Part shown: piece after piece, positions 1-61,763 of the stretch
Layout: the number at the start of each line of letters is the position of its first letter
Position numbering within the stretch: the stretch's first letter is position 1
NCBI GenBank assembly: GCA_945883425.1
Contig: CAMCXM010000004.1
Span: forward strand, 1-61,763
Direction of reading: 5' to 3'
DNA length: 61,763 bases
Origin: Spirosoma fluviale
GTDB lineage: Bacteria; Bacteroidota; Bacteroidia; Cytophagales; Flexibacteraceae
The notes under the pieces: generated by a model
Seen by the model: the letters and a program-made list of their open reading frames with translations, nothing else
Database searches by the model: none
What the model was told of the DNA's origin: nothing
Position numbers and translations under genes: made by a program

Positions 1-47
1 ACTTTGGTGGAAACTTTCTTCCCCCCCCCGGTGTCTATATCTGCCAT
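1..47 (-). CDS. Second ExbD/TolR paralog, N-terminal fragment
   Basis: Only the first 15 codons lie in the window; the gene runs off the left edge. The visible peptide starts MADIDTGGGKK, the opening common in the second ExbD copy of Bacteroidota exbB-exbD-exbD operons, just before the membrane helix. The three glycines are encoded by a run of nine G (nine C on the plus strand). The ATG lies 32 bases after the stop of the full-length ExbD at 80-679, on the same strand, so it should be the third gene of that operon. The identification rests on a short N-terminus plus context. Confidence 0.6.
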   Translation of the reverse strand, partial: MADIDTGGGKKVSTK

Positions 48-79
48 TTTCTTTTACGTTTTAGAGGTTGTAGACACAA

Positions 80-679
80 TTAAAGGGTCTTAGGTACTGC
101 CTTCAGATCCGTGATAAGATTAAACTTGTTGATGTTCTGATCCTGCAATGTTTTGATCACCTGACCAACTACCCGGTAACTGGAATTGACATCACCTTTG
201 ATCGTAATCCGAAGTTTCGGATTCGCATATCGGGCATACGCAATCCAGTCGGTCAGCTCGTTGTTTACAGAATCACATGGAATTCCGGGCTGCTGGATTT
301 TGGACTTGTCCTTTGTGGCCAGCAACTGCCGCATATTCCCAACAGGAACCCCGAATGAGCTCAGCAATGAAAACTGCTTGATCTCCTCGGGTGTAAAACC
401 TACTTTATATTTTCCTGCGACAAACTCCAGCATTTTCTCCCGGTCAAACTGTCCATCAATACCAAAGTATATCTTGTCCTGACGGTCAATGGAAATGGTC
501 ATGATGTTGGCATCCGGAAGCTTTATGTCAGAGATGGAGGCCGGAGTGTCTACCACCACCGGATCATCGGGCTTGAACTTTGCAGTTAAGATAAAGAAGG
601 TCAGGAGTAGGAACGCCATATCACACATGGCCGTCATGTCCAGTGATACGCTTTTCCGTGGGATTTTTACTTTCGACAT
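80..679 (-). CDS. exbD: Biopolymer transport protein ExbD/TolR family
   Basis: A 199-residue ExbD-like protein. A short basic cytoplasmic N-terminus precedes one transmembrane helix (about residues 17-33) containing the conserved Asp of the MCDMAFLLLTFF motif, the proton-conducting residue of this family. The rest is a periplasmic domain ending in the usual beta-strand/helix fold (LRITIKGDVNSSYRVV). It is longer than E. coli ExbD (about 140 residues) because of an insertion around residues 85-140, as often seen in Bacteroidota. With the ExbB-like protein upstream (711-1529) it should form the inner-membrane motor that energises TonB-dependent outer-membrane transport. Confidence 0.9.
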   Translation of the reverse strand: MSKVKIPRKSVSLDMTAMCDMAFLLLTFFILTAKFKPDDPVVVDTPASISDIKLPDANIMTISIDRQDKIYFGIDGQFDREKMLEFVAGKYKVGFTPEEIKQFSLLSSFGVPVGNMRQLLATKDKSKIQQPGIPCDSVNNELTDWIAYARYANPKLRITIKGDVNSSYRVVGQVIKTLQDQNINKFNLITDLKAVPKTL

Positions 680-710
680 CGTAATTTCTTCTCCTGATCG
701 TTACGAGTGA

Positions 711-1529
711 TTATTTGGTTTTAGAACCAAATGTCTGAATGATGCTGAATCCAACCTCATCGATGCTGTAGGTCAGATTGTCAATTCTACTGGTGAAGAT
801 GTTGTAGAAAATGATCGCGAAAGCCGAAGAACCGATACCAAGGGCGGTATTGATCAAGGCTTCAGAGATACCGGTAGAAAGGGCAGATGAATCCGGAGCA
901 CCAGCCTGAGCAAGGGCGGCGAACGCACGAATCATACCCAATACAGTACCAAGAAGACCAACCAGTGTAGAAACAGAGGCAAGCGTTGCAAGTATGGTCA
1001 GGTTTTTCTCGAGCATTGGAAGTTCGAGAGACGTAGAATCTTCCAGTTCTTTCTGGATAGAAAGGATTTTCTGATCCTTCGCCATGTTGGTTTCAGTCAA
1101 CATCTCTTTGTACTTGTGAAGAACCGCCTGGATAACGTTACCTACAGATCCTTTCTGTTTACCGCACTCAGCGATGGCACCGTCTACGTTATCAGCACTC
1201 AAAAGTGATTTCACTTTACGAACAAATTCATCAACAGAACCGGTTCCGGAAGCTTTTCCAATTGTGAGCAGACGCTCGATGGAGAAAGTGATTACCATTA
1301 AGAAAAACGACATCAGGAATGGTACGATGACCCCTCCTTTGTAAACGGTTCCAAGCCATTTACCGATACCCTCCTCGATCGGGTGATTCGCCAGGTCGCC
1401 TCCCTGAAAGTTGCCTGGATTTCCTAAAACAAATAAATAAAACACCCATGCGAAAATGAAGATGATCAGCATCGTGATGCTGGCGAAGAATGATTTGGCC
1501 TTGTTGGCCTGCGGTTGCTGATTAGCCAT
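711..1529 (-). CDS. exbB: MotA/TolQ/ExbB proton channel family protein
   Basis: A 272-residue inner-membrane protein. Hydrophobic segments lie near residues 15-35 and 68-88, and two long helices near 175-200 and 220-245 contain the family signature (LATLASVSTLVGLLGTVLGM and the following small-residue helix). It forms the pentameric channel around the ExbD helix and couples the proton motive force to TonB. It is the first gene of a minus-strand operon with exbD 31 bases downstream and a second exbD at the window edge. ExbB is favoured over TolQ or MotA because two ExbD genes follow; sequence alone does not separate them firmly. Confidence 0.9.
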   Translation of the reverse strand: MANQQPQANKAKSFFASITMLIIFIFAWVFYLFVLGNPGNFQGGDLANHPIEEGIGKWLGTVYKGGVIVPFLMSFFLMVITFSIERLLTIGKASGTGSVDEFVRKVKSLLSADNVDGAIAECGKQKGSVGNVIQAVLHKYKEMLTETNMAKDQKILSIQKELEDSTSLELPMLEKNLTILATLASVSTLVGLLGTVLGMIRAFAALAQAGAPDSSALSTGISEALINTALGIGSSAFAIIFYNIFTSRIDNLTYSIDEVGFSIIQTFGSKTK

Positions 1530-2061
1530 TGATTTTTCTGTTTGAAATACTTGACTTATTTGTAATTGAAGATAGAATGCACAATTAAATTTTGCGGTCG
1601 CAAGTATATTAAATAATTGCGTTGGTCTGGAACGGAATTACACCAAAAAAATTTTACCGGCTCTGAACCGACGGAAAACCGAAGTGAAACGTAATTGCTC
1701 TTTTCCAGCAAACGAGACAATTCCATTCCCCAAAAGGTTTACATAAAATTAGAAAATAGTTTTAAAAGCCTGTTTTGCAACACATTAAATATTCATTCAT
1801 CACCAAACCAGAAAAGCTCTTTTTTCAAATGATGGGAAAAAACAATGTTCACTGGAAAATTCGGGGCTAAAAATAATTTTCCACATCCCGGAAAGAACAT
1901 GCAAAAATTAATCTGCTGGTAACCAGAAAAGGAAAAGCAAACAAGTTCGAAAGGCAGGTTGCCGAATCGAATGGAAGCCGTATTTTTGGCCTCTTTTTAA
2001 ACTGGGTATTTTCTGTTCCGGCAAAATCAAATTCACCGGTGAAAGAAATACACATCATAGC
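1530..2061. other. Divergent intergenic region between exbB and smc
   Basis: These 532 bases hold no credible gene. The smc-side promoter is listed separately (1958-1988). On the minus strand TATACTTG at 1608-1601 is a one-mismatch version of the Bacteroidota -7 element and could start exbB transcription, but it lacks a clear upstream TTTG. The remainder is AT-rich with no strong hairpin or repeat. Confidence 0.6.
1958..1988 (+). promoter_or_regulatory. Bacteroidota-type promoter of smc
   Basis: GTTG at 1958-1961 is followed by 19 bases and then TATTTTTG at 1981-1988, a match to the Bacteroidota sigma-ABfr consensus (TTTG, 19 or so, TAnnTTTG) with one mismatch in the upstream element. Transcription would begin near 1995, giving smc a leader of roughly 65 bases. 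Confidence 0.55.
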
Positions 2062-5000
2062 ATGCAACTAAGTAAACTGGAAATCAAAGGCTTCAAAAGC
2101 TTTGGTGATAAGATTACCATTCATTTTGATAAAGGTGTGACCGGCATTGTCGGTCCGAATGGTTGCGGAAAATCCAATGTTGTCGACGCCATCCGCTGGG
2201 TTTTGGGTGAACAGAAAACCCGGAACCTCCGCTCCGACAAAATGGAAAACCTCATTTTCAACGGCACCCGGACGCGAAAACCGTTGCAAATGGCAGAAGT
2301 GAGCCTCACATTTCTGAACACGAAAAACATTCTCCCAACCGATTATACATCGGTTACCATCTCCCGCCGCTACTACCGGGATGGCGACAGCGAATATCTT
2401 CTCAATGGCGTTACCTGCCGCCTCAAAGACATCACAAGCCTTTTCCTGGATACCGGTATCGGACCCGATAGTTATGCCATCATTGAATTAAAAATGGTGG
2501 ACGATATTTTGTCGGACAGGGAAAACAGTCGTCGTGCCTTGCTCGAAGAGGCCGCCGGTATTTCGAAATTTAAGATCCGGAAGAAGGAAACCTTCCGGAA
2601 ACTGGAGGATACAGAAGGCGATCTGACCCGTCTGGAAGATGTGCTGTTCGAAATACGGAAGAACATGAAAGCCCTTGAAAAACAGGCACGGCAGGCAGAA
2701 GAATATTACCAGATTAAGGAAAACTACCGACAGGCGGCCATTGAACATGGTCGCTTCAGTATGGCTTCGAAAGCCGAGGTACTCAATGATCTGAAAAAAA
2801 GGATAGGGGAGAGCCAGAATCTTCGTTCCGAATTTTCGGCTAAGATTGCCACACAGGAATCAGAACTGGAGAAGATCAAGTCCGATTTATTGCAGGAAGA
2901 AAAGACGCTTTCATCCAGACAAAAGACACTGAATGAGTACGTATCCAAAATACGGGAGATTGAAAGTCAGAAAAAGATCCGGGAAGACCGCCACAGTTTT
3001 TATACAGAACGGTTAGGAAAGCTCCACGGGGAAATCAGCCAGATTGGAGATCAAAAGAATTCAGTTGAAAAGACGCTTTCTCAAGCTCAAAAAACAAAAG
3101 AATCGGAAGAACAGAAACAGTCAGAAATAAAGCTGGATCTGGAAGAGGCCCAGGAAATTCTGGCTTCCGCCAAAGAGGATTCAGAGCGTATGAGGGCTCA
3201 GTTGGATGTGGCGAAAGAACTGCTTCAGCAAAAGCAACAGGAACTATACCAGACAGAAAAAACACTGGAGTTTTCCGAAACGCAACGAGCCGATCTGGAA
3301 AACGAATTGAAAAAAGCACTCGTCGCAACAGAAGATCAAACGGTTTTCCTCGAAAACTTCGAAAAGAAACTGGCAGCCATTTCCATCACAGCAACGGAAA
3401 AGTCTGCGCAAATTCTGGATCTGGAAAAAAAAGAAATTAAACTGAATCTTTCCATTGAAGCAAACATTACAGATGGAGAGAATATAAAAACACAACTGGC
3501 GGATTACTACAGAAAACTTGATGCCAAGCAAAATGAATTCAACCTGATTAAAGCCATGGTTGAAAATCTGGAAGGATTTCCGGAGGCGGTTAAGTTTTTG
3601 AGGAAAAATAAATCATGGAGTAAGAAAGCTCCACTCGTTACAGACATAATCAACATTGATGAAAAGTATAAAATGGCACTGGAATCTGTGCTTGAGCCAT
3701 TTTTGAATCATTATGTTGTCCAGTCTGAAACAGAGGCATATCTGGCAATGAAGCTTTTGTCGGAAAACCATAAAGGGAAAAGCAGTTTTCTTATTCTGGA
3801 CAGGCTTCAGGCATATCAATCGAAAGAACCAGAGGAACTGGAGGATGCTTTGCCTGCCATTTCATTGGTTGAATACGATCCTGTTTATGAAAAGCTGGTT
3901 TCATACCTGTTAGACGATATTTATATCACAAACAAAACGATTCCATTCACTGCAGCTGCATCAACAGAAACGCCGGTTCTGTTTGGTGAATTGTCGTGGG
4001 ATTGGTCGCAACACACAGTGGTTTCCATATCGGGAGCCATGACAAAACGAAGGTTCAGTCTTTCGGGTGGATCAACTTCTGTTTTGGAAGGAAATAAAAT
4101 CGGAAAAGCTCTTCAGTTGAAAAAGCTGGAAACCGAAATTTCCGACCTTAACATACTGATTCACAACGAGAAAATCAATCTCGAGCAAAATCAGGAGACG
4201 GTCGTTCAGCTGCGTCAAAGCACCGGAAAAAGTCTGATCGACCATCTTCAGAAAGAAGTGAACCAGCTCCGTCAGGAAGAAGCAGCATTGGTAGCACGGA
4301 AAGAACAATCGCTTGAATTGTTAAATAGTTCCGCTGCCAGAAAGGACGACATCGCACGGAAAATTGCGCAACTGTCTGAGGTTTTTGAAACACAAACTCC
4401 CGTCCTTGAAAAAATCAGGCTCCACGTGGAACAGTTGAATCTGGAGATTGAACAAAACCAAATAGCCTGGAAGAAAAAATCAGAAGAAACGACGATGGCT
4501 TCTGGCAAGTTCAATCAGTTGAACATTCTGGCGATTCAACTGCAAAACAGTTTAATCTCTACGCAGAAAGAAATCGATTTCAGAACAAATGAAATCAACC
4601 AACTGGAGAGCCGCCTGGAACAAGCAAAACAGGAAAAAGAAACCGTTACAAAAGAGTTGAGCCAACTTTCGGTAGGAGACGAGTCCGCCAATCTAGAACT
4701 CCCTGGCCTGTATGAAGAAAAGAAACTCATAGAGGACGGCCTCAATGAAGCGGAGAGAACCTATTTCGAGGCCAGAGGGGGCATCGAAAGCCGGGAAAAA
4801 GAAATTCGGGAATACAGTCGAAAACGGGAACAAATTGCTGTGCTCATCAGCGAATGCCAGGAAGCACTGAATTCGGGACAAGCACAAATGATCGCGATTC
4901 AGGAAAGACTGAATATCGAATTTGAGACCATGATCAGTTGGGAGGAAGGATTACCAGAACCCAATGCAAAAGAGGAAGAAACCTGGAGACAAAAAGCGCA

Positions 5001-5631
5001 ATCGGTTCGCAATCAGCTTGACCGAATGGGACCCATCAATCTGATGGCCAGAGAAGCCTATCAGGAAATAAAGGAACGGCACGATTTTATAGAGGCACAA
5101 AAGAAAGATCTTCTGGAGGCAAAAGAATCGCTTGCCAAAACAATAACAGAGATTGAAACAGTAGCCAGAGAACACTTCAGTCAAACCTTTCAGAAGGTTC
5201 AGGAGAATTTCAAACTGGTGTTCCGATCTTTGTTTACAGAAGAAGACACCTGTGAATTGGTCTTGCACGATCCATCCCAACCGTTGGAAAGTGCCATCGA
5301 CATCATGGCACGACCGAAAGGAAAGCGACCATTGACAATCAACCAGCTATCGGGAGGAGAAAAGACATTGACCGCGATATCTCTTCTGTTTGCCATTTAT
5401 CTGATTAAGCCGGCACCTTTCTGTATTTTCGATGAAGCCGATGCACCGCTGGACGATACCAACATTGACAAATTCAATAAAATCATCCGGAAATTTTCGG
5501 ATGAAAGCCAATTCATTATCGTGACCCACAACAAACGAACGATGGCCAGCACAGATGTTATTTATGGTGTAACCATGCCTGAACAAGGTGTAAGCCGGGT
5601 AATTCCGGTTGATCTAAGAGAATTGGCATGA
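2062..5631 (+). CDS. smc: Chromosome segregation protein SMC
   Basis: A full-length 1189-residue SMC ATPase. The N-terminal head has Walker A GPNGCGKSN at residues 31-39. Two long coiled coils (about 170-500 and 665-1010) flank a hinge at about 510-650. The C-terminal head has the ABC signature LSGGEKT and the Walker B stretch FCIFDEADAPLDD. SMC is loaded at parS by ParB and compacts and segregates newly replicated origins. Its neighbours fit this: a parS-like site lies 47 bases after its stop and a candidate oriC about 6 kb further on. The ATG has no obvious Shine-Dalgarno site, usual in this phylum. scpA and scpB are not in the window. Confidence 0.97.
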   Translation: MQLSKLEIKGFKSFGDKITIHFDKGVTGIVGPNGCGKSNVVDAIRWVLGEQKTRNLRSDKMENLIFNGTRTRKPLQMAEVSLTFLNTKNILPTDYTSVTISRRYYRDGDSEYLLNGVTCRLKDITSLFLDTGIGPDSYAIIELKMVDDILSDRENSRRALLEEAAGISKFKIRKKETFRKLEDTEGDLTRLEDVLFEIRKNMKALEKQARQAEEYYQIKENYRQAAIEHGRFSMASKAEVLNDLKKRIGESQNLRSEFSAKIATQESELEKIKSDLLQEEKTLSSRQKTLNEYVSKIREIESQKKIREDRHSFYTERLGKLHGEISQIGDQKNSVEKTLSQAQKTKESEEQKQSEIKLDLEEAQEILASAKEDSERMRAQLDVAKELLQQKQQELYQTEKTLEFSETQRADLENELKKALVATEDQTVFLENFEKKLAAISITATEKSAQILDLEKKEIKLNLSIEANITDGENIKTQLADYYRKLDAKQNEFNLIKAMVENLEGFPEAVKFLRKNKSWSKKAPLVTDIINIDEKYKMALESVLEPFLNHYVVQSETEAYLAMKLLSENHKGKSSFLILDRLQAYQSKEPEELEDALPAISLVEYDPVYEKLVSYLLDDIYITNKTIPFTAAASTETPVLFGELSWDWSQHTVVSISGAMTKRRFSLSGGSTSVLEGNKIGKALQLKKLETEISDLNILIHNEKINLEQNQETVVQLRQSTGKSLIDHLQKEVNQLRQEEAALVARKEQSLELLNSSAARKDDIARKIAQLSEVFETQTPVLEKIRLHVEQLNLEIEQNQIAWKKKSEETTMASGKFNQLNILAIQLQNSLISTQKEIDFRTNEINQLESRLEQAKQEKETVTKELSQLSVGDESANLELPGLYEEKKLIEDGLNEAERTYFEARGGIESREKEIREYSRKREQIAVLISECQEALNSGQAQMIAIQERLNIEFETMISWEEGLPEPNAKEEETWRQKAQSVRNQLDRMGPINLMAREAYQEIKERHDFIEAQKKDLLEAKESLAKTITEIETVAREHFSQTFQKVQENFKLVFRSLFTEEDTCELVLHDPSQPLESAIDIMARPKGKRPLTINQLSGGEKTLTAISLLFAIYLIKPAPFCIFDEADAPLDDTNIDKFNKIIRKFSDESQFIIVTHNKRTMASTDVIYGVTMPEQGVSRVIPVDLRELA
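4418..4433. promoter_or_regulatory. Possible second parS-like site inside smc
   Basis: GGCTCCACGTGGAACA lies within the smc coding sequence. It keeps the CACGTG core and the AACA arm, with three mismatches to the bacterial parS consensus TGTTnCACGTGAAACA. It could be a weaker ParB site, or chance given that it sits in coding sequence. Confidence 0.3.
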
Positions 5632-5677
5632 TAAATCAGAACAAATTTAAACGAAACTCAATTTCTATTTGAACGTG

Positions 5678-5693
5678 TGTTCCACGTGAAACT
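5678..5693. promoter_or_regulatory. parS centromere-like site
   Basis: TGTTCCACGTGAAACT matches the widely conserved ParB-binding consensus TGTTnCACGTGAAACA at every fixed position except the last base. It lies in the 74-base gap between smc and mnmG. parS sites cluster near oriC in most bacteria, and mnmG (gidA) is a classic origin-proximal gene. This is a sequence match; ParB binding is inferred. Confidence 0.8.
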
Positions 5694-5705
5694 AAAAGTA
5701 AAAAC

Positions 5706-7577
5706 ATGTTTTCAACATACGATGTATTGGTAGCAGGGGCAGGGCATGCCGGATGTGAAGCAGCAGCAGCAGCAGCCAACATGGGATCAAAAGTTCTTTT
5801 GGTTACCATGAACATGACAACCATCGGACAGATGAGTTGCAATCCTGCCATGGGCGGTGTGGCCAAAGGTCAGATTGTTCGGGAGGTAGATGCACTTGGT
5901 GGTCTGTCAGGAATCATATCCGATAAAACAACCATCCAGTTTCGGATGCTAAATCGCTCCAAAGGTCCTGCCATGTGGAGCCCAAGAGCACAAAACGACC
6001 GATGGCGATTTGCTGAAGAATGGCGACTCCATCTGGAAGCCATTCCAAATGTGGATTTCCTGCAGGACACCGTCGTCAGCCTTATCGTGAAAGACGACCG
6101 TGTGATTGGCGTAAAAACACAACTGGGATACGAAATCCATGCAAAATCGGTTGTTCTGACAAACGGGACATTCCTGAATGGACTCATTCATATTGGAGAA
6201 AAGCAACTAAGCGGAGGACGGATCTCCGAGTCATCCGCAACGGGAATCACTGCCCAGCTCGTCGAACTTGGATTCAATACAGGAAGAATGAAGACTGGAA
6301 CTCCACCCAGAATAGACGGACGGAGTCTCGACTATTCCAAAATGGATGAACAACCGGGAGACGAGAATCCTTCCAAGTTCTCATTTTCGGACGAAACAAA
6401 AGCCGTTGAAAACCAGAGAAGTTGCTGGATTACCTATACCAACGACAAAGTCCATTCCGTTCTGGAAAAAGGATTCAGCCAGAGTCCGATGTTTACAGGA
6501 CGGATACAGGGACTTGGTCCACGATACTGTCCATCCATCGAAGATAAAATCACACGATTCGCAGATAAGGACCGGCATCAGATTTTCATTGAACCAGAAG
6601 GCTGGAACACCGTTGAAATTTATGTGAATGGCTTTTCGACGTCACTTCCATATGAGGTGCAGATGGAAGCCATGAAGCATATACCGGGTTTGGAAAACGC
6701 CAAAATATTCCGGCCGGGTTATGCCATTGAATACGATTATTTCCCACCCACTCAGTTGAAGCCAACGCTGGAAACTTATCTGGTTGAAAATCTGTATTTC
6801 GCCGGACAGATCAACGGAACAACCGGTTATGAAGAAGCCGCTTGTCAGGGACTGATGGCGGGTATCAATGCTCACCTGAAAGTGAAAGAGGAAAATCCTT
6901 TTGTGTTGAGCCGTTCCGAGGCTTACATCGGTGTTCTCATTGATGACCTCATCACAAAAGGAACCGAAGAACCATACCGCATGTTTACTTCCAGAGCAGA
7001 ATTCAGAACACTGCTGAGGCAAAACAATGCCGATGTGCGACTTACCGAAAAAGGAAGAAACATCGGTCTGGCCAGTGAACAACGTATGTCACGACTCCGT
7101 GAAAAATTGGAGAAAACGGCACAAACCTTGGAGCTCTGGAAAACACTGAAACTACCATTGGATGTGATCAATCCACTGCTTGAATCGAAAGGGACGCCAC
7201 TTTTAGTTGAGAAAGCCAGCATCGAAAACCTTCTGAAAAGACCACAGCTTGAAATCGCGGATTTTGAACCATTCTTTGACAAAATCAATCCGTACAATGC
7301 CGATGCTGAAATTTTGGAGGAGGCAGAGATCCAGATAAAATACAAACCTTATATCGAGAAAGAAAGTCAGATCGCCATTAAAGTGACCAACAGTGAAAAC
7401 AAATCACTTCGGAAAGACATAGATTTTAAATCGATCAAAACACTCTCCAACGAAGCCCGGGAAAAACTGACCCGGTTAAAACCAAAGACATTGGGAGAAG
7501 CCCGAAGAATAAGTGGCATCTCTCAATCTGATTTATCCATTTTACTTCTTTACGCTGTAACATCTGATGAAAACTGA
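5706..7577 (+). CDS. mnmG: tRNA uridine-5-carboxymethylaminomethyl(34) synthesis enzyme MnmG
   Basis: A 623-residue FAD protein of normal MnmG (GidA) length. The dinucleotide-binding motif GAGHAG is at residues 11-16, the GRMKTGTPPRIDGRS segment follows in the first third, and the PMFTGRIQGLGPRYCPSIEDK block and a C-terminal helical domain are all present. With MnmE it installs the cmnm5 modification on U34 of tRNAs reading NNA/NNG codons, using FAD, NADH, glycine and methylenetetrahydrofolate. Its last 11 bases overlap the next gene, implying co-transcription. A parS site sits just upstream, in keeping with its usual position near the origin. Confidence 0.97.
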   Translation: MFSTYDVLVAGAGHAGCEAAAAAANMGSKVLLVTMNMTTIGQMSCNPAMGGVAKGQIVREVDALGGLSGIISDKTTIQFRMLNRSKGPAMWSPRAQNDRWRFAEEWRLHLEAIPNVDFLQDTVVSLIVKDDRVIGVKTQLGYEIHAKSVVLTNGTFLNGLIHIGEKQLSGGRISESSATGITAQLVELGFNTGRMKTGTPPRIDGRSLDYSKMDEQPGDENPSKFSFSDETKAVENQRSCWITYTNDKVHSVLEKGFSQSPMFTGRIQGLGPRYCPSIEDKITRFADKDRHQIFIEPEGWNTVEIYVNGFSTSLPYEVQMEAMKHIPGLENAKIFRPGYAIEYDYFPPTQLKPTLETYLVENLYFAGQINGTTGYEEAACQGLMAGINAHLKVKEENPFVLSRSEAYIGVLIDDLITKGTEEPYRMFTSRAEFRTLLRQNNADVRLTEKGRNIGLASEQRMSRLREKLEKTAQTLELWKTLKLPLDVINPLLESKGTPLLVEKASIENLLKRPQLEIADFEPFFDKINPYNADAEILEEAEIQIKYKPYIEKESQIAIKVTNSENKSLRKDIDFKSIKTLSNEAREKLTRLKPKTLGEARRISGISQSDLSILLLYAVTSDEN

Positions 7578-8454
7578 AATTCTTGAATCCTGTCCATCCT
7601 GCGGTTCAGCCAACATACAACACCTGGTCAATGTACCAGATCACTATTACAGCAAAGAAGTTTTTCCCGTTTTTGAATGCAAGGATTGTACATTACGATT
7701 CACACAAAACCGACCCACACAAAGTGAAATCGGACGGTATTATGATTCGGAAAACTATGCCAGTCACGACTCCAAGAAGAAAGCCAGTCTTTTCCTGAAA
7801 GTCTATCAGGAGGCCAGAGACTGGATGCTGGGCCAAAAATTCAACCTGGTCCGCCAGTTTAAACCAGAGTGGAAAAAGGTGCTGGATTACGGAACCGGAG
7901 AAGGATTCTTTACCGAGTATCTGCTGAAACAAGGAAAAGAAGCAACCGGAATCGAACCATCGGAGGTGGCCCGCCAGAATTTTAAGGACAGAACAGGTAG
8001 GGAACTGTATGCGGACATTTCTCTGCTCCCAAACAATTCCACCTTTCATGTAATCACCCTCTGGCATGTATTGGAACATATCCACACCCTGCGGCAAACG
8101 ATGCAGGAACTCGTCAACCGCATTGACAGCAAGGGCATTATGGTGATTGCCGTACCCAACCAAAAATCCAGCGATGCAAAATCATTTGGAACCGAATGGG
8201 CAGCCTGGGATGTTCCCCGCCATTTATACCACTGGGATGAGCAATCGCTTGGACATTTTATGAAGAGTCTGGGGATGACACGCATTTATACGTCCCAACT
8301 ACCTCTGGATCCATTGTATATCGGAATGATCTCTGCTAAGTACCAGGGGAAAAGCTCCATTGGAGGAATCTTCACAGGGATTCAATCCTATTTGCATGGA
8401 CGACAAAATCCATCTGAAGGCTCAACGCTTCTCACGGTATGGATGAAAAACTAA
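7567..8454 (+). CDS. Class I SAM-dependent methyltransferase with N-terminal zinc-finger-like motif
   Basis: A 295-residue protein. Four cysteines as CxxC pairs (residues 9/12 and 38/41) form a probable zinc ribbon. The methyltransferase domain follows, with SAM motif I around residues 105-114 (VLDYGTGEGF) and the late motif WHVLEHI, as in the Methyltransf_23/UbiG-like group. The substrate cannot be read from the sequence. The start overlaps the end of mnmG by 11 bases and the end overlaps the next small gene by 16, so this is a tightly coupled operon. It could modify a lipid, a sugar or tRNA. Confidence 0.85.
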   Translation: MKTEILESCPSCGSANIQHLVNVPDHYYSKEVFPVFECKDCTLRFTQNRPTQSEIGRYYDSENYASHDSKKKASLFLKVYQEARDWMLGQKFNLVRQFKPEWKKVLDYGTGEGFFTEYLLKQGKEATGIEPSEVARQNFKDRTGRELYADISLLPNNSTFHVITLWHVLEHIHTLRQTMQELVNRIDSKGIMVIAVPNQKSSDAKSFGTEWAAWDVPRHLYHWDEQSLGHFMKSLGMTRIYTSQLPLDPLYIGMISAKYQGKSSIGGIFTGIQSYLHGRQNPSEGSTLLTVWMKN

Positions 8455-8615
8455 AACAGGATTCCAACCGGGTCTGGACAGAACTTGATTCCACACAAAC
8501 CAATACCAAAGCCTCATCAACGAAAACATCCGGAACCGATTGGATAAAAGGAACCGGTATTGTTCTTGGAGTCACTCTTATTCTGTTCGTTTTATTCAAC
8601 CTTCGAAGCAAATGA
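8439..8615 (+). CDS. Small single-pass membrane protein, 58 residues
   Basis: A short ORF from the ATG at 8439 to the TGA at 8613-8615. The first 34 residues are polar and Ser/Thr/Lys-rich; residues 36-55 form one hydrophobic helix (GIVLGVTLILFVLFNL) ending in a short basic tail. It overlaps the methyltransferase end by 16 bases, and its stop overlaps the start of the following lipoprotein (ATGATGA), the layout of a translationally coupled operon gene. I do not recognise a family. Length, topology and coupling support it being real; homologs would settle it. Confidence 0.55.
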   Translation: MDEKLKQDSNRVWTELDSTQTNTKASSTKTSGTDWIKGTGIVLGVTLILFVLFNLRSK

Positions 8616-10093
8616 TGAAATACCTGTCTGTTGTGGTTCTGTTTCTGGTGAACGCCTGTGCCAGTGTCAAAGCCCCGGATGGTGGTCCAAAGGACTCTGC
8701 TGCTCCGAAACTGAGCCAAACCAATCCCGGACAAAACGCCACTGATTTTAAGGCAAAAGCGATTGTGCTGGAATTTTCAGAAGATGTGGTGGAGAACAAC
8801 TCCAAAGTTCAGTTTCTCTCACCACTGACAAGTGTAACCACCAATCCACTTGGAAAGAGATTAAAAATTACCGCCGATTCCGGCTGGAAACCCAATACAA
8901 CATACGTTCTCAACCTCCGGAAAAAGATCAAAGACGAAAGAGAAGGCAACCCGTTAAAAGACACAACCATTATCTTTTCAACGGGTCAGGTTCTGGATAC
9001 AATCTCAGCTTCCATTCAGATCGTCAACAAATCAAACAAAACAAGTGCCGCTAAGTATACGGCCCTTTTCCACAACCAAAACACCTATGCCGGAACAACC
9101 GACAGTTTAAAACCTTTGCTGATAGAAGGACTTGCCTCCAGAAAATATCTGGTCGAAGTTTTCACCGATAAAAACGACAACTACCAATATGACGAAGAAG
9201 ATGGAATGCTATTTAGCGACAGCATCCGGATGGATTCATCTATTAATCTGATCGTCAAACCTTTACCTCAGAAATTTAAACCGACAAAGATCTTCAAACA
9301 GCGGAAAGGCGATACGCTGATGATTGAAAGTACACAACGGATCGAAGCGGACGAACGATTCAATCGATTCACAATCGCCGACAACGAAGAGAAAACCTTG
9401 TTCTGGCTCTACCCGGTGACATCCGATTTTGAATACTCCTTTTCGGATACACTTCGAAACTGTTATCAGGATACCATCTCTTTGCTCTCGATCGACTCCA
9501 CCCGTAGTTTGACAAACATTCCGCTGAAACGGGAAGTCATAATCAGTCGGAACAAAAAAGAAACCAATGTACAGTTTCAATGGAACTGGCAGATCAGGCA
9601 ATTCCCGACTCTACTTGAGATAACCCAGGATTCCATCTGGAAACAAGTGATTCCTGAAAAAGAAAAGACAGGTTTTACACTGAGAATCAACGATGTAAAA
9701 ACAGGAAGACTCAAAATCCGTTTCGATACCCTTCAGTTCATGAACCAAATGGGGATTCGAAAAGACTCCATCGATATCACCAAGGGTGACCTCGAATCGT
9801 TTGGGATGGTATCGGGAAAACTGGATACCAAAGATGTGGGTGGCTACCAGATTGAACTCATCAACAGTGCGAAAAAAACGGAAGCAACCGGATCTGGCAG
9901 CGCATTTCAATTCTTCGTCAGACCCGGAAAATATACGCTTCAGGTTTTCAAAGATCTGGATGGAGACGGACAGTACACGGGCGGAAACAAAAAGGCCCGG
10001 CGACAAGCCGAGCCTCTGTATATTGTGCCGGAACCCATCGAACTGAAACCAGGATGGGATCTGGAAAATATTGTTGTAAGACCTGATTTCTAG
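8612..10093 (+). CDS. Ig-like domain-containing lipoprotein
   Basis: A lipoprotein of about 493 residues. The start is set at the tandem ATG at 8612-8617, giving a clean type II signal peptide ([16 protein letters not shown]) with lipobox VNAC; an upstream in-frame ATG at 8540 lies inside the preceding small gene and would spoil it. The mature protein begins with APDGGPKD and a Big_5-type bacterial Ig-like domain (about residues 25-125, with VLEFSEDV and TTYVLNL), the typical start of a widespread Bacteroidota lipoprotein family. The rest looks beta-rich, including an acidic [13 protein letters not shown] loop that may bind calcium. Role unknown; probably an envelope-anchored surface or periplasmic protein. 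It converges with fumC, sharing CTAG. Confidence 0.85.
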
Positions 10094-11481
10094 CCAGCCG
10101 AAACCATATCCTCCGGACGAACCCAAAGATCGAATTCTTCTGAGGTAACATAGCCCAGCGCCATCGCTGACTCTTTCAAGGTCAGATTCTCCTTATGCGC
10201 TTTCTTCGCGATCTCAGCTGCCTTGTAGTAACCAATGTGGGTATTTAAGGATGTCACCAGCATCAGTGAATTCTGCAAGTGCTTTTGAATCGACATATGA
10301 TTCGGTTCAATTCCTTCCACACAATGCTTACGGAACGAATCGCAGGCATCGGCCAGCAGATTGGCTGCCATCAGGAAGTTAAAAATGATCACCGGCTTAA
10401 ACACATTCAACTCGAAGTGTCCATTCATTCCCCCAACTGAAATCGCCGCATCGTTACCAATCACCTGTGCACAAACCATGGTCAATGCTTCTGACTGAGT
10501 TGGATTGACCTTTCCTGGCATGATGGATGAACCCGGCTCATTCTCGGGAATCAGAATTTCGCCAATACCAGAACGAGGACCGGAAGCCAGTAAACGAATG
10601 TCATTGGCAATTTTCATTAACGAAACCGCCAGTGTTTTTAAGGCTCCCGAAGCGAAAACCTGTGCATCATGAGCTGCGAGAGATTCAAATTTATTAGGCG
10701 CTGTAATGAACGAGTGACCCGTGAGTTCTGAAATCTTTTGAGCAACCAGAACATCGTACCCCTTTGGTGCATTGAGTCCGGTACCAACGGCTGTTCCGCC
10801 CAAGGCAAGTTCCGAAAGGTGAGAAATGGATTGTTCAATGTGACGAATTCCGTGTGTAAGCTGAGCCGTATACCCCGAAAATTCCTGACCGAGCGTTAAC
10901 GGAGTGGCATCCATCAAATGGGTCCTTCCAATTTTTACGACTGACTGAAATGCTTCTGCTTTTTGCGCAAACACATCCCGAAGTTGGGTAACCATTGGAA
11001 TCACTTTCTCTTTCAACACCTTAACGGCTGCAATGCTCATAGCGGTAGGGAAGGTATCGTTGGATGACTGAGACTTATTCACATCGTCGTTCGGATGCAG
11101 GACTTTCTTTTCATCCAACAGATTTCCCCCTTGTAAAACATGTCCACGATTTGCGACCACTTCATTCAGATTCATGTTAGATTGCGTACCGGAACCGGTT
11201 TGCCAGACAACCAGAGGAAACTGATCATTTAATGAACCTGCCAGAATTTCATCGCATACCTTACCAATCAAATCTGATTTCTCTTTTGGAAGAACACCCA
11301 GATCCATATTGGCCAGGGCGGCTGCCTTTTTCAAATAGGCAAACGCATGGATTATTTCCATCGGCATGGTGTGTCCTCCTATCTGAAAATTCTCTCTTGA
11401 ACGCTGTGTCTGCGCACCCCAATACGCCTGAGCCGGTACTTTTACCTCGCCCATGGTATCTTTCTCTATCCGATATTCCAT
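10090..11481 (-). CDS. fumC: Class II fumarate hydratase
   Basis: A 463-residue fumarase C of the usual length. It interconverts fumarate and L-malate in the TCA cycle. The superfamily signature [11 protein letters not shown] is at residues 317-327 and includes the catalytic Ser318. The second catalytic region [10 protein letters not shown], with His188, and the substrate-binding [10 protein letters not shown] segment are also present. The GSSxMPxKxNP loop and length match fumarase rather than aspartase, although the two are related. Its promoter side faces the candidate replication origin. Confidence 0.96.
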
Positions 11482-11850
11482 TGATTTTAAGAAACTTAAC
11501 TTTTTATACTTTGTTCACAAAACTGTTGACAAGTCTAAGACAGAATGTGGATAAAGTACAAGCTATCCACAAAAAGAATCTGACCCCACAGGTTTCATCC
11601 ACATTCTTCCAACTTATTCACATTTGATCCAGTGACCGTGCACAGTTCCACAAATGACCGTTTCCGGTTTAACAAAATCAATAAACTCTTAGTTTTCCAG
11701 TTACCAAAAGCCGCCACTTAAAGTGATTCTTTAATTATCCACAAAACTTATCCACATATCCACACCCCTAACAATAGAAACAATAAATATTTAAATATTT
11801 GTACATTAATATAGACGTGTGGAGAATGTGGAAAACACGAAATTGAAAAA
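11482..11850. other. oriC: Candidate chromosomal replication origin (oriC): DnaA-box cluster
   Basis: No gene lies here. Perfect DnaA boxes (TTATCCACA or its complement) are at 11546-11554 (minus), 11735-11743 (plus) and 11748-11756 (plus); TTATTCACA at 11614-11622 matches TTATnCACA. One-mismatch boxes are at 11563-11571, 11595-11603, 11756-11764, 11818-11826 (minus) and 11827-11835 (minus). That is nine boxes in about 290 bases, arranged around an AT-rich tract (11769-11814). Density, a putative unwinding element, the nearby parS and the smc/mnmG neighbourhood together support oriC. dnaA is not in the window, which is common outside classical dnaA-linked origins. A heavily DnaA-regulated promoter is the alternative. 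Confidence 0.75.
11765..11814 (+). other. Putative DNA unwinding element with DnaA-trio-like array
   Basis: The plus-strand box ATATCCACA (11756-11764) is followed directly by CCCC and then six consecutive triplets with a central A (TAA CAA TAG AAA CAA TAA, 11769-11786). After that comes an almost pure A/T stretch to about 11814. Box, short GC spacer and DnaA-trio is the basal unwinding layout described for bacterial origins; four of the six triplets fit the stricter consensus. Functional assignment is inference. Confidence 0.5.
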
Positions 11851-11865
11851 ATGAAAAGGAGCGAA

Positions 11866-13674
11866 ATGAAAAACGGAATTCTCATCCTCATACTGGCGTT
11901 GATTCAAACCATTGCTTTCGGGCAAACAAAATCTGAAAAGAAAGAGCTGGCGGATGAATACCTGAAACGGGAGAATTATCAAAAGGCATTGGACAATTAC
12001 GAGGACCTGGCAGGAGATGAAGCCTGGGATCCTTTGATTTTCAAAAACTATATTCTATGTCTTGATAAACTCAAGCCAACCAAATCGGAATCCGTCATCA
12101 AAAAATATCTGAAGCGTTATCCACAGGAGATGATGTACCAGACATTTCAGTTTACCTGGTTGAAGAATGTAAAAAAGGACGAAAAGGATTTTCAGAAATA
12201 TACCCGCTCAAAATTGATCCCCTGGTTTTTGCAGACCAGCGAACGGACCCGCTTCGGGTATTCCTTTTTCCTGCAGAACCAGAATCCCGAATTTGCTGCC
12301 GTTATACTGGATGACGGAATCAAACAGTTTGGTTTATCTGCCATGTGGAAAGAAGTATTCCAGGCCCAGTTGGCAGAGAAAAAATACCCGCAGCTTTCGC
12401 AAACCATCATGCAGCTTCTGGATCAGAAGGTGCTGGATGAAAATGAGCTGGAGGCCTATCTGCAGGAACACATCGCCATTGACGAACTGGCCCGTTTGCT
12501 GCAGATCGAATTGTTAAAGAGCATTCAACTAAAACCATCTGCGATTGTGTACCCTTCCTTTCTGGGATGGATTTATGTACAGAAGAAAGACTTTGATGGA
12601 GCCCTCATTCAGTACAGAGCCCTTGACCTTTTGCAGAATACAGGCGGAACCCGCTGCTATCAATTGGGTGAATTTGCGGTGAACAATGATCTGATTCCAC
12701 TGGCGATCAAGAGTTTTGAATTTGTGATCAACAGCTTTCCGGCCAGTCAGTATCGCTTTCTGGCGCAACAAAAGATAGTTCAATTGCGGGAAGACCGGGT
12801 TCGGAATACGTATCCGGTGAAAACGGAAGAAGTGAGGGCCCTCATTGCCGAATACAACAACCTGGCGCAAAGTCAGTACCTCAACCTTTATGATCTCAAT
12901 ATGAAAGTAGCGGAGCTGTACGGAAAGTATCTCAACCGGCCCGATTCCGCGATTTTCATTCTGGAAGAAAGTATGAAGACCCGACGATGGCCTTCCATTT
13001 TTCAGAACAAAGCTAAAATCCTATTGGGCGATATGTACATTCTCAAAGACGAACCCTGGGAAGCCAGTCTGTTATACGGACAGGCGGAAAAGGATGAAGC
13101 CGAAAGTCTGGTCGGGTATGAGGCCAAGCTGAAAAATGCGAAAGTGTTTTATTTCAAAGGAGAGTTTGAGCTCTGCCAGGAGCAGCTCGATGTTCTCAAG
13201 CAAAGCACCAGCCGCGACATCAGCAACGATGCCATCGAGTTGGGCTTGCTCCTTCAGGACCTTCTTGCGGAGGACACCACGGGTTATTTCCTGTCCAAAT
13301 TCGCCGATATTGACCTGCTTACCTTCCAGGGAAATTACCCGGCCGCGATAGACCAGATCGAAAAGCTGACATTGACCATTTCAAACCCGGTTGTTTTGGA
13401 AAAACTCAAGTACCGTTTGTTCACCAATTTTTACGCGACCCGTCAGTTTGAAAAGTCGCTGGAGCAGCTCGATCAGATTTACAAAGCCAAGGCATCGGAT
13501 TTGTATCTGGACGATGCCCTGTTTAACAGCGGCGTCATTTATTCCGATCAGTTGAAGGATAAGGAAAAAGCGATGGGGTTCTTTCTGTCACTCATCAAAG
13601 AACATCCGGGTTCGGTGTATGTGGCCGAATCGAGAAAGCGACTTCGGATTTTGAGGGGGGATAGTGCCAATTGA
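11866..13674 (+). CDS. TPR-repeat secreted protein
   Basis: About 602 residues. The ATG at 11866 is preferred: it has AAGGAG four bases upstream and gives a clean signal peptide (MKNGILILILALIQTIAFGQ); an in-frame ATG at 11851 adds five polar residues. The mature protein is helical with repeated tetratricopeptide-like units (for example residues 20-55, 375-460 and 510-590, with YQKALDNYEDLA and DDALFNSGVIYSDQLKDKEKA). TPR proteins scaffold complexes; here it is probably periplasmic. No enzymatic domain is visible. Its promoter must lie within or beside the DnaA-box region, so transcription and origin activity could interact. Confidence 0.85.
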   Translation: MKNGILILILALIQTIAFGQTKSEKKELADEYLKRENYQKALDNYEDLAGDEAWDPLIFKNYILCLDKLKPTKSESVIKKYLKRYPQEMMYQTFQFTWLKNVKKDEKDFQKYTRSKLIPWFLQTSERTRFGYSFFLQNQNPEFAAVILDDGIKQFGLSAMWKEVFQAQLAEKKYPQLSQTIMQLLDQKVLDENELEAYLQEHIAIDELARLLQIELLKSIQLKPSAIVYPSFLGWIYVQKKDFDGALIQYRALDLLQNTGGTRCYQLGEFAVNNDLIPLAIKSFEFVINSFPASQYRFLAQQKIVQLREDRVRNTYPVKTEEVRALIAEYNNLAQSQYLNLYDLNMKVAELYGKYLNRPDSAIFILEESMKTRRWPSIFQNKAKILLGDMYILKDEPWEASLLYGQAEKDEAESLVGYEAKLKNAKVFYFKGEFELCQEQLDVLKQSTSRDISNDAIELGLLLQDLLAEDTTGYFLSKFADIDLLTFQGNYPAAIDQIEKLTLTISNPVVLEKLKYRLFTNFYATRQFEKSLEQLDQIYKAKASDLYLDDALFNSGVIYSDQLKDKEKAMGFFLSLIKEHPGSVYVAESRKRLRILRGDSAN

Positions 13675-13937
13675 AGAGTGAAGAGTGAAAAGTTAAGAAT
13701 TAAGAGTTTGATTTTGAATGGGTTTACGTTGGCAAATAGTTGCTGGTAGAAAGTAGTTGGTATTTCGCAATGGGAGATGAGAAGCCCGCTGTTATCATTT
13801 TTTGAAGGCTCTGGAAAAGATAACCCAACCGTTATTCTTTTCGAGTTATTTTTAAAAGATAACACAAAAACGATAACAAATGAGGGCTCGCTTAAACCTG
13901 GGTTTTGGCTGAAACGAATATTTGTTTACGTTGCACT
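13675..13937. other. Intergenic region with low-complexity spacer
   Basis: It begins with short GAAGAGTGA direct repeats and an AAGTTAAGAATTAAGAG stretch, simple sequence of a kind that occurs between Bacteroidota genes. An 84-codon reading frame starts in it but is not a gene; its last part belongs to the DUF4160 remnant that follows. Confidence 0.5.
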
Positions 13938-14162
13938 ATGCCAGAGCTTTTCAGACTTTTATAATTCGTTTTTCTTCTTTAATAATGAACCCCCACTGGT
14001 GCGTATCTATATAAAAAATGGAGAAGCATAATTCCAATAAGACCAGTACAACTTTTAGAAAACAGGGGTGTGAAAAGTAAGGATATTCATCTGGCTGAAA
14101 GTATTATTGAAGAAAACGAAGATCTGATAGAGCTAAAATGGAACGAGTACTTCAACCGGTAA
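13938..14162 (+). pseudogene. DUF4160 protein, frameshifted remnant
   Basis: Read across three frames, this stretch spells a DUF4160 protein. It starts MPELFR (ATG 13938) and continues after a shift as FYNSFFFFNNEPPLVRIYIKNGEA up to the TAA at 14029-14031. After a second shift it ends with LLENRGVKSKDIHLAE and WNEYFNR, with a stop at 14160-14162. The order and spacing match the 75-80-residue DUF4160 family. The usual His-rich EPPHVHV core is altered to EPPLVRI. Two frameshifts make it a pseudogene unless the assembly is wrong. The family usually sits directly before a DUF2442 gene, as here. Confidence 0.75.
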
Positions 14163-14401
14163 CGACGTCCCCAATTGCGGCTGAAAAAGTCTGGTTTCAG
14201 GATGAATACATCTTTGTAAGGCTGAGGGATCAACGTATTTTGGCTCACCCGCTTTCCTGGTATCCACATCTTGCGAAAGGGACAGATATCCAGCGTCAAA
14301 AAGTTGAACTATGGAATGAGGGAGCCTGGCTCCATTGGGAAGAATTGGATGAGGACCTTTCTGCAGAAGGATTTCTCCAATTTATAAAACCAGGAAAGTA
14401 A
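14138..14401 (+). CDS. DUF2442 domain-containing protein
   Basis: An 87-residue small protein. The pattern DEYIFVRLRDQRILAHPLSWYPHL, followed by a W-rich end (LHWEELDEDLSAEGFL), is the DUF2442 domain. It overlaps the end of the DUF4160 remnant by 25 bases. DUF4160/DUF2442 pairs are widespread in bacteria and have been suggested to act like toxin-antitoxin pairs; that role is not established. The DUF2442 frame is intact while its partner is broken, so it is an orphan here. Confidence 0.8.
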   Translation: MERVLQPVTTSPIAAEKVWFQDEYIFVRLRDQRILAHPLSWYPHLAKGTDIQRQKVELWNEGAWLHWEELDEDLSAEGFLQFIKPGK

Positions 14402-14522
14402 GACCTGGACCCGGGTAATAGCCGGAATGGCACCCAGACTGAGAAACGATACTGTCCTCAATTTCTTTTTTCGAGCCGGCAGTCGTTTTGATGCATCGAT
14501 ACACACGCCTTGCCGTTGAGGA

Positions 14523-15263
14523 TTACCTCCCTTTCGCCATCAAATCCCGGATCACCACACTGGCAACGGCACATCCGAAAACGGCCGGCATATAGCTGAT
14601 GGTACCGATGAGGGACTTTTTCACGTTACCCTCCGGAGCGGGAATGATCCGTGTTTGATCGGCTTTTTCCGGACTCCAGACCACAGTAAGGTTTCGGTTT
14701 CGCAGGCCCATCTGGCTTAATCGTTTTCGCACATAATAGGCCAGGTTGCAGTTGTAACTTTTCCAGAGGTTGCCGATCTGAACCTGTGTCGGGTCCACTT
14801 TTCCACCGGCCCCCATGGACGACACAATCGGGATTCCTTTTTCAATTGTCTTTTTGATGAGAAACACCTTGGGTGAAAGTGTATCGATGCAATCCACAAC
14901 ATAATCGAAGGAATCGGATTCCAGGATTTCGTTCGTAATTTCTTCCCGAACATAACGGGCAATGGCCGTCAGTTTCAGGTCGGGGTTGATGTCCAAAAGA
15001 CGGGCAGAGAGCACATCCGATTTCAACGCATTTTCGGTGCTCACCAGGGCTGGGATCTGCCGGTTGCGGTTGCTAGCCTCGACCGTGTCTGCATCGACGA
15101 TCGTCATTTTACCGACACCGGCACGTGCAATCATTTCGGCGCAAATGCCGCCTACTCCGCCAAGACCGACCACCAGAACGTTGGAATTGATCAGATTTGA
15201 AATCGGTTCGGCCCCAAGAAGGAGTTCAGTTCGGCTCATCCAGCCGGGAATGGTCGTTTGCAT
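14523..15263 (-). CDS. tcdA: tRNA threonylcarbamoyladenosine dehydratase TcdA
   Basis: A 246-residue E1-like/ThiF-fold enzyme. The ATP-binding motif GLGGVGG lies near residues 33-39, followed by the conserved ASNRNRQIPAL segment and VVDCIDTLSPK. The length and SMGAGGKVDPTQ segment fit TcdA (CsdL/YgdL), which uses ATP to cyclise t6A37 of tRNA to ct6A. The start is set at the ATG at 15263. A TTG seven codons upstream (15284) would overlap the TatD stop but is a weaker choice. It is probably co-transcribed with the upstream TatD gene. Confidence 0.92.
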   Translation of the reverse strand: MQTTIPGWMSRTELLLGAEPISNLINSNVLVVGLGGVGGICAEMIARAGVGKMTIVDADTVEASNRNRQIPALVSTENALKSDVLSARLLDINPDLKLTAIARYVREEITNEILESDSFDYVVDCIDTLSPKVFLIKKTIEKGIPIVSSMGAGGKVDPTQVQIGNLWKSYNCNLAYYVRKRLSQMGLRNRNLTVVWSPEKADQTRIIPAPEGNVKKSLIGTISYMPAVFGCAVASVVIRDLMAKGR

Positions 15264-15280
15264 AGTGTCTGTTTGGTCGG

Positions 15281-15949
15281 TCAAAATAAGGCAAGGGCCT
15301 TTTCTCCGAAAAATCGGAGGGCGTTTTTTTTCATTTCGCCCTGCAAATCTTCCAGACTCAGATGGAGCAAAGCTGCGGCTTCTTCATAAATCCGGGCAAT
15401 CGGAAGTCCGGAATTATCCGTTTCCAGCAATATCCGGGAAACCGGAATTTGAGCAAAAAGCGCTCGGCTTTGTGGTCTTGAAAGGAGATCCTTCCCGAAC
15501 GAAAACCAAACTGGTTCGCATTCCAGAAGGGTTTGGGTGATTTCGGGGTTTCCTCTGTAACCATGAAAAAGCAGGGGCACAGAAGATCGTTTGCAAAAAG
15601 GAACGAGATCGTAATAGGCCTTCACACAATGGATGATCAGTGGAAGTGAATGCTTCTGGGCAAGATGGTAATGGAAAGTCCAGGTGTTCATCTGTGCAGA
15701 AAACGGCACCGAAACCGAACGGTCGAGTCCTGTTTCACCGATGGCCACCACATTTTCGGCTTTCAGAAAAGAAGCCAGAACGTTTTCGGAATCCGGAGTA
15801 AACCGGTCGGCATACCAGGGATGCCATCCAACCGAAACTGGATAACCGACTTTATTCAGCCCTTCCACTCCCAAAAAATGGAAGGCATTCCGGCAAACCC
15901 ATTCATCCGGGGATTGGGCATTTTTGTGCGAATGAGCGTTGATAAACAC
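15281..15949 (-). CDS. TatD family metal-dependent hydrolase
   Basis: A 222-residue TIM-barrel amidohydrolase-like protein. Metal ligands appear in order: His6 and His8 (HSH), Glu72 (GETGLD), His107 (IHC), His129 (HGYRG) and Asp178 (ETDNSG). It is somewhat shorter than E. coli TatD (about 260 residues), as is common for Bacteroidota members. TatD proteins are metal-dependent 3'-5' exonucleases or deoxyribonucleases; the true substrate here is unknown. It lies directly upstream of tcdA. Confidence 0.88.
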   Translation of the reverse strand: MFINAHSHKNAQSPDEWVCRNAFHFLGVEGLNKVGYPVSVGWHPWYADRFTPDSENVLASFLKAENVVAIGETGLDRSVSVPFSAQMNTWTFHYHLAQKHSLPLIIHCVKAYYDLVPFCKRSSVPLLFHGYRGNPEITQTLLECEPVWFSFGKDLLSRPQSRALFAQIPVSRILLETDNSGLPIARIYEEAAALLHLSLEDLQGEMKKNALRFFGEKALALF

Positions 15950-16010
15950 AGGCTTAGAAACAGAACGGCCAAAAATCCAATAAAAGCCCGAACTTCGGTA
16001 TCAAATCATA

Positions 16011-16018
16011 TAATTTTG
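16011..16018 (+). promoter_or_regulatory. Promoter -7 element for the flippase gene
   Basis: TAATTTTG matches TAnnTTTG exactly and lies 7 bases upstream of the TTG start at 16026. Transcription would begin at or next to the start codon, implying a leaderless or almost leaderless message. The upstream -33 element is not clear. Confidence 0.45.
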
Positions 16019-16025
16019 CCCCGAT

Positions 16026-17375
16026 TTGGAAAATCCTTTATTCAGTCGGATACAAAGACAGATTTCCCGCAATCAACGGTTTATCTTCCATTTGGGAAGC
16101 AGCTATGCGTTGATCGGTGTCAATATGGTGACCATGTTTATTCTGGCGCCCTTGCTGTACCGTCATCTCGGTAAGGAACTGAACGGTGTGTGGCTCGTCC
16201 TTTTCGGGATCACCAATTATTTCAATCTGAGTTCTTTTGGTTTTGGGCAAACGTTTACACTTGAACTGATCAAGAAACAGAACAAGCCAAAGGAAGTGAA
16301 CAAGCTGGTGAACACGCTTTTGTTCTCGCTTCTCATGTTTGCCTGCAGCACGTTTCCCATATTTCTGGCCATTCATTTCAACCTACATTTTTTTAAAATT
16401 TCGGAAGGACTCCTGCCCATTGCCTCCCGAAGTTTATGGTTGATCTACTTTGTCTTTTTCATCAATTTCCTGGGCCAGTTGCCTTATAACATTCTGTTTG
16501 TCCGAAATAAACTGGCCTTGCGGAATGCGATTGAGATCGGTAAAGTGATTTTGAATTTCGCCCTCACATTCTGGGTGATTCAGACAGGAGGAGGAATTGT
16601 GAAACTGGCTGGAGCTACCGTTCTCGCTACGGTGATTTACACGCTGGTTCTTCTGATTGTCAGCAAACAATATTTAACCTATACCCTCAATTTTGCCCAT
16701 TTTTCGAAGAAGCTCTTTCTGAAATTTCTCAAGCCCAGCCTTTGGTATTTCATGCTGGGAATCGCCATGCAGGTGATTTTATTTTCCGACAGCATTCTGG
16801 TTTCATCTCTTAAATCTCCCATTTTGGTAACGGTGTATGCCTACGCTCTTCGGATTCCGGATGTGAGCATGCGGTTCATTTTTAAGATCGCCGATGTGAA
16901 AATCCCCAAAATTCCAGTTTTGTATGATGCCGGCGAGTGGTTTAAAATGTGGCTGTTGCACAACCGGCTGATCTGGTTGACGGCAGCCGTTTCAGGTTTT
17001 GTATGCATCACCCTCATTTTGTTTGGAGGCGATATTATTCATCTTTGGATGGGCCAGGATTTTATGGTCAATCAAGCTCTCATCATCATTTTTAGCTTGA
17101 ACATGTTCACGCAATGTGTTTTGCATGTTCCCGCCATTTTTATTCAAAGTATTGGAATGCACAAACGGGCCTCTATTTTATCCATGATCGGAGCACCCGT
17201 GTCCGTAATTGCGGCCTGGTATCTGAGCAAAACATATGGACTGGAAGGAATCGCCTTTTCGATGTGTGCGGTTCAGTTTCTGGTCGGCATTCTGGTCGTT
17301 CCTCAATTTTACATATATATCCTGAACAAAGTTCGAAGTCAGGGTCACCAGCCAAGTATTTTAAGAGTTCAGTAA
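16026..17375 (+). CDS. Oligosaccharide flippase family protein (MATE/Wzx-like)
   Basis: A 449-residue integral membrane protein with about 12 hydrophobic helices. The N-terminal pattern (residues 20-65, HLGSSYALIGVNMVTMF and LGKELNGVWLVLFG) is typical of polysaccharide-biosynthesis flippases of the MOP superfamily, which move lipid-linked sugars or related lipids across the inner membrane. No glycosyltransferases are adjacent, so the substrate is unknown. The frame opens with TTG at 16026; there is no in-frame ATG before the first helix, so a TTG start is likely. Confidence 0.85.
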   Translation: MENPLFSRIQRQISRNQRFIFHLGSSYALIGVNMVTMFILAPLLYRHLGKELNGVWLVLFGITNYFNLSSFGFGQTFTLELIKKQNKPKEVNKLVNTLLFSLLMFACSTFPIFLAIHFNLHFFKISEGLLPIASRSLWLIYFVFFINFLGQLPYNILFVRNKLALRNAIEIGKVILNFALTFWVIQTGGGIVKLAGATVLATVIYTLVLLIVSKQYLTYTLNFAHFSKKLFLKFLKPSLWYFMLGIAMQVILFSDSILVSSLKSPILVTVYAYALRIPDVSMRFIFKIADVKIPKIPVLYDAGEWFKMWLLHNRLIWLTAAVSGFVCITLILFGGDIIHLWMGQDFMVNQALIIIFSLNMFTQCVLHVPAIFIQSIGMHKRASILSMIGAPVSVIAAWYLSKTYGLEGIAFSMCAVQFLVGILVVPQFYIYILNKVRSQGHQPSILRVQ

Positions 17376-17388
17376 CCGTAAGCAAGCT

Positions 17389-17628
17389 ATGCCTCAACAA
17401 ATTATTCTCACCGAACAATCGGAAAAGGATCTCGCCCGGCTGTCAGAATTGGTAGCTGGAATTGAAACCGGATTTCTGATTGAAACCGCATTGGCCGTTA
17501 CCACGGCATTGTATGAAAAATCGGCAAACGGTGCCGTCATCCGTGTTCAGTATCCGGACGGGAAGGCGGAAGAACTCCGTTTCAAAGTGAAAAAGCCGGC
17601 AAAGAAAAAAAAGGCAGCCGATGAATAG
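17389..17628 (+). CDS. Small hypothetical protein with Lys-rich tail
   Basis: A 79-residue protein. Residues 1-60 look like a small helix/strand domain; the end is a basic stretch (KKPAKKKKAADE). I do not recognise a family. It begins 13 bases after the flippase and overlaps pyrD by 8 bases, so translational coupling to pyrD is likely and supports it being a real gene. The basic tail could bind nucleic acid. Confidence 0.65.
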   Translation: MPQQIILTEQSEKDLARLSELVAGIETGFLIETALAVTTALYEKSANGAVIRVQYPDGKAEELRFKVKKPAKKKKAADE

Positions 17629-18652
17629 TTACCAGCAGATCGCGAAGCCACTTCTTTTTCAACTGGATGCCGAACAGGCGCATTATTTGTCGGCATCCCT
17701 ACTGAATGTGTGTGAGGCAATCCCACCTGTACGTTCCGTCCTGAAGCGGATGTTTGTTTATTCAGGAAAAAAGCCCACGGAAAAAGTGTTGGCGGGAATC
17801 CGGTTTCCCAATCCTGTTGGACTGGCGGCAGGCTTTGACAAGAATGCCACGATGATCGACGCCCTTCCTCTCCTGGGATTTGGCTTTGCCGAAATCGGAA
17901 CCGTGACGCCCCGTCCGCAAAAAGGCAATCCGAGACCCCGGCTGTTCCGCATACCGGAGGAAGGTGCCATTCTGAACCGGATGGGTTTTAACAATGACGG
18001 AGTCCAGATGGTGGCGAAACGACTTGCCAAAAGGAAAAACCAGTCGATGATCATCGGCGGTAACATCGGACGGAACAAAATCACCACCAATGAAGATGCC
18101 CACAAAGACTACCTCTATTGCTTTGATTATCTGCAGGATCTGGTTGATTTTTTCACAGTCAATGTGAGTTCGCCCAACACACCGGGACTCCGGCAATTGC
18201 TCGAAAAGGAACCGCTGCAGATATTGCTGGAAACGGTCATGAACCAAAACCGGAAGCGAAAGGAAATGAAGCCGGTGTTTCTGAAAATTTCACCGGATCT
18301 GGAAGAAGACCAGATCGGTCAAATCGCAGAAGTGTGTGTTCAGTCAGGCGTTGCAGGTTTGGTGATTACGAATACTACGGTTTCAATGGACCAGATTCAG
18401 TTTCCTGAGAAAGTCCGGGCACTTGGTTCCGGAGGATTGAGTGGGAATCCAGTGCAGAAATTGTCAAGGGAAAAGCTTCAGAGCATTCGCCAGTTATCGA
18501 CGGGACTGGCCATCATGTCAAGCGGTGGAATCATGAATCCGGAAGATGCCGTGTCCCGTTTTTCGGACGGTGCCGATCTGGTACAGTTGTACACGGGTTT
18601 GGTTTATTATGGCCCCACTCTTCCCTTGGACATTCTGCGTGCGCTTTACTGA
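17621..18652 (+). CDS. pyrD: Quinone-dependent dihydroorotate dehydrogenase
   Basis: A 343-residue class 2 enzyme that oxidises dihydroorotate to orotate with FMN and passes electrons to membrane quinone (fourth step of UMP synthesis). The N-terminal helical extension (residues 1-45), which marks class 2 and contacts the membrane, is present. The FMN-site AAGFDKN, the EIGTVTPRPQKGNPRPRLFR block and the catalytic NVSSPNTPGLR segment (Asn181, Ser184) are intact. It overlaps the small upstream gene by 8 bases. No other pyr genes are near. Confidence 0.96.
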   Translation: MNSYQQIAKPLLFQLDAEQAHYLSASLLNVCEAIPPVRSVLKRMFVYSGKKPTEKVLAGIRFPNPVGLAAGFDKNATMIDALPLLGFGFAEIGTVTPRPQKGNPRPRLFRIPEEGAILNRMGFNNDGVQMVAKRLAKRKNQSMIIGGNIGRNKITTNEDAHKDYLYCFDYLQDLVDFFTVNVSSPNTPGLRQLLEKEPLQILLETVMNQNRKRKEMKPVFLKISPDLEEDQIGQIAEVCVQSGVAGLVITNTTVSMDQIQFPEKVRALGSGGLSGNPVQKLSREKLQSIRQLSTGLAIMSSGGIMNPEDAVSRFSDGADLVQLYTGLVYYGPTLPLDILRALY

Positions 18653-18746
18653 GCGAAAAACTTACCGCTAGTTTTGAAATATCTCTAGATTTGTTTTTTT
18701 ACCTTCCGGTGATTTTATCCTGGAATTCTGCAACACCAGTCCTTTC

Positions 18747-19556
18747 ATGCTCTATTACAAAACCTATCTTCATCCAAGTTCGCCTGAGTGGGTTATTTTT
18801 ATTCATGGAGCCGGGGGAAGTTCCTCCATCTGGTTTAAGCAGATCAAAGACTTTTCCCTCAATTTTAATGTGTTGATGGTTGACCTTCGTGGTCATGGAA
18901 AATCGCAAGGCAACAAAGCCTACGAGCAATACACGTTCAAAGAAATTTGCCAGGATGTGATCGATGTGATGGATCACGCCCGGATTAAAACCGCACATTT
19001 TGTCGGAATATCCCTCGGAACCATTTTAATCCGGAACCTGTATGAAATGGCTCCGGAACGGGTGAAGTCCATGATTCTCGGTGGTGCCATTATGCGACTG
19101 AATCTTCGTGCCAAAGTGCTGTCCGCTTTTGGCGACTGGTTCAAGACCGTGATGCCTTATCTCTGGCTCTACAGTTTTTTTGCCTGGATCATCATGCCAA
19201 AGAAGAGGCACCGTCAGAGTAGGCTGTTGTTCGTAAACGAAGCCCGGAAATTGTGTCAGAAAGAATTCATTTACTGGTACCGGTTGATTTACGAAGTCAA
19301 TCCATTGCTGAAGTACTTTTCAGAGAAGCCATCACTCATCCCCACTTTGTACATAATGGGCGATGAAGACCACATGTTCCTTCCGTTTATCCGGAAGCTG
19401 GTGGTTCAACAATCTCATTCCAAACTATTTGTGGTCGAGAATTCGGGACACGTCTGCAATGTGGACCAGTCGGATATTTTCAACCAGCAATCGATCGGCT
19501 TTATCTTCGAGTCTTCGTTGGTTTCGCCGGTCTCGCCGGTCTTGCCGACTTCGTAG
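18747..19556 (+). CDS. Alpha/beta fold hydrolase
   Basis: A 269-residue protein of the alpha/beta-hydrolase superfamily: oxyanion region FIHGAGGSSS, nucleophile elbow GISLG with Ser89, acid residue in MGDEDHMF (Asp206 or Asp208) and catalytic His235 in NSGH. The substrate is unknown. The last 56 bases are antisense to the end of the DEAD-box helicase at 19501-20928. The hydrolase tail (SSLVSPVSPVLPTS) is low-complexity because it reads the complement of the helicase's PTK repeats. That tail follows the catalytic domain and is probably dispensable. Confidence 0.9.
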   Translation: MLYYKTYLHPSSPEWVIFIHGAGGSSSIWFKQIKDFSLNFNVLMVDLRGHGKSQGNKAYEQYTFKEICQDVIDVMDHARIKTAHFVGISLGTILIRNLYEMAPERVKSMILGGAIMRLNLRAKVLSAFGDWFKTVMPYLWLYSFFAWIIMPKKRHRQSRLLFVNEARKLCQKEFIYWYRLIYEVNPLLKYFSEKPSLIPTLYIMGDEDHMFLPFIRKLVVQQSHSKLFVVENSGHVCNVDQSDIFNQQSIGFIFESSLVSPVSPVLPTS

Positions 19557-20928
19557 TTTTCGTCGGGTTTGCAGGCTTTGTAGGTTTCGTTGGTTTCGCC
19601 GAATGTGACATAGAAGGCGGCCGTTTTGCAAAGGCTTTTTTCGGATTGGCTTTTGGCTTGCTGAAATTGTTGCTGTCCTTTTTATCGTGGAACGCACCTT
19701 TAAATTCGGGATCCGCTCTTTTCTTCTGGTCGTCGAGTTTCCGTAAAATCTCCTGTTGCTCTTCGTACGGAGTCTCTTTGGCGATCAAAATCTCCGGAAC
19801 CATTTCTTCCTGAATTTTCATCCGGATCAGTTTTTCAACTCTGCTCAGGTGCAATTCATCGGGTGCGTTTACAAACGAAATCGCTTTTCCTTCTCTGAGC
19901 GCTCTCCCCGTCCGGCCAATGCGGTGGACGTAGTCTTCATACTGAACCGGAATATCAAAGTTGATCACCAAAGAAATACGGGCTACATCGAGTCCTCTTG
20001 ATGCTACATCGGTCGTCACCAATATTTTAACAGTTCCCGCGTGCAGTGATTCGACGGCAGCACTTCGGGTATTGGTTCCTTTATTGGCATGCAGAAAGGC
20101 CACTTCGGTGATCAGTTTTCGTTTCAGATACTTCCCGATTTCGGTGGCGTGCTTTTTGGTTTTGACAAAAACAAGGGCGGCGTCTTCTTCGGTAAGTCCT
20201 TTGAGAATGGACACCAGAAGGTTGAGTTTGGTCTGAAAATTATAGGTTCGGTAGACAACCTGTTTGATTGTTTCGGCAGGTGTGGCCTGTGGAGTGACTT
20301 CAATTTTCTCGGGAAACTCCAGAAACTCTTCCGCCAGTGTTTCAACCTTTTCAGGGAAAGTGGCAGAGAAAAGCAGGTTTTGTCGTTTTGACGGAATTTT
20401 TTCTAAAATCTTACGGATTTGTGGCATGAAGCCCATGTCCATCATTCGGTCTGCTTCATCAATTACCAGGGTGCGGATATCCTTTAGTTTCCATTCACCG
20501 GTATCATACAATTCCAGAAAGCGGCCGGGGGTGGCGAACACAATGTCAACCCCCTTTTTTAATTGGTTTAACTGTGCGGTGACTCCGGTGCCCCCGATCA
20601 GGCAAGCCATCCGAAGGCCGGTGTTCACATTAAGTGCCTCAAAATGAAGAGATAACTGTGTAACAAGCTCTTTTGTAGGGGCAATCACCATGGCTCTCAC
20701 ATTGTCTCCCTGAGGAAAATGGAGCTTGGAAATCAGCGGAATAAGAAAGGCGGCCGATTTCCCTGTCCCGGTTTGAGCAATGCCCAGAATGTCTTTGCCA
20801 GCCTTCGCCAGGGGAATAGCTTTTTCCTGAATGGGAGTGGGATCTGGCCAGCCCTGTGCTTCAATAGCATCCTGAAGTTGCTTATTAAAGTTGAATTTTG
20901 AAAAGCCCGAAATGCTTCGATTGTCCAT
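19501..20928 (-). CDS. DEAD-box RNA helicase, RhlE-like
   Basis: A 475-residue ATP-dependent RNA helicase. Motifs in order: Q-motif near residues 9-35, Walker A AQTGTGKS (51-58), PTKEL, TPGR, DEAD (157-160), SAT (188-190), TTDVASRGLD and HRIGRTGR (335-342). After the two RecA domains, a basic tail from about residue 400 ends in PTK/PAKP-type repeats, typical of RNA-binding tails in Bacteroidota RhlE-like proteins. The family acts in ribosome assembly and RNA turnover. The last 56 bases overlap the convergent hydrolase gene. Confidence 0.95.
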   Translation of the reverse strand: MDNRSISGFSKFNFNKQLQDAIEAQGWPDPTPIQEKAIPLAKAGKDILGIAQTGTGKSAAFLIPLISKLHFPQGDNVRAMVIAPTKELVTQLSLHFEALNVNTGLRMACLIGGTGVTAQLNQLKKGVDIVFATPGRFLELYDTGEWKLKDIRTLVIDEADRMMDMGFMPQIRKILEKIPSKRQNLLFSATFPEKVETLAEEFLEFPEKIEVTPQATPAETIKQVVYRTYNFQTKLNLLVSILKGLTEEDAALVFVKTKKHATEIGKYLKRKLITEVAFLHANKGTNTRSAAVESLHAGTVKILVTTDVASRGLDVARISLVINFDIPVQYEDYVHRIGRTGRALREGKAISFVNAPDELHLSRVEKLIRMKIQEEMVPEILIAKETPYEEQQEILRKLDDQKKRADPEFKGAFHDKKDSNNFSKPKANPKKAFAKRPPSMSHSAKPTKPTKPANPTKTTKSARPARPAKPTKTRR

Positions 20929-21107
20929 TGAATCTTTCTGAAAAACTTCAAATTTAACGAAATCCTACACGTACTGAGTGAGCATTATTTGGCCATGATT
21001 GGTTTCTGAAAAATTAGGCTCTATACTTGAATCTGAATAGACAACGCAGGCACAATAGTAAACGGCGGATAATTATTTTACGTAAAACCCGATGATTGAC
21101 CAGAACT

Positions 21108-21653
21108 ATGGCAAGTGTTTTTGACCAGTACCAGATGATGCGAACCCATCATTTGATTTTTGGGTATAGAGGCACATTGACCAATGATTTGATTACTTCA
21201 CTCCTTCAACTTTCTGATTCAAAGTTGAAAGAGTTAAAGACGCCCTTCAGAAAAAAGAAGTCAATTATCAATATCCTTATCGAATGCCTTCAGAATATTC
21301 TATACCATTCTGAGTCTTTTCATGATGGTTTGTTCAGCGGGCATCATTGCCTGTTTTTACTTGGAAAAAGAGAAAGTGACTATTTTATCCAGATTGGTAA
21401 TTTCATCGACAACACTCAGATGACAGATTTACAATCGAAGCTTGATTACCTCAACACCCTGGATTCAAAGCAAATTCATAAAATGTATCTCGAAGTTCTT
21501 GAGAACGGAATCATATCCGATAAAGGAGGAGCTGGTCTCGGAATTCTTCGTGTCATGAAAGATTCCGGAAGCAAAATTCAATACGCTTTCCAATCGATTG
21601 ACAAGACAAGGTCTTTTTATTGTATGGAAATTGTGATTAGTGAACAAGTTTAA
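21108..21653 (+). CDS. siaB: SiaB family protein kinase (DUF6272)
   Basis: A 181-residue protein matching SiaB in layout: an N-terminal DQYQMMRTHHLIFGYRG segment, an N-box-like IECLQNILYHS helix and a C-terminal GGAGLGILRVMKDSG segment, resembling a reduced GHKL/HATPase fold. In Pseudomonas SiaB is the kinase and SiaA the phosphatase of the small regulator SiaC, which controls diguanylate cyclase SiaD. The ATG at 21108 is chosen over a TTG 12 bases upstream because it fits the family N-terminus. TATACTTG, a near-consensus -7 element, lies upstream around 21025. SiaC follows within 13 bases. Confidence 0.82.
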   Translation: MASVFDQYQMMRTHHLIFGYRGTLTNDLITSLLQLSDSKLKELKTPFRKKKSIINILIECLQNILYHSESFHDGLFSGHHCLFLLGKRESDYFIQIGNFIDNTQMTDLQSKLDYLNTLDSKQIHKMYLEVLENGIISDKGGAGLGILRVMKDSGSKIQYAFQSIDKTRSFYCMEIVISEQV

Positions 21654-21666
21654 TAAGCCTGGTGAT

Positions 21667-22050
21667 ATGGAAAATATTGAAATCGAACCAACTGCAACAA
21701 CCCCAAAAATAAGTTTCCGTCCGGGAGATGGTTATTTTGAAATTTCCGGTAAATCCCTACCAGAGAATTCATTTGAATTCTATAAGCCTTTGCTTGATTA
21801 CATCGAGGCTTATGCCGAACGACCCGAAACCGAAACATCTCTTGTCTTCAAACTTCAGTATTTTAATACGTCATCCACTTCGCACTTTTTGCGGATGATA
21901 AAGAAGTTTGAAAAAATCTTCACCGATGGTAAAGACGCCAAAGTACACTGGTACTATGACGAAGATGATGAAGATATGAAAGAAGCTGGAGAAGATTTTA
22001 AAGTGCTCTCCAAGTTACCCATCGACATCATCGGAACTCAAGTCGACTAA
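21667..22050 (+). CDS. siaC: SiaC family regulatory phosphoprotein (DUF1987)
   Basis: A 127-residue acidic protein. The family signature is clear: an N-terminal EPTATTPKISFRPGDGYFEISGKSLPE with the conserved SGxSxPE, then LVFKLQYFNTSSTSHFL with the Ser/Thr cluster phosphorylated in SiaC, and an acidic YYDEDDEDMKEAGED loop. The ATG at 21667 is chosen over a GTG at 21640 that would lie inside siaB. It is the predicted substrate of the adjacent kinase. No phosphatase (SiaA) or diguanylate cyclase (SiaD) gene is in the window, so the output is unknown. Confidence 0.88.
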   Translation: MENIEIEPTATTPKISFRPGDGYFEISGKSLPENSFEFYKPLLDYIEAYAERPETETSLVFKLQYFNTSSTSHFLRMIKKFEKIFTDGKDAKVHWYYDEDDEDMKEAGEDFKVLSKLPIDIIGTQVD

Positions 22051-22051
22051 G

Positions 22052-23251
22052 TCATTCTGAACGGCTTTTTCTTCGCTCCCGTTCAGACCGGATCAGGGCA
22101 AGTTCCCGACTTGTCTGTCCCGCAACCGATGTGTTTTCTGACGCTCTTCTTACAAGGTAGGGCATAACTGAAAAAACAGGTCCATACGGAACGTACTTAG
22201 CCACATTGAATCCTTCTTTGGCCAGCGCATAACTGATGTTGTCGCTCATTCCATATAGCTGAGCAAACCAGATTCGTTCGTCATTGCGGGAAATTGAAAG
22301 TGCATCCATTTCTTTGGCCAGATCCAGATTGCTGGTTTCGTTATGAGACCCTGAACAGAAATGCACATGCTGCAGATTTTCCAGACAAAACTTCCAGGCA
22401 AGATTGAAATCGTTATCCGTTCCGGCCTTTGTGGAGTGAATCGGATTCCGAATGTTTTTCTTTGCCGCATACGCCGCTTCCTTTTCCATATACGCTCCAC
22501 GTACCAGTTTGGCTCCCAACACGTAACCGGATGATTTGGCCTTGTTGCCGGCTGAAATCAGTCTTTCCAGCATATCGGCTCGGTATAATTGATAGGTGTT
22601 GAACACGATGGCCGTTTGTTGATTGTGGTTCGCCATTTCTTCATACACCCACTGATCGATCGCATCCTGAATCCAGGATTCTTCCGCATCCACAAACAAC
22701 CGGACCTTTTTATTGGCAGCGGCCCGGCAAATCGCCGAGAATCGTTTGCGTGCATTCTGGTGTTTTTTTTCTTCGTCTTCTGCGAGCGAAAGACCGGCCT
22801 GCACTTTTTCCAGGATCCGGACATCGGCAATGCCGGAGGTTTTGAACACGGCAAACGGAACTTCTTTTTTTCCGGCAGCTATCTGAATGGTCGAAATGGT
22901 TTCTGCTTCGACTCTGTCAAACCCCGATTCAGTCTTTTCCCCTTCTACTGAATAATCCAGAATGGTACCGATGTGGAATTCCGACAGTTTTCCAATCGTT
23001 TTCACACATTCATCCAGGGTTTCGCCTCCGCAGAAATGCTGGAAGATGGTTGCCTTCACCAACGATTTCACCGGGAGTTTCATTGAAATGGACATCATCA
23101 GCGCCTGAACAGAAAACTTGTTCAGGGTCGGGTTGTTCATGAGCGAAAACATCCATTCCATTTTCTGCAGGTCGCCGTCGGACCGGTGCGCAAAGGCTAT
23201 TTGCGGATTGTCGAGCCGAATGCCGGAATTTGTGGTGTCTGTCGGTTTCAT
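22052..23251 (-). CDS. Proline dehydrogenase family protein
   Basis: A 399-residue monofunctional PRODH. It oxidises L-proline to pyrroline-5-carboxylate with FAD, feeding electrons to quinone. Recognisable segments are the FAD/substrate motif LVRGAYMEKE, CSGSHNETS, LYGMSDNISYAL, and the substrate-binding KYVPYGPV followed by PYLVRRASEN near the C-terminus. It is a single-domain form, with no P5C dehydrogenase fused or adjacent. It converges with siaC, the stops being only 1 base apart. A 9-bp inverted repeat (TCTGAACGG) lies across its 3' end but lacks a T-run. Confidence 0.94.
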   Translation of the reverse strand: MKPTDTTNSGIRLDNPQIAFAHRSDGDLQKMEWMFSLMNNPTLNKFSVQALMMSISMKLPVKSLVKATIFQHFCGGETLDECVKTIGKLSEFHIGTILDYSVEGEKTESGFDRVEAETISTIQIAAGKKEVPFAVFKTSGIADVRILEKVQAGLSLAEDEEKKHQNARKRFSAICRAAANKKVRLFVDAEESWIQDAIDQWVYEEMANHNQQTAIVFNTYQLYRADMLERLISAGNKAKSSGYVLGAKLVRGAYMEKEAAYAAKKNIRNPIHSTKAGTDNDFNLAWKFCLENLQHVHFCSGSHNETSNLDLAKEMDALSISRNDERIWFAQLYGMSDNISYALAKEGFNVAKYVPYGPVFSVMPYLVRRASENTSVAGQTSRELALIRSERERRKSRSE

Positions 23252-23275
23252 CTTTCCTATTTGTTTTTCAGTGTA

Positions 23276-23839
23276 TTAACCAGGATTTGAATGCAATGGT
23301 TTTTCCGGCATTGCCTCCGGTTCAAATTGAAAGTGGTGATGGATGGCACCAACGGCCAGTTGCAGCCGGGCGTCTCCAGTTCCACTTATTTCAGCCCACA
23401 GAACTCCTGATTTCTGCAGTTCGTTTTGATAAAGCGTGTAAAAGTATTCCTGCCGGTCGGGATTTTCGCGAATGGGATCGGGTTCCCATTGAAGATCGGG
23501 CTTCATGAGGAGGTGCAGGTCGTAGGTTCGTTTGGCGCTTTCCTGCAAAATCCAGTCCGGACAGTTTCCAAAAACATCTTCCATCCAGATTTTGATTACC
23601 AGAAGATTGGTGTCGCAAAACAACCATGGGTTGAGGCTCTTTTCCATTCCTTCTTCCAGCTCAATCTGCTGTCGGGCAATGTTTTCCACATCCTCTTTTG
23701 TGTATGGTTTCCGGCAGGTTGAAATATACTCCCGGGCTGCTTCTGGAATCCACTCGCCATCAAACCACTCCGCCAGTTGACGGCAAAGTGTTGTTTTTCC
23801 GGTCGATTCCGGACCCACTATGGCAATTTTCCTTTTCAT
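23276..23839 (-). CDS. NadR/Ttd14-like AAA ATPase, probable nicotinamide riboside kinase
   Basis: A 187-residue P-loop protein with Walker A GPESTGKT at residues 9-16. The WIPEAAREYI segment and the overall length resemble the ribosylnicotinamide-kinase domain of NadR, without the repressor and adenylyltransferase domains. It overlaps pnuC by 4 bases (ATGA), so the two are translated together. PnuC imports nicotinamide riboside and the kinase would trap it as nicotinamide mononucleotide. The kinase activity is inferred from fold and neighbour. Confidence 0.8.
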   Translation of the reverse strand: MKRKIAIVGPESTGKTTLCRQLAEWFDGEWIPEAAREYISTCRKPYTKEDVENIARQQIELEEGMEKSLNPWLFCDTNLLVIKIWMEDVFGNCPDWILQESAKRTYDLHLLMKPDLQWEPDPIRENPDRQEYFYTLYQNELQKSGVLWAEISGTGDARLQLAVGAIHHHFQFEPEAMPEKPLHSNPG

Positions 23840-24411
23840 GCCTGCTTCTCCCCTTTTTTCCAGTCAAAATATCCCTTCATTGCCAGAAGGAGCAATATTC
23901 CATATAAAGCAGAGAAGAACCAAAGCTCTTTGTGAACATAGAGACAAATTGATACCAGGTTGATGAGAATCCATAGTATCCAGTTTTCGATCCACCGTCT
24001 GGCAAGCCAGATCTGAGCCACAATACTAAATGCGGTAATCAGAGCATCGAGGAATGGCTGACTGGAGCGGTTGATCGTTGTCAGAAACCCAAAAAGAAGT
24101 CCAAATCCCACAAGTCCCGCCAGCAAACTGATCCACAAAGACGAAACAGGAATCTTCATTACAAGAAGTGCGCCTTCATTTGATTTTCCAGTTTCCCATT
24201 GCCACCAGCCGTAAATTCCGGATAGGAAGTAGAATACCTGCAAACCGCATTCGGCAAAAAGCCCGCTGCTCAGATATACCCACGAAGCCAGAGTGACGGA
24301 AATCAAACCGATTGGCCAGCCAATGGAATTCCGCCTTGTATTGAGCCAGATCGAAACCACGCAGGTGGCCGAAGAGGCAAATTCAATGACAGGTTCCAGG
24401 AGCAGATTCAT
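23836..24411 (-). CDS. pnuC: Nicotinamide riboside transporter PnuC
   Basis: A 191-residue membrane protein with about seven hydrophobic helices and the PnuC hallmarks: an early SIWLNTRRNSIGWPIGLI region, the aromatic YGWWQW segment and WILINLVSICLY near the end. PnuC proteins are facilitated-diffusion transporters for vitamin-like ribosides. The partner kinase points to nicotinamide riboside. No TPP riboswitch precedes it, so the thiamin-transporting PnuT variant is less likely. Confidence 0.9.
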   Translation of the reverse strand: MNLLLEPVIEFASSATCVVSIWLNTRRNSIGWPIGLISVTLASWVYLSSGLFAECGLQVFYFLSGIYGWWQWETGKSNEGALLVMKIPVSSLWISLLAGLVGFGLLFGFLTTINRSSQPFLDALITAFSIVAQIWLARRWIENWILWILINLVSICLYVHKELWFFSALYGILLLLAMKGYFDWKKGEKQA

Positions 24412-24539
24412 TCCGGTTCAAAAAAAACGTGGCAAATATGCGTTCAAGTGGCGGGAAAAAAGCAGGTTCTTCGGTGATTGAAAAATTCTGTTTTTCAGAT
24501 TCAGCAGATTTTATTGTTTTGCAGAAACTTTACGAGAGG

Positions 24540-26075
24540 ATGTTAGCGAAAATTTATGGATCTGCTGTGCAGGGAGTGCAGGCATTTCCCGTGACCGTGG
24601 AGGTCAGTGTCGGTACAGGAACCGAAATGTTTATTGTCGGCTTGCCGGATGCAGCGGTGAAAGAAAGCAGCCACCGCGTAGAATCGGCCATTAAAGAAGC
24701 CGACTTCCAGATGCCCCGGCAAAAAGTGGTGGTCAATCTGGCCCCGGCCGATACCAAAAAAGAAGGTTCTTCCTATGACTTGCCCATTGCCATTGGTGTT
24801 TTGGTGGCGTCGGGCCAGATCAGTTCGTCGCTTCTGGAGGAATACCTGATTATGGGCGAATTGTCGCTCGATGGGAGTCTCCGGCCCATAAAAGGGGTGT
24901 TGCCCATTGCCATCGAAGCCAGAGGAAAATACAAAGGATTCATTCTTCCAAAACAAAATGCCAGCGAAGCCGCCATTGTTTCCAACCTCGATGTGATTGG
25001 TGTGGAGAACCTGATGGAGGCCGTCGATTTTCTCGAAAACCGGATCTGGATTGAACCCCTGGTTCGCGATACCAAAGAGATTTTCTTTTCAAACCTGAAC
25101 AACTACGAAGCCGATTTCAGCCATGTGCAGGGACAGGAAAACATCAAACGGGCACTCGAAATTGCCGCCGCCGGTGGCCACAATGTGATCATGATCGGAC
25201 CTCCGGGAGCAGGTAAAACCATGTTGGCCAAGCGTTTGCCGTCCATTCTTCCTCCTCTGGATTTGCGGGAAGCACTGGAAACAACCAAAATCCATTCGGT
25301 GGCAGGGAAACTGTCGAAACTCGACGGACTGGTTACCACCCGCCCTTTTCGTTCTCCTCATCACACCGTTAGTGACGTTGCCCTGGTCGGTGGAGGCAAC
25401 ATTCCACAACCGGGAGAAATATCGCTGGCACACAACGGGGTTTTGTTTCTGGATGAATTGCCTGAATTCAAGCGTTCCGTCCTTGAAGTGCTGCGTCAAC
25501 CATTGGAAGAACGAAAAATCGCCATTTCCCGTGCCCGGTTTGCGGTCGATTTTCCGGCCAGTTTCATGCTCATTGCCAGTATGAATCCCTGTCCCTGTGG
25601 ATATTACAACCATCCTGATAAAGAATGCGTTTGCCCTCCGGGAGCCGTTCAGCGGTATCTCAATAAAATATCGGGTCCTTTACTCGACCGGATCGATTTG
25701 CATGTGGAGGTAACGCCGGTTTCGTTTGAAAAAATAACCTCTCAGCAAAGGACAGAATCGTCAGACAGCATCCGGCAAAGGGTAATTGCAGCGAGACAAA
25801 TTCAGACAGATCGTTTCAAAGAACAGGACGGAATTTTCAGCAACGCCATGATGCCGACGCCTATGGTGACTGAAGTTTGCCAGATCACCGAAGCCGGACG
25901 GAATCTTTTGAAAACCGCCATGCAAAGACTGGGACTTTCGGCCAGAGCCTACGACCGGATCTTAAAAGTAAGCCGGACCATTGCCGACCTTGCTGGTTCA
26001 AACGAGATCAAAACCGAACATCTGGCAGAGGCCATTCAGTACCGGAGTCTGGATCGGGAAAACTGGGCCGGTTGA
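24540..26075 (+). CDS. YifB/ComM family Mg-chelatase-like AAA ATPase
   Basis: A protein of 511 residues from the ATG at 24540, where the family start MLAKIYGSAV falls; the frame extends upstream to 24429 but without family sequence. The N-terminal chelatase-I domain (residues 1-165) precedes the AAA domain with Walker A GPPGAGKT and Walker B VLFLDELPEF, then the zinc-like CPCGYYN...CVC motif and the C-terminal lid domain. Its homolog ComM is a hexameric helicase promoting branch migration when incoming DNA is integrated during natural transformation. The ATG follows AGAGG almost directly. Confidence 0.94.
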   Translation: MLAKIYGSAVQGVQAFPVTVEVSVGTGTEMFIVGLPDAAVKESSHRVESAIKEADFQMPRQKVVVNLAPADTKKEGSSYDLPIAIGVLVASGQISSSLLEEYLIMGELSLDGSLRPIKGVLPIAIEARGKYKGFILPKQNASEAAIVSNLDVIGVENLMEAVDFLENRIWIEPLVRDTKEIFFSNLNNYEADFSHVQGQENIKRALEIAAAGGHNVIMIGPPGAGKTMLAKRLPSILPPLDLREALETTKIHSVAGKLSKLDGLVTTRPFRSPHHTVSDVALVGGGNIPQPGEISLAHNGVLFLDELPEFKRSVLEVLRQPLEERKIAISRARFAVDFPASFMLIASMNPCPCGYYNHPDKECVCPPGAVQRYLNKISGPLLDRIDLHVEVTPVSFEKITSQQRTESSDSIRQRVIAARQIQTDRFKEQDGIFSNAMMPTPMVTEVCQITEAGRNLLKTAMQRLGLSARAYDRILKVSRTIADLAGSNEIKTEHLAEAIQYRSLDRENWAG

Positions 26076-26161
26076 TTCCGGATCTAAGAGGAACTCATAC
26101 ACACTGACGTTCAAATTTGAAAACGAAATCGATCCAATTTCAAAACTTCGGGACGAAAAAA

Positions 26162-26190
26162 TTGGCTGACGATCAATTCTGGCTATTTTG
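26162..26190 (+). promoter_or_regulatory. Probable promoter of cyanophycin synthetase
   Basis: TTGG at 26162-26165 and TATTTTG at 26184-26190, with 19 bases between TTG and TA, form a near-match to the Bacteroidota promoter (one base short in the -7 element). It lies 49 bases upstream of the cphA start. Confidence 0.4.
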
Positions 26191-26238
26191 CCCCAGAATA
26201 TCAAAACCGAATTCAATTACAGCAGCACAATCTTTAGC

Positions 26239-28890
26239 ATGAAAATATTGGAAATAAGGGCGATGCGGGGCCCGAACTACTGGTCGATACGGCGACACAA
26301 ACTCATTGTGATGCGGCTGGATCTGGAAGAAATGGAAGAGCAACCGAGCAACCAGGTTCCAGGATTTCCGGAAAGGCTGGAAGCCACTTTTCCTTCGATG
26401 TACGTTCACGAATGCAGTGAAAATGAACCGGGCGGTTTTTTCAAACGGGTTCGGGAAGGAACCTGGATGGGTCACATTGTCGAACACGTGGCACTGGAAA
26501 TTCAGACACTGGCCGGCATGGATGTGGGTTTTGGCCGTACAAGGAGTACATCCGAAAAAGGTGTGTACAATGTGGTATTCGCTTATATGGAAGAAAAGGT
26601 GGGTATGTATGCCGCCAAAGCTGCTGTTGATATTGTACAGGCACTGGTGGATAACCAGCCTTATGATATGGGACCGGACATCCAGAAAATGAGGGAGATA
26701 AGAGAAGATGAACGACTCGGGCCTTCTACCGGAAGCATTGTAAATGAAGCCGCCTCCCGCGATATTCCATTTATTCGGTTGAATCGTCATAGTCTGGTTC
26801 AGCTTGGTTATGGAATCAACCAGAAGCGAATTCAGGCTACGATGTCCGGACAAACCAGCAGCATTGCTGTTGAGATTGCCTGCGACAAAGAAGAAACCAA
26901 AAACCTGCTCGACGCTGCCAATATTCCAGTGGCGAAAGGAATGACGGTGTATGACGAAGAAGATCTGAAAGCCGTGATTGACCGCGTTGGGTATCCTCTC
27001 GTTGCCAAACCGGTGAACGGAAATCATGGAAAAGGCGCCACCATCGGAATTAAAAACTGGGAAGAAGCCGTGGCCGCACTGGCAGCCGCTAAAAAATATT
27101 CCCGTGCTGTGATTGTAGAGCGGTTCATCACCGGATACGACTATCGCCTTCTGGTGATCAACCATAAATTTATTGCCGCCGCCAAACGCACTCCGGCTGC
27201 GGTAATCGGCGATGGAAAATCCACCATTCAGCAACTGATCGACGAAGTAAACAGCGATCCAAGAAGAGGATACGGACATGAGAAAGTGTTGACTGCCATC
27301 AAGGTGGACGACATGACGATGAACATTCTCACCGAAAAAGAACTCACTCTCGATTCCGTCCTGCCGCAAGGCAAAGAAGTGTGGTTGAAGTCAACAGCTA
27401 ACTTGAGCACAGGAGGAACGGCGGACGATGTCACCGATCTGGTGCATCCTGAAAATGTGTTCATGGCGGAACGTATTTCACGAATCATCGGATTGGATAT
27501 TTGCGGAATCGACGTGATGACGCCCGATATCTCCATTCCGGTAGCCGAAGCCGGAGGTGCGATTCTGGAAGTAAATGCTGCGCCTGGTTTCCGGATGCAC
27601 ATTGCACCGACAGGCGGACTGCCCCGCAATGTGGCAGAACCGGTGATTGATATGTTGTATCCTCCCGGAAAATCAGCCCGGATTCCGATCATTGCGGTGA
27701 CCGGAACCAACGGAAAAACCACCACCACCCGACTGATGTCGCATGTGGTAAAAAGCATGGGATACAGAGTGGGCTTCACCACAACCGATGGTATTTACAT
27801 CCAGAATATTATGGTGGAAAAAGGCGACTGCACCGGACCGAAAAGTGCGGAGTTCGTCCTGAAAGATCCAACCGTGGAATTCGCTGTTCTCGAAACCGCC
27901 CGCGGTGGAATTATCCGTGCCGGACTTGGATTCATTAAATGCGACATTGGCATTGTAACCAACATTGCGGCCGATCACCTCGGATTGAAAGACATCAACA
28001 CGCTGGAAGATCTGGCCCGTGTAAAAGCGGTGGTTGTTGAAAGTGTCCGTCCCGGAGGATATGCCATCCTCAATGCCGATGACGACAATGTGTACAATAT
28101 GAGGAAAGGGCTTGATTGCAAGATTGCCCTTTTCAGTATGGATGAAAACAATCCACGGATCCGGGAACATTGCGAAGCCGGTGGACTGGCTGCCATTGCC
28201 GAAAACGGATACGTTACCATTTCCAAAGGCACCTGGAAAATACGGGTGGCGAAAATCGTGAACATTCCGCTCACGTTTGCTGGTAAAGCCATTTTCATGA
28301 TTCAGAATATTCTGCCCGTCGTGATGGCCAGTTACATCCGTGGGTTTAGTAATGAGGATATCAAAGCGGCTCTGGAAACATTCATTCCGTCTCATGCCCA
28401 GACACCGGGACGGATGAACGTATTCAACTTCCAGAAGTTCACCGTCATTATTGACTATGCTCACAATCCGGCCGGTCTTCAGGCTTTGGGCAAATTCCTT
28501 GAAAAAGTGGAAGAAACGCCGAAGGTTGGAATCATTACCGGAGTGGGCGACCGCCGGGATGAAGACATCAAGTCCTTGGGAGCGATTTCCGGGAAGATTT
28601 TTGACCAGATCATCATTCGCCAGGACAAGCACCTTCGTGGAAGACAGGACACTGAAATCGTGGAATTACTGGAGCAGGGAATCCGGGAATCTAATCCAAA
28701 TATTCCGGTGAAGGTGATTTTCAAGGAAGTGGAAGCCATTGAGTACGCAATTAAAAATGCGGTACCGGGAAGCTATATTGTGGTTTGTTCGGATGTGGTG
28801 GCCCAGGCGGTAGATGCCGTGATGCGCCTCCGTGAAGAAGAAGCCAAAGTGGTGATCAAGCCGGAAGACATTCCAAATCTCCGGTCCTGA
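26239..28890 (+). CDS. cphA: Cyanophycin synthetase
   Basis: An 883-residue two-ligase enzyme that builds multi-L-arginyl-poly-L-aspartate (cyanophycin), a nitrogen storage polymer. The N-terminal domain (1-160) is followed by an ATP-grasp domain (about 210-470, with VAKPVNGNHGKGATIGI) that adds Asp. A Mur-ligase-like domain (about 485-880, P-loop GTNGKTTTTR, then DYAHNPAGL and GVGDRRDEDI) adds Arg. The ATG at 26239 gives the canonical MKILEIRAMRGPNYWS start; 17 upstream codons are dropped. No cyanophycinase is adjacent. A strong terminator follows immediately. Confidence 0.95.
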   Translation: MKILEIRAMRGPNYWSIRRHKLIVMRLDLEEMEEQPSNQVPGFPERLEATFPSMYVHECSENEPGGFFKRVREGTWMGHIVEHVALEIQTLAGMDVGFGRTRSTSEKGVYNVVFAYMEEKVGMYAAKAAVDIVQALVDNQPYDMGPDIQKMREIREDERLGPSTGSIVNEAASRDIPFIRLNRHSLVQLGYGINQKRIQATMSGQTSSIAVEIACDKEETKNLLDAANIPVAKGMTVYDEEDLKAVIDRVGYPLVAKPVNGNHGKGATIGIKNWEEAVAALAAAKKYSRAVIVERFITGYDYRLLVINHKFIAAAKRTPAAVIGDGKSTIQQLIDEVNSDPRRGYGHEKVLTAIKVDDMTMNILTEKELTLDSVLPQGKEVWLKSTANLSTGGTADDVTDLVHPENVFMAERISRIIGLDICGIDVMTPDISIPVAEAGGAILEVNAAPGFRMHIAPTGGLPRNVAEPVIDMLYPPGKSARIPIIAVTGTNGKTTTTRLMSHVVKSMGYRVGFTTTDGIYIQNIMVEKGDCTGPKSAEFVLKDPTVEFAVLETARGGIIRAGLGFIKCDIGIVTNIAADHLGLKDINTLEDLARVKAVVVESVRPGGYAILNADDDNVYNMRKGLDCKIALFSMDENNPRIREHCEAGGLAAIAENGYVTISKGTWKIRVAKIVNIPLTFAGKAIFMIQNILPVVMASYIRGFSNEDIKAALETFIPSHAQTPGRMNVFNFQKFTVIIDYAHNPAGLQALGKFLEKVEETPKVGIITGVGDRRDEDIKSLGAISGKIFDQIIIRQDKHLRGRQDTEIVELLEQGIRESNPNIPVKVIFKEVEAIEYAIKNAVPGSYIVVCSDVVAQAVDAVMRLREEEAKVVIKPEDIPNLRS

Positions 28891-28902
28891 TCCCAATTAT
28901 GC

Positions 28903-28942
28903 ACGGACAGAGTGTTGAAAGACCAGCACTCTGTCCGTTTTA
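28903..28942 (+). terminator. Rho-independent terminator of cphA
   Basis: A perfect 12-bp stem (ACGGACAGAGTG at 28903-28914 with its complement at 28927-28938), a 12-base loop and a TTTTATT tail, 13 bases after the cphA stop. Confidence 0.85.
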
Positions 28943-28983
28943 TTAACTGACTATAAACTAAACATTGATGAATTTACAAGAAC

Positions 28984-29904
28984 ATGTCTCACCTTACCAA
29001 ACCCCAGTTGCGGGCAACGATCATGCTGTCGTTTGCCATCCTCTTAACGATTTCTGTTAACACGCTTTACAACCAGTACCGGCTCGAAAACATTTCAACC
29101 GGAAACACGAATCCGGAAGATGCCCGGATGCTGGATTCTTTGCTCGCCTTAATCCCGCCGGAAATGGAGCGCTATCCCTCGCATTCGGCTTCCTTTTTTT
29201 CGAAGGAAGAACCCGAGGTGGAAGCACCGGTGGAATTGAACCTTCATTCATTCGATCCCAACACCGTTTCAAAAGAAGACTGGCTGGAAATGGGCCTGCC
29301 GGAGAAAGTGTTCAACGGGCTCGAAAAGTACCGGTCCAAAGGCGGACGGATCCGCAAACCCGAGCAAATTCTGAAACTCTACAATCTCGAGCCATCGATC
29401 GGGCAGCAACTGGTGCCGTTCGTGAAAACGGACAGTACCAATATTTTCGCCCGCAGCGCCTTTCCGAAAAGAGAGTTTAAGCCCTACACACCCAAACCGG
29501 TGGTGCCTCCGTTTGATCTGAACAAGGCCGATTCCAACCAATTGAAAAATGTGTTTGGGATTGGAGGAAAAACTGCCGCACGCATTCTCAAATACCGGAA
29601 CAGCATTGGTGGTTTCCTTCAGAAAGAACAGGTGTTTGAGGTTTGGGGACTGGATACCGTTGTGGTGGAAGAACTTTTTAAGAAATCCTATCTCCCGCCA
29701 AATCCGGAGATTACCCGACTGAAAATCAACCAGCTGACAGAGGAAGAACTGGCGAACAATCCCTACATCCGGAAAGGCATGGCCAGGATTATCGTGAAAT
29801 ACCGGACCCAGCACGGACCCTACAAATCGGCCGAAGATTTATTGAAGATCAAAATCCTGAAACCGGACGTGGTTTCAAAAATCAGCCCGTATCTTGAATT
29901 CTGA
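28984..29904 (+). CDS. Helix-hairpin-helix domain protein (ComEA-like)
   Basis: A 306-residue protein with an N-terminal hydrophobic anchor (residues 13-28) and repeated helix-hairpin-helix units. One lies around residues 80-135. The clearest is around 178-225 (FDLNKADSNQLKNVFGIGGKTAARIL), and another lies at the C-terminus. The FDLNKAD...GIG pattern is that of ComEA, the periplasmic DNA receptor of natural transformation, although Bacteroidota members are longer. With the ComM-like ATPase 3 kb upstream it hints at competence, but HhH proteins have other roles. Confidence 0.85.
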   Translation: MSHLTKPQLRATIMLSFAILLTISVNTLYNQYRLENISTGNTNPEDARMLDSLLALIPPEMERYPSHSASFFSKEEPEVEAPVELNLHSFDPNTVSKEDWLEMGLPEKVFNGLEKYRSKGGRIRKPEQILKLYNLEPSIGQQLVPFVKTDSTNIFARSAFPKREFKPYTPKPVVPPFDLNKADSNQLKNVFGIGGKTAARILKYRNSIGGFLQKEQVFEVWGLDTVVVEELFKKSYLPPNPEITRLKINQLTEEELANNPYIRKGMARIIVKYRTQHGPYKSAEDLLKIKILKPDVVSKISPYLEF

Positions 29905-29924
29905 TTCGTAGTTTTGCCGGAATT

Positions 29925-31688
29925 ATGGAAAGTCAGGAAAAGGCCGGTAAGATATTTGATAATCAAACGCTGAAACGCCTTCTGCCTTTTCTGGGTCCAT
30001 ACAAGTCCACGTTTTATTCCCTGATTTCCCTCACGGTTTTTCTGGGATTTCTGTCTCCGCTTCGGCCGATCATCATCCAGTATGCCATCGATAACTTCGT
30101 TTCCACCAAAAGTTATTCCGGCCTACTCAACATGGTGCTCATCATGTTCGGCATTCTGTTCCTTCAGGCCATCGGCACCTATTTTCAAACCTACCTCAGT
30201 TCCTGGCTGGGGCAGACCATCATCCGGGACATCCGCGTTCGTTTGTACCGCCACCTGCTTGGATTGAAAGTCCGTTTTTTCGACACCACCCAGATTGGCC
30301 GGCTCGTTACCCGCAACATTTCCGACATCGAAACCATTGCCGATGTGTTCAGCGAGGGACTGGCAGCCATGGCCGGCGATCTGCTTCAGCTGGTTTTCAT
30401 TCTGATCTACATGTTTTACATCGACTGGCGCCTTACGCTGGTGAGCTTGTCGATGCTCCCTTTCCTTCTGATCAGCACCTACGTGTTCAAGGAACGAATC
30501 AAAGTAACGTTTAATGAAGTCCGATCCGCGGTGGCCAACCTCAATACCTTTGTTCAGGAGCATATTACCGGGATGAGTGTGGTGCAGATTTTCGGAGCCG
30601 AAAAACAGGAGCACGAGAAGTTTGTGGCCATCAACGAACAGCACCGCAAATCCAATATTCGTTCCGTCCTTTATTATTCGATTTACTTTCCGGTGGCCGA
30701 GGTGATTTCGGCTTTGGGAACCGGACTTCTGGTCTGGTACGGAGCGCAGGGGGCTTTGGAAGGAAAGTTTACCCTGGGAATGCTCACGGCGTTCATCATG
30801 TACATCGCCATGTTTTTCCGTCCGATCCGAACGATCGCCGACCGGTTTAACACACTGCAACTGGGATTGGTCAGCACCGAACGTATTCTGAAACTGCTCG
30901 ATCACACCGATACCGTGCAGGATTCCGGCACTCTGGTGAAAGATCATTTGAAAGGGGATATCTCGTATCGCAACGTTGACTTTTCCTACAACGAAGGGCA
31001 GCCGGTTCTTCACCAGATTTCATTTGAGGTGGCCCATGGAAAATCCATTGCGCTGGTTGGGTCGACCGGTTCCGGAAAGTCCAGCATCATCAATCTTCTC
31101 ACCCGGTTTTATGAAATCAATGGCGGGCAGATTCTGCTTGATGGAGAACCGATCGAAAATTATTCCCTCACCTATCTCAGAAAAAGCATCGGTTTGGTTT
31201 TGCAGGATGTGTTCCTGTTCAGGGGCAGTATCCGCGACAACATCACCCTTGGAAATCCCGACATTACAGAGGAGCAGGTAAAAGCCGCCGCCGAATTGGT
31301 GGGCGCCAATCGCTTTATCGATCAGCTTCCGGGATGGTACGATTACAATGTGATGGAACGGGGAAATACCCTTTCTGTCGGACAGCGACAATTGATTTCC
31401 TTTGTGCGGGCCATGGTGTACCAGCCTGCCATTCTCATTCTGGACGAAGCCACCAGTTCGGTCGATTCCGAAACGGAGGAACTCATCCAGCAGGCCATCG
31501 ACAAAATTATGGAAGGACGGACCAGTGTTGTGGTGGCACACCGGCTTTCCACCATACAGAAGGCCAACCAGATTCTGGTGCTGGAGAAAGGAAAAATAGT
31601 GGAAAGAGGAAATCATGAGCAGCTCCTGGCGATGGGAGGTGCCTATGCGCAACTTTACGAGATCCAGTACAAGAATCATGTTTTATAA
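29925..31688 (+). CDS. ABC transporter, fused permease and ATP-binding (MsbA-like exporter)
   Basis: A 587-residue half-transporter. Six transmembrane helices occupy about residues 20-320. The nucleotide-binding domain follows, with Walker A GSTGSGKSS (about 376-384), signature LSVGQRQ (about 482) and Walker B ILILDEATSSVDSE (about 502). It works as a homo- or heterodimer exporting lipids, peptides or drugs; the substrate is not evident. It lies 20 bases after the HhH gene and may be co-transcribed with it. Confidence 0.93.
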   Translation: MESQEKAGKIFDNQTLKRLLPFLGPYKSTFYSLISLTVFLGFLSPLRPIIIQYAIDNFVSTKSYSGLLNMVLIMFGILFLQAIGTYFQTYLSSWLGQTIIRDIRVRLYRHLLGLKVRFFDTTQIGRLVTRNISDIETIADVFSEGLAAMAGDLLQLVFILIYMFYIDWRLTLVSLSMLPFLLISTYVFKERIKVTFNEVRSAVANLNTFVQEHITGMSVVQIFGAEKQEHEKFVAINEQHRKSNIRSVLYYSIYFPVAEVISALGTGLLVWYGAQGALEGKFTLGMLTAFIMYIAMFFRPIRTIADRFNTLQLGLVSTERILKLLDHTDTVQDSGTLVKDHLKGDISYRNVDFSYNEGQPVLHQISFEVAHGKSIALVGSTGSGKSSIINLLTRFYEINGGQILLDGEPIENYSLTYLRKSIGLVLQDVFLFRGSIRDNITLGNPDITEEQVKAAAELVGANRFIDQLPGWYDYNVMERGNTLSVGQRQLISFVRAMVYQPAILILDEATSSVDSETEELIQQAIDKIMEGRTSVVVAHRLSTIQKANQILVLEKGKIVERGNHEQLLAMGGAYAQLYEIQYKNHVL

Positions 31689-31744
31689 CCGGCGTCTTGC
31701 ATTCTCTCAAAAATTGGGGCTTTTTTGCCGGTGAATCTGAAATT

Positions 31745-32371
31745 ATGCTCAAAAAGCCATACATGGTAGGGATAACCGGAGGAAGTGCTTCCGGTAAAAC
31801 ATTGTTCATCAGACGATTGCTTGATTCTTTTGGCGAAGATCAGATCTGTTTGCTATCGCAGGACAACTATTACAGGGAGAGGCATCTGCAGCCGAAAGAC
31901 GAGAAAGGATACGAAAATTTTGACCTTCCGGAGAGCATCGACAACCAGCAGTTTATAAAAGATATTGAAGCACTCCACAATGGAAAGGAGGTTCAGAAGC
32001 TCGAATACACGTTCAATAATCCGAACATGATTCCAAAGTTGCTGACCTTTAAACCAGCTCCGGTCATCGTGGTGGAAGGCATCTTTGTATTTTATTTTCA
32101 GGAGATTCTGAAGAAGCTTGACCTGCGGGTGTTCATCGACGCTGAGGAGCACATCAAATTAAAAAGAAGAATCAAACGGGATGGCCAGGAACGGGGCTAT
32201 GATCTGGAAGATGTGTTGTACCGCTACGAAAACCACGTGGCCCCAACGTTCGACCGGTTTATCCGTCCGTTCAAAGCTGACGCCGATCTCATTGTGCCCA
32301 ACAACAAGAGCTTCGACCACGCACTGGAAGTGATTGTTACTTTTCTGAAAATCAAAACGGGCGCCAACTAA
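31745..32371 (+). CDS. udk: Uridine kinase
   Basis: A 208-residue P-loop kinase phosphorylating uridine and cytidine to UMP/CMP. P-loop GGSASGKT at residues 12-19, the substrate loop SQDNYYRE, the NFDLPESID segment, and RRIKRDGQERGYDLEDVL are diagnostic. The ATG at 31745 is used; an in-frame ATG at 31697 adds a tail without family similarity. It ends at a bidirectional terminator shared with adk. Confidence 0.92.
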   Translation: MLKKPYMVGITGGSASGKTLFIRRLLDSFGEDQICLLSQDNYYRERHLQPKDEKGYENFDLPESIDNQQFIKDIEALHNGKEVQKLEYTFNNPNMIPKLLTFKPAPVIVVEGIFVFYFQEILKKLDLRVFIDAEEHIKLKRRIKRDGQERGYDLEDVLYRYENHVAPTFDRFIRPFKADADLIVPNNKSFDHALEVIVTFLKIKTGAN

Positions 32372-32411
32372 AAAGCCAGACTTTTCAGCCCGGCTTTCCA
32401 TTATTTTTTTG
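32372..32411. terminator. Bidirectional terminator between udk and adk
   Basis: AAAGCC at 32372-32377 pairs with GGCTTT at 32392-32397. Read from adk (minus strand) the stem runs straight into a T-run (GGCTTTTTAG). Read from udk, a T-rich stretch follows a few bases later. The stem is short, so efficiency is uncertain. Confidence 0.5.
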
Positions 32412-32418
32412 TTCACTC

Positions 32419-32991
32419 TTAAAGAGAGTCCATAACTGTACAAAGGTTGCCGAAGATTTCTTCGATCTCCCCGATGCCGTACACCGAATGAAATTTTCCC
32501 TGGGCCTTATAAAAATCGGCCACCGGTCTGGTTTTGGTGTTGTATTCCGTTACTCTTTGTGCAATGAGCGTTTCGTTCTGGTCATCGGGACGGCCGGAAG
32601 ACTGACCACGAATCAAAAGGCGGCTGATGAGTTCCTGCTCTTCCACTTCCAGGGCAATCATGGCAGAAATGCCGGTTCCTCTGCTTTTTAGCAACACATC
32701 CAGGGCCTCGGCCTGTGGGATGGTTCGTGGAAATCCATCGAAAATAAATCCGTTGGATGATGGGTTCTGCGCCAGTTTGTTGTCGATCATACCGATCACC
32801 ACGTCATCGGGAACCAGCATTCCGGCGGCCATCAGTCCCTTTGCTTTCAAGCCCAGTTCGGTACCCGCCGCAATTTCGGAACGTAGAAGATCGCCGGTTG
32901 ATAAATGAACCAACTGGTATTTGTCGATAAGTTTGGCGGACTGTGTGCCTTTACCTGCACCCGGAGGGCCAAATAGGACGATATTGAGCAT
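32419..32991 (-). CDS. adk: Adenylate kinase
   Basis: A 190-residue short-form adenylate kinase (no zinc/LID insertion), interconverting ATP + AMP and 2 ADP. P-loop GPPGAGKGT at residues 8-16, NMP-binding STGDLLRSE, FDGFPRT and the short LID GRPDDQNET are all present. Upstream, TATACTTG at 33027-33020 on the minus strand is a near-match to the -7 promoter element. Confidence 0.96.
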   Translation of the reverse strand: MLNIVLFGPPGAGKGTQSAKLIDKYQLVHLSTGDLLRSEIAAGTELGLKAKGLMAAGMLVPDDVVIGMIDNKLAQNPSSNGFIFDGFPRTIPQAEALDVLLKSRGTGISAMIALEVEEQELISRLLIRGQSSGRPDDQNETLIAQRVTEYNTKTRPVADFYKAQGKFHSVYGIGEIEEIFGNLCTVMDSL

Positions 32992-33165
32992 GCGAATCGA
33001 TGGATCTGTAAAAGGACCGCAAGTATAATACTTTGAAGGCCCTCATGGTTCTCATTTTTTGTGTTTGAAATCAGTTTTTTACCAAACAATTTTCAGTTCG
33101 GTATTCTTTTGTGTCTGGTACCTTTTTCCAAACCGGTTTTGAAGTCGGAAAAGAAATCAGCCTGA

Positions 33166-34656
33166 ATGAGCATATATCCTCAAAAACATAAAAAAGTAAT
33201 CGTCATTGGAGCCGGTGTTTCCGGACTGGCAACGGGCATACGGCTTGCCAGTCAGGGTTTTGATGTCACCATTCTGGAGGCCAATGATTATCCGGGTGGA
33301 AAACTGTCGGAGTTCCGGCTGGGAAATTACCGGTTTGATGCGGGCCCTTCTTTGTTCACCATGCCCCAACTGGTGGAAGATCTCTACCGGATCGCCGGAA
33401 AAAAACCGGAATCCTTTCGGTATAAAAAACTGGAGGAGGTCTGCCGCTACTTTTTTCCGGACCGTACCCGCTTTACCGCACCCGCCAATCCGGAGCAACT
33501 GGCCCGGACCATCGCCTCAGAACTGGGCGAAACGCCTGAAACAGTGAGCCGCTATCTGACCAGAAGCCGCTTCAAATACGAAACCATCGGGTCCCTGTTT
33601 CTGGAACGCTGTCTCCGGAAACTGTCCACCTTCTTCAACCATCGTGCTTTTCGTGCCTACCTCAATCTGGGAAAGCTCGGGTTGTTTCGTTCGCTCAATT
33701 CCTATAACAAATCCATTTTCCAAAATCCCAAAACGGTTCAGATTTTCAACCGGTACGCCACCTACAATGGGTCCGATCCGTACCAGACATCGGCGGTGAT
33801 GAGCATGATTCCGCATCTGGAGTTTGGCATCGGCGCCTTTTTTCCGGAAGAAGGCATGATTCAGATTACTGGTTCCCTGGTGAATCTGGCAAAGGAATCC
33901 GGCGTGGAGCTGATTCTGAATTCGCCCGTTCGGAAACTGGAAACCAATGGCAACCGAATTACGGGAGTAAGGACGGAATCCAGATTCTACGAAGCGGATC
34001 TTGTTGTCTCGGCCATCGATGTGAGCCAGACTTATTCAAAGTTACTGGGCATGAAAGGTCAGGGTGATGTGTATCTGAATCTTCCCAAATCGACATCGGC
34101 CATTATCTGGTACCTGGGCATTTCGAAAGCCACTCCCGAAACAGGACTCCACAATATTTTCTTTAGCCATGATTACCGGAAGGAGTTTGAAGATCTGTTC
34201 CAACGGAAAGCGATGCCGTCTGATCCCACGATTTACCTCAACATCAGCTCGAAAGAACGAAAAGGCGATGCGCCTGATAATTCAGAAAACTGGTTTGTGA
34301 TGGTCAATGCGCCGGCAAACGAAGGACAGGACTGGGACCGGATCATTCCGGAAACAAGAGCAAACGTTTTGAAGCGACTTTCCGAAGAACTTGGCTTTGA
34401 TGTGGAGTCAGCAATCGAAGAAGAAACCGTTCTGGAACCCAGAACACTGGAATCAAGGACGGGATCTGTGGGAGGTGCACTATATGGCAGCAACAGCAAC
34501 AGTCCCTTCGCGGCTTTTTTACGGCACGCCAATTACAGCTCGGCTTTCCGGAATCTGTTTTTTTGCGGAGGGTCCGTGCATCCCGGAGGTGGAATTCCGC
34601 TGGCTTTGCAAAGTGCGGCTCTGGTGTCAGAATATGTAAAGGAGAAACATGAGTAA
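33166..34656 (+). CDS. Carotenoid desaturase of the CrtI/CrtD family
   Basis: A 496-residue FAD-dependent flavoprotein. The dinucleotide-binding GAGVSG (residues 15-20) and GGKLSEF are followed by the substrate-entry region (FDAGPSLFTMP), and the C-terminal FFCGGSVHPGGGIPLALQSA is the CrtI-family signature. The family desaturates phytoene, or in Bacteroidota 1-hydroxycarotenoids (CrtD). The GPSLFTMP segment looks to me more like CrtD than phytoene desaturase, but this is from memory. No other carotenoid genes (crtB, crtZ, crtY) lie in the window. Confidence 0.85.
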   Translation: MSIYPQKHKKVIVIGAGVSGLATGIRLASQGFDVTILEANDYPGGKLSEFRLGNYRFDAGPSLFTMPQLVEDLYRIAGKKPESFRYKKLEEVCRYFFPDRTRFTAPANPEQLARTIASELGETPETVSRYLTRSRFKYETIGSLFLERCLRKLSTFFNHRAFRAYLNLGKLGLFRSLNSYNKSIFQNPKTVQIFNRYATYNGSDPYQTSAVMSMIPHLEFGIGAFFPEEGMIQITGSLVNLAKESGVELILNSPVRKLETNGNRITGVRTESRFYEADLVVSAIDVSQTYSKLLGMKGQGDVYLNLPKSTSAIIWYLGISKATPETGLHNIFFSHDYRKEFEDLFQRKAMPSDPTIYLNISSKERKGDAPDNSENWFVMVNAPANEGQDWDRIIPETRANVLKRLSEELGFDVESAIEEETVLEPRTLESRTGSVGGALYGSNSNSPFAAFLRHANYSSAFRNLFFCGGSVHPGGGIPLALQSAALVSEYVKEKHE

Positions 34657-34934
34657 CCGATAAACGGAACGCCATTGTATTGAGGCTCTTTCCAAACCAA
34701 ATCGGAAAACGTACCATTCTTTCACTAAAATTGCACCCATCGGCCAACAGAAATACAGGTCAACCATCTGGTGAAAAGTAAATGAAATCCAACCACCCGG
34801 TTTTCTCCGGAAGAAAAAGTCTGTTGATGGGGATGGAAAACCAGAACCCCAATTTCTTTGCCAGAATCTGCTCTCCATCAGAGCGATTTTTTCAGGATGG
34901 AATGAAGTTGATTTCCGGCACAGGATTTTTTCAC

Positions 34935-35759
34935 ATGATTCGATACAAAGCGTTGGGCTTTAGGTGTTCCGGTTCTGGAATCCAATTCATTTTTTTGGCT
35001 TTCATTCTCTTTGCGTGTTCCAATCATAAAGAAGGAAGTGAGATTGAAAAGCTTCCGATTTACCAGACGGAGAAGTTTGTGGTGGTTCCGGGTGAAAAGC
35101 TGGAATACGAGGCTTCGGCTGGTGTTTTCCGGATGGGGAATCTGGTTCTGGAAGTATTGCAGTCCAATGAACTGATGTTGGGAAAAGTGTGCACCCACAT
35201 CAAGGCCAATGCGCAGACAAGGTCCGGCATATCCTGGTTGTCGGAAATCCGGCATGACTGGGACAGCTGGATCGACACATCCAACGGAATCTCGGTCTGC
35301 ATGCACCGGAAGGTTCAGGAAAACAAATACCGGGCGGAGCAGGATATGTGGTTTTATTCCGACAGCAATTTTGTGGTGCAACAGGAACTGCACAAGCAGG
35401 GACAACCCAAAAAGACATTTCCCATGGAGCCAAACCGGATGAGCGACCTGGTGAATACGATGTGGAAACTTCGGTATACGCCTTTCGACGACCGTAAAAC
35501 AGGCGACACGCTGCACTATGCTTCCTTTTTCGATGGCGAGTTCATCGTGTTGAAGGTGAAATACGGTGGCGTGAAAAACCTGAAATGGAAGGGTAAGATT
35601 TTGCCCTGTTATGTATTGTATCCGACGGGTTTGCAGTCACGGTATCTTCGTGGAAAAGATCCGTCCGAAATCTGGATTGAAAAAGGCGACAGACGCAGAC
35701 CTCTGAAAATCAAGGTATCAACTTACCTGGGAAATTTGTCGGTTGACCTTAAAGCCTGA
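34935..35759 (+). CDS. DUF3108 domain lipoprotein
   Basis: About 274 residues from the ATG at 34935, which gives a type II signal peptide ending in lipobox LFAC; the frame extends upstream to 34782 without signal features. The body matches DUF3108 (PGEKLEYEASAGVFRMGNLVLEV at the start and a C-terminal beta-rich part ending in LPCYVLYPTG and WIEKGDRRRPLKI). The function of DUF3108 is unknown; members are envelope proteins. The 278 bases before it hold no other gene. Confidence 0.8.
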   Translation: MIRYKALGFRCSGSGIQFIFLAFILFACSNHKEGSEIEKLPIYQTEKFVVVPGEKLEYEASAGVFRMGNLVLEVLQSNELMLGKVCTHIKANAQTRSGISWLSEIRHDWDSWIDTSNGISVCMHRKVQENKYRAEQDMWFYSDSNFVVQQELHKQGQPKKTFPMEPNRMSDLVNTMWKLRYTPFDDRKTGDTLHYASFFDGEFIVLKVKYGGVKNLKWKGKILPCYVLYPTGLQSRYLRGKDPSEIWIEKGDRRRPLKIKVSTYLGNLSVDLKA

Positions 35760-35769
35760 TCCCGTTTCC

Positions 35770-35799
35770 TGCAACATTCTGAAAAAAGGTGTTGCATTT
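35770..35799 (+). terminator. Weak terminator-like hairpin after the DUF3108 gene
   Basis: TGCAACA (35770-35776) and TGTTGCA (35790-35796) form a 7-bp stem with a 13-base loop followed by only three T. It is a plausible but weak terminator. Confidence 0.35.
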
Positions 35800-35954
35800 C
35801 AATGTATTATTCTGTAAAGTTGGTTATCGTTCAAGAAGTATCTTAAGCGGATTTCAACAAAATGGATTTCTTGTTAACAGAATTTCAAAAAAGAAATCCG
35901 TTGCTTGAAATATTTCAAATGACGAGGAGAGGTTGATCATTTAAATCCGTGTGG

Positions 35955-38852
35955 ATGGTAAAATCTTTACGCTTACAGAAATACGTCGGGATCCTTTTTA
36001 TCACCTGCCTGTTCGGGCTGGAATCGATGGCGGCCACCCGTACGTTTCTTCCTTCCGGTACGTCTGGGAGCTGGAGTAAAGCGACCAACTGGAGTCCGGT
36101 CGGAATTCCCGATGCGGCCGATCAGATTGTGATTCCAACACTCAAAACCTGTGTACTGGATATTGATTTCGAGCTGTCCGGAAGTATGACTCTTGGATCC
36201 GGTTCCGGTCTTCAGTTGTCTGCCAGATTCTCGCTTCTGCCGGGATCTTTGGTTTCTATGACGCCTACCTCAGTATGTTCGGTTTCTGGTCAGGAGCTGA
36301 AAATATCGGGCCTGGCATCCTTCTCCGGTATGCTTACGGTAAACGAATCCACGAAACTGATTTTAGAAAATTTCAACGGCCCGCTTCCGAAACTGAGCCA
36401 GTCAACCATTGGGGAACTCACCATTCTGGGCAACTCGGATGTAGCACAGATTGCCAATCTGAGGCTGAACCAAAATCTTTCGGTGAGTCCATCGTCCATA
36501 TTAAAGGTGAATGGTTTTTCATTGGCTGCCCCGATGTTTTCGAACCAGATTGTATTGACACCCGGCCCTTCCGGTTCGGTTTTTGAACTGACGGGATCGG
36601 GCTTTTTTTCTCTGCCTGCTCTCCAGCTGAAATCTCTTTTACTTAGCCGTTCCGGAAATGTGGAACTGAACGGCAATCTGGAACTGGCCGACAAATTCAC
36701 AGTGGGTCCAAACACGACCGTTTCCGGAACCCTTCAACTCACATCCATTCTGCCTTATTCCGGAACCAGCATTGCGTTTCTCAACCAAAACCGCTTCGAG
36801 GTCGCCACTCCGAATCTGTCCATCATGTTGGGCCCGTCCGGAACATTCCAAAACAACGGAACCTACCGGCTTTTCGGTAATCTGGTTTGCAACGGATCTT
36901 TCACCAACAACGGAATCTTCTATCTGGAAACCAATCACCTGCTGACGGTATCCGGTTCGGTATCCACCGGTCCGGGCTCGGTATTCAATCCTGCAAAAGT
37001 CAATTCCAAAATTGTGATCAATGTGGAAGACGGCGATACCTGGAACAATGCCGGTGAGTTCAATGCCGGCAACCTGGCTCAGATCCAGATTCAGTCGGAT
37101 TCTCCTGCCGCATTTATCAATTCGGGTAAACTGGATCTGGAAACCAACATCCAGATTCTGGATTCGGATGGCATTTTTGAAAACGCAGGCACACTATCTC
37201 TTTCAGACGGAAACGGTTTTTATTTCACAGGAGCCGGAAATCCTTTACTGAAAATCACCGGGACTCTGGAATGCAGCCAGTTGGTGGTGAATAAAACGGA
37301 AGGATCCGTCCTTTTGCTCGGACCCGAACCATTGGTGATTCGTGATCAGATCAGTGTATTGTCGGGAGAACTGAACCTGAACCATCAGCCGGTGGTGTTA
37401 AAATCAGGTCCCGATCAGACAGCCCGGATCGGACAAATCATTGGTGTGTTGTCGAACGCCGATCAGATTACCATGCAACGATATGTGGCCGGTTCCAATT
37501 CGGCCTGGTACTTTATGGGGACCCCAATTCTGGGTCAAAGTTTTGACGACTGGACAGATGATTTTGAAATAAAAGGACCGTTTCCGGAAGCCAATGTTCC
37601 AGCCAGTGCCGACCGATCCACCATGTTTGTTTTTGACGGCGCCAATTCCCCAACGGGTTCAGAGCCAGGAGAAGTGAACGGCTGGCGGATACCGGTCGCT
37701 GCGGATGTACAACCAGGAAAAGGGTACCGGGCCTTTTTGAAATCCAGCTTTTTAGCCGGCCCACGGGTTTTCGATAACACAGGAGAAATCATTCAGGGCG
37801 ATTTCGATTTTCAACCGGAATTCAATCCTTCCGGATATGGCGGCGGTGGATGGAATTTTCTCGCCAATCCCTATCCTTCTCAGATCGACTGGCTGTCTCC
37901 GGGCTGGACCAAAACCAACATTGGTGCCGCCATTTATGTCTGGAACGGACAAACCGGCCAATACGGAGCCTACAATTATCTGGATGATGTGACAGGAACC
38001 AATTCTGGCACCAACGGTGTAACCAACATGCTGGCGTCGGGTCAGGCGTTTTTTGTGAAAGCCACCTCTTCAGGGCCGCAGCTTCAGGCTTCCGAAATGG
38101 TGAAGTCATCCGATGCTTCCAGTTTTTTACGTCGTGCTGCAATTTCATCCAGCCTGATGAGGATCACACTATCGAACGCATTTGGATATACCGATCAAAA
38201 CGTGATTCGTTTCCATCAAAGTGGAAGTCAGGATTTTGATCCTGCTCAGGATGCGCTCAAGCTAACGGGCAGTACCTTGAATCTATCTTCCCTCACACCA
38301 GATGGCACCCGGCTTTGCATCAATACGATTCCAACATTAGACGACAAGGCCCTCATCGTTCCAATCAGCGCCACCAGTTTTTCAACCGGAATTCTCCAGT
38401 TGCGTTTTTCAGATTTTGGAGATGATGCTTTGAACGCCCGGATTTCTCTCTTTGATTCCTACACCAACCAGGTTCATTATCTTCAGGAAGGTGCCGTCGT
38501 TTCATTTTCGGTTAATTCCAATCCGGAATCCCAGAAACAGGGGAGATTTCAGTTGATTTTTACCAAAGTGCAGCAATTTCCGCAGCTTCTGCCCAATCAG
38601 GCCACATCCATCACGGCATTTCAGAAATTGGCAGGTGAAGGAAAACTTACCATTCGGTTACACCATTCCGTTTCTCAAAATGGTAAACTACGGGTTACCC
38701 GGATTGATGGAAGAGAGTTGTACCATGAAAACACCATTCTCGATGGGAATGATATGGCAGATCTTCCATTGCCGCTGAACCCAGGCCTCTACCTTGTGGA
38801 GTGGACAGAAAACGGTAAAACGATTTCTACAAAGGCCGTCATTCCAAATTAA
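35955..38852 (+). CDS. T9SS cargo protein with C-terminal sorting domain
   Basis: About 965 residues (ATG 35955; a GTG two codons upstream is possible). A signal peptide (residues 1-25, ending SMAA) leads to a long beta-rich body with many short Ser/Thr/Gly/Asn repeats of the 'fNNGTY' type (36840-36935), suggesting a beta-helix or adhesin-like fold. The C-terminal 70 residues (GKLRVTRIDGRELY, then LNPGLYLVEW and a basic end) form a type A T9SS sorting domain. It should be exported through the outer membrane by the type IX system and be anchored or released there. No catalytic domain is visible. Confidence 0.85.
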   Translation: MVKSLRLQKYVGILFITCLFGLESMAATRTFLPSGTSGSWSKATNWSPVGIPDAADQIVIPTLKTCVLDIDFELSGSMTLGSGSGLQLSARFSLLPGSLVSMTPTSVCSVSGQELKISGLASFSGMLTVNESTKLILENFNGPLPKLSQSTIGELTILGNSDVAQIANLRLNQNLSVSPSSILKVNGFSLAAPMFSNQIVLTPGPSGSVFELTGSGFFSLPALQLKSLLLSRSGNVELNGNLELADKFTVGPNTTVSGTLQLTSILPYSGTSIAFLNQNRFEVATPNLSIMLGPSGTFQNNGTYRLFGNLVCNGSFTNNGIFYLETNHLLTVSGSVSTGPGSVFNPAKVNSKIVINVEDGDTWNNAGEFNAGNLAQIQIQSDSPAAFINSGKLDLETNIQILDSDGIFENAGTLSLSDGNGFYFTGAGNPLLKITGTLECSQLVVNKTEGSVLLLGPEPLVIRDQISVLSGELNLNHQPVVLKSGPDQTARIGQIIGVLSNADQITMQRYVAGSNSAWYFMGTPILGQSFDDWTDDFEIKGPFPEANVPASADRSTMFVFDGANSPTGSEPGEVNGWRIPVAADVQPGKGYRAFLKSSFLAGPRVFDNTGEIIQGDFDFQPEFNPSGYGGGGWNFLANPYPSQIDWLSPGWTKTNIGAAIYVWNGQTGQYGAYNYLDDVTGTNSGTNGVTNMLASGQAFFVKATSSGPQLQASEMVKSSDASSFLRRAAISSSLMRITLSNAFGYTDQNVIRFHQSGSQDFDPAQDALKLTGSTLNLSSLTPDGTRLCINTIPTLDDKALIVPISATSFSTGILQLRFSDFGDDALNARISLFDSYTNQVHYLQEGAVVSFSVNSNPESQKQGRFQLIFTKVQQFPQLLPNQATSITAFQKLAGEGKLTIRLHHSVSQNGKLRVTRIDGRELYHENTILDGNDMADLPLPLNPGLYLVEWTENGKTISTKAVIPN

Positions 38853-39002
38853 CGGCCATTCCATTCGGCAGCCCGAACCATTTTTTTCGTTGAGGGGCAA
38901 AATGCGATTGCTCATTCATCTATTTTACCAAAATCCTTCTCTCGGGTTTATTTCCCCGTGACGGCAGACAATATTTCGCTCTTTTTTCTTTCATTCGCAT
39001 CC

Positions 39003-41111
39003 ATGAAGCAAATCAGAATTCTGTTCTTTCATTCAATCCTGGCTTTTTCAACCCTCTTTTCAGTAAATGGTCAATCATTGGAAAAATGGTTTCCGAAAGA
39101 AGACCTCATGAAAATCGGCGTCTATTATTACCCGGAGCAATGGCCGGAAAAGCAATGGTCACGCGATTTTCAAAACATGGCGAAACAAGGTTTTCAGTTT
39201 ACCCACATCGGGGAATTTGCCTGGACTTTTATGGAGCCGGAAGAAGGAAAATTCGATTTCAAATGGCTGGATGAGGCCATCAATCTGGCATCCAAAAATG
39301 GACTGAAAGTGATTCTCTGTACACCATCCGCCGCACCTCCGGTCTGGTTATCAGAAAAATACCCCGAAACATTGGTCCAGAATGTGGAAGGCACCACCAT
39401 GGTTCACGGCAGCCGGACGCATTGTTCCTGGAGCAGTCCGAAATACCGGGAGCTTGTTGAAAAGGTGGACCAGGAACTGGCGAAGCGATATGGAAAAGAC
39501 AAGCGAATCTGGGGTTGGCAAATCGACAACGAACCTTCCCACTATTCGGCTGAATACGACTACAGCGCACCTACCAAAGCCCGGTTCATTGAATGGCTCA
39601 AAGTGAAATACAGCACCATCGATAAATTGAACGAAAGTTGGGGAACTTCTTTCTGGAGCATCCGTTATCAGAATTTTGAGCAGATCCGGATTCCCAATTC
39701 CAGAGAATTACCGCAACCCGCCAATCCACATGCGGTACTGGATTACCGTCGCTTTACCGCGGCTGAATGTGCTGGTTTTGTGAGTTTTCAGGCGAAAACG
39801 CTTCGCAAATTTGTGTCAGACGAACAGTGGATTACCACCAACTACATGGGTTCCCACAATCCGAATGATCCTTTCCTGAACAAAGACCTCGATTTTTTAA
39901 CGCTCACTTCCTATCCCGTTGCGGGCTTTGCCGTCGGGTTTGGAAATGAAGGATTCCGTATCAACGAACCGTCCGCCCTCGGTCAGCCACTGGATTATTT
40001 CCGGAGCATCAAAGGTAAAACAGGGGTAATGGAATTGCAGCCGGGTCAGGTAAACTGGGGCCGGTACAATCCTCAGCCATTTCCGGGTGCCGTCCGTTTG
40101 TGGTTGTATCAGTCTTTCGGTGCGGGTTCAGCGTTTGTATGTGCCTATCGGTACCGTCAGCCTCGTTTCGGTGGTGAGCAATACCATTATGGAATGGTTG
40201 GGCCGGATGGCGTAACACCTTCTCCCGGCGGCCTGGAATACCAGCAAACCATCAAAGAAATGGCCGAACTGAAAAAGAGTTTTAAGCCAGCGAAGGAAAT
40301 GCCGCTTCGGCTGAAGTCGATGAAAACCGGAATCCTCTTTAAAAAGGACAACATCTGGGATATGAATTATCAGAGGCAAACCTCACAATGGAACCCGAAT
40401 CTGCACGTCACCAAATATTATGAGGCCTTGAGGGCACTTCAGGCTCCGGTGGATTTTCTGGAGGAAAGTTCCGATTTTTCAGAGTACCCGTTTCTGGTGG
40501 CTCCGGCCTACCAGCTGGTGGATCAAAAGCTGATTTCCAAACTCACCAAATATGTGCAGAAGGGAGGAAACCTGATACTGAGTTGCCGGTTTGGTCAGAA
40601 AGACAACAACGCCCAGCTCTGGGAAGGCCCGTTTCAGGAACCGTTGAAAAAACTGGCGGGCATTCAGGTGAAGTTTTTTGATGTGTTGCCTGACGATAAA
40701 TATGGGAAGGTGACCTACGGCGGACGGAATTTTGAATGGAATAACTGGGGAGAAGTGCTGGAGCCGGAAACAACATCCACCGTTCTGGCTACGTATATTG
40801 ATCAGTATTACAAGAAAGGAGCGGCGGCCGTAGAGAAAAAACTGGGCAAAGGAACCATCACGTATATTGGTGTGGAGACCGAATCCTTTAAAATGGAAAG
40901 GGAGCTGATGAAAACCCTGTACGGAAAAGTGACGGGAAAAACCCCGGATGAACTGGCCGAAGGACTGGAAGTGTCGTACCGGGATGGTTTATGGGTTGGG
41001 ATGAACTTCCACAGTACCGAAAACCGGACGGTCAACATTCCTTCCTCAGCCAAAATCCTGCTGGGCGAAAGAGAGTTGAAGCCTTGTGGAGTGGTGGTCT
41101 GGACGGAGTAA
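39003..41111 (+). CDS. Secreted beta-galactosidase, glycoside hydrolase family 42
   Basis: A 702-residue GH42 enzyme, starting at the ATG that opens the signal peptide MKQIRILFFHSILAFSTLF (an upstream ATG at 38958 is not needed). The TIM barrel includes GVYYYPEQWPE near the start, acid/base Glu177 in WQIDNEPSH and nucleophile Glu344 in GVMELQPGQ. The trimerisation and C-terminal beta domains follow to residue 702. The family cleaves terminal beta-galactosides; the signal peptide places it in the periplasm or outside. A sodium:solute symporter lies nearby and might import the product. Confidence 0.93.
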   Translation: MKQIRILFFHSILAFSTLFSVNGQSLEKWFPKEDLMKIGVYYYPEQWPEKQWSRDFQNMAKQGFQFTHIGEFAWTFMEPEEGKFDFKWLDEAINLASKNGLKVILCTPSAAPPVWLSEKYPETLVQNVEGTTMVHGSRTHCSWSSPKYRELVEKVDQELAKRYGKDKRIWGWQIDNEPSHYSAEYDYSAPTKARFIEWLKVKYSTIDKLNESWGTSFWSIRYQNFEQIRIPNSRELPQPANPHAVLDYRRFTAAECAGFVSFQAKTLRKFVSDEQWITTNYMGSHNPNDPFLNKDLDFLTLTSYPVAGFAVGFGNEGFRINEPSALGQPLDYFRSIKGKTGVMELQPGQVNWGRYNPQPFPGAVRLWLYQSFGAGSAFVCAYRYRQPRFGGEQYHYGMVGPDGVTPSPGGLEYQQTIKEMAELKKSFKPAKEMPLRLKSMKTGILFKKDNIWDMNYQRQTSQWNPNLHVTKYYEALRALQAPVDFLEESSDFSEYPFLVAPAYQLVDQKLISKLTKYVQKGGNLILSCRFGQKDNNAQLWEGPFQEPLKKLAGIQVKFFDVLPDDKYGKVTYGGRNFEWNNWGEVLEPETTSTVLATYIDQYYKKGAAAVEKKLGKGTITYIGVETESFKMERELMKTLYGKVTGKTPDELAEGLEVSYRDGLWVGMNFHSTENRTVNIPSSAKILLGERELKPCGVVVWTE

Positions 41112-41112
41112 A

Positions 41113-41391
41113 TCAGTCGGTCACTTCAGCGGAAAGACCAGCATCGCAAAGCTGGTTCCGCATGATGGCCATCTTTTCCCACTCTCCGTTTTTAACGGTG
41201 CACTTGCCTTTGTAGTGAACGATGTAGGCGCATTGTTCGGCCTGTTCCGGAGAATGACCACATACGTGGCAAAGAGTGGCGATCACATGGTCGAATGTAT
41301 TTACATCGTCATTGAAAACCACCAGTTTATACAGACTTACCTCAACAGTGGCAAGTTCCAGTTCTGTTTCGAAATCGTATAGAGTACTCAT
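41113..41391 (-). CDS. clpS: ATP-dependent Clp protease adaptor ClpS
   Basis: A 92-residue N-recognin that delivers N-degron substrates to ClpAP/ClpCP. The hallmark LVVFNDDVNTFDHVI segment carries the N-end-rule pocket residues, and the C-terminal part has CTVKNGEWEKM. The ATG at 41391 is chosen over an in-frame ATG at 41412 because a consensus promoter element overlaps the longer version. It lies antisense between beta-galactosidase and the symporter. No clpA or clpC is adjacent. Confidence 0.93.
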   Translation of the reverse strand: MSTLYDFETELELATVEVSLYKLVVFNDDVNTFDHVIATLCHVCGHSPEQAEQCAYIVHYKGKCTVKNGEWEKMAIMRNQLCDAGLSAEVTD

Positions 41392-41398
41392 GACGGTG

Positions 41399-41432
41399 CA
41401 AAAGTAAAGCATTCTTTTTCAATTATTCCAAA
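41399..41432 (-). promoter_or_regulatory. Promoter of clpS
   Basis: On the minus strand TTTG (41432-41429) is followed by 22 bases and then TACTTTTG (41406-41399), an exact match to TTTG/TAnnTTTG. The -7 element ends 7 bases before the ATG, so the message should be leaderless or nearly so. Confidence 0.7.
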
Positions 41433-41546
41433 TGAGTTTTTAATTCCGGATTTCATCGAGCCAATTCCGGAATTTTAGCGATGTGTTCCATCCTCTTTTG
41501 ACAGTCTTTTGATATTAACACCATATTTGTCCCCTCATCTGAATAC

Positions 41547-43031
41547 ATGAATCCCGACTTCAGCCACTATTACGGACTGGCCCTCATTTTGGCCTATTTT
41601 GCGGCATTGGTCGTAGTGTCCTGGTACACCTCCAAAGGCGAAACCGGCACACAGGCTTTTTTTGTCGCCAACCGGTCTTCCAAATGGTACCTCGTTGCCT
41701 TCGGAATGATTGGTACGTCGTTATCCGGCGTCACCTTCATATCCGTTCCGGGCATGGTCAACGCCGGGAATCTTCATTACCTTCAGATTGTATTTGGTTA
41801 CCTCATTGGCTACACCGTGATCGCCAATGTGCTCATGCCGTTGTATTACCGCCTTCAGCTCGTTTCCATTTACACCTATCTCGAACAACGGTTTGGGTTC
41901 TGGTCTTATAAAACCGGTGCCGGGTTTTTCATGGTTTCCCGACTTCTTGGATCTTCTGCCCGCTTTTATTTGGTGCTCAGCGTTTTGCACCTGGCCATTT
42001 TTCAACATTTCAACATTCCCTTCTGGCTTTCGGTCGGACTCGGTCTGTTGCTCATCTGGGTGTATACCTGGAAAGGGGGAATGAAAACCATCATTATTAC
42101 CGATACAATTCAAACCTTCTGTATGCTCGCTGCTGTGGGTGTTTCCATTGTGTATCTGGCTGGAAAAATGGAGTTGCCCGGTGATTCTTTTTTTCGTTTT
42201 GTGATCGACAATCCGCATTCCACCATTTGGGGGACCGATCCGGCGTCTAAGTTTTTCTGGGTGAAACAGATTCTGGCCGGAGCTTTTATTGCCATTACCA
42301 TGACAGGACTGGACCAGGATATGATGCAGAAAAACCTGACCTGTAAGTCGCTCGGTGAGGCACAGAAAAACATTTACTGGTTCAGTGGCACCTTGCTTGT
42401 GGTGAATACGCTTTTTCTGGTTTTGGGCTTGATGCTTTATGCCTACGCTGCACAGCATCAGATCGAACTGCCGGCTAAATCGGATCAACTGTTTCCGCTG
42501 CTGGCTCTTCATCACTTTCCGGTCTGGCTTGGTTTGTTGTTTCTGATGGGCATCATCGCTGCCACTTATGCGAGTACCGATTCGGCCCTTACCGCTTTGA
42601 CGACATCCTTCTGTTTCGACTTCCTCAACTTTGCACGCCTTTCGGAAGAAACCAGAATGAAGCAAAAATTCTGGGTTCACCTTGGGATGTCGGGCATGAT
42701 CTGGATTCTGGTTCTGCTCTTTTACAAATTCAACGAAGGAAGCCTGATCAACACCGTTTTCAATCTGGCCGGAATTACATACGGTCCTTTGCTTGGATTG
42801 TATGTCTGTGGGCTGTATTCCGGAATCCGTCCTTTTGATAAGGCTGTTCCTTTTCTGACAGTATTTTCTGCCCTTCTTTCTCAGTTCCTGTTTTCCTTCA
42901 GTAAGGAACTGTTCAACGGGTATGAGATTGGGTTTGAAATCCTGTTGATCAATGGGGTAATCACGTTTCTGTTGTTGTGGGTTTCCTCCTTTTTCAACAG
43001 CGCAAAAACTGATGGTACGCATTCGGTTTAA
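41547..43031 (+). CDS. Sodium:solute symporter family protein
   Basis: A 494-residue membrane protein with about 13 helices. The N-terminal FFVANRSSKWYLVAFGMIGTSLSGVTF segment and the later MTGLDQDMMQKNLTCKS block are typical of the SSS family (sodium/glucose, sodium/proline type). The substrate is not readable. With the secreted GH42 enzyme 0.4 kb away it could take up a sugar. Confidence 0.9.
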   Translation: MNPDFSHYYGLALILAYFAALVVVSWYTSKGETGTQAFFVANRSSKWYLVAFGMIGTSLSGVTFISVPGMVNAGNLHYLQIVFGYLIGYTVIANVLMPLYYRLQLVSIYTYLEQRFGFWSYKTGAGFFMVSRLLGSSARFYLVLSVLHLAIFQHFNIPFWLSVGLGLLLIWVYTWKGGMKTIIITDTIQTFCMLAAVGVSIVYLAGKMELPGDSFFRFVIDNPHSTIWGTDPASKFFWVKQILAGAFIAITMTGLDQDMMQKNLTCKSLGEAQKNIYWFSGTLLVVNTLFLVLGLMLYAYAAQHQIELPAKSDQLFPLLALHHFPVWLGLLFLMGIIAATYASTDSALTALTTSFCFDFLNFARLSEETRMKQKFWVHLGMSGMIWILVLLFYKFNEGSLINTVFNLAGITYGPLLGLYVCGLYSGIRPFDKAVPFLTVFSALLSQFLFSFSKELFNGYEIGFEILLINGVITFLLLWVSSFFNSAKTDGTHSV

Positions 43032-43181
43032 TTCTGATTTCATAGACTTTCCGGTTGAACGAATCAAAGACGGACGGCGCCCAATCCCCAATCTTGCCAC
43101 AAATCTTACCTGACAAAGATTTCTTCCTTAAGAGGTCTGAAACTCTGCCCTGACGGGTTCTTCTTGTGCTGTTCAAAATGA

Positions 43182-44306
43182 ATGGTTATGAGGTTATTAT
43201 ACCGAATTTGTCTTACCCTGTTTAGTGTTGCTTCTTTTCCGGCGTTCAGCCAGCTCGAATCTTCCTATCCGTCACAGGCCGTCAGTTATAAAGTTTTGCA
43301 GGATGACCCCGCTGATCTGAATAACCTCTGGATTCATGTTCAACCACTTACGGTGGATGTGATGCAGATGAATGCCGTGGTGGGATCGGGTGTAGAAGCC
43401 CGCTATCTTCCCATTCCAAAACTGGAATTGCAGGGAGGAGTAAGAGGAAACTTTATCAATTCGTTCGATTTTCAACGGAACTCTGCCATGCAGGGCGCAT
43501 CCATTACCACGCAGGAAAGCAAACGAGAACAGGGAAAAATGGTGATCACCAATTCCTTTTCACGCTTTTACAATCTGGAAATCGGTGGTTTTTATCATAT
43601 TCTGGATGATCTGAAAGATGGATCTTCCAAGATCATTCTTACCGATCAGGCGGTGCCCGATAAAATCAGCTTCCCGGATGTGATTGATGTGAATGCCAAA
43701 ACCCGCCACATTCTCGGTGCGAGACTTGGGTTCAGTTCTTTAGGAACGACGGTTTCTGTAAAAAACGCATTGAATGACCAGAATGTAACAGTGAAAGGTG
43801 ACCAGGGAACCATCCTGTCTGCAGCTGGAACTTCATCTGCCACCGGTTTCAAGACGGCTTACAACAACAATTCGCTGTATTCATCTTTTCATTCCACCGG
43901 CTTTTACATTGGGGCTGGTTTTCAACGAATCAAAAATCTGAGCATCAAGACCGACAAGCAGGGAATTGTGAGCAATAATTCCATTCTCTCACTGTATGCT
44001 GATCTGATGTTCAATCCCTGGACAAACCTGGCTTCCATTCAGGCGCAGCAGGTTTCGGCAACAGGCAGAGAGAATTTCGATTTGAGTCCGATTTCTCTCA
44101 ACAAATTCGGAGGTAGAGCGGGTTTTGAAATCCGGTACAATCAGGCATCCTTCATTTCGGTTGGAGCTGAAATCGGGTACCGTCCTGCTATTCAGGGCCA
44201 GGGATTTTACGGTCTTTTCAAACTAAGCATTCCGACCTTTTCGTTTGGAATGGGTCAGCGAAAAGTGGCCAACAACATTGGAAAAAATCAGAGTCTGAGT
44301 AAATAA
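43182..44306 (+). CDS. Predicted outer-membrane beta-barrel protein of unknown function
   Basis: A 374-residue protein with a signal peptide (residues 1-23, ending AFSQ) and alternating amphipathic strands throughout, typical of Bacteroidota outer-membrane barrels: LELQGGVRGNF, GFYIGAGFQRI, FISVGAEIGYRP and a C-terminal FSFGMGQRK strand. I do not recognise a named family. Two ATGs (43182 and 43188) are possible starts. A strong terminator follows. Confidence 0.7.
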   Translation: MVMRLLYRICLTLFSVASFPAFSQLESSYPSQAVSYKVLQDDPADLNNLWIHVQPLTVDVMQMNAVVGSGVEARYLPIPKLELQGGVRGNFINSFDFQRNSAMQGASITTQESKREQGKMVITNSFSRFYNLEIGGFYHILDDLKDGSSKIILTDQAVPDKISFPDVIDVNAKTRHILGARLGFSSLGTTVSVKNALNDQNVTVKGDQGTILSAAGTSSATGFKTAYNNNSLYSSFHSTGFYIGAGFQRIKNLSIKTDKQGIVSNNSILSLYADLMFNPWTNLASIQAQQVSATGRENFDLSPISLNKFGGRAGFEIRYNQASFISVGAEIGYRPAIQGQGFYGLFKLSIPTFSFGMGQRKVANNIGKNQSLSK

Positions 44307-44398
44307 GAAAAATATTTTTCGGTGTATCGGTTACTTTTTCTTACCCCTGCGGTATACAAGAACAGATACACAATTTATTCATACACCTGTAATATATT

Positions 44399-44431
44399 AA
44401 AATAGCCCTTTACTAAAGGGCTATTTTTTTT
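44399..44431. terminator. Strong bidirectional terminator
   Basis: A perfect 13-bp stem (AAAATAGCCCTTT at 44399-44411, its complement at 44415-44427) with a 3-base loop, then a run of T. The A-run on the other side makes it work for the minus-strand gene 44438-45562 as well. Confidence 0.9.
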
Positions 44432-44437
44432 GTGCTT

Positions 44438-45562
44438 TTACCGGTTGATTATCAGACGCTTCTGAGACTTCCCTCCTCTTTCATTTTCGAGTTCGGCCAC
44501 ATACACACCAGTGGTGAGGGCATCTACACGGACACGGTATTCGTTTAACTGAAAATCTTTTTCCAACATTTTCTGACCCGTCACCGAAAATATTTTTACT
44601 TTTTTCAGGATGGCATCGGAAGAAAATGAAACATCATTCAAGGCTGGATTGGGCGCTGCCTGGAATTCAAAATCCGGACGAACCGAAAGAAGTGAACGGT
44701 TGCTGGTCAACAACAGCATTTCTTTCAGATAATTGGCGCTGGTTACGTTGTTGCTGGAATCGAGTGTAAACTCAGCCACTGCCGAATTTTTCCCGTTTGC
44801 CCAGAAGGAAAGGGTTTTAGTGGAAATCACAGGAATCAAGCTTGGGTCCAGAATGTTGGTTGGCAAATCAATCCAAACTGCCGGAAGGATCGAAATTTTA
44901 GCGAACACCTGAATTTTAAACGTCATTTTCAAAGACTGGATGTTCCGCAAAACAGGAATGGTCCCGCCTACAAATTCGGCATTACCATAACCATCGATGG
45001 TGCTGGTATCCAGAATGGTGGCGTTGATTCTTGCCTTGGTGATGGTTGCTGGAATACCATTCACATTAATGACGGTATCGAAAGGAAATTCGAAACTGGA
45101 GGTACCCTGCGATTGAATATTCATCCCCATCGTCGCAGGGAAATTCAATACTTTAATTTCCGGATTGATGGGAAAAACCGCACTCGAGAACGGCAGGCCC
45201 AAACCACCTCCACCATCACCAAAGTCAAATACAAAACCTGTGATGGAAAGACCGGTGTTGTCCAGTTTGTAATAACCATAGTTGCCAAATGAACCGGTTG
45301 CCATGGTGGATGTTGGAAAAGACGCACCAAATGGTGTTGACGCAGCGGTTACAAAAACAATTGTATCCTGAAAGGTGGTGTCGCTTTCCAGAAAGGAATA
45401 CGAAATATTAGATCCAGCGGGCGGAGTGGTGCCGCTGTAGTTTTGCGAACTGTTGATGATTACATCTCCAGGACCTGCCATATCAGATAGGTTAAGGGAG
45501 ATTTGCGCCCAAACGTGGTTGGTGGCAAAAAGAAGAAGTAGAGCGATGCCTGCTTTTTTCAT
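44438..45562 (-). CDS. T9SS cargo protein with C-terminal sorting domain
   Basis: A 374-residue protein. The ATG at 45562 opens a signal peptide (MKKAGIALLLLFATNHVWAQ), so the longer frame to 45604 is not used. The body is beta-rich with no recognised enzyme domain. The last 75 residues (APNPALNDVSFSS, KVKIFSVTGQKMLEKDF, LTTGVYVAEL, KRLIINR) are a classic type A T9SS sorting domain. It shares a 70-base divergent promoter region with adenine deaminase and a terminator with the barrel protein. Confidence 0.87.
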   Translation of the reverse strand: MKKAGIALLLLFATNHVWAQISLNLSDMAGPGDVIINSSQNYSGTTPPAGSNISYSFLESDTTFQDTIVFVTAASTPFGASFPTSTMATGSFGNYGYYKLDNTGLSITGFVFDFGDGGGGLGLPFSSAVFPINPEIKVLNFPATMGMNIQSQGTSSFEFPFDTVINVNGIPATITKARINATILDTSTIDGYGNAEFVGGTIPVLRNIQSLKMTFKIQVFAKISILPAVWIDLPTNILDPSLIPVISTKTLSFWANGKNSAVAEFTLDSSNNVTSANYLKEMLLLTSNRSLLSVRPDFEFQAAPNPALNDVSFSSDAILKKVKIFSVTGQKMLEKDFQLNEYRVRVDALTTGVYVAELENERGGKSQKRLIINR

Positions 45563-45632
45563 AAAAAGGTACAGTTTTGAGGGGCTAAAAGTATACATTA
45601 ACATCCAAACCTTTTACATACCCTCAGACCAA

Positions 45633-47288
45633 ATGAAAAAAGACACCATTCTCGTTCAGGGTCAGCTGGTTGATATTTACAACCGCAGCATCTTTCCGGC
45701 TGAAATCACCATCGAAAACCAAACCATCGTGCAGATCCGGAGTGTAGCATCTGCTCCGGCGATATTTATTCTTCCCGGTTTTGTGGATGCCCATGTGCAC
45801 ATTGAAAGTTCGATGTTGGCCCCCAGCGAGTTTGCCCCGATGGCTCTTGAACATGGAACTCTGGCCACCGTGTCGGATCCCCATGAAATTGCCAATGTCC
45901 TGGGAGAGGACGGTGTCCGATGGATGGCAGAGAATGGAAAATCGGCGCCTCTCCATTTCCATTTCGGGGCACCGTCCTGCGTACCAGCCACGACATTTGA
46001 AACGGCAGGTGACGTAATCGACGCCGCCGGAATTCGTCGCCTTCTGGAAGACAAAACCTGTCACTATCTGGCCGAAATGATGAACTGGCCGGGTGTCATT
46101 TTTCAGGATCCGATGGTGATGGAGAAACTGGCCCTGTCGAAAGAACTCGGTGTGCCCATCGACGGACACGCTCCGGGATTGCGTGGCCAGCAGGCCAAAG
46201 ACTATTTCGCAGCGGGAATTGAAACCGACCACGAGTGTTTCACCCTGGAAGAAGCCATGGAAAAAGCGGCCATGGGCGTCAAAATTCTTATCCGCGAAGG
46301 CAGTGCCGCCCGCAACTTTGAAGCGTTGATCGACCTGTTCCGTCATTATCCGGGACAGGTTATGTTTTGCTCCGACGATAAACACCCCGATGATCTGATT
46401 TTGGGCCACATCAATTTGTTGGTGAGCCGGGCTTTGGCAAAAGGATTCGATCTGTTCGATGTGCTTCGTGCCGCCAGTCTGCACCCGGTTGAGCATTACC
46501 GGCTTCCCATTGGGTTGCTTCGCGAAGGCGACCCGGCTGATTTCATTCTGGTGGAATCGTTGCAGAAAATGAATGTCCTCCAAACCTGGCGAAAAGGAGA
46601 AATTGTGTTCGACAAAGGACGTTTCCGTTGGGAACCCGAACCGGTAAGCGATTTACCGAACCGGTTTTTTGCACATTATCCGGAAGCCAGCCAATACCAG
46701 GTACCCAGCGAACAAAAGGAACGAACCTGGGTGAATGTGATGGATGCCATTGAAGGCCAGCTGATCACCAAAGGACGGATCGCCGAGATGGAAGTGAAAC
46801 AGGGATGTATTCTGGCCGATCCGGCCCGCGATATTCTGCACCTCACCGTAGTGAACCGCTACCGGAATGAAAAGCCTGCCAACGCCTTTATATCCGGATT
46901 TGGACTCAAAAATGCCGCCATCGCCAGTTCGGTTGCACACGATTCCCACAACATTGTGGCCGTGGGTACACATACCCATCTGTTGAAAAAAGCGGTGGAT
47001 GCCGTGATGGAAGCCGGCGGTGGAATTTCGATTGCCACCGAAAATGGAGTGGAGGTACTGTCCTTACCCATCGCCGGCCTCATGTCTCCCGAAAAAGGAG
47101 AAGTGGTGGGTCATCGGTATGAAGCTCTTACGCAACTGGCCCGCCAGCAAAGTTCCACTCCCAAAGCGCCTTATATGTTGCTGTCCTTCATGGCGCTCCT
47201 CGTGATTCCGGAACTGAAGCTCAGCGATCTGGGCCTTTTCGACGGACTCAAATTCGCCTTCACCGATCTGGAAGTGACGGGGAAATAA
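45633..47288 (+). CDS. ade: Adenine deaminase
   Basis: A 551-residue amidohydrolase that converts adenine to hypoxanthine. The metal-binding HVHIESSM motif lies early; DPHEIANVLGEDG, the GHAPGLRG segment and the SDDKHPDDL block match adenine deaminase, and the C-terminal domain has VAHDSHNIVAVG. The true start is the ATG at 45633; the frame opens upstream inside the divergent T9SS gene. It acts in purine salvage. Confidence 0.94.
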   Translation: MKKDTILVQGQLVDIYNRSIFPAEITIENQTIVQIRSVASAPAIFILPGFVDAHVHIESSMLAPSEFAPMALEHGTLATVSDPHEIANVLGEDGVRWMAENGKSAPLHFHFGAPSCVPATTFETAGDVIDAAGIRRLLEDKTCHYLAEMMNWPGVIFQDPMVMEKLALSKELGVPIDGHAPGLRGQQAKDYFAAGIETDHECFTLEEAMEKAAMGVKILIREGSAARNFEALIDLFRHYPGQVMFCSDDKHPDDLILGHINLLVSRALAKGFDLFDVLRAASLHPVEHYRLPIGLLREGDPADFILVESLQKMNVLQTWRKGEIVFDKGRFRWEPEPVSDLPNRFFAHYPEASQYQVPSEQKERTWVNVMDAIEGQLITKGRIAEMEVKQGCILADPARDILHLTVVNRYRNEKPANAFISGFGLKNAAIASSVAHDSHNIVAVGTHTHLLKKAVDAVMEAGGGISIATENGVEVLSLPIAGLMSPEKGEVVGHRYEALTQLARQQSSTPKAPYMLLSFMALLVIPELKLSDLGLFDGLKFAFTDLEVTGK

Positions 47289-47338
47289 GAGTGAAGAGAA
47301 ATATTCAGGGTCATCTCTTTGAACTTTGAATTTTCAAC

Positions 47339-49789
47339 TTAGAACTTTATTGTTACTCCTCCCAAAAAGTTCCGTCCTGCCTGAGGGAAGTAAAAATTCT
47401 CATTCACCGTCTGGCCGCCGGAAATGTAGCCGTAGGTGTATCCGTTGGCTTCGTATTTCTGATCGAGCAGATTGTTCACCAGAACCTGAAATGAGATTTC
47501 TTTCAACCCTTTGATGTGAAGACGGTACCCAGCCCGGAAATTCAGAAACTGGTAGGGATCCAGCGAACGGCTTTTTGTGCCGGTATTGTCGAGATACTGA
47601 CGGCCCACCATTTTGCCGATCAGGGATGCTTCCAGATTTTTTACCGGAATCCAGGTGATGTCGGAGGCCGCAATGAGGTTGGGAGAAAAAGCGATTGGCG
47701 TGTTTTTGAACACCGTTCCGTTTTGCTCACCGGTGTCATAGTTGTCCAGAAAATAAGAATATTCTGAAATCTGGTTTTCGCTCAAGGTCAGGTTTCCTCC
47801 GATGCTGAAGGTTGGAAGAATGGCATATGCGGCTTCCATTTCAACACCTGCCCGGTAACTGCTCGCTACATTGCTTCGGTTGTAGGCGCCCACATCGTTT
47901 ATTTTTCCTGTGAGAATCAGTTGGTTTCGGTAATACATGTAGTATCCGTTTACAGACGCCGTCAGTTTTTCGCCCGTGTGCCTCCATCCCAATTCCACAT
48001 TGTGCAATACTTCCGGTTTCGGCCGGCTGTCGGGTGTTGAATTCACAAAATCATTACGGACGGGTTCTCTCTGCGATTTGCCATAGGACACATACAGAAA
48101 CTCCGATTTTCCAGCCTGGTAACTCACACCGGCTTTGGGATTGATAAAGGTGTATTGCGCCGTCTGGTCGGTGGCATTGAGATTGCGGTCGAAGCCGGCA
48201 AAGCTGTAGTAGATGTTCCGCACCTGCAGATCGCCGTACACCCGGAAACCGTTTCTGAAAGCATACCCGACTTTGGCATAATTGGTGAAATCATTTTTTA
48301 CGGCATCATCAAAATAATAACGGAAGGTGTTGTCGGTAAGGGTGGAAACTTGAGCCCAGATCACCTTTCCAAAATGGTCTCCCCGGTACTGACTTGCCGA
48401 TCCTCCTACTGTAACCGACAGGTTTTCTTTGTCATAATTGAGGGAATAGGTGCCACCATAATAGTAGTTATCCAGCCACCGTTGGCGTATGAGGTTGGTT
48501 GACGTAAGCGTATCTCCTCCGATGATCGGATTGGCCAAACCGTAATTTTCAAACGCTGCTCCGTCCTTAAATTCTTCGTAATAACCACCTCCTTTTGTGT
48601 AAAACAAAGCCGTGTTGAGCATCAGATGCTGCCCCAGATCATAGCTGTAAAACAGCTGATAATGCGTCTGCCTGTAGTTGTCGGTCTGGTTTTTATACCG
48701 AAAGTTGTTGTAGGTGCGGGATGACGATTGCAGTAAGTGAGCCGAATCGGCCGAACTCAGATAATTGCGGGAGATATAATCCTGCATTCCCTGGCGATCG
48801 CCTTTCAGACGAGCTTCGGGAATACCGTTCCAGGCCTGGTACGTCTTTTCGGCTCCGTCCAGCACATTGAATTTGAGGATTCCTTTTTTGCCATAATAAC
48901 CACCCGATACAAACACACTGTTGAGGTTGGAACTTCCCCGGTCGATGAATCCATCCGACACAATCCGGGACAACCGGGTTTCGACCGACCACTTGCCATC
49001 GATCAAACCGGTGCCGGCCATCACATTGTTTTTCAGGGTATTGAATGAACCGAAGGAAGCATTGGTTTCCGCGAAGGCTTCTTTGCGGAGGGTGTTGGTC
49101 TGGATATTGAGACTGGCTCCAAAGGCAGACGATCCGTTGGTCGAAGTACCAACACCACGCTGGATCTGAATGCTGCTCACAGATGAAGCAAAATCGGGCA
49201 TGTTCACCCAGAAAAGTCCGTGCGATTCGGCGTCGTTCACCGCGATTCCGTTCATGGTGACGTTGATTCGGGTAGCATCGCTTCCGCGGATGGAAATTCC
49301 TGTGTACCCGATTCCGGCACCCGCATCGGAATTGCTTACCACAGAAGGTGCCTGTTGCAGGAGGATGGGTAAATCCTGTCCGAGATTGAGCTTATCAAGA
49401 CTTTCGCGACTCACCATGGTGCGGGTGGTCGGATCTTCGTTTTTACTGCGGGTGGCCTGAACAATCACTTCTTCTGAAAGAGAGTTGCGTGTCTCCATCA
49501 GCAGTGTCAGAGTTTGGTTGTCGCGAAGATCCACTTCCTGGCGGAGGGGAAAATAGCCGACGAGGCGGGTGAGAACAATGTACCGTCCTGCTTTCAGGTT
49601 GCTGAACTCCACCAGACCATTGCCATCGGAGGTTGCGGTTTTACCGGTTCCTTCCAACCCTGCCTGCACTGCTTCGAGGGGTGCTTTAGAGGCGGCATCC
49701 TGGAATGTCAGGCTGAGACGAAACTGGGCGGAGGCTGAACAAGCCGTCAAAACAAAGAGAATGAGGGCAAGCGTTTTTTTCGAAAGCAT
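47339..49789 (-). CDS. TonB-dependent receptor, predicted thiamin outer-membrane transporter
   Basis: An 816-residue outer-membrane receptor. The signal peptide (residues 1-22, ending SASAQ) is followed by a carboxypeptidase-regulatory-like Ig domain (about 23-105), the plug (about 115-220, with LPILLQQAPSV and SIRGSDATRINVTMNGI) and a 22-strand barrel ending in an aromatic strand (FLGGVTIKF). The TPP riboswitch in its leader predicts thiamin or a thiamin precursor as ligand, in line with the known thiamin-linked Bacteroidota receptors. The ATG at 49789 fits the signal peptide; five residues from 49804 are dropped. A lipobox-like LTAC is also present. Confidence 0.9.
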   Translation of the reverse strand: MLSKKTLALILFVLTACSASAQFRLSLTFQDAASKAPLEAVQAGLEGTGKTATSDGNGLVEFSNLKAGRYIVLTRLVGYFPLRQEVDLRDNQTLTLLMETRNSLSEEVIVQATRSKNEDPTTRTMVSRESLDKLNLGQDLPILLQQAPSVVSNSDAGAGIGYTGISIRGSDATRINVTMNGIAVNDAESHGLFWVNMPDFASSVSSIQIQRGVGTSTNGSSAFGASLNIQTNTLRKEAFAETNASFGSFNTLKNNVMAGTGLIDGKWSVETRLSRIVSDGFIDRGSSNLNSVFVSGGYYGKKGILKFNVLDGAEKTYQAWNGIPEARLKGDRQGMQDYISRNYLSSADSAHLLQSSSRTYNNFRYKNQTDNYRQTHYQLFYSYDLGQHLMLNTALFYTKGGGYYEEFKDGAAFENYGLANPIIGGDTLTSTNLIRQRWLDNYYYGGTYSLNYDKENLSVTVGGSASQYRGDHFGKVIWAQVSTLTDNTFRYYFDDAVKNDFTNYAKVGYAFRNGFRVYGDLQVRNIYYSFAGFDRNLNATDQTAQYTFINPKAGVSYQAGKSEFLYVSYGKSQREPVRNDFVNSTPDSRPKPEVLHNVELGWRHTGEKLTASVNGYYMYYRNQLILTGKINDVGAYNRSNVASSYRAGVEMEAAYAILPTFSIGGNLTLSENQISEYSYFLDNYDTGEQNGTVFKNTPIAFSPNLIAASDITWIPVKNLEASLIGKMVGRQYLDNTGTKSRSLDPYQFLNFRAGYRLHIKGLKEISFQVLVNNLLDQKYEANGYTYGYISGGQTVNENFYFPQAGRNFLGGVTIKF

Positions 49790-49792
49790 ATT

Positions 49793-49824
49793 CCGTAGAA
49801 TCAAAAAAGGTTGGGACTACGGAG
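49793..49824 (-). promoter_or_regulatory. Predicted translational expression platform of the TPP riboswitch
   Basis: In the minus-strand RNA, CTCCGTAGTC (49824-49815) can pair over 10 bp (one G-U) with GACTACGGGG at the aptamer's 5' end. Its CCGTAG part can instead pair with CTACGG (49798-49793), which lies 3 bases before the ATG. The two pairings exclude each other, so ligand binding would free CCGTAG to cover the start region. Base pairing is read directly; the switching model is inference. Confidence 0.5.
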
Positions 49825-49864
49825 GCTCTGAACCGTGCAAAAACGGATGAGAGAGATGGTGTTG

Positions 49865-49937
49865 CTATTCCCTTCGCCGGCATTATCCGGATCAGGTTCG
49901 ACGGGTATGATCTCAGCCTTTCAGGCACCCCGTAGTC
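49865..49937 (-). ncRNA. TPP (THI-box) riboswitch
   Basis: The minus strand carries the complete TPP aptamer core: GGGGTGCC, GGCTGAGAT, ATACCC, GAACCTGATC, GGATAATGCCGGCG and GAAGGGA, in the right order and spacing. P1 is short (CTA with TAG). It lies between a consensus promoter and the TonB receptor and should lower receptor expression when thiamin pyrophosphate is abundant. Confidence 0.95.
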
Positions 49938-49942
49938 AGGCG

Positions 49943-49975
49943 CAAAGGTAGAGAGTGGAAATTTAAAACGCCCAA
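49943..49975 (-). promoter_or_regulatory. Promoter of the riboswitch-TonB receptor transcript
   Basis: Minus-strand TTG (49975-49973), 22 bases, then TACCTTTG (49950-49943) matches the Bacteroidota promoter. Transcription would start within a few bases of the aptamer's 5' end, so the message begins with the riboswitch. Confidence 0.65.
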
Positions 49976-50011
49976 TGTTTTTTTTCGATGCTGATTGAAG
50001 GGCGTTCAACA

Positions 50012-50047
50012 AAATAAAAAACCTGCCCGAAAGTTCCGGACAGGTTT
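50012..50047 (-). terminator. Terminator for the minus-strand small-ORF repeat array
   Basis: Read on the minus strand, AAACCTG (50047-50041) pairs with CAGGTTT (50025-50019), with inner CCGG pairing, followed by TTTTTTATTTTG. It separates the repeat array and upstream helicase from the riboswitch promoter and implies that the array is transcribed on the minus strand. Confidence 0.8.
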
Positions 50048-50083
50048 CTGATGCAAATACTCATTTAGATAAAGCAAAATCAT

Positions 50084-50161
50084 TTAGGTCCCGTTCTCTC
50101 CCGACTGGAAGTCAGCCGGGAGAAAAACGGTTCCGTTGGGTTGATAAAGTGTTGTCCTCAT
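50084..50161 (-). CDS. Short ORF 3 of the tandem array, 25 residues
   Basis: It opens with ATGAGGA in the same CTATGAGGA context as the two larger repeats. Its 25 residues (MRTTLYQPNG followed by a short tail) resemble the start of the larger ORFs (MRILKNQPIG), including the later GE.G. It ends early at a TAA, and a hairpin (50096-50121) lies within it. The peptide similarity beyond the conserved DNA suggests translation, but it is short; no known family. Confidence 0.35.
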   Translation of the reverse strand: MRTTLYQPNGTVFLPADFQSGENGT

Positions 50162-50192
50162 AGTTTAGAATAGTCAGTCAATGTTGTTTCGT

Positions 50193-50477
50193 TCAATGTC
50201 TATTTTCCCTCCGGGTTTGTCGTTGACAGACATCCTCCGGAACGGTTCCCGAAAGTGGGTTTCGGAGGGGTGATTTTCCAAAAAGACTTATCCGTTGGTA
50301 TGTTTTTTTTATCCAGCCGCTATTTTTTGGAAAAAGCAGGTGGAATTTGAGTGTATCAGTCCGATAGAAGTCCGCTTGTTTCAGGACAGAAATCCTGGAG
50401 TTGTCTCCTCTTTCACCCGGCCCAATTCTGGCCAGGTGAAGAGAAGTTTCGGTGGGTTTATTTTTTAAAATCCTCAT
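50193..50477 (-). CDS. Small ORF 2 of the tandem array, 94 residues
   Basis: A 94-residue reading frame whose ATG overlaps the stop of the preceding copy (ATGA at 50477-50474), the mark of translational coupling. The N-terminal 23 residues (MRILKNKPTETSLHLARIG start) and residues 50-80 (KNSGWIKKTYQRISLFGK) are nearly identical to ORF 1, while the middle 25 residues and the tail differ. I do not recognise the family. The conserved ends are conserved at the DNA level too, so recent duplication or a functional nucleic acid is as likely as selection on protein. Confidence 0.45.
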   Translation of the reverse strand: MRILKNKPTETSLHLARIGPGERGDNSRISVLKQADFYRTDTLKFHLLFPKNSGWIKKTYQRISLFGKSPLRNPLSGTVPEDVCQRQTRRENRH

Positions 50478-50776
50478 AGTTTAGAATAATCGTTCAACGT
50501 TGTTTTTTCACATGTCGTGTTGCGGCCCCGATCTTCCGAAAGGGTTCCCGAAAGTGGGTTTCGGAGGGGCGATTTTCCAAAAAGACTTATCCGTTGGTAT
50601 GTTTTTTTTATCCAGCCGCTATTTTTGGGAAAATCTGGTCTGAAACCAGCCAGGAAATAGAGCCGGAAAAGGTCCTGTTTCGGGACGGAAAGTTCTGGTT
50701 TGGCCCCTCTTTCACCCGGCCCAATTCTGGCCAGGTGAAGAGAAGTTCCGATGGGTTGATTTTTTAAAATCCTCAT
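50474..50776 (-). CDS. Small ORF 1 of the tandem array, 100 residues
   Basis: A 100-residue reading frame, basic overall, ending in CTATGA, which also starts ORF 2. Its layout is a conserved N-terminus (MRILKNQPIGTSLHLARIG), a variable middle, the conserved KNSGWIKKTYQRISLFGKSP and a variable tail. No signal peptide or membrane segment. It lies on the same strand as the helicase upstream and before a terminator. Coupling supports translation; the family is unknown to me. Confidence 0.45.
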   Translation of the reverse strand: MRILKNQPIGTSLHLARIGPGERGAKPELSVPKQDLFRLYFLAGFRPDFPKNSGWIKKTYQRISLFGKSPLRNPLSGTLSEDRGRNTTCEKTTLNDYSKL

Positions 50777-50796
50777 AGTTTAGAATAATCGTTCAA

Positions 50797-51081
50797 TCTT
50801 ATTTTTTCTGTTTTCGCGTCCAGGATTCTTGCGATCGCGTGTCCTCCGGAACGGTTCCCGAAAGTGGGTTTCGGTGGGGCGATTTTCCAAAAAGACTTAT
50901 CCGTTGGTATGTTTTTTTTATCCAGCCGCTATTTTTGGAAAAAAGCGGCCGGAAATCAGGCTAGAAAAGGAGGCAGAAATGGGCCTTTATTGGTATTGGG
51001 AATAGGGAATTACAGCCACTGTTTTCCGGGTGGGACTTGTTGAAGAAGAAAAGGTTTTTGTATGATGCGAGCTGGCCCCCA
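50797..51081 (-). other. 5'-truncated repeat copy downstream of the helicase
   Basis: The most upstream copy retains block A and the KNSGWIKKTYQRIS reading frame, but lacks block B, a start codon and the LHLARIG segment. A TAG stop lies in frame just upstream. It is a remnant left between the helicase stop (51082) and the complete copies. Nothing else is visible in these 285 bases. Confidence 0.6.
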
Positions 51082-53046
51082 TCAGTTTTCCTGAAACTCC
51101 CAGGCAGACAGATACAGCGCATTTTGCTGCATGTAGTCCAGCAGCTTGTCGTAAAAACCAAAACCAGCCAGCGTGGCAGAATCGCCAATCAGCACCAACC
51201 GCATCCGGGCCCGGGTAATGGCCACGTTCATCCGGCGGATGTCGCGAAGAAAACCAATGTCGCCCCGGTCGTTGCTGCGGACCAGACTGATGTACACCAG
51301 ATCGGCTTCCTGTCCCTGAAACCCATCCACCGTGCCCACCCGAAATGTGACCCGTCCTTTTTCCTGCTTTTCCAATGACTGAATGTCCTTTTTCAGCCGC
51401 TCCACCTGCTCACGGTAAGGTGAGATGATGGAAATGCGCATGGGTTTTTTCATCGCATCGCGCTCACTGCCAGTGGTTTCAAGCCACTGTCCTAAATGAC
51501 GGAGCAGTAACCGTGCTTCCTCCGGGTTCGACAATCCTGTGCTTTCGCGGTGGAACATTTCCTCGTAACCGGTTCCGGCTGTATCAATAAAGGTGAAGGG
51601 ATGGTTTTCCGCTGAATCGCCTTTCCATAAAAGGGTATTCTTCACACTCACATCTCCCCGCAGACGGTTCTCATAAAAATACCCGGAACTGAACTGCATA
51701 ATGGTGTTGTGCATCCGGTATTGCGTTTCGAGCATGGCCCGGAGTTCGGGTCCGCCCCGTTCGGAGATTTTTTCCAGCAGCGTTTTTTCCAGTCCCTGCC
51801 GGGCCGCTTCTTTCGATTTCACGGTCGGTGGTAACTGGCAATGGTCACCGGCCAGCACCAGTTTATCGGCTTTGAGAACCGGAATCCAGCAGGCGGGTTC
51901 CAGAGCTTGTCCGGCCTCGTCGATCAGCACCATTTCAAAACGCTTTCCTTTGAAGAAGTGACTGGAAGCCCCCACCAATGTGCACACAAATGCCTGCGTA
52001 CTTTCCCGTGCGCCATCGAGCACGTATTTCTCCATATTGGCAATCTGGGAAAGGATGCTTTTGGCTTCCTTCAGCATCATCTGTTTTTGCTCCCGTTCGC
52101 TGCGGTCGTAGTATTTTTTATAGGAATACGCCATCCGCTTGAGTTCATAGGCCAGTTTCCGGAGACGTTTGATTTCTTTGGCTTCCACATGGTTGGAAAT
52201 GAGGAAGTCCATGGTGTAAGGAAGAATGTCGTCACTGATCCGGGCCGGGTTTCCGATGCGGAGAACTTTGGTGCCAGCCGCTGCCAGTTTTTCGGTGAGC
52301 AGATCGGCGGCGGCATTGGAAGGCGCACAAACCAGCACCTGCTTCATATACAATAAAGCCGTTTGAACTGCCGCCACCAACGTCGTGGTTTTCCCGGTTC
52401 CGGGAGGGCCATGAATCGCAAACACATCCTTGGCGGCCATCATACGGGCGATGGCGGTTTGTTGCGAAGTGTTCAGATGACGGACGGGCCAGTTATCCGT
52501 TTTCAGCGAAGCCAGATCCTGAAATTCTCCTTCGGTATAACCCAGGGCCACATCGCGGATGCGTTCGAGTCTGGAACCTTCTGGTGCCTGCCGTACTTTG
52601 TCGAGGGCAAACTTCATTTCGCGGTAGCTGTTCTCATCGAACAGAAGATCCACCCCGATGTGCCGTTCGTCGATCCAGTCGGGCAGTTCTTCCTCCAGAA
52701 TCTGAATTTCCATCCGGCTTTGGTCTACCGACAGAATGGTTCCCGCTAACTGCTGTACTTTCTGGCCCACCGGCGCATTCCAGAAAACTGCGGCCTGCGC
52801 ACCACTCTGAAACTGATGCGGTTGGTTGAATTCCACATTCCGCTCGAGTTCAAGTACGAATTTCCCACCGGTACCAATCCGGGTGTTGACCAGACGGACG
52901 GGATACCAGGAGGTGCCTTTCCGTTGTCTTTCTTTTAGTGGTGTTTCCAGAATCTGCTCCTGATACTGGAGAAGGTCTTCGGCTTGTTCAATCGTAAGCA
53001 GCTTTTCGAGAGCCGCGATTTCATCAGAAGGAACTGTGTATTTCAA
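51082..53046 (-). CDS. Superfamily 1 helicase, IGHMBP2/Upf1-like AAA domain protein
   Basis: A 654-residue helicase. An N-terminal beta-barrel region (about 40-125) precedes the motor. Motifs: Walker A GPPGTGKT (213-220), DEAGQALEPACW, GDHCQLPPTV, the TQYRMH motif, VDGFQGQEADLVYISLVRSN and NVAITRAR. This set is that of the SF1B SMUBP2/Dna2 group, 5'-3' helicases acting on DNA or RNA. No nuclease domain is attached and no defence partner gene is adjacent, so a housekeeping DNA or RNA role is the default. The repeat array lies directly downstream on the same strand. Confidence 0.92.
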   Translation of the reverse strand: MKYTVPSDEIAALEKLLTIEQAEDLLQYQEQILETPLKERQRKGTSWYPVRLVNTRIGTGGKFVLELERNVEFNQPHQFQSGAQAAVFWNAPVGQKVQQLAGTILSVDQSRMEIQILEEELPDWIDERHIGVDLLFDENSYREMKFALDKVRQAPEGSRLERIRDVALGYTEGEFQDLASLKTDNWPVRHLNTSQQTAIARMMAAKDVFAIHGPPGTGKTTTLVAAVQTALLYMKQVLVCAPSNAAADLLTEKLAAAGTKVLRIGNPARISDDILPYTMDFLISNHVEAKEIKRLRKLAYELKRMAYSYKKYYDRSEREQKQMMLKEAKSILSQIANMEKYVLDGARESTQAFVCTLVGASSHFFKGKRFEMVLIDEAGQALEPACWIPVLKADKLVLAGDHCQLPPTVKSKEAARQGLEKTLLEKISERGGPELRAMLETQYRMHNTIMQFSSGYFYENRLRGDVSVKNTLLWKGDSAENHPFTFIDTAGTGYEEMFHRESTGLSNPEEARLLLRHLGQWLETTGSERDAMKKPMRISIISPYREQVERLKKDIQSLEKQEKGRVTFRVGTVDGFQGQEADLVYISLVRSNDRGDIGFLRDIRRMNVAITRARMRLVLIGDSATLAGFGFYDKLLDYMQQNALYLSAWEFQEN

Positions 53047-53113
53047 AATGCGATGTGTCAGAGTTAGGCAAACGGCCTCATAGCGATACCGTCCGTTTGT
53101 ACGTGTTCGTTGA

Positions 53114-53836
53114 TTACAGGAAAAAGAGCAGTCCGGTTTTTTTGACCCAGCCTTTTTTCTCGTTCCATTTTACTTCGTACCAGATGTCTTCTTCCCCGGT
53201 CCATTCCAGTCGGTGGCCTTTGTCGAGCATCGCCACCACAGATGAACCAGCGGATGGCCCGGACATCAGGAAGATTTTTTCATCGGCCACGATGGCCCGT
53301 TTGTAGGGAAGGGAGAAGTTGAAGAAATAGGCAGAAGCTGCCAGAAACAACAGTGTGAAAACCGGAGAATATCCCAGCGACACACCTTTGATTTTTCGGT
53401 AGGCGAGAAAAAGGAATAAGGCAATGGCCAATCCGAAAAGACTTTTCTCCACCAATGGTCCGTAGGTGCGGTAAAGGAAGTAGGCGTAGTCGGCTTCATC
53501 GATGGAGTAACCCTGGAATTTGTTCTGGTTTGCCATCTCTTCAATTTTGATTTTGACGTCGTTTTCGGGTTGAAAAAGATAAAACTGATGCAAATAATAG
53601 ATTGCCAGCACCGCATTATCCCTTCCTTCCTCCATAAATGCCAGTTTTAAGAGATCGGATTTGCTGGTTTTTTTCTGCACATTGAAAGACTCGGAATAGA
53701 GTTCCCTTGATTCACTAAAACGTTGAGCAGCAAAGAGTGAATCGGCTTTTTTCAGGAGGGGACTTGCGACAAAAGAGGGTACATAACCGAGCAGTACTGC
53801 GATCAGAACAAATTGTTTTTTAATTAATTTTATCAT
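53114..53836 (-). CDS. BatE-like protein with TPR-like and SH3 domains
   Basis: A 240-residue membrane protein. A signal/anchor helix (residues 7-25) leads to a helical TPR-like region (27-100). Two transmembrane helices (about 130-150 and 158-178) precede a C-terminal SH3-like domain (about 185-235, KIFLMSGPSAGSSVVAMLDKGHRLEW and GWVKK). This layout resembles BatE of Bacteroidota aerotolerance (bat) operons, but no other bat gene is here. Function unknown; it lies upstream of the tRNA-Lys gene in the opposite direction. Confidence 0.7.
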   Translation of the reverse strand: MIKLIKKQFVLIAVLLGYVPSFVASPLLKKADSLFAAQRFSESRELYSESFNVQKKTSKSDLLKLAFMEEGRDNAVLAIYYLHQFYLFQPENDVKIKIEEMANQNKFQGYSIDEADYAYFLYRTYGPLVEKSLFGLAIALFLFLAYRKIKGVSLGYSPVFTLLFLAASAYFFNFSLPYKRAIVADEKIFLMSGPSAGSSVVAMLDKGHRLEWTGEEDIWYEVKWNEKKGWVKKTGLLFFL

Positions 53837-53841
53837 TCTGT

Positions 53842-53872
53842 TTTGTGCGAAAGGCTCATTTCTCTACTTTTG
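53842..53872 (+). promoter_or_regulatory. Promoter of tRNA-Lys
   Basis: TTTG at 53842-53845, 19 bases, TACTTTTG at 53865-53872: an exact Bacteroidota sigma-ABfr promoter, about 50 bases before the tRNA 5' end. Confidence 0.85.
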
Positions 53873-53923
53873 CACCCGCAATTACGGAAACGGTCGCAAG
53901 ACTGTCCCAAAATTGTTGGAAAA

Positions 53924-53999
53924 GATTCCGTAGCTCAGCTGGTAGAGCATTACACTTTTAATGTAGTGGTCCTGGGTTCGAATCCCAGCGGGATCACCA
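53924..53999 (+). tRNA. tRNA-Lys (anticodon TTT)
   Basis: A complete cloverleaf of 76 bases with CCA encoded. The acceptor stem GATTCCG pairs with CGGGATC (one T-G), the D-arm has AGCTCAGCTGGTAGAGC, the anticodon loop is CTTTTAA with TTT, and the T-arm is CTGGGTTCGAATCCCAG. It is flanked by a clear promoter and terminator and stands alone. Confidence 0.97.
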
Positions 54000-54006
54000 G
54001 AATCTT

Positions 54007-54039
54007 AAAACCCTGCAAGGCAACCTGCAGGGTTTTTTT
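54007..54039 (+). terminator. Rho-independent terminator after tRNA-Lys
   Basis: A perfect 11-bp stem (AAAACCCTGCA at 54007-54017 with its complement at 54026-54036), an 8-base loop and a T-run, 7 bases after the tRNA. Confidence 0.92.
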
Positions 54040-54109
54040 ATGAACTTCAAAATGGTGGCTACATTCCGGTAACGCCATACACGACACTTCCCTGTTTTCA
54101 CCAAAGACT

Positions 54110-55255
54110 ATGGACATCAAACCCATCAAAAATCATTCGGTACCCGTCCGCCTGATCGACACCGAAGCCGGTCTAAGGGAAGTGGCAGCCAGGCTTCTTC
54201 AGGTGAAAGAATTTGCGTTTGACACCGAGTTCAATCGGTTCCGGTGGGAATATGGATTCAATCTTTACCTCCTTCAGATTTACGATGGCAAAGAATGCTA
54301 CCTGATCGATCCCATTCGTCTGAAAGATCTGTCGGTTTTGTGGCCGGCATTTGAACATCCCGGCATTCTCAAAATTCTCTATTCGGGTAAAGAAGACATC
54401 GACCTGATGAAGCGGTACGGATGCTTCCCGAGCCCGGTGTTCGATGTGCAGGCGGCATCCCGCATCTGCAACCACCCGGCAGTGTCGTTTTCCAAACTGG
54501 TGCTGGCCGAATTCGGATTTGAACTGGATAAATCGGAACAAACCTCAAACTGGAAGATTCGCCCGCTCACTTTATCGCAACAACTCTACGCCAGCAACGA
54601 CGTCATTCATCTTCCCGGCCTCAAAGAGATTTTCCTAAAAGAAGTCGACCGGATTGGCATGAACCACATCCTGGATGAAGAGAACCGCGTTTGTGCCGAG
54701 TCCACCACCAGCGATTTTGTGCCGAAACTGAGTTCCAAACAGCGGGCAGCCTTTTCGGAGCACCATCAGGAAATGTTACTGAAGCTGATTCTGATCCGCG
54801 ATGAAAAAGGACAGCAACTCAATGTGCCGCCGTTTAAAGTGGTGGGCGATGAAGTGCTGGAAGAAGTGATCAAAGATCCGGTCACGTTTCTGCGCCAGCC
54901 CTTTGCCAAAGGGTTTTCACGGCGGGCCCTCGAATCACAGGAATTCTGCCGGCAGATTCTGGATGTTGCCCGTCAGGTAAGGACCGATATCGACTGGGCT
55001 TCGGTTTGGGTGCCCCGTTCAGAAGAGGCGATTGCCGAATCGAAACGGGAGCGCAATGCGTTGGAAAATCTGTTCAAACCGATCAAAGAGCAAGTGGTGA
55101 AAACCTACGGACAAGTGGCAGGAGACTTTTACATGGTGGGTGTCCGCGATGTGATCACCAGCAAGTCCGTGGATCTTTCGCAGGTGAAAATCTACCAGAA
55201 AAAGATGGTGGAAGATGCCATTGCTGTACTGGGTATCCGGCTGCCTTTGGTCTGA
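54110..55255 (+). CDS. rnd: Ribonuclease D
   Basis: A 381-residue DEDDy 3'-5' exoribonuclease that trims tRNA 3' ends. Catalytic residues: Asp38 and Glu40 (FDTEFNRF), Asp96/Asp98 region (GKEDIDLM), Tyr160 and Asp164 (YASNDV). An HRDC domain follows at about 210-290. It lies 70 bases after the tRNA-Lys terminator, a fitting neighbour for a tRNA-processing enzyme. Its end converges with tamB (12 bases apart). Confidence 0.94.
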   Translation: MDIKPIKNHSVPVRLIDTEAGLREVAARLLQVKEFAFDTEFNRFRWEYGFNLYLLQIYDGKECYLIDPIRLKDLSVLWPAFEHPGILKILYSGKEDIDLMKRYGCFPSPVFDVQAASRICNHPAVSFSKLVLAEFGFELDKSEQTSNWKIRPLTLSQQLYASNDVIHLPGLKEIFLKEVDRIGMNHILDEENRVCAESTTSDFVPKLSSKQRAAFSEHHQEMLLKLILIRDEKGQQLNVPPFKVVGDEVLEEVIKDPVTFLRQPFAKGFSRRALESQEFCRQILDVARQVRTDIDWASVWVPRSEEAIAESKRERNALENLFKPIKEQVVKTYGQVAGDFYMVGVRDVITSKSVDLSQVKIYQKKMVEDAIAVLGIRLPLV

Positions 55256-55267
55256 TAAATCCCAGAA

Positions 55268-58200
55268 CTACTCGCCTACAGTACCTGTCAGATTTTCCTT
55301 GTTTTTCTCGGGGTTGGTCGCTGGTGGCAACGGATCTTCTTTGCGGACGGGTTCCTGTTTTTTCGATTCTTTCTTTTTTCTCTTTGGAAACAAATCGCTC
55401 AGCTTATTGAAGCTTTGGGTATGAAGCAACGATGCGCCCTGCGTGGTGTTGTTGTTGCTCAATCCGGACAGAATGAGGTTCTGGTTGATGCGGTGAAACA
55501 TTTTCACCCGGTAATCGCCGTTTTTGCTGAGCATGTATTCCAGCGTCCAGTCACCGGCAATGCTGAGGGCAGAAGCCTGGTTCTGGGCATTGGTAAACCC
55601 ACCGTCACGGGTCAGACGGAGCCGTCCTTCGAGCAACGTGTAAGAGAAACGCAACTGGAAATTGTTGAGATCGGCCTGACTCAGCCCGCTCAGATCAACC
55701 GACACTTCGAGGTTTTCATCAAACTGACTCAGCCAGGAGCTCAGCTGATTCGACACCAGATCACTGAAACTGGAATACGAAATATTGGCGGTGTTGGTAA
55801 ATTCTCCCTGTGGCGCAAACATCCGGAAAATCATCAGACTGAATACCTGCCGGTTCAGTTCCTGCTCATCGGTGGCGATACGGGCCAGAAATGCCTGCAC
55901 ATAGTAATTAAGGTCGGAGTTGCGTGGATAATCCTTGATGTCCAGTCCCAGCGTAATATTGGGCTTGAGGAGCTGTTCTGTGAGCCGCATACTCACCGTC
56001 ACCGGATAGCGCCGTTTCGATTCCGGCTTTTGCTGAATCTGTTGATCTGACGAAGCGAGTGGTCCGAGCGATGCATTCAGGTTGTACTCCGCCAGAATGT
56101 CCATCACTCCTTCCAGAACGGGCCCGTTCCACGTAATGGTGCTGCCCGGCCGGATGTCAAAATCTTTGTTCACCAGATTGTAGGTGGTAAAATGATAATC
56201 TCCTTTGTTGATCACATACTGCCCGATCACGGAAAATTCACCACGGGTATCCACAATCATCTTGATTTTACCGGAACCTCTGGCCCGGATGATGTCTCCC
56301 GCTTTTTTGTCGAAGATGATTTCGCCATAGGCATCATCGGTTACATCCAGATCGAAATCCATTTTGATCCCGCTGAGACGCATTTTCTGGACGGTATCTT
56401 TGGGAACGGCCTGTCCGGCTTTGCGGTTGGTGAAGGTGATGTAGGATTCACCCAGATCCTCGTTCACGGTTCCATCCAAGGGAATGAAAATGCGGGTTCC
56501 TTTGTTGGTGCGGGCTGTGGCTTTTATGGTGATGTCGTCGAATCTGCCGGTAATCGACATTCGTCCGGTGCACACAGCACTTCCGTAATACATTTCGCCT
56601 GCCTTTTGCGGGATGTTGAAAACCAGATAATTGTCGAGTCGTCCGGCCACATCCACATAAAACTGATCAAAGAACTGGTGCCGCAACGCTGCCCGGGTGA
56701 AGGTTCCGGGCTGGCCGTTTTCATCGATCACCACGGCACCGTCGGCATTGATTTCGTTTGGAAGAAAAGTCACCTGGTGGCTGAACTGGTAGGTGGTGTT
56801 GAGGTAATTAATTTTTACCTGTCCGTCCCGCACGAAGACCGAACCGGTGAGGGTTGGTTTTGAAAACGAACCTTTCACAAACAAATCACCCGATGCCAGT
56901 CCTCTCAGGTTCGACACATTGTTGCCCAGAATGATCTGAAGGAAATTGATGTTGAGCCGGTTCACACGGGCTTTCATCTGGATGGGTTCCGGAAGTTCGG
57001 GTGTGTAGAAACCGGTCAAATGCAGCATTTCCTGCTGATCACGGACCAGATTGCCGTTGATCTCCAGATTTTTCTGTTGCTGGTTCCAGTTGGCCTGGCC
57101 GCTGAAATCGCCAACCAGAAATTTCTCATACACCAGGCTGTCGGCTTTCACAAAACCTTCAAACAAAGGAGAATCATTGAGATGCGTCACCACAATTCCC
57201 GCATTTACTCGGCCCGTGAGTTCTTCTTTCAGAATGGGTTTAAGCGTGGTGAGCTCGAAGTTCCGGGCTTTGATGTAGAGTGTATCTTCCGGACGGCCCG
57301 TCAGAAATCCTTCCATCGACAGCTGTTGGTTTTCGTTGCTCATCGAAACGTTCCGGAAGTTGACGGTGGCCGAATCGGAGATTTCGATTTCATTGTCCTG
57401 ATTGATGTTCCAGATGCGTTCCACCAGCGACAGCGAACTGTTTTTCAGCTGGATACGGGTGGTTTGCGGCTCGAATTTTACTTCTCCGTAAATGTCGGCC
57501 CGGTTGGTGTTGTTTTTTTCCTTACCCAGTAGCTTGAAACCGATTTTACCTTTATCCCAGACACCATCGAACAGGATTTTCTCCGTCTGAATATCCGGTG
57601 TCCAGTTTTGCTGTTCCGAATACACGTAGACTTCGGCCAGTACGTCGGGGCGTTCGATGGTTTTGGTGGCCGAAATATCGATGCTGGTTTCATACATCGT
57701 TTTGTTCTGATACCGGATGCTGTCGATGTGGGAGTTGATCAGCAACATTTCGGTGGTGCCAAACTGGAGGCGGGCATCCACTTCAGTATTCTGTGAAATG
57801 GTGAGAGGCTGATCCAGAAGATCGAGCAGCGGGTTGATGTCTTTGATGTTCAGTTTTGCACTGATGCCATAATCAACGGCTGCTTTTTTCCGCTCTTTTA
57901 TAAAAGCCTCCATATTGAGACGGGGCTGGTTTTTGATGAGCCTTGTGTATTCGTCCACCAGCGAAACGGCATCTTCCACAAACTTTTTGTACTTAAAGCT
58001 TCCTTCCAGAACCATGTCAACCAGAGGGGAGTTGAAGGTGAACGTCTTGTTTCCGTTGTCAATGTGGGATTCGATCGACACTTCATCCAGATCCAGTCGT
58101 TCGTCACGAAACAGAACCCGCACATTTTTCATCTTGCTTTCGCCCAGGAAATTATCAAAATCAAATCCTTTGAAATGCATGGCTACTTCGGCCGAGGCAT

Positions 58201-59848
58201 CCAGCGCATCCTGTGTTAGTTTCAGTGGTTTGAAATTGGCACGGCCCAGAACGACATCCAGATCTACCTCTTCTTTTCCTTTTCGCAGATCGACTTTTCC
58301 GGTTCCGTTGAAAATGAGGTGTGGGTCTTTAATGCTCAGATTGCCCGAATATTCCTGGTTCCGGTAATGTCCGTCGGTTTTGATCTTCACATAATTATAT
58401 CCCAGAACGCCAAAGCTGTTGACATCGGCTTTCACATAAACATCGGCTTTTTTGGGTGTGAATCCCTTTCCGCGGATGGTACCGTTAAAGTCGATTTCCT
58501 GAACATATTTCCTCTTATTCAGCAAACTGCCCAGATCAAATGAGGCTGTTTCCAACCGGCCGTTGTAGGTAGATGCCTGGAGATCATCTTTGATTTCCAT
58601 CTGTATATCGGCATTGAGGGTTCCCAGTTTTGTTTCAAAGGTGCTCCGGGTTACGAAGTTTTTAAAGAACCCCGTAAATGACCCCGACACATCAAAAACG
58701 CCCAGCATTGAAAGATAGTCGGCGGCATCTTTCCCGGCGTAAAATTCCAGATCGACGGGATTGACAAACGACGGTTTCAGACGGAGATCGACAAAGGTTT
58801 CATCAATCTCAGGAAGGCCCCGCATGTTGAGTGAGCCGGTGAGAAAAGTGTTCCGTCCGGTAAACAGCCGCATTTTTTTCAACCGGAAGTTGTCAACGGT
58901 TCCTTCCAGGTTTCCGGAAAGATTGTACACTTCGTACCAGTCTTTGAGTATGGGATTGAAAAAGGAAAGGTCCTGTGCGTGAAGAATGGAGCTGTCGAGG
59001 TGGGCCACCATTTGTACTTTCTGGTTGAAATCGCTGAAGTCGTCAGTCGACTCAAAATTAAACGCCAGGCTGTCGCCGAGATAGCTGTCCCCGACTTCGG
59101 CATGGAGCTTTCCGAAGACCATATCGTGTTTGGTGTACCGGAATTGGGTGCTCAGGTCGTGTATTTCCAGACCTGTGGCCAGATCCCTGCCCATAAGCTT
59201 TACCGCCCGCAAACGGATGGTGTCTCTCCGTTGCCAGAAATTCTCCACAATGCCGTGAATGCCTTTGAGTTTGAAATGATAATAGTCGAACTGATTCGGG
59301 AGAGTGGGTTCGGTTTCGTCCATAAACGAAAACGTCATTTTGTTTAGAACCGACTTGTCGATGGAAAAGATCTTGGGATTGGTAGAGCGGGTGGTATCGC
59401 CATCATCCACCCAATCGGTAATGGCATTGATAAATTCGTTGATGTTGATTTCCCTTGTGATCTTGTCTTTCCTGACTTCAACAATGCCATTGCTGAGTTC
59501 GACCATATCGAGATTGATGTTTCGTTCAAGCAAAGCCGCCAGTTTGAGGTTTACCCGAAGGTCTTTTACCTCGATCATGGTGTAGCCTTTTTTGTCTTTC
59601 ACCTTCACGTTGGTGATGTGGGCAAAATCGACCCAGTCGAGATAAAATCCGCCGATGGAGCATTCGTAACCCAGCTTATCCGTCACTTTCTGGGCCAGCC
59701 ACTGCACAATGGTTGTCTGCACCACCTGCGTACGGAGCGACAGAGCCAGAATTCCGAAAACAAGAAAAAAGGATACCGTCAGCCAGAAAAACAGCCGTAA
59801 CAGGCGCACCAACGGATGGAGCGAAATTATGGGAGGTTGCTGTGACAA
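55268..59848 (-). CDS. tamB: Translocation/assembly module TamB-like protein
   Basis: A 1526-residue protein with one N-terminal membrane anchor (about 13-35, LVRLLRLFFWLTVSFF) and a very long periplasmic beta-taco made of AsmA-like and DUF490 repeats. The C-terminal DUF490 domain (about 1060-1470, with SFSDLVSNQLSSWLSQF) is diagnostic. TamB bridges the inner and outer membranes and moves phospholipids or helps insert barrels. The frame has no ATG before the anchor; TTG at 59848 is the only reasonable start. The C-terminal 40 residues are Lys/Pro-rich and unrelated to the family core. Confidence 0.93.
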   Translation of the reverse strand: MSQQPPIISLHPLVRLLRLFFWLTVSFFLVFGILALSLRTQVVQTTIVQWLAQKVTDKLGYECSIGGFYLDWVDFAHITNVKVKDKKGYTMIEVKDLRVNLKLAALLERNINLDMVELSNGIVEVRKDKITREININEFINAITDWVDDGDTTRSTNPKIFSIDKSVLNKMTFSFMDETEPTLPNQFDYYHFKLKGIHGIVENFWQRRDTIRLRAVKLMGRDLATGLEIHDLSTQFRYTKHDMVFGKLHAEVGDSYLGDSLAFNFESTDDFSDFNQKVQMVAHLDSSILHAQDLSFFNPILKDWYEVYNLSGNLEGTVDNFRLKKMRLFTGRNTFLTGSLNMRGLPEIDETFVDLRLKPSFVNPVDLEFYAGKDAADYLSMLGVFDVSGSFTGFFKNFVTRSTFETKLGTLNADIQMEIKDDLQASTYNGRLETASFDLGSLLNKRKYVQEIDFNGTIRGKGFTPKKADVYVKADVNSFGVLGYNYVKIKTDGHYRNQEYSGNLSIKDPHLIFNGTGKVDLRKGKEEVDLDVVLGRANFKPLKLTQDALDASAEVAMHFKGFDFDNFLGESKMKNVRVLFRDERLDLDEVSIESHIDNGNKTFTFNSPLVDMVLEGSFKYKKFVEDAVSLVDEYTRLIKNQPRLNMEAFIKERKKAAVDYGISAKLNIKDINPLLDLLDQPLTISQNTEVDARLQFGTTEMLLINSHIDSIRYQNKTMYETSIDISATKTIERPDVLAEVYVYSEQQNWTPDIQTEKILFDGVWDKGKIGFKLLGKEKNNTNRADIYGEVKFEPQTTRIQLKNSSLSLVERIWNINQDNEIEISDSATVNFRNVSMSNENQQLSMEGFLTGRPEDTLYIKARNFELTTLKPILKEELTGRVNAGIVVTHLNDSPLFEGFVKADSLVYEKFLVGDFSGQANWNQQQKNLEINGNLVRDQQEMLHLTGFYTPELPEPIQMKARVNRLNINFLQIILGNNVSNLRGLASGDLFVKGSFSKPTLTGSVFVRDGQVKINYLNTTYQFSHQVTFLPNEINADGAVVIDENGQPGTFTRAALRHQFFDQFYVDVAGRLDNYLVFNIPQKAGEMYYGSAVCTGRMSITGRFDDITIKATARTNKGTRIFIPLDGTVNEDLGESYITFTNRKAGQAVPKDTVQKMRLSGIKMDFDLDVTDDAYGEIIFDKKAGDIIRARGSGKIKMIVDTRGEFSVIGQYVINKGDYHFTTYNLVNKDFDIRPGSTITWNGPVLEGVMDILAEYNLNASLGPLASSDQQIQQKPESKRRYPVTVSMRLTEQLLKPNITLGLDIKDYPRNSDLNYYVQAFLARIATDEQELNRQVFSLMIFRMFAPQGEFTNTANISYSSFSDLVSNQLSSWLSQFDENLEVSVDLSGLSQADLNNFQLRFSYTLLEGRLRLTRDGGFTNAQNQASALSIAGDWTLEYMLSKNGDYRVKMFHRINQNLILSGLSNNNTTQGASLLHTQSFNKLSDLFPKRKKKESKKQEPVRKEDPLPPATNPEKNKENLTGTVGE

Positions 59849-59990
59849 AAATGTACGAGGTAGAATCCCTAATTATCAGTCACAAAGATACATTCATTTC
59901 TTAAAATACATGAAGTGAATGCCGTGTCTGTAAAACATTAACAAACGTTGGGAAAACCCTTGAATTGAGGAAAGCCGAAAAACCCCTGCG

Positions 59991-60698
59991 TTATTTTTTC
60001 AACGGACTGAAAACCAGATGAAAAACCAACGGAATATCCGGTGTCCAGAGAGGCACCATGCTGGGATTTTGTCCGATGGTGAAGAGTCCGAAATCGCGGG
60101 CATTGAGCACATAGGTTCCATCGAGTACGATCCGTTTTTTTTGCTGTACCTGCTTCGATGTGAGGGTAACGGCCATGAGAGAATCGGCCAGTTCGAGGTT
60201 GCAGCGGAGAGAAATGCCGGGGATGGAATCGGTAAACGGACTGACGCTCTGGCGAAAGTCACTTCGGGCTACAATGCGCTCACTTTGGGTAATATCCATC
60301 CGGATCAACCTGCCTCTGGCGGTTTGCAGAACAGGGAAACTGTCGAGAAGCATCTTTTTTTCAGTGGCCAGATTGAGAATCTGGTTGGGATCTGGCATGA
60401 CGTCCGAGAAAAGGTCTCCCTCCAGAAAACCGGCTACAATGCCACCGTCTTCCATCACCAAAGAACCTTTCGACGGACGGAACTTCCCACTGGCTTCCGT
60501 TCCTTTCCGGTTACGGCTTCGCCAGGTGACGTACGAAGAATCGATATTGAGGATAAACACCTCTGCCCCTTTCAGTTTGGAGGCGGCTTCTCCGATCTGG
60601 TTGTATTCTTCATTCAAACTTTGTTTTTGCGAGCACCCCCAAAAAAAGAGTGAGCAAAAACCAAAAGCGACAAAAATTTGAAAGAATATCCTTGGCAT
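59991..60698 (-). CDS. YceI-like domain lipoprotein
   Basis: A 235-residue lipoprotein with lipobox FWGC at about residue 20; the ATG at 60698 gives a clean signal peptide, so 18 upstream residues from 60752 are dropped. The mature domain fits YceI-like lipocalins: DSSYVTWRSRNRKGTEASGKF near the start, a GSLVMEDGGIVAGFLEGDL strand pair and a C-terminal IVLDGTYVLNARDFGLFTIG. The family binds isoprenoid-like lipids. The match is clear in parts only. Confidence 0.72.
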   Translation of the reverse strand: MPRIFFQIFVAFGFCSLFFWGCSQKQSLNEEYNQIGEAASKLKGAEVFILNIDSSYVTWRSRNRKGTEASGKFRPSKGSLVMEDGGIVAGFLEGDLFSDVMPDPNQILNLATEKKMLLDSFPVLQTARGRLIRMDITQSERIVARSDFRQSVSPFTDSIPGISLRCNLELADSLMAVTLTSKQVQQKKRIVLDGTYVLNARDFGLFTIGQNPSMVPLWTPDIPLVFHLVFSPLKK

Positions 60699-60857
60699 TG
60701 ACGGATGAAACGGGCCGCAAAAATCAGCTACTTTCATCAAAAAAGCACACACTCACCTGATTTTTGTAAACATTAACAATTCAGGACAACCCGCCTTTCG
60801 GATTTTCCATTCTCTTTTTGGCATATTTGCGCCACAAAATACGAACACTCGAACTAT

Positions 60858-61763
60858 ATGAAAATCAGGCAATCCCGCTTCTTCGCTTTTGTGCTTGGCA
60901 TTTTCCTTTTGTCCAATGTCTTTTTGAGTTTGGGTCAGGGAAACAAAAAGCAGGCGGGTCACGACATTCGGTTTAAAATCAAAGGGTACAAAGACACCAG
61001 CGCCATCATCGCCCATTACTACGGCGACAACCAGTACATTCCAAAGGATACCGCCCGGTTTGACTCGAAAGGTGGTTTGCAATTCAAGGGAAAAAAAGAA
61101 CTTCCGGAGGGAGTTTATCTGCTGGTACTTCCACGAAACAAGTATGTGGAATTTCTGGTGGGCGAACAATTTCAGTCGCTTGAGTTCGACAGCAGCGACG
61201 CCGTTGGTACCATGAAGGTAAAGGAAGGCGTGGAGAATATGGTGTTTTACAGCTACCAGAAAACCATGTCGGACAAAGCCAAAGAGGCAGGCCCGATCAA
61301 AGCCAGACTTTCCAAAACTAAAAATGCCGACAGTACCGCTCTCATTAAAAAGCAGCTGGAGGCCATTGATAAAGAAGTGAAAGCGTTCCGCGAAAAATTG
61401 TTTGCCGACTTTCCAAATAGCTTCGCTGTTAAGCTTTTCAAAGCCGCACAGGAACCTGAAGTGCCGGAAGCGCCCACACTTTCGAACGGACGGAAAGATT
61501 CCGTTTTCCAGTTTCGTTACTACAAATCACATTTTATGGACAACATCGATCTCACCGACGATCGCATGGTCCGCACCCCGCTCTTCCACGGAAAAATAGA
61601 GCAGTACATCACCAAACTCACGCTTCAGATTCCGGATTCCATCAACAAGGAAGCCGATTACCTTCTGAAAAAATCGACCAGCAAAGAAATCTTCAAGTAT
61701 CTCGTCTGGTGGATCACCAACAATTACGAAAAGAGCCAGATCATGGGTATGGATGCCGTCTTT
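60858..61763 (+). CDS. DUF4369-like secreted protein, partial (probable thioredoxin-fold family)
   Basis: The gene runs off the right edge; 302 residues are visible. A signal peptide (residues 1-26, ending SLGQ) precedes a DUF4369-like beta domain (about 35-130: FKIKGYKDTSAIIAHYYGDNQY, EGVYLLVLP) and a helical region (130-302) resembling the DUF5106 segment. In Bacteroidota this arrangement usually precedes a C-terminal TlpA-type thioredoxin domain, which would lie beyond the window. CATATTTG at 60822-60829 is a one-mismatch -7 promoter element. Confidence 0.7.
   Translation, partial: MKIRQSRFFAFVLGIFLLSNVFLSLGQGNKKQAGHDIRFKIKGYKDTSAIIAHYYGDNQYIPKDTARFDSKGGLQFKGKKELPEGVYLLVLPRNKYVEFLVGEQFQSLEFDSSDAVGTMKVKEGVENMVFYSYQKTMSDKAKEAGPIKARLSKTKNADSTALIKKQLEAIDKEVKAFREKLFADFPNSFAVKLFKAAQEPEVPEAPTLSNGRKDSVFQFRYYKSHFMDNIDLTDDRMVRTPLFHGKIEQYITKLTLQIPDSINKEADYLLKKSTSKEIFKYLVWWITNNYEKSQIMGMDAVF

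Follow-up and report, generated by a model that had tools for sequence, protein, structure and literature searches.

A probable chromosomal parS site between smc and mnmG, with a putative second site inside smc, near the predicted replication origin of a Bacteroidota genus

The locus from smc to the candidate origin

The window, by which we mean the whole stretch of 61,763 nucleotides analysed here, carries a 16-base palindrome in the short gap between smc and mnmG, with a candidate replication origin further along. The features on which the analysis draws are the following.

2062 to 5631, plus strand: smc, encoding the chromosome segregation protein SMC, 1189 aa (TIGR02168, 987 bits, cut-off 567)
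4418 to 4433, no strand assigned: putative second, degenerate parS site GGCTCCACGTGGAACA, on the smc codons AGG CTC CAC GTG GAA CAG (R-L-H-V-E-Q)
5678 to 5693, no strand assigned: parS site TGTTCCACGTGAAACT, in the gap between smc and mnmG
5706 to 7577, plus strand: mnmG (gidA) (TIGR00136, 829.8 bits, cut-off 524.85)
7567 to 8454, plus strand: methyltransferase gene, kept downstream of mnmG in Bacteroidota (PF13489)
11546 to 11835, no strand assigned: candidate oriC, with DnaA boxes at 11546, 11614, 11735, 11748 and 11827
11851 to 13674, plus strand: TPR protein gene, marking the right-hand border of oriC across the order (PF13174)

The palindrome TGTTCCACGTGAAACT was originally predicted to be a near-consensus parS between smc and mnmG, differing from the consensus at its last base alone, and both descriptions hold. 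Fifteen of its 16 bases agree with the degenerate parS TGTTYCACGTGRAACA, the last base being the sole difference, and its 14-base core, GTTYCACGTGRAAC, matches the parS core at 14 of 14 positions; compared with the strict palindrome TGTTTCACGTGAAACA, the site has two mismatches. The site follows the smc stop codon, whose last base is 5631, by 46 bp, and mnmG begins at 5706, 12 bp after the site. The distance to the candidate oriC, estimated earlier at about 5.8 kb, measures 5.85 kb from position 5693 to the DnaA box at 11546.

Is such a match meaningful in a single stretch of DNA? Chance was gauged by shuffles and by a reversed control pattern. With up to three mismatches to the strict palindrome allowed, 0.43 sites are expected in the window, so one match there is not significant by itself. 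The genome as a whole was then scanned, as a 3.75 Mb draft of 228 contigs that is 94.5% complete and from which more parS sites may be missing. The original prediction expected parS hits to gather in this region; the genome's single exact copy of GTTYCACGTGRAAC is the one at 5678-5693, with none elsewhere, and the reversed control has no exact copy in the same 3.75 Mb. At two mismatches, 40 matches are found genome-wide versus 37 for the reversed control, which marks the weaker matches as background.

A parS site presupposes a ParB, and the original prediction was staked on the presence of one. In the genome a single ParB-like gene exceeds the family cut-off (G000:C106:2297-2815, 182.9 bits, cut-off 58.45), with a parA-like ORF beside it, upstream and on the same strand; this parAB pair lies on contig C106, not on the contig of smc and mnmG, and its position relative to oriC is not derivable from the draft. 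The ParB carries the motifs GERR and ENIQREN, which we take to be those of the CTP pocket, then the helix GKKRATVNNYLRLLK and, further on, GHAR. Its closest solved structures are ParB and Spo0J proteins. The residues that read DNA can be located in GKKR...NY...K...GHAR as the equivalents of R173, Y179, K184, G201 and R204 (Caulobacter numbering, PMC7383237). R173 and G201 are reported to be invariant in ParB, their counterparts in Noc being Q and R (PMC7383237). By sequence, the DNA-reading residues of this protein are of the parS (ParB) type and not of the NBS (Noc) type.

The candidate origin lies between fumC and the TPR gene and includes an AT-rich stretch at about 11777-11812. Neither in the window nor in 20 stretches each of G014 and G018, two complete single-contig relatives, is GC skew strong or clean enough to place the origin; dnaA lies on another contig. 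The gene order mnmG, methyltransferase, Ig-like protein, DnaA boxes, TPR gene recurs across the order, and the TPR gene stands to the right of the DnaA-box cluster in eight of the genomes compared (G001, G003, G004, G005, G006, G009, G014 and G015). Within the 500 bp upstream of TPR-gene homologs (25 x 500 bp, 12.5 kb), TTATCCACA occurs 64 times, compared with 26 times in the other 279.5 kb of those 25 named loci; its reversed control occurs once upstream of the homologs. The origin call gains support from this conserved position of the cluster ahead of the TPR gene, and we regard the DnaA boxes at 11546-11835 as the likely, predicted replication origin. The fumC gene itself (10090-11481 in the window) separates the Ig-like gene from oriC and is encoded on the opposite strand; G001, G003 and G004 share this arrangement, and no fumC homolog was found at that place in the other loci compared.

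Conservation of the site and of its partners

The site was compared at two depths, across 80 other mnmG loci (L019-L098), of which 79 are labelled Bacteroidota or fall within that phylum, and across 59 genomes of the order, 54 of them good. Two of the loci have doubtful labels: L086, titled Limnohabitans and labelled Pseudomonadota, has an mnmG that groups among Flavobacterium in the tree, and L024, titled Cellulophaga, has one that falls near Runella; both are probably mislabelled or mixed MAGs.

An exact core is present within 300 bp upstream of mnmG at 63 of the 80 loci, and a relaxed core at 72. At half of them (40/80) at least two exact sites precede mnmG, mostly spaced 37-48 bp apart, or about four helical turns, and 30 have an extra site just after the gene. 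When both ends of mnmG are excluded, the remaining 912,711 bp of the same loci contain no exact core. A lopsided variant, TTTCCACGTGGAACA, takes the upstream position in a group comprising Larkinella, Dyadobacter and Fibrella (L037, L039, L042, L047, L049, L050, L052, L063 and L077). Of the loci where mnmG is not preceded by a strict site, the eight checked for ParB all have it, which argues that the site has moved or been altered there rather than lost along with ParB. The methyltransferase homolog follows mnmG at 64 of the 80 loci. A literature search turned up no paper on paired parS sites upstream of mnmG in Bacteroidota, nor on the smc-parS-mnmG layout.

Within the order, the site is associated with ParB. 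The exact core is absent from all five good genomes without ParB over the cut-off and present in 40 of the 49 with it (Fisher p = 6e-4 over 54 genomes, with losses coming from two families only). One of these families, f2, has no ParB, and the other, f14, has a weak or divergent one. Because the losses are limited to these two families, we treat the apparent co-loss of ParB and parS as supportive and not decisive. Nine ParB-bearing genomes have no strict core, and one of these, G006, has TTTCCACGTGGAAC upstream of mnmG, a variant resembling that of the Larkinella/Dyadobacter group.

The fate of SMC is a separate matter. Ten genomes have ParB over the cut-off and no SMC over its own (G019, G020, G021, G025, G031, G037, G038, G046, G052 and G053), and several of them retain parS; family f2 (G011, G030 and G045) has SMC, with ParB and parS both absent. 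SMC and ParABS thus seem to have been lost independently in the order.

Does the site belong to mnmG or to the origin? The site is found together with the DnaA-box cluster even where mnmG lies elsewhere. In G005, whose mnmG is on a different contig, two parS sites are found 6-10 kb away from the conserved DnaA-box cluster, both of them intragenic, in an Asn-synthase-like gene and a glycosyltransferase gene. In G015, where mnmG is likewise on another contig, the site lies 7 kb from the cluster, and a distance of 25-36 kb separates mnmG from the exact site in G009, G038 and G053. These placements suggest that parS tracks the origin region, if loosely, rather than mnmG. In G027, no DnaA-box cluster was found in the 20 kb around parS.

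These comparisons bear on whether the palindrome is an element that regulates mnmG, or the site of some other regulator that binds CACGTG palindromes, its likeness to parS being incidental. A position 12 bp before the start codon would suit such an element, as would the upstream copy at mnmG in most of the phylum. We nevertheless consider this improbable: parS is kept without an adjacent mnmG in six genomes (G005, G009, G015, G027, G038 and G053), the further copy after mnmG and the copy inside smc in three congeners are out of place for it, and families without ParB over the cut-off keep mnmG and not the site. A by-effect of ParB on the transcription of mnmG or smc is possible. Lying as it does between two co-directional genes, the palindrome might also be imagined to act as RNA, either as a hairpin in the leader of mnmG or as the terminator of smc. 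Half-changed palindromes, though, are split almost evenly between the C..A kind (23), unpaired as RNA, and the T..G kind (21), which could wobble (p = 0.88), which points to a DNA site; the palindrome in the window belongs to the C..A kind, and no T run follows it. With no preference for pairing-compatible variants, we rejected the hairpin as very improbable. A chance match, for which the expectation in the window had left room, has practically nothing in its favour, because exact cores recur upstream of mnmG and are absent elsewhere in the same loci, the orthologous place keeping its site across the phylum.

We conclude that the 16-base palindrome at 5678-5693 is almost certainly, judged by its sequence and distribution, a real parS, the bacterial 'centromere'. 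Among the points that count against this are the departure of the last base from the consensus, the draft state of the genome, the varying distance to mnmG in relatives, the case of G027, the nine ParB-bearing genomes with no strict core, and the weak GC skew.

What, then, of smc? The gene at 2062-5631 is the sole full SMC gene of the genome. Throughout the genus, as sampled by five genomes (the window's and G001-G004), it immediately precedes mnmG, and each genome has parS at the orthologous place. Near mnmG in the rest of the 59 order genomes no smc was found, the gene lying on other contigs or far off, and no smc homolog was found in the available flanks of the 80 other mnmG loci. The widely conserved unit, as read from these gene orders, is parS-mnmG-methyltransferase-(Ig-like protein)-oriC-TPR gene, which smc appears to have joined late. 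Because SMC acts in trans, its gene need not adjoin the place where the protein is loaded; the adjacency of smc implies no function. The proposal that smc, parS and an origin candidate form a compact segregation locus is right in that the three lie close together (the origin being a likely one), and too broad in that the arrangement is a genus-level one, seen in five genomes only.

A parS-like site inside smc

A further site, which the first reading of the window overlooked, lies within smc at 4418-4433. Its core, GCTCCACGTGGAAC at 4419-4432, agrees with the parS core at 13 of 14 bases, with one mismatch, and it lies 1.26 kb from the main site. At the same smc codons, three of the four congeners (G001, G003 and G004) carry the exact GTTYCACGTGGAAC, and in these genomes the main site and the smc site are the only exact cores; the interval between the two is 1.2-1.3 kb. 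The site is absent from G002, where a core with one mismatch lies instead 41 bp ahead of smc.

Is this a DNA site, or merely protein sequence that happens to resemble one? Over the motif, 11 consecutive nt are identical in four genomes; within the gene only one invariant run is longer, and no other run in the SMC coiled coil reaches 10. Invariant SMC residues are encoded by identical codons in just 27% of cases. We read the smc site as a second, putative parS whose DNA sequence is probably under selection in some or all of the genus; in the window's species it would have weakened.

The stretch may still be no ParB site at all, and simply encode a conserved piece of protein (K-F-H-V-E-Q) or be a decayed relic. 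The core mismatch in the window's copy and the absence from G002 speak for this, as does the small sample of five genus genomes, among which G003 and G004 are close (SMC 95% identical). Against it, adjacent coiled-coil residues vary freely and the codons of the motif are fixed, third bases included; the site is exact in three congeners, 1.2-1.3 kb from the main one, in genomes with no other exact core; and even G002 carries its one-mismatch site just before smc. We hold this alternative to be unlikely, if a good deal less so than those weighed for the main site, and keep to the interpretation of a second, putative parS.

Segregation from a two-site locus

How does this arrangement compare with known systems? 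It resembles the chromosomal parS of the ParABS systems of Bacillus subtilis, Caulobacter and their relatives in its 16-bp palindrome TGTTYCACGTGRAACA, in its place near the origin and in the presence of ParA, ParB and SMC genes in the genome, and differs from them in having one full and one degenerate site only, and in having parAB on a different contig from parS. In B. subtilis and many proteobacteria, parAB lies beside mnmG/gidA near oriC. With the paired parS sites of other Bacteroidota (Algoriphagus, Echinicola, Flavobacterium, Pedobacter) it shares the core and a location in the gap that separates the mnmG start codon from the gene before it. Those relatives mostly have two closely spaced sites in that gap, whereas the window's genus keeps a single site there, its second lying 1.2-1.3 kb farther upstream within smc or, in the case of G002, shortly before that gene. 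The gene preceding mnmG also differs, being smc in the window and ybeY in G014. Sites of parS inside coding sequence are known, as in B. subtilis spo0J, and the smc site is similar in being a (putative) ParB site embedded in a segregation gene. The host gene in B. subtilis encodes the binding protein; here it would encode the cargo that is loaded at parS.

By analogy with the known family, ParB binding, CTP clamping and SMC loading would be expected at the main site. ParB from the single parAB operon would nucleate on TGTTCCACGTGAAACT as a CTP-dependent clamp, and the clamps would slide onto the flanks, mnmG on one side and smc on the other. Through ParB-parS, ParA would separate the freshly replicated copies of the origin region, and SMC would be loaded at the same complex. 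The genus would use a two-site layout, a main site and a weaker or decayed one in smc, both about 6-7 kb from oriC. To this joint reading, a chromosomal parS with ParB nucleation, origin segregation by ParA, SMC loading and the two-site layout of the genus, we assign a probability of roughly 94%. More speculatively, the capture of smc beside parS and the in-frame parS could mean that ParB clamps spread over smc and tune the transcription of smc and mnmG by origin copy number, a feedback between the loading platform and its cargo; we think this doubtful.

The parS site as such is ordinary, and the novelty lies in the two-site, smc-embedded layout, which appears modestly unusual. If bound by ParB, the smc-embedded site would be an unusual case in which a motor's own gene harbours the place where that motor is loaded. 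For an uncultured Bacteroidota genus, the analysis provides a firm and testable position for parS and for oriC. In a phylum whose chromosome segregation is little studied in the literature searched, parS upstream of mnmG, often paired and near a conserved DnaA-box cluster, is widespread.

Follow-up and report, generated by a model that had tools for sequence, protein, structure and literature searches.

A candidate chromosomal replication origin remote from dnaA, between fumC and a TPR gene, in a Cytophagales draft genome

The window analyzed here, 61,763 nucleotides in length, is an entire contig of a 228-contig, 3.75-Mb draft genome. Near its left end lies smc (2062-5631, forward strand; TIGR02168, 987 bits), followed by mnmG, also called gidA (5706-7577, forward strand; TIGR00136, 829.8 bits), and a parS-like palindrome, GTTCCACGTGAAAC, occupies positions 5679-5692 between the two genes. 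mnmG is a conserved neighbor of the origin predicted below and stands in conserved synteny with the next two genes, which form the conserved left flank: one for a SAM methyltransferase (MTase; 7567-8454, forward strand; PF13489) and one for a protein with an Ig-like Big_5 domain (8540-10093, forward strand; PF13205). Next comes fumC (10090-11481, reverse strand; TIGR00979), which among the loci seen adjoins the TPR gene only in four congeneric genomes. The TPR gene itself (11851-13674, forward strand), encoding a 607-amino-acid protein with TPR Pfam hits, is the conserved right neighbor, with orthologues in 36 of 39 relatives. The first-pass annotation had placed smc, mnmG and parS near a probable origin of replication; profile hidden Markov models confirmed these genes, as well as fumC and the TPR gene, and the palindrome lies ~6 kb from the predicted oriC. 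Five relatives (G001, G003, G004, G014 and G018) likewise have parS 4 to 6 kb from the gap, with one or two such sites per genome 4 to 8 kb from the predicted origin.

The fumC-TPR intergenic gap (11482-11850), the predicted oriC, carries nine DnaA boxes within 290 bp, spanning 11546 to 11835. Four of them match TTATNCACA: three are perfect copies of TTATCCACA, at 11546-11554 (reverse strand), 11735-11743 (forward) and 11748-11756 (forward), and the fourth is TTATTCACA at 11614-11622 (forward). The other five differ by one mismatch: CTATCCACA at 11563-11571, TCATCCACA at 11595-11603 and ATATCCACA at 11756-11764, all on the forward strand, and TTCTCCACA at 11818-11826 and TTTTCCACA at 11827-11835, both on the reverse strand. 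This recount agreed exactly with the four matching boxes, three of them perfect, and five one-mismatch boxes within about 290 bases that had been described from the sequence. Shuffling the whole window gave 13.5 boxes with at most one mismatch per 61.8 kb, or 0.06 per 290 bp against the nine observed. AT-rich intergenic DNA could in principle throw up a cluster of box-like words by chance, and the AT-richness of the gap, but nothing further, speaks for this. Shuffles of the gap itself, however, gave an expectation of 0.14 boxes and a maximum of 2 in 2000 trials, and the cluster is conserved across genera; these findings refute chance clustering, which we regard as having a negligible probability. 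The 3.75-Mb genome contains 50 perfect boxes in all, and a genome-wide scan found at least three perfect boxes within 250 bp only in the fumC-TPR gap and in a second cluster, near dnaA.

The right-hand part of the gap has the layout of an unwinding region. The perfect box at 11748 and the one-mismatch box at 11756 overlap by one base to form a tandem pair, TTATCCACATATCCACA (11748-11764), the second member of which adjoins a CCCC spacer (11765-11768, forward strand) and then six DnaA-trio-like triplets, TAA CAA TAG AAA CAA TAA (11769-11786, forward strand), so that the triplets start 4 bp past the second tandem box and 12 bp past the first. No 50-mer of the window is less stable than the tract from 11767 to 11816, at -50.0 kcal/mol against a window mean of -67.9 (SD, 4.0), a deviation of ~4.5 SD; the boxes thus do adjoin an AT-rich tract, as first noted, and this tract would be the DNA unwinding element. 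In the basal unwinding system (BUS), a spacer of up to 16 bp separates a DnaA box from three or more NAN trios that follow it (PMC8287927), and the box, spacer and six NAN trios at 11769-11786 agree with that rule in sequence. As in the BUS of Bacillus subtilis and Helicobacter pylori (PMC8287927), tandem boxes are joined by a short GC-rich spacer, here of the typical 4 bases, to NAN triplets and an AT-rich unwinding site, and the distance from the better box to the first trio, 12 bp, falls inside the published peak of 10 to 13 bp (PMC8287927). The predicted element differs from those systems in that two of its six triplets are CAA and its boxes overlap by one base.

All relatives found belong to the Cytophagales. 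The same gap is present in all four congeneric genomes, each with six to eight boxes, three of them perfect. When the gap was aligned across the five genomes of the genus, conservation was highest over the 11546 box and over the boxes from 11735 to 11764 together with the trio and AT-rich tract that follow; the perfect boxes at 11546 and 11735 are kept in all five genomes, and the 11748 box is kept both in the genus and across the order. Boxes were then counted in bins around the TPR orthologue at 80 Cytophagales loci. Their density reached 6.42 per kb over the 500 bp that precede TPR, against 0.14 to 0.86 per kb in all other bins. Many of the box-free loci came from Pontibacter or other Hymenobacteraceae. 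The tandem pair occurs at most cluster-bearing Cytophagales loci, and TAA or TAG stands 3 to 5 nucleotides after the second tandem box at 28 of 35 tandem-box loci, compared with a shuffled mean of 10 and a maximum of 18, so that these triplets are enriched order-wide. The whole arrangement of tandem boxes, spacer, trios and least stable tract recurs across the order. The mnmG-TPR gap of G018, a genome with few canonical boxes, also contains a tandem pair followed by repeated CAA and TAA triplets. Separately, a locus from UBA2561 (L214) is an unusually box-rich predicted origin: TPR is at 805 there, 23 boxes fall within 700 bp on its upstream side, and 24 of the 27 boxes counted upstream are perfect.

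The cluster had been expected at the fumC-TPR junction in relatives. This held in all four congeners; the landmarks that hold beyond the genus proved to be mnmG-MTase-Big_5 to the left of the gap and TPR to its right. We found no boxes in the vicinity of fumC outside the genus, and fumC was rejected as a conserved landmark. Judged from the loci compared, fumC is a genus-level insertion into a conserved order that reads mnmG-MTase-Big_5-predicted oriC-TPR. Among loci with enough upstream sequence, 35 had both boxes and mnmG-MTase-Big_5 upstream, 35 had neither, and 2 were mixed (Fisher P = 1.5e-18, a value that overstates independence because the loci are related). The first-pass annotation had staked its reading on boxes being present in relatives with conserved synteny, and they were present in the four congeners and at nearly all mnmG-MTase-Big_5-TPR loci.

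DnaA also acts as a transcription factor, and the boxes sit in a divergent promoter gap, so the cluster could instead be a DnaA-controlled promoter of TPR or fumC, or a datA- or DARS-like titration or regulatory site. Rearranged genomes argue against the promoter form of this explanation. In G038, TPR lies ~36 kb off and a 15-box cluster remains beside Big_5-MTase-mnmG, and in G021, where TPR is ~39 kb away, two perfect boxes are found 5 kb beyond mnmG. Because the boxes stay with the mnmG flank in both genomes, the cluster is tied to the chromosomal site rather than to either promoter; moreover, other genera have no fumC in the gap, so the cluster tracks neither gene. A datA- or DARS-like site would consist of boxes without origin features, whereas the fumC-TPR locus combines its boxes with trio and unwinding anatomy, a nearby parS and, in one closed relative, a skew minimum (see below). 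We therefore consider a purely regulatory role highly improbable.

Not every relative conforms to the pattern. G030 carries an 18-box cluster with both the mnmG-side and the TPR neighbors absent nearby, and this cluster apparently represents a relocated origin. The locus (L089, positions 3016750-3017445 of contig C1 of G030) is the densest cluster seen, with 7 perfect boxes among its 18, and lies 0.28 Mb from mnmG, 1.80 Mb from TPR and 0.04 Mb from dnaA. In G013 and G032, TPR is at most ~2 kb from mnmG, and we found no recognizable TTATCCACA cluster in the 600 bp upstream of TPR (L077 and L075, respectively). The words TGAACA and TATTCA recur upstream of TPR at these two loci and may possibly represent a divergent DnaA box.

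GC skew gave a mixed picture. Within the 61.8-kb window of this 228-contig draft, cumulative GC skew is lowest at ~12 to 13 kb, and local skew changes from negative on the left of the cluster to positive on its right in the host genome, G001 and G003, although these are short stretches and constitute weak evidence. The clearest case is G037, a closed genome of one 7.03-Mb contig, for which skew was computed from 20-kb samples and one nearly contiguous 400-kb stretch rather than from the whole chromosome. Its skew is positive from 0 to 3 Mb, mostly negative from 3.1 to 6.6 Mb and positive beyond, and the cumulative minimum within the 400-kb stretch, at 6,640,985, is 16 kb from the orthologous TPR-side cluster (6,624,205-6,624,553). 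The sampled skew minimum of G014 lies ~1 Mb from the cluster, and neither G018 nor the near-complete G030 showed a clear pattern in its sampled skew, so that the relatives comprise one clear match, one displaced minimum and two cases without a clear pattern.

The first-pass annotation had also stated that dnaA is not adjacent, and indeed the gene maps to a different contig (C7:24281-25747). The second cluster, four perfect DnaA boxes packed into 59 bp (C7:22408-22466; L001:7409-7467), precedes it by ~1.8 kb and, like the trio and unwinding element, goes beyond what had been annotated. The true origin might be this cluster, with the fumC-TPR cluster as a secondary DnaA-binding site: its four perfect boxes are tightly packed, it lies near dnaA as origins do in many bacteria, and a similar three-box element stands upstream of dnaA in G003 and G004. 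However, we found neither trios nor an AT-rich tract after these boxes, and no element of this type in the dnaA flanks of other genera or of G001 and G002, in which the region was partly read. The dnaA gene of the closed G037 genome, at 0.92 Mb, is 1.3 Mb away from the skew minimum, and the cluster that is conserved order-wide is the one at fumC-TPR. An origin upstream of dnaA thus seems very unlikely, if somewhat less so than a purely regulatory role for the fumC-TPR cluster. We read the cluster near dnaA as a putative DnaA-binding control site, possibly one for titration or regulation.

Taken together, the conserved cluster, its synteny, the trio and unwinding anatomy, the nearby parS and the skew minimum of G037 support the original suggestion of a probable oriC, and we conclude that the region from 11482 to 11850 is very probably the chromosomal origin, of the ordinary DnaA type, of this Cytophagales bacterium. 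The displaced skew of G014, the skew of G018 and G030 with no clear pattern, the cluster near dnaA and the lack of a TTATCCACA cluster in G013 and G032 count against this conclusion. In the mechanism that we infer for this organism, DnaA made from the remote dnaA gene would bind the box cluster, and a DnaA filament would grow from the tandem pair at 11748-11764, pass over the CCCC spacer to the strand that carries the trios (11769-11786) and melt the adjoining AT-rich tract, to about 11816. DnaB would be loaded at the melted tract, and bidirectional forks would begin there, whereupon ParB bound to the mnmG-side parS would, with SMC, segregate the newly copied origins.

The origin itself is of a known kind, and Bacteroidetes origins remote from dnaA are already known; that oriC in this group is commonly far from dnaA was stated in a study of Prevotella intermedia (PMC4755523). 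The origin predicted by Ori-Finder/DoriC on chromosome I of P. intermedia OMA14, a species of another order, resembles the present one in having clustered DnaA boxes remote from dnaA; it lies where GC skew switches (PMC4755523), a position that the skew of G037 suggests for the present site. Ori-Finder uses gidA (mnmG) as one of its standard indicator genes (PMC2275245), and the Escherichia coli oriC, between gidA and mioC (PMC4446571, PMC2275245), is likewise near mnmG and not beside dnaA. Here, in contrast, mnmG is separated from the predicted oriC by the genes for MTase and Big_5 and, in this genus, by fumC as well, and TPR takes the place of mioC. Within the same order, oriC plasmids exist for Cytophaga hutchinsonii (Xu et al. 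2012, as cited in PMC5891637), in which a chromosomal oriC drives plasmid replication. We found no description of the mnmG-MTase-Big_5-oriC-TPR layout in the literature searched, most subscription journals and DoriC being outside the search.

It is possible, though on balance doubtful, that the Cytophagales inherited an origin module, mnmG-MTase-Big_5-oriC(BUS)-TPR, and that, in part of the genus, a compact group of DnaA boxes ahead of the distant dnaA gene additionally acts as a datA-like control site. If such a module was inherited, the orthologues of mnmG and TPR could jointly be used as indicator genes for oriC in draft genomes. The finding leaves the understanding of bacterial replication unchanged. 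What it offers is a specific origin prediction, open to test, in an uncultured freshwater genus for which proximity to dnaA would misplace the origin and the draft state of the genome rules out skew. In other Cytophagales drafts, the mnmG-MTase-Big_5 and TPR flanks would provide a practical marker of oriC, useful in read-depth estimates of growth rate and in the construction of replicating plasmids.
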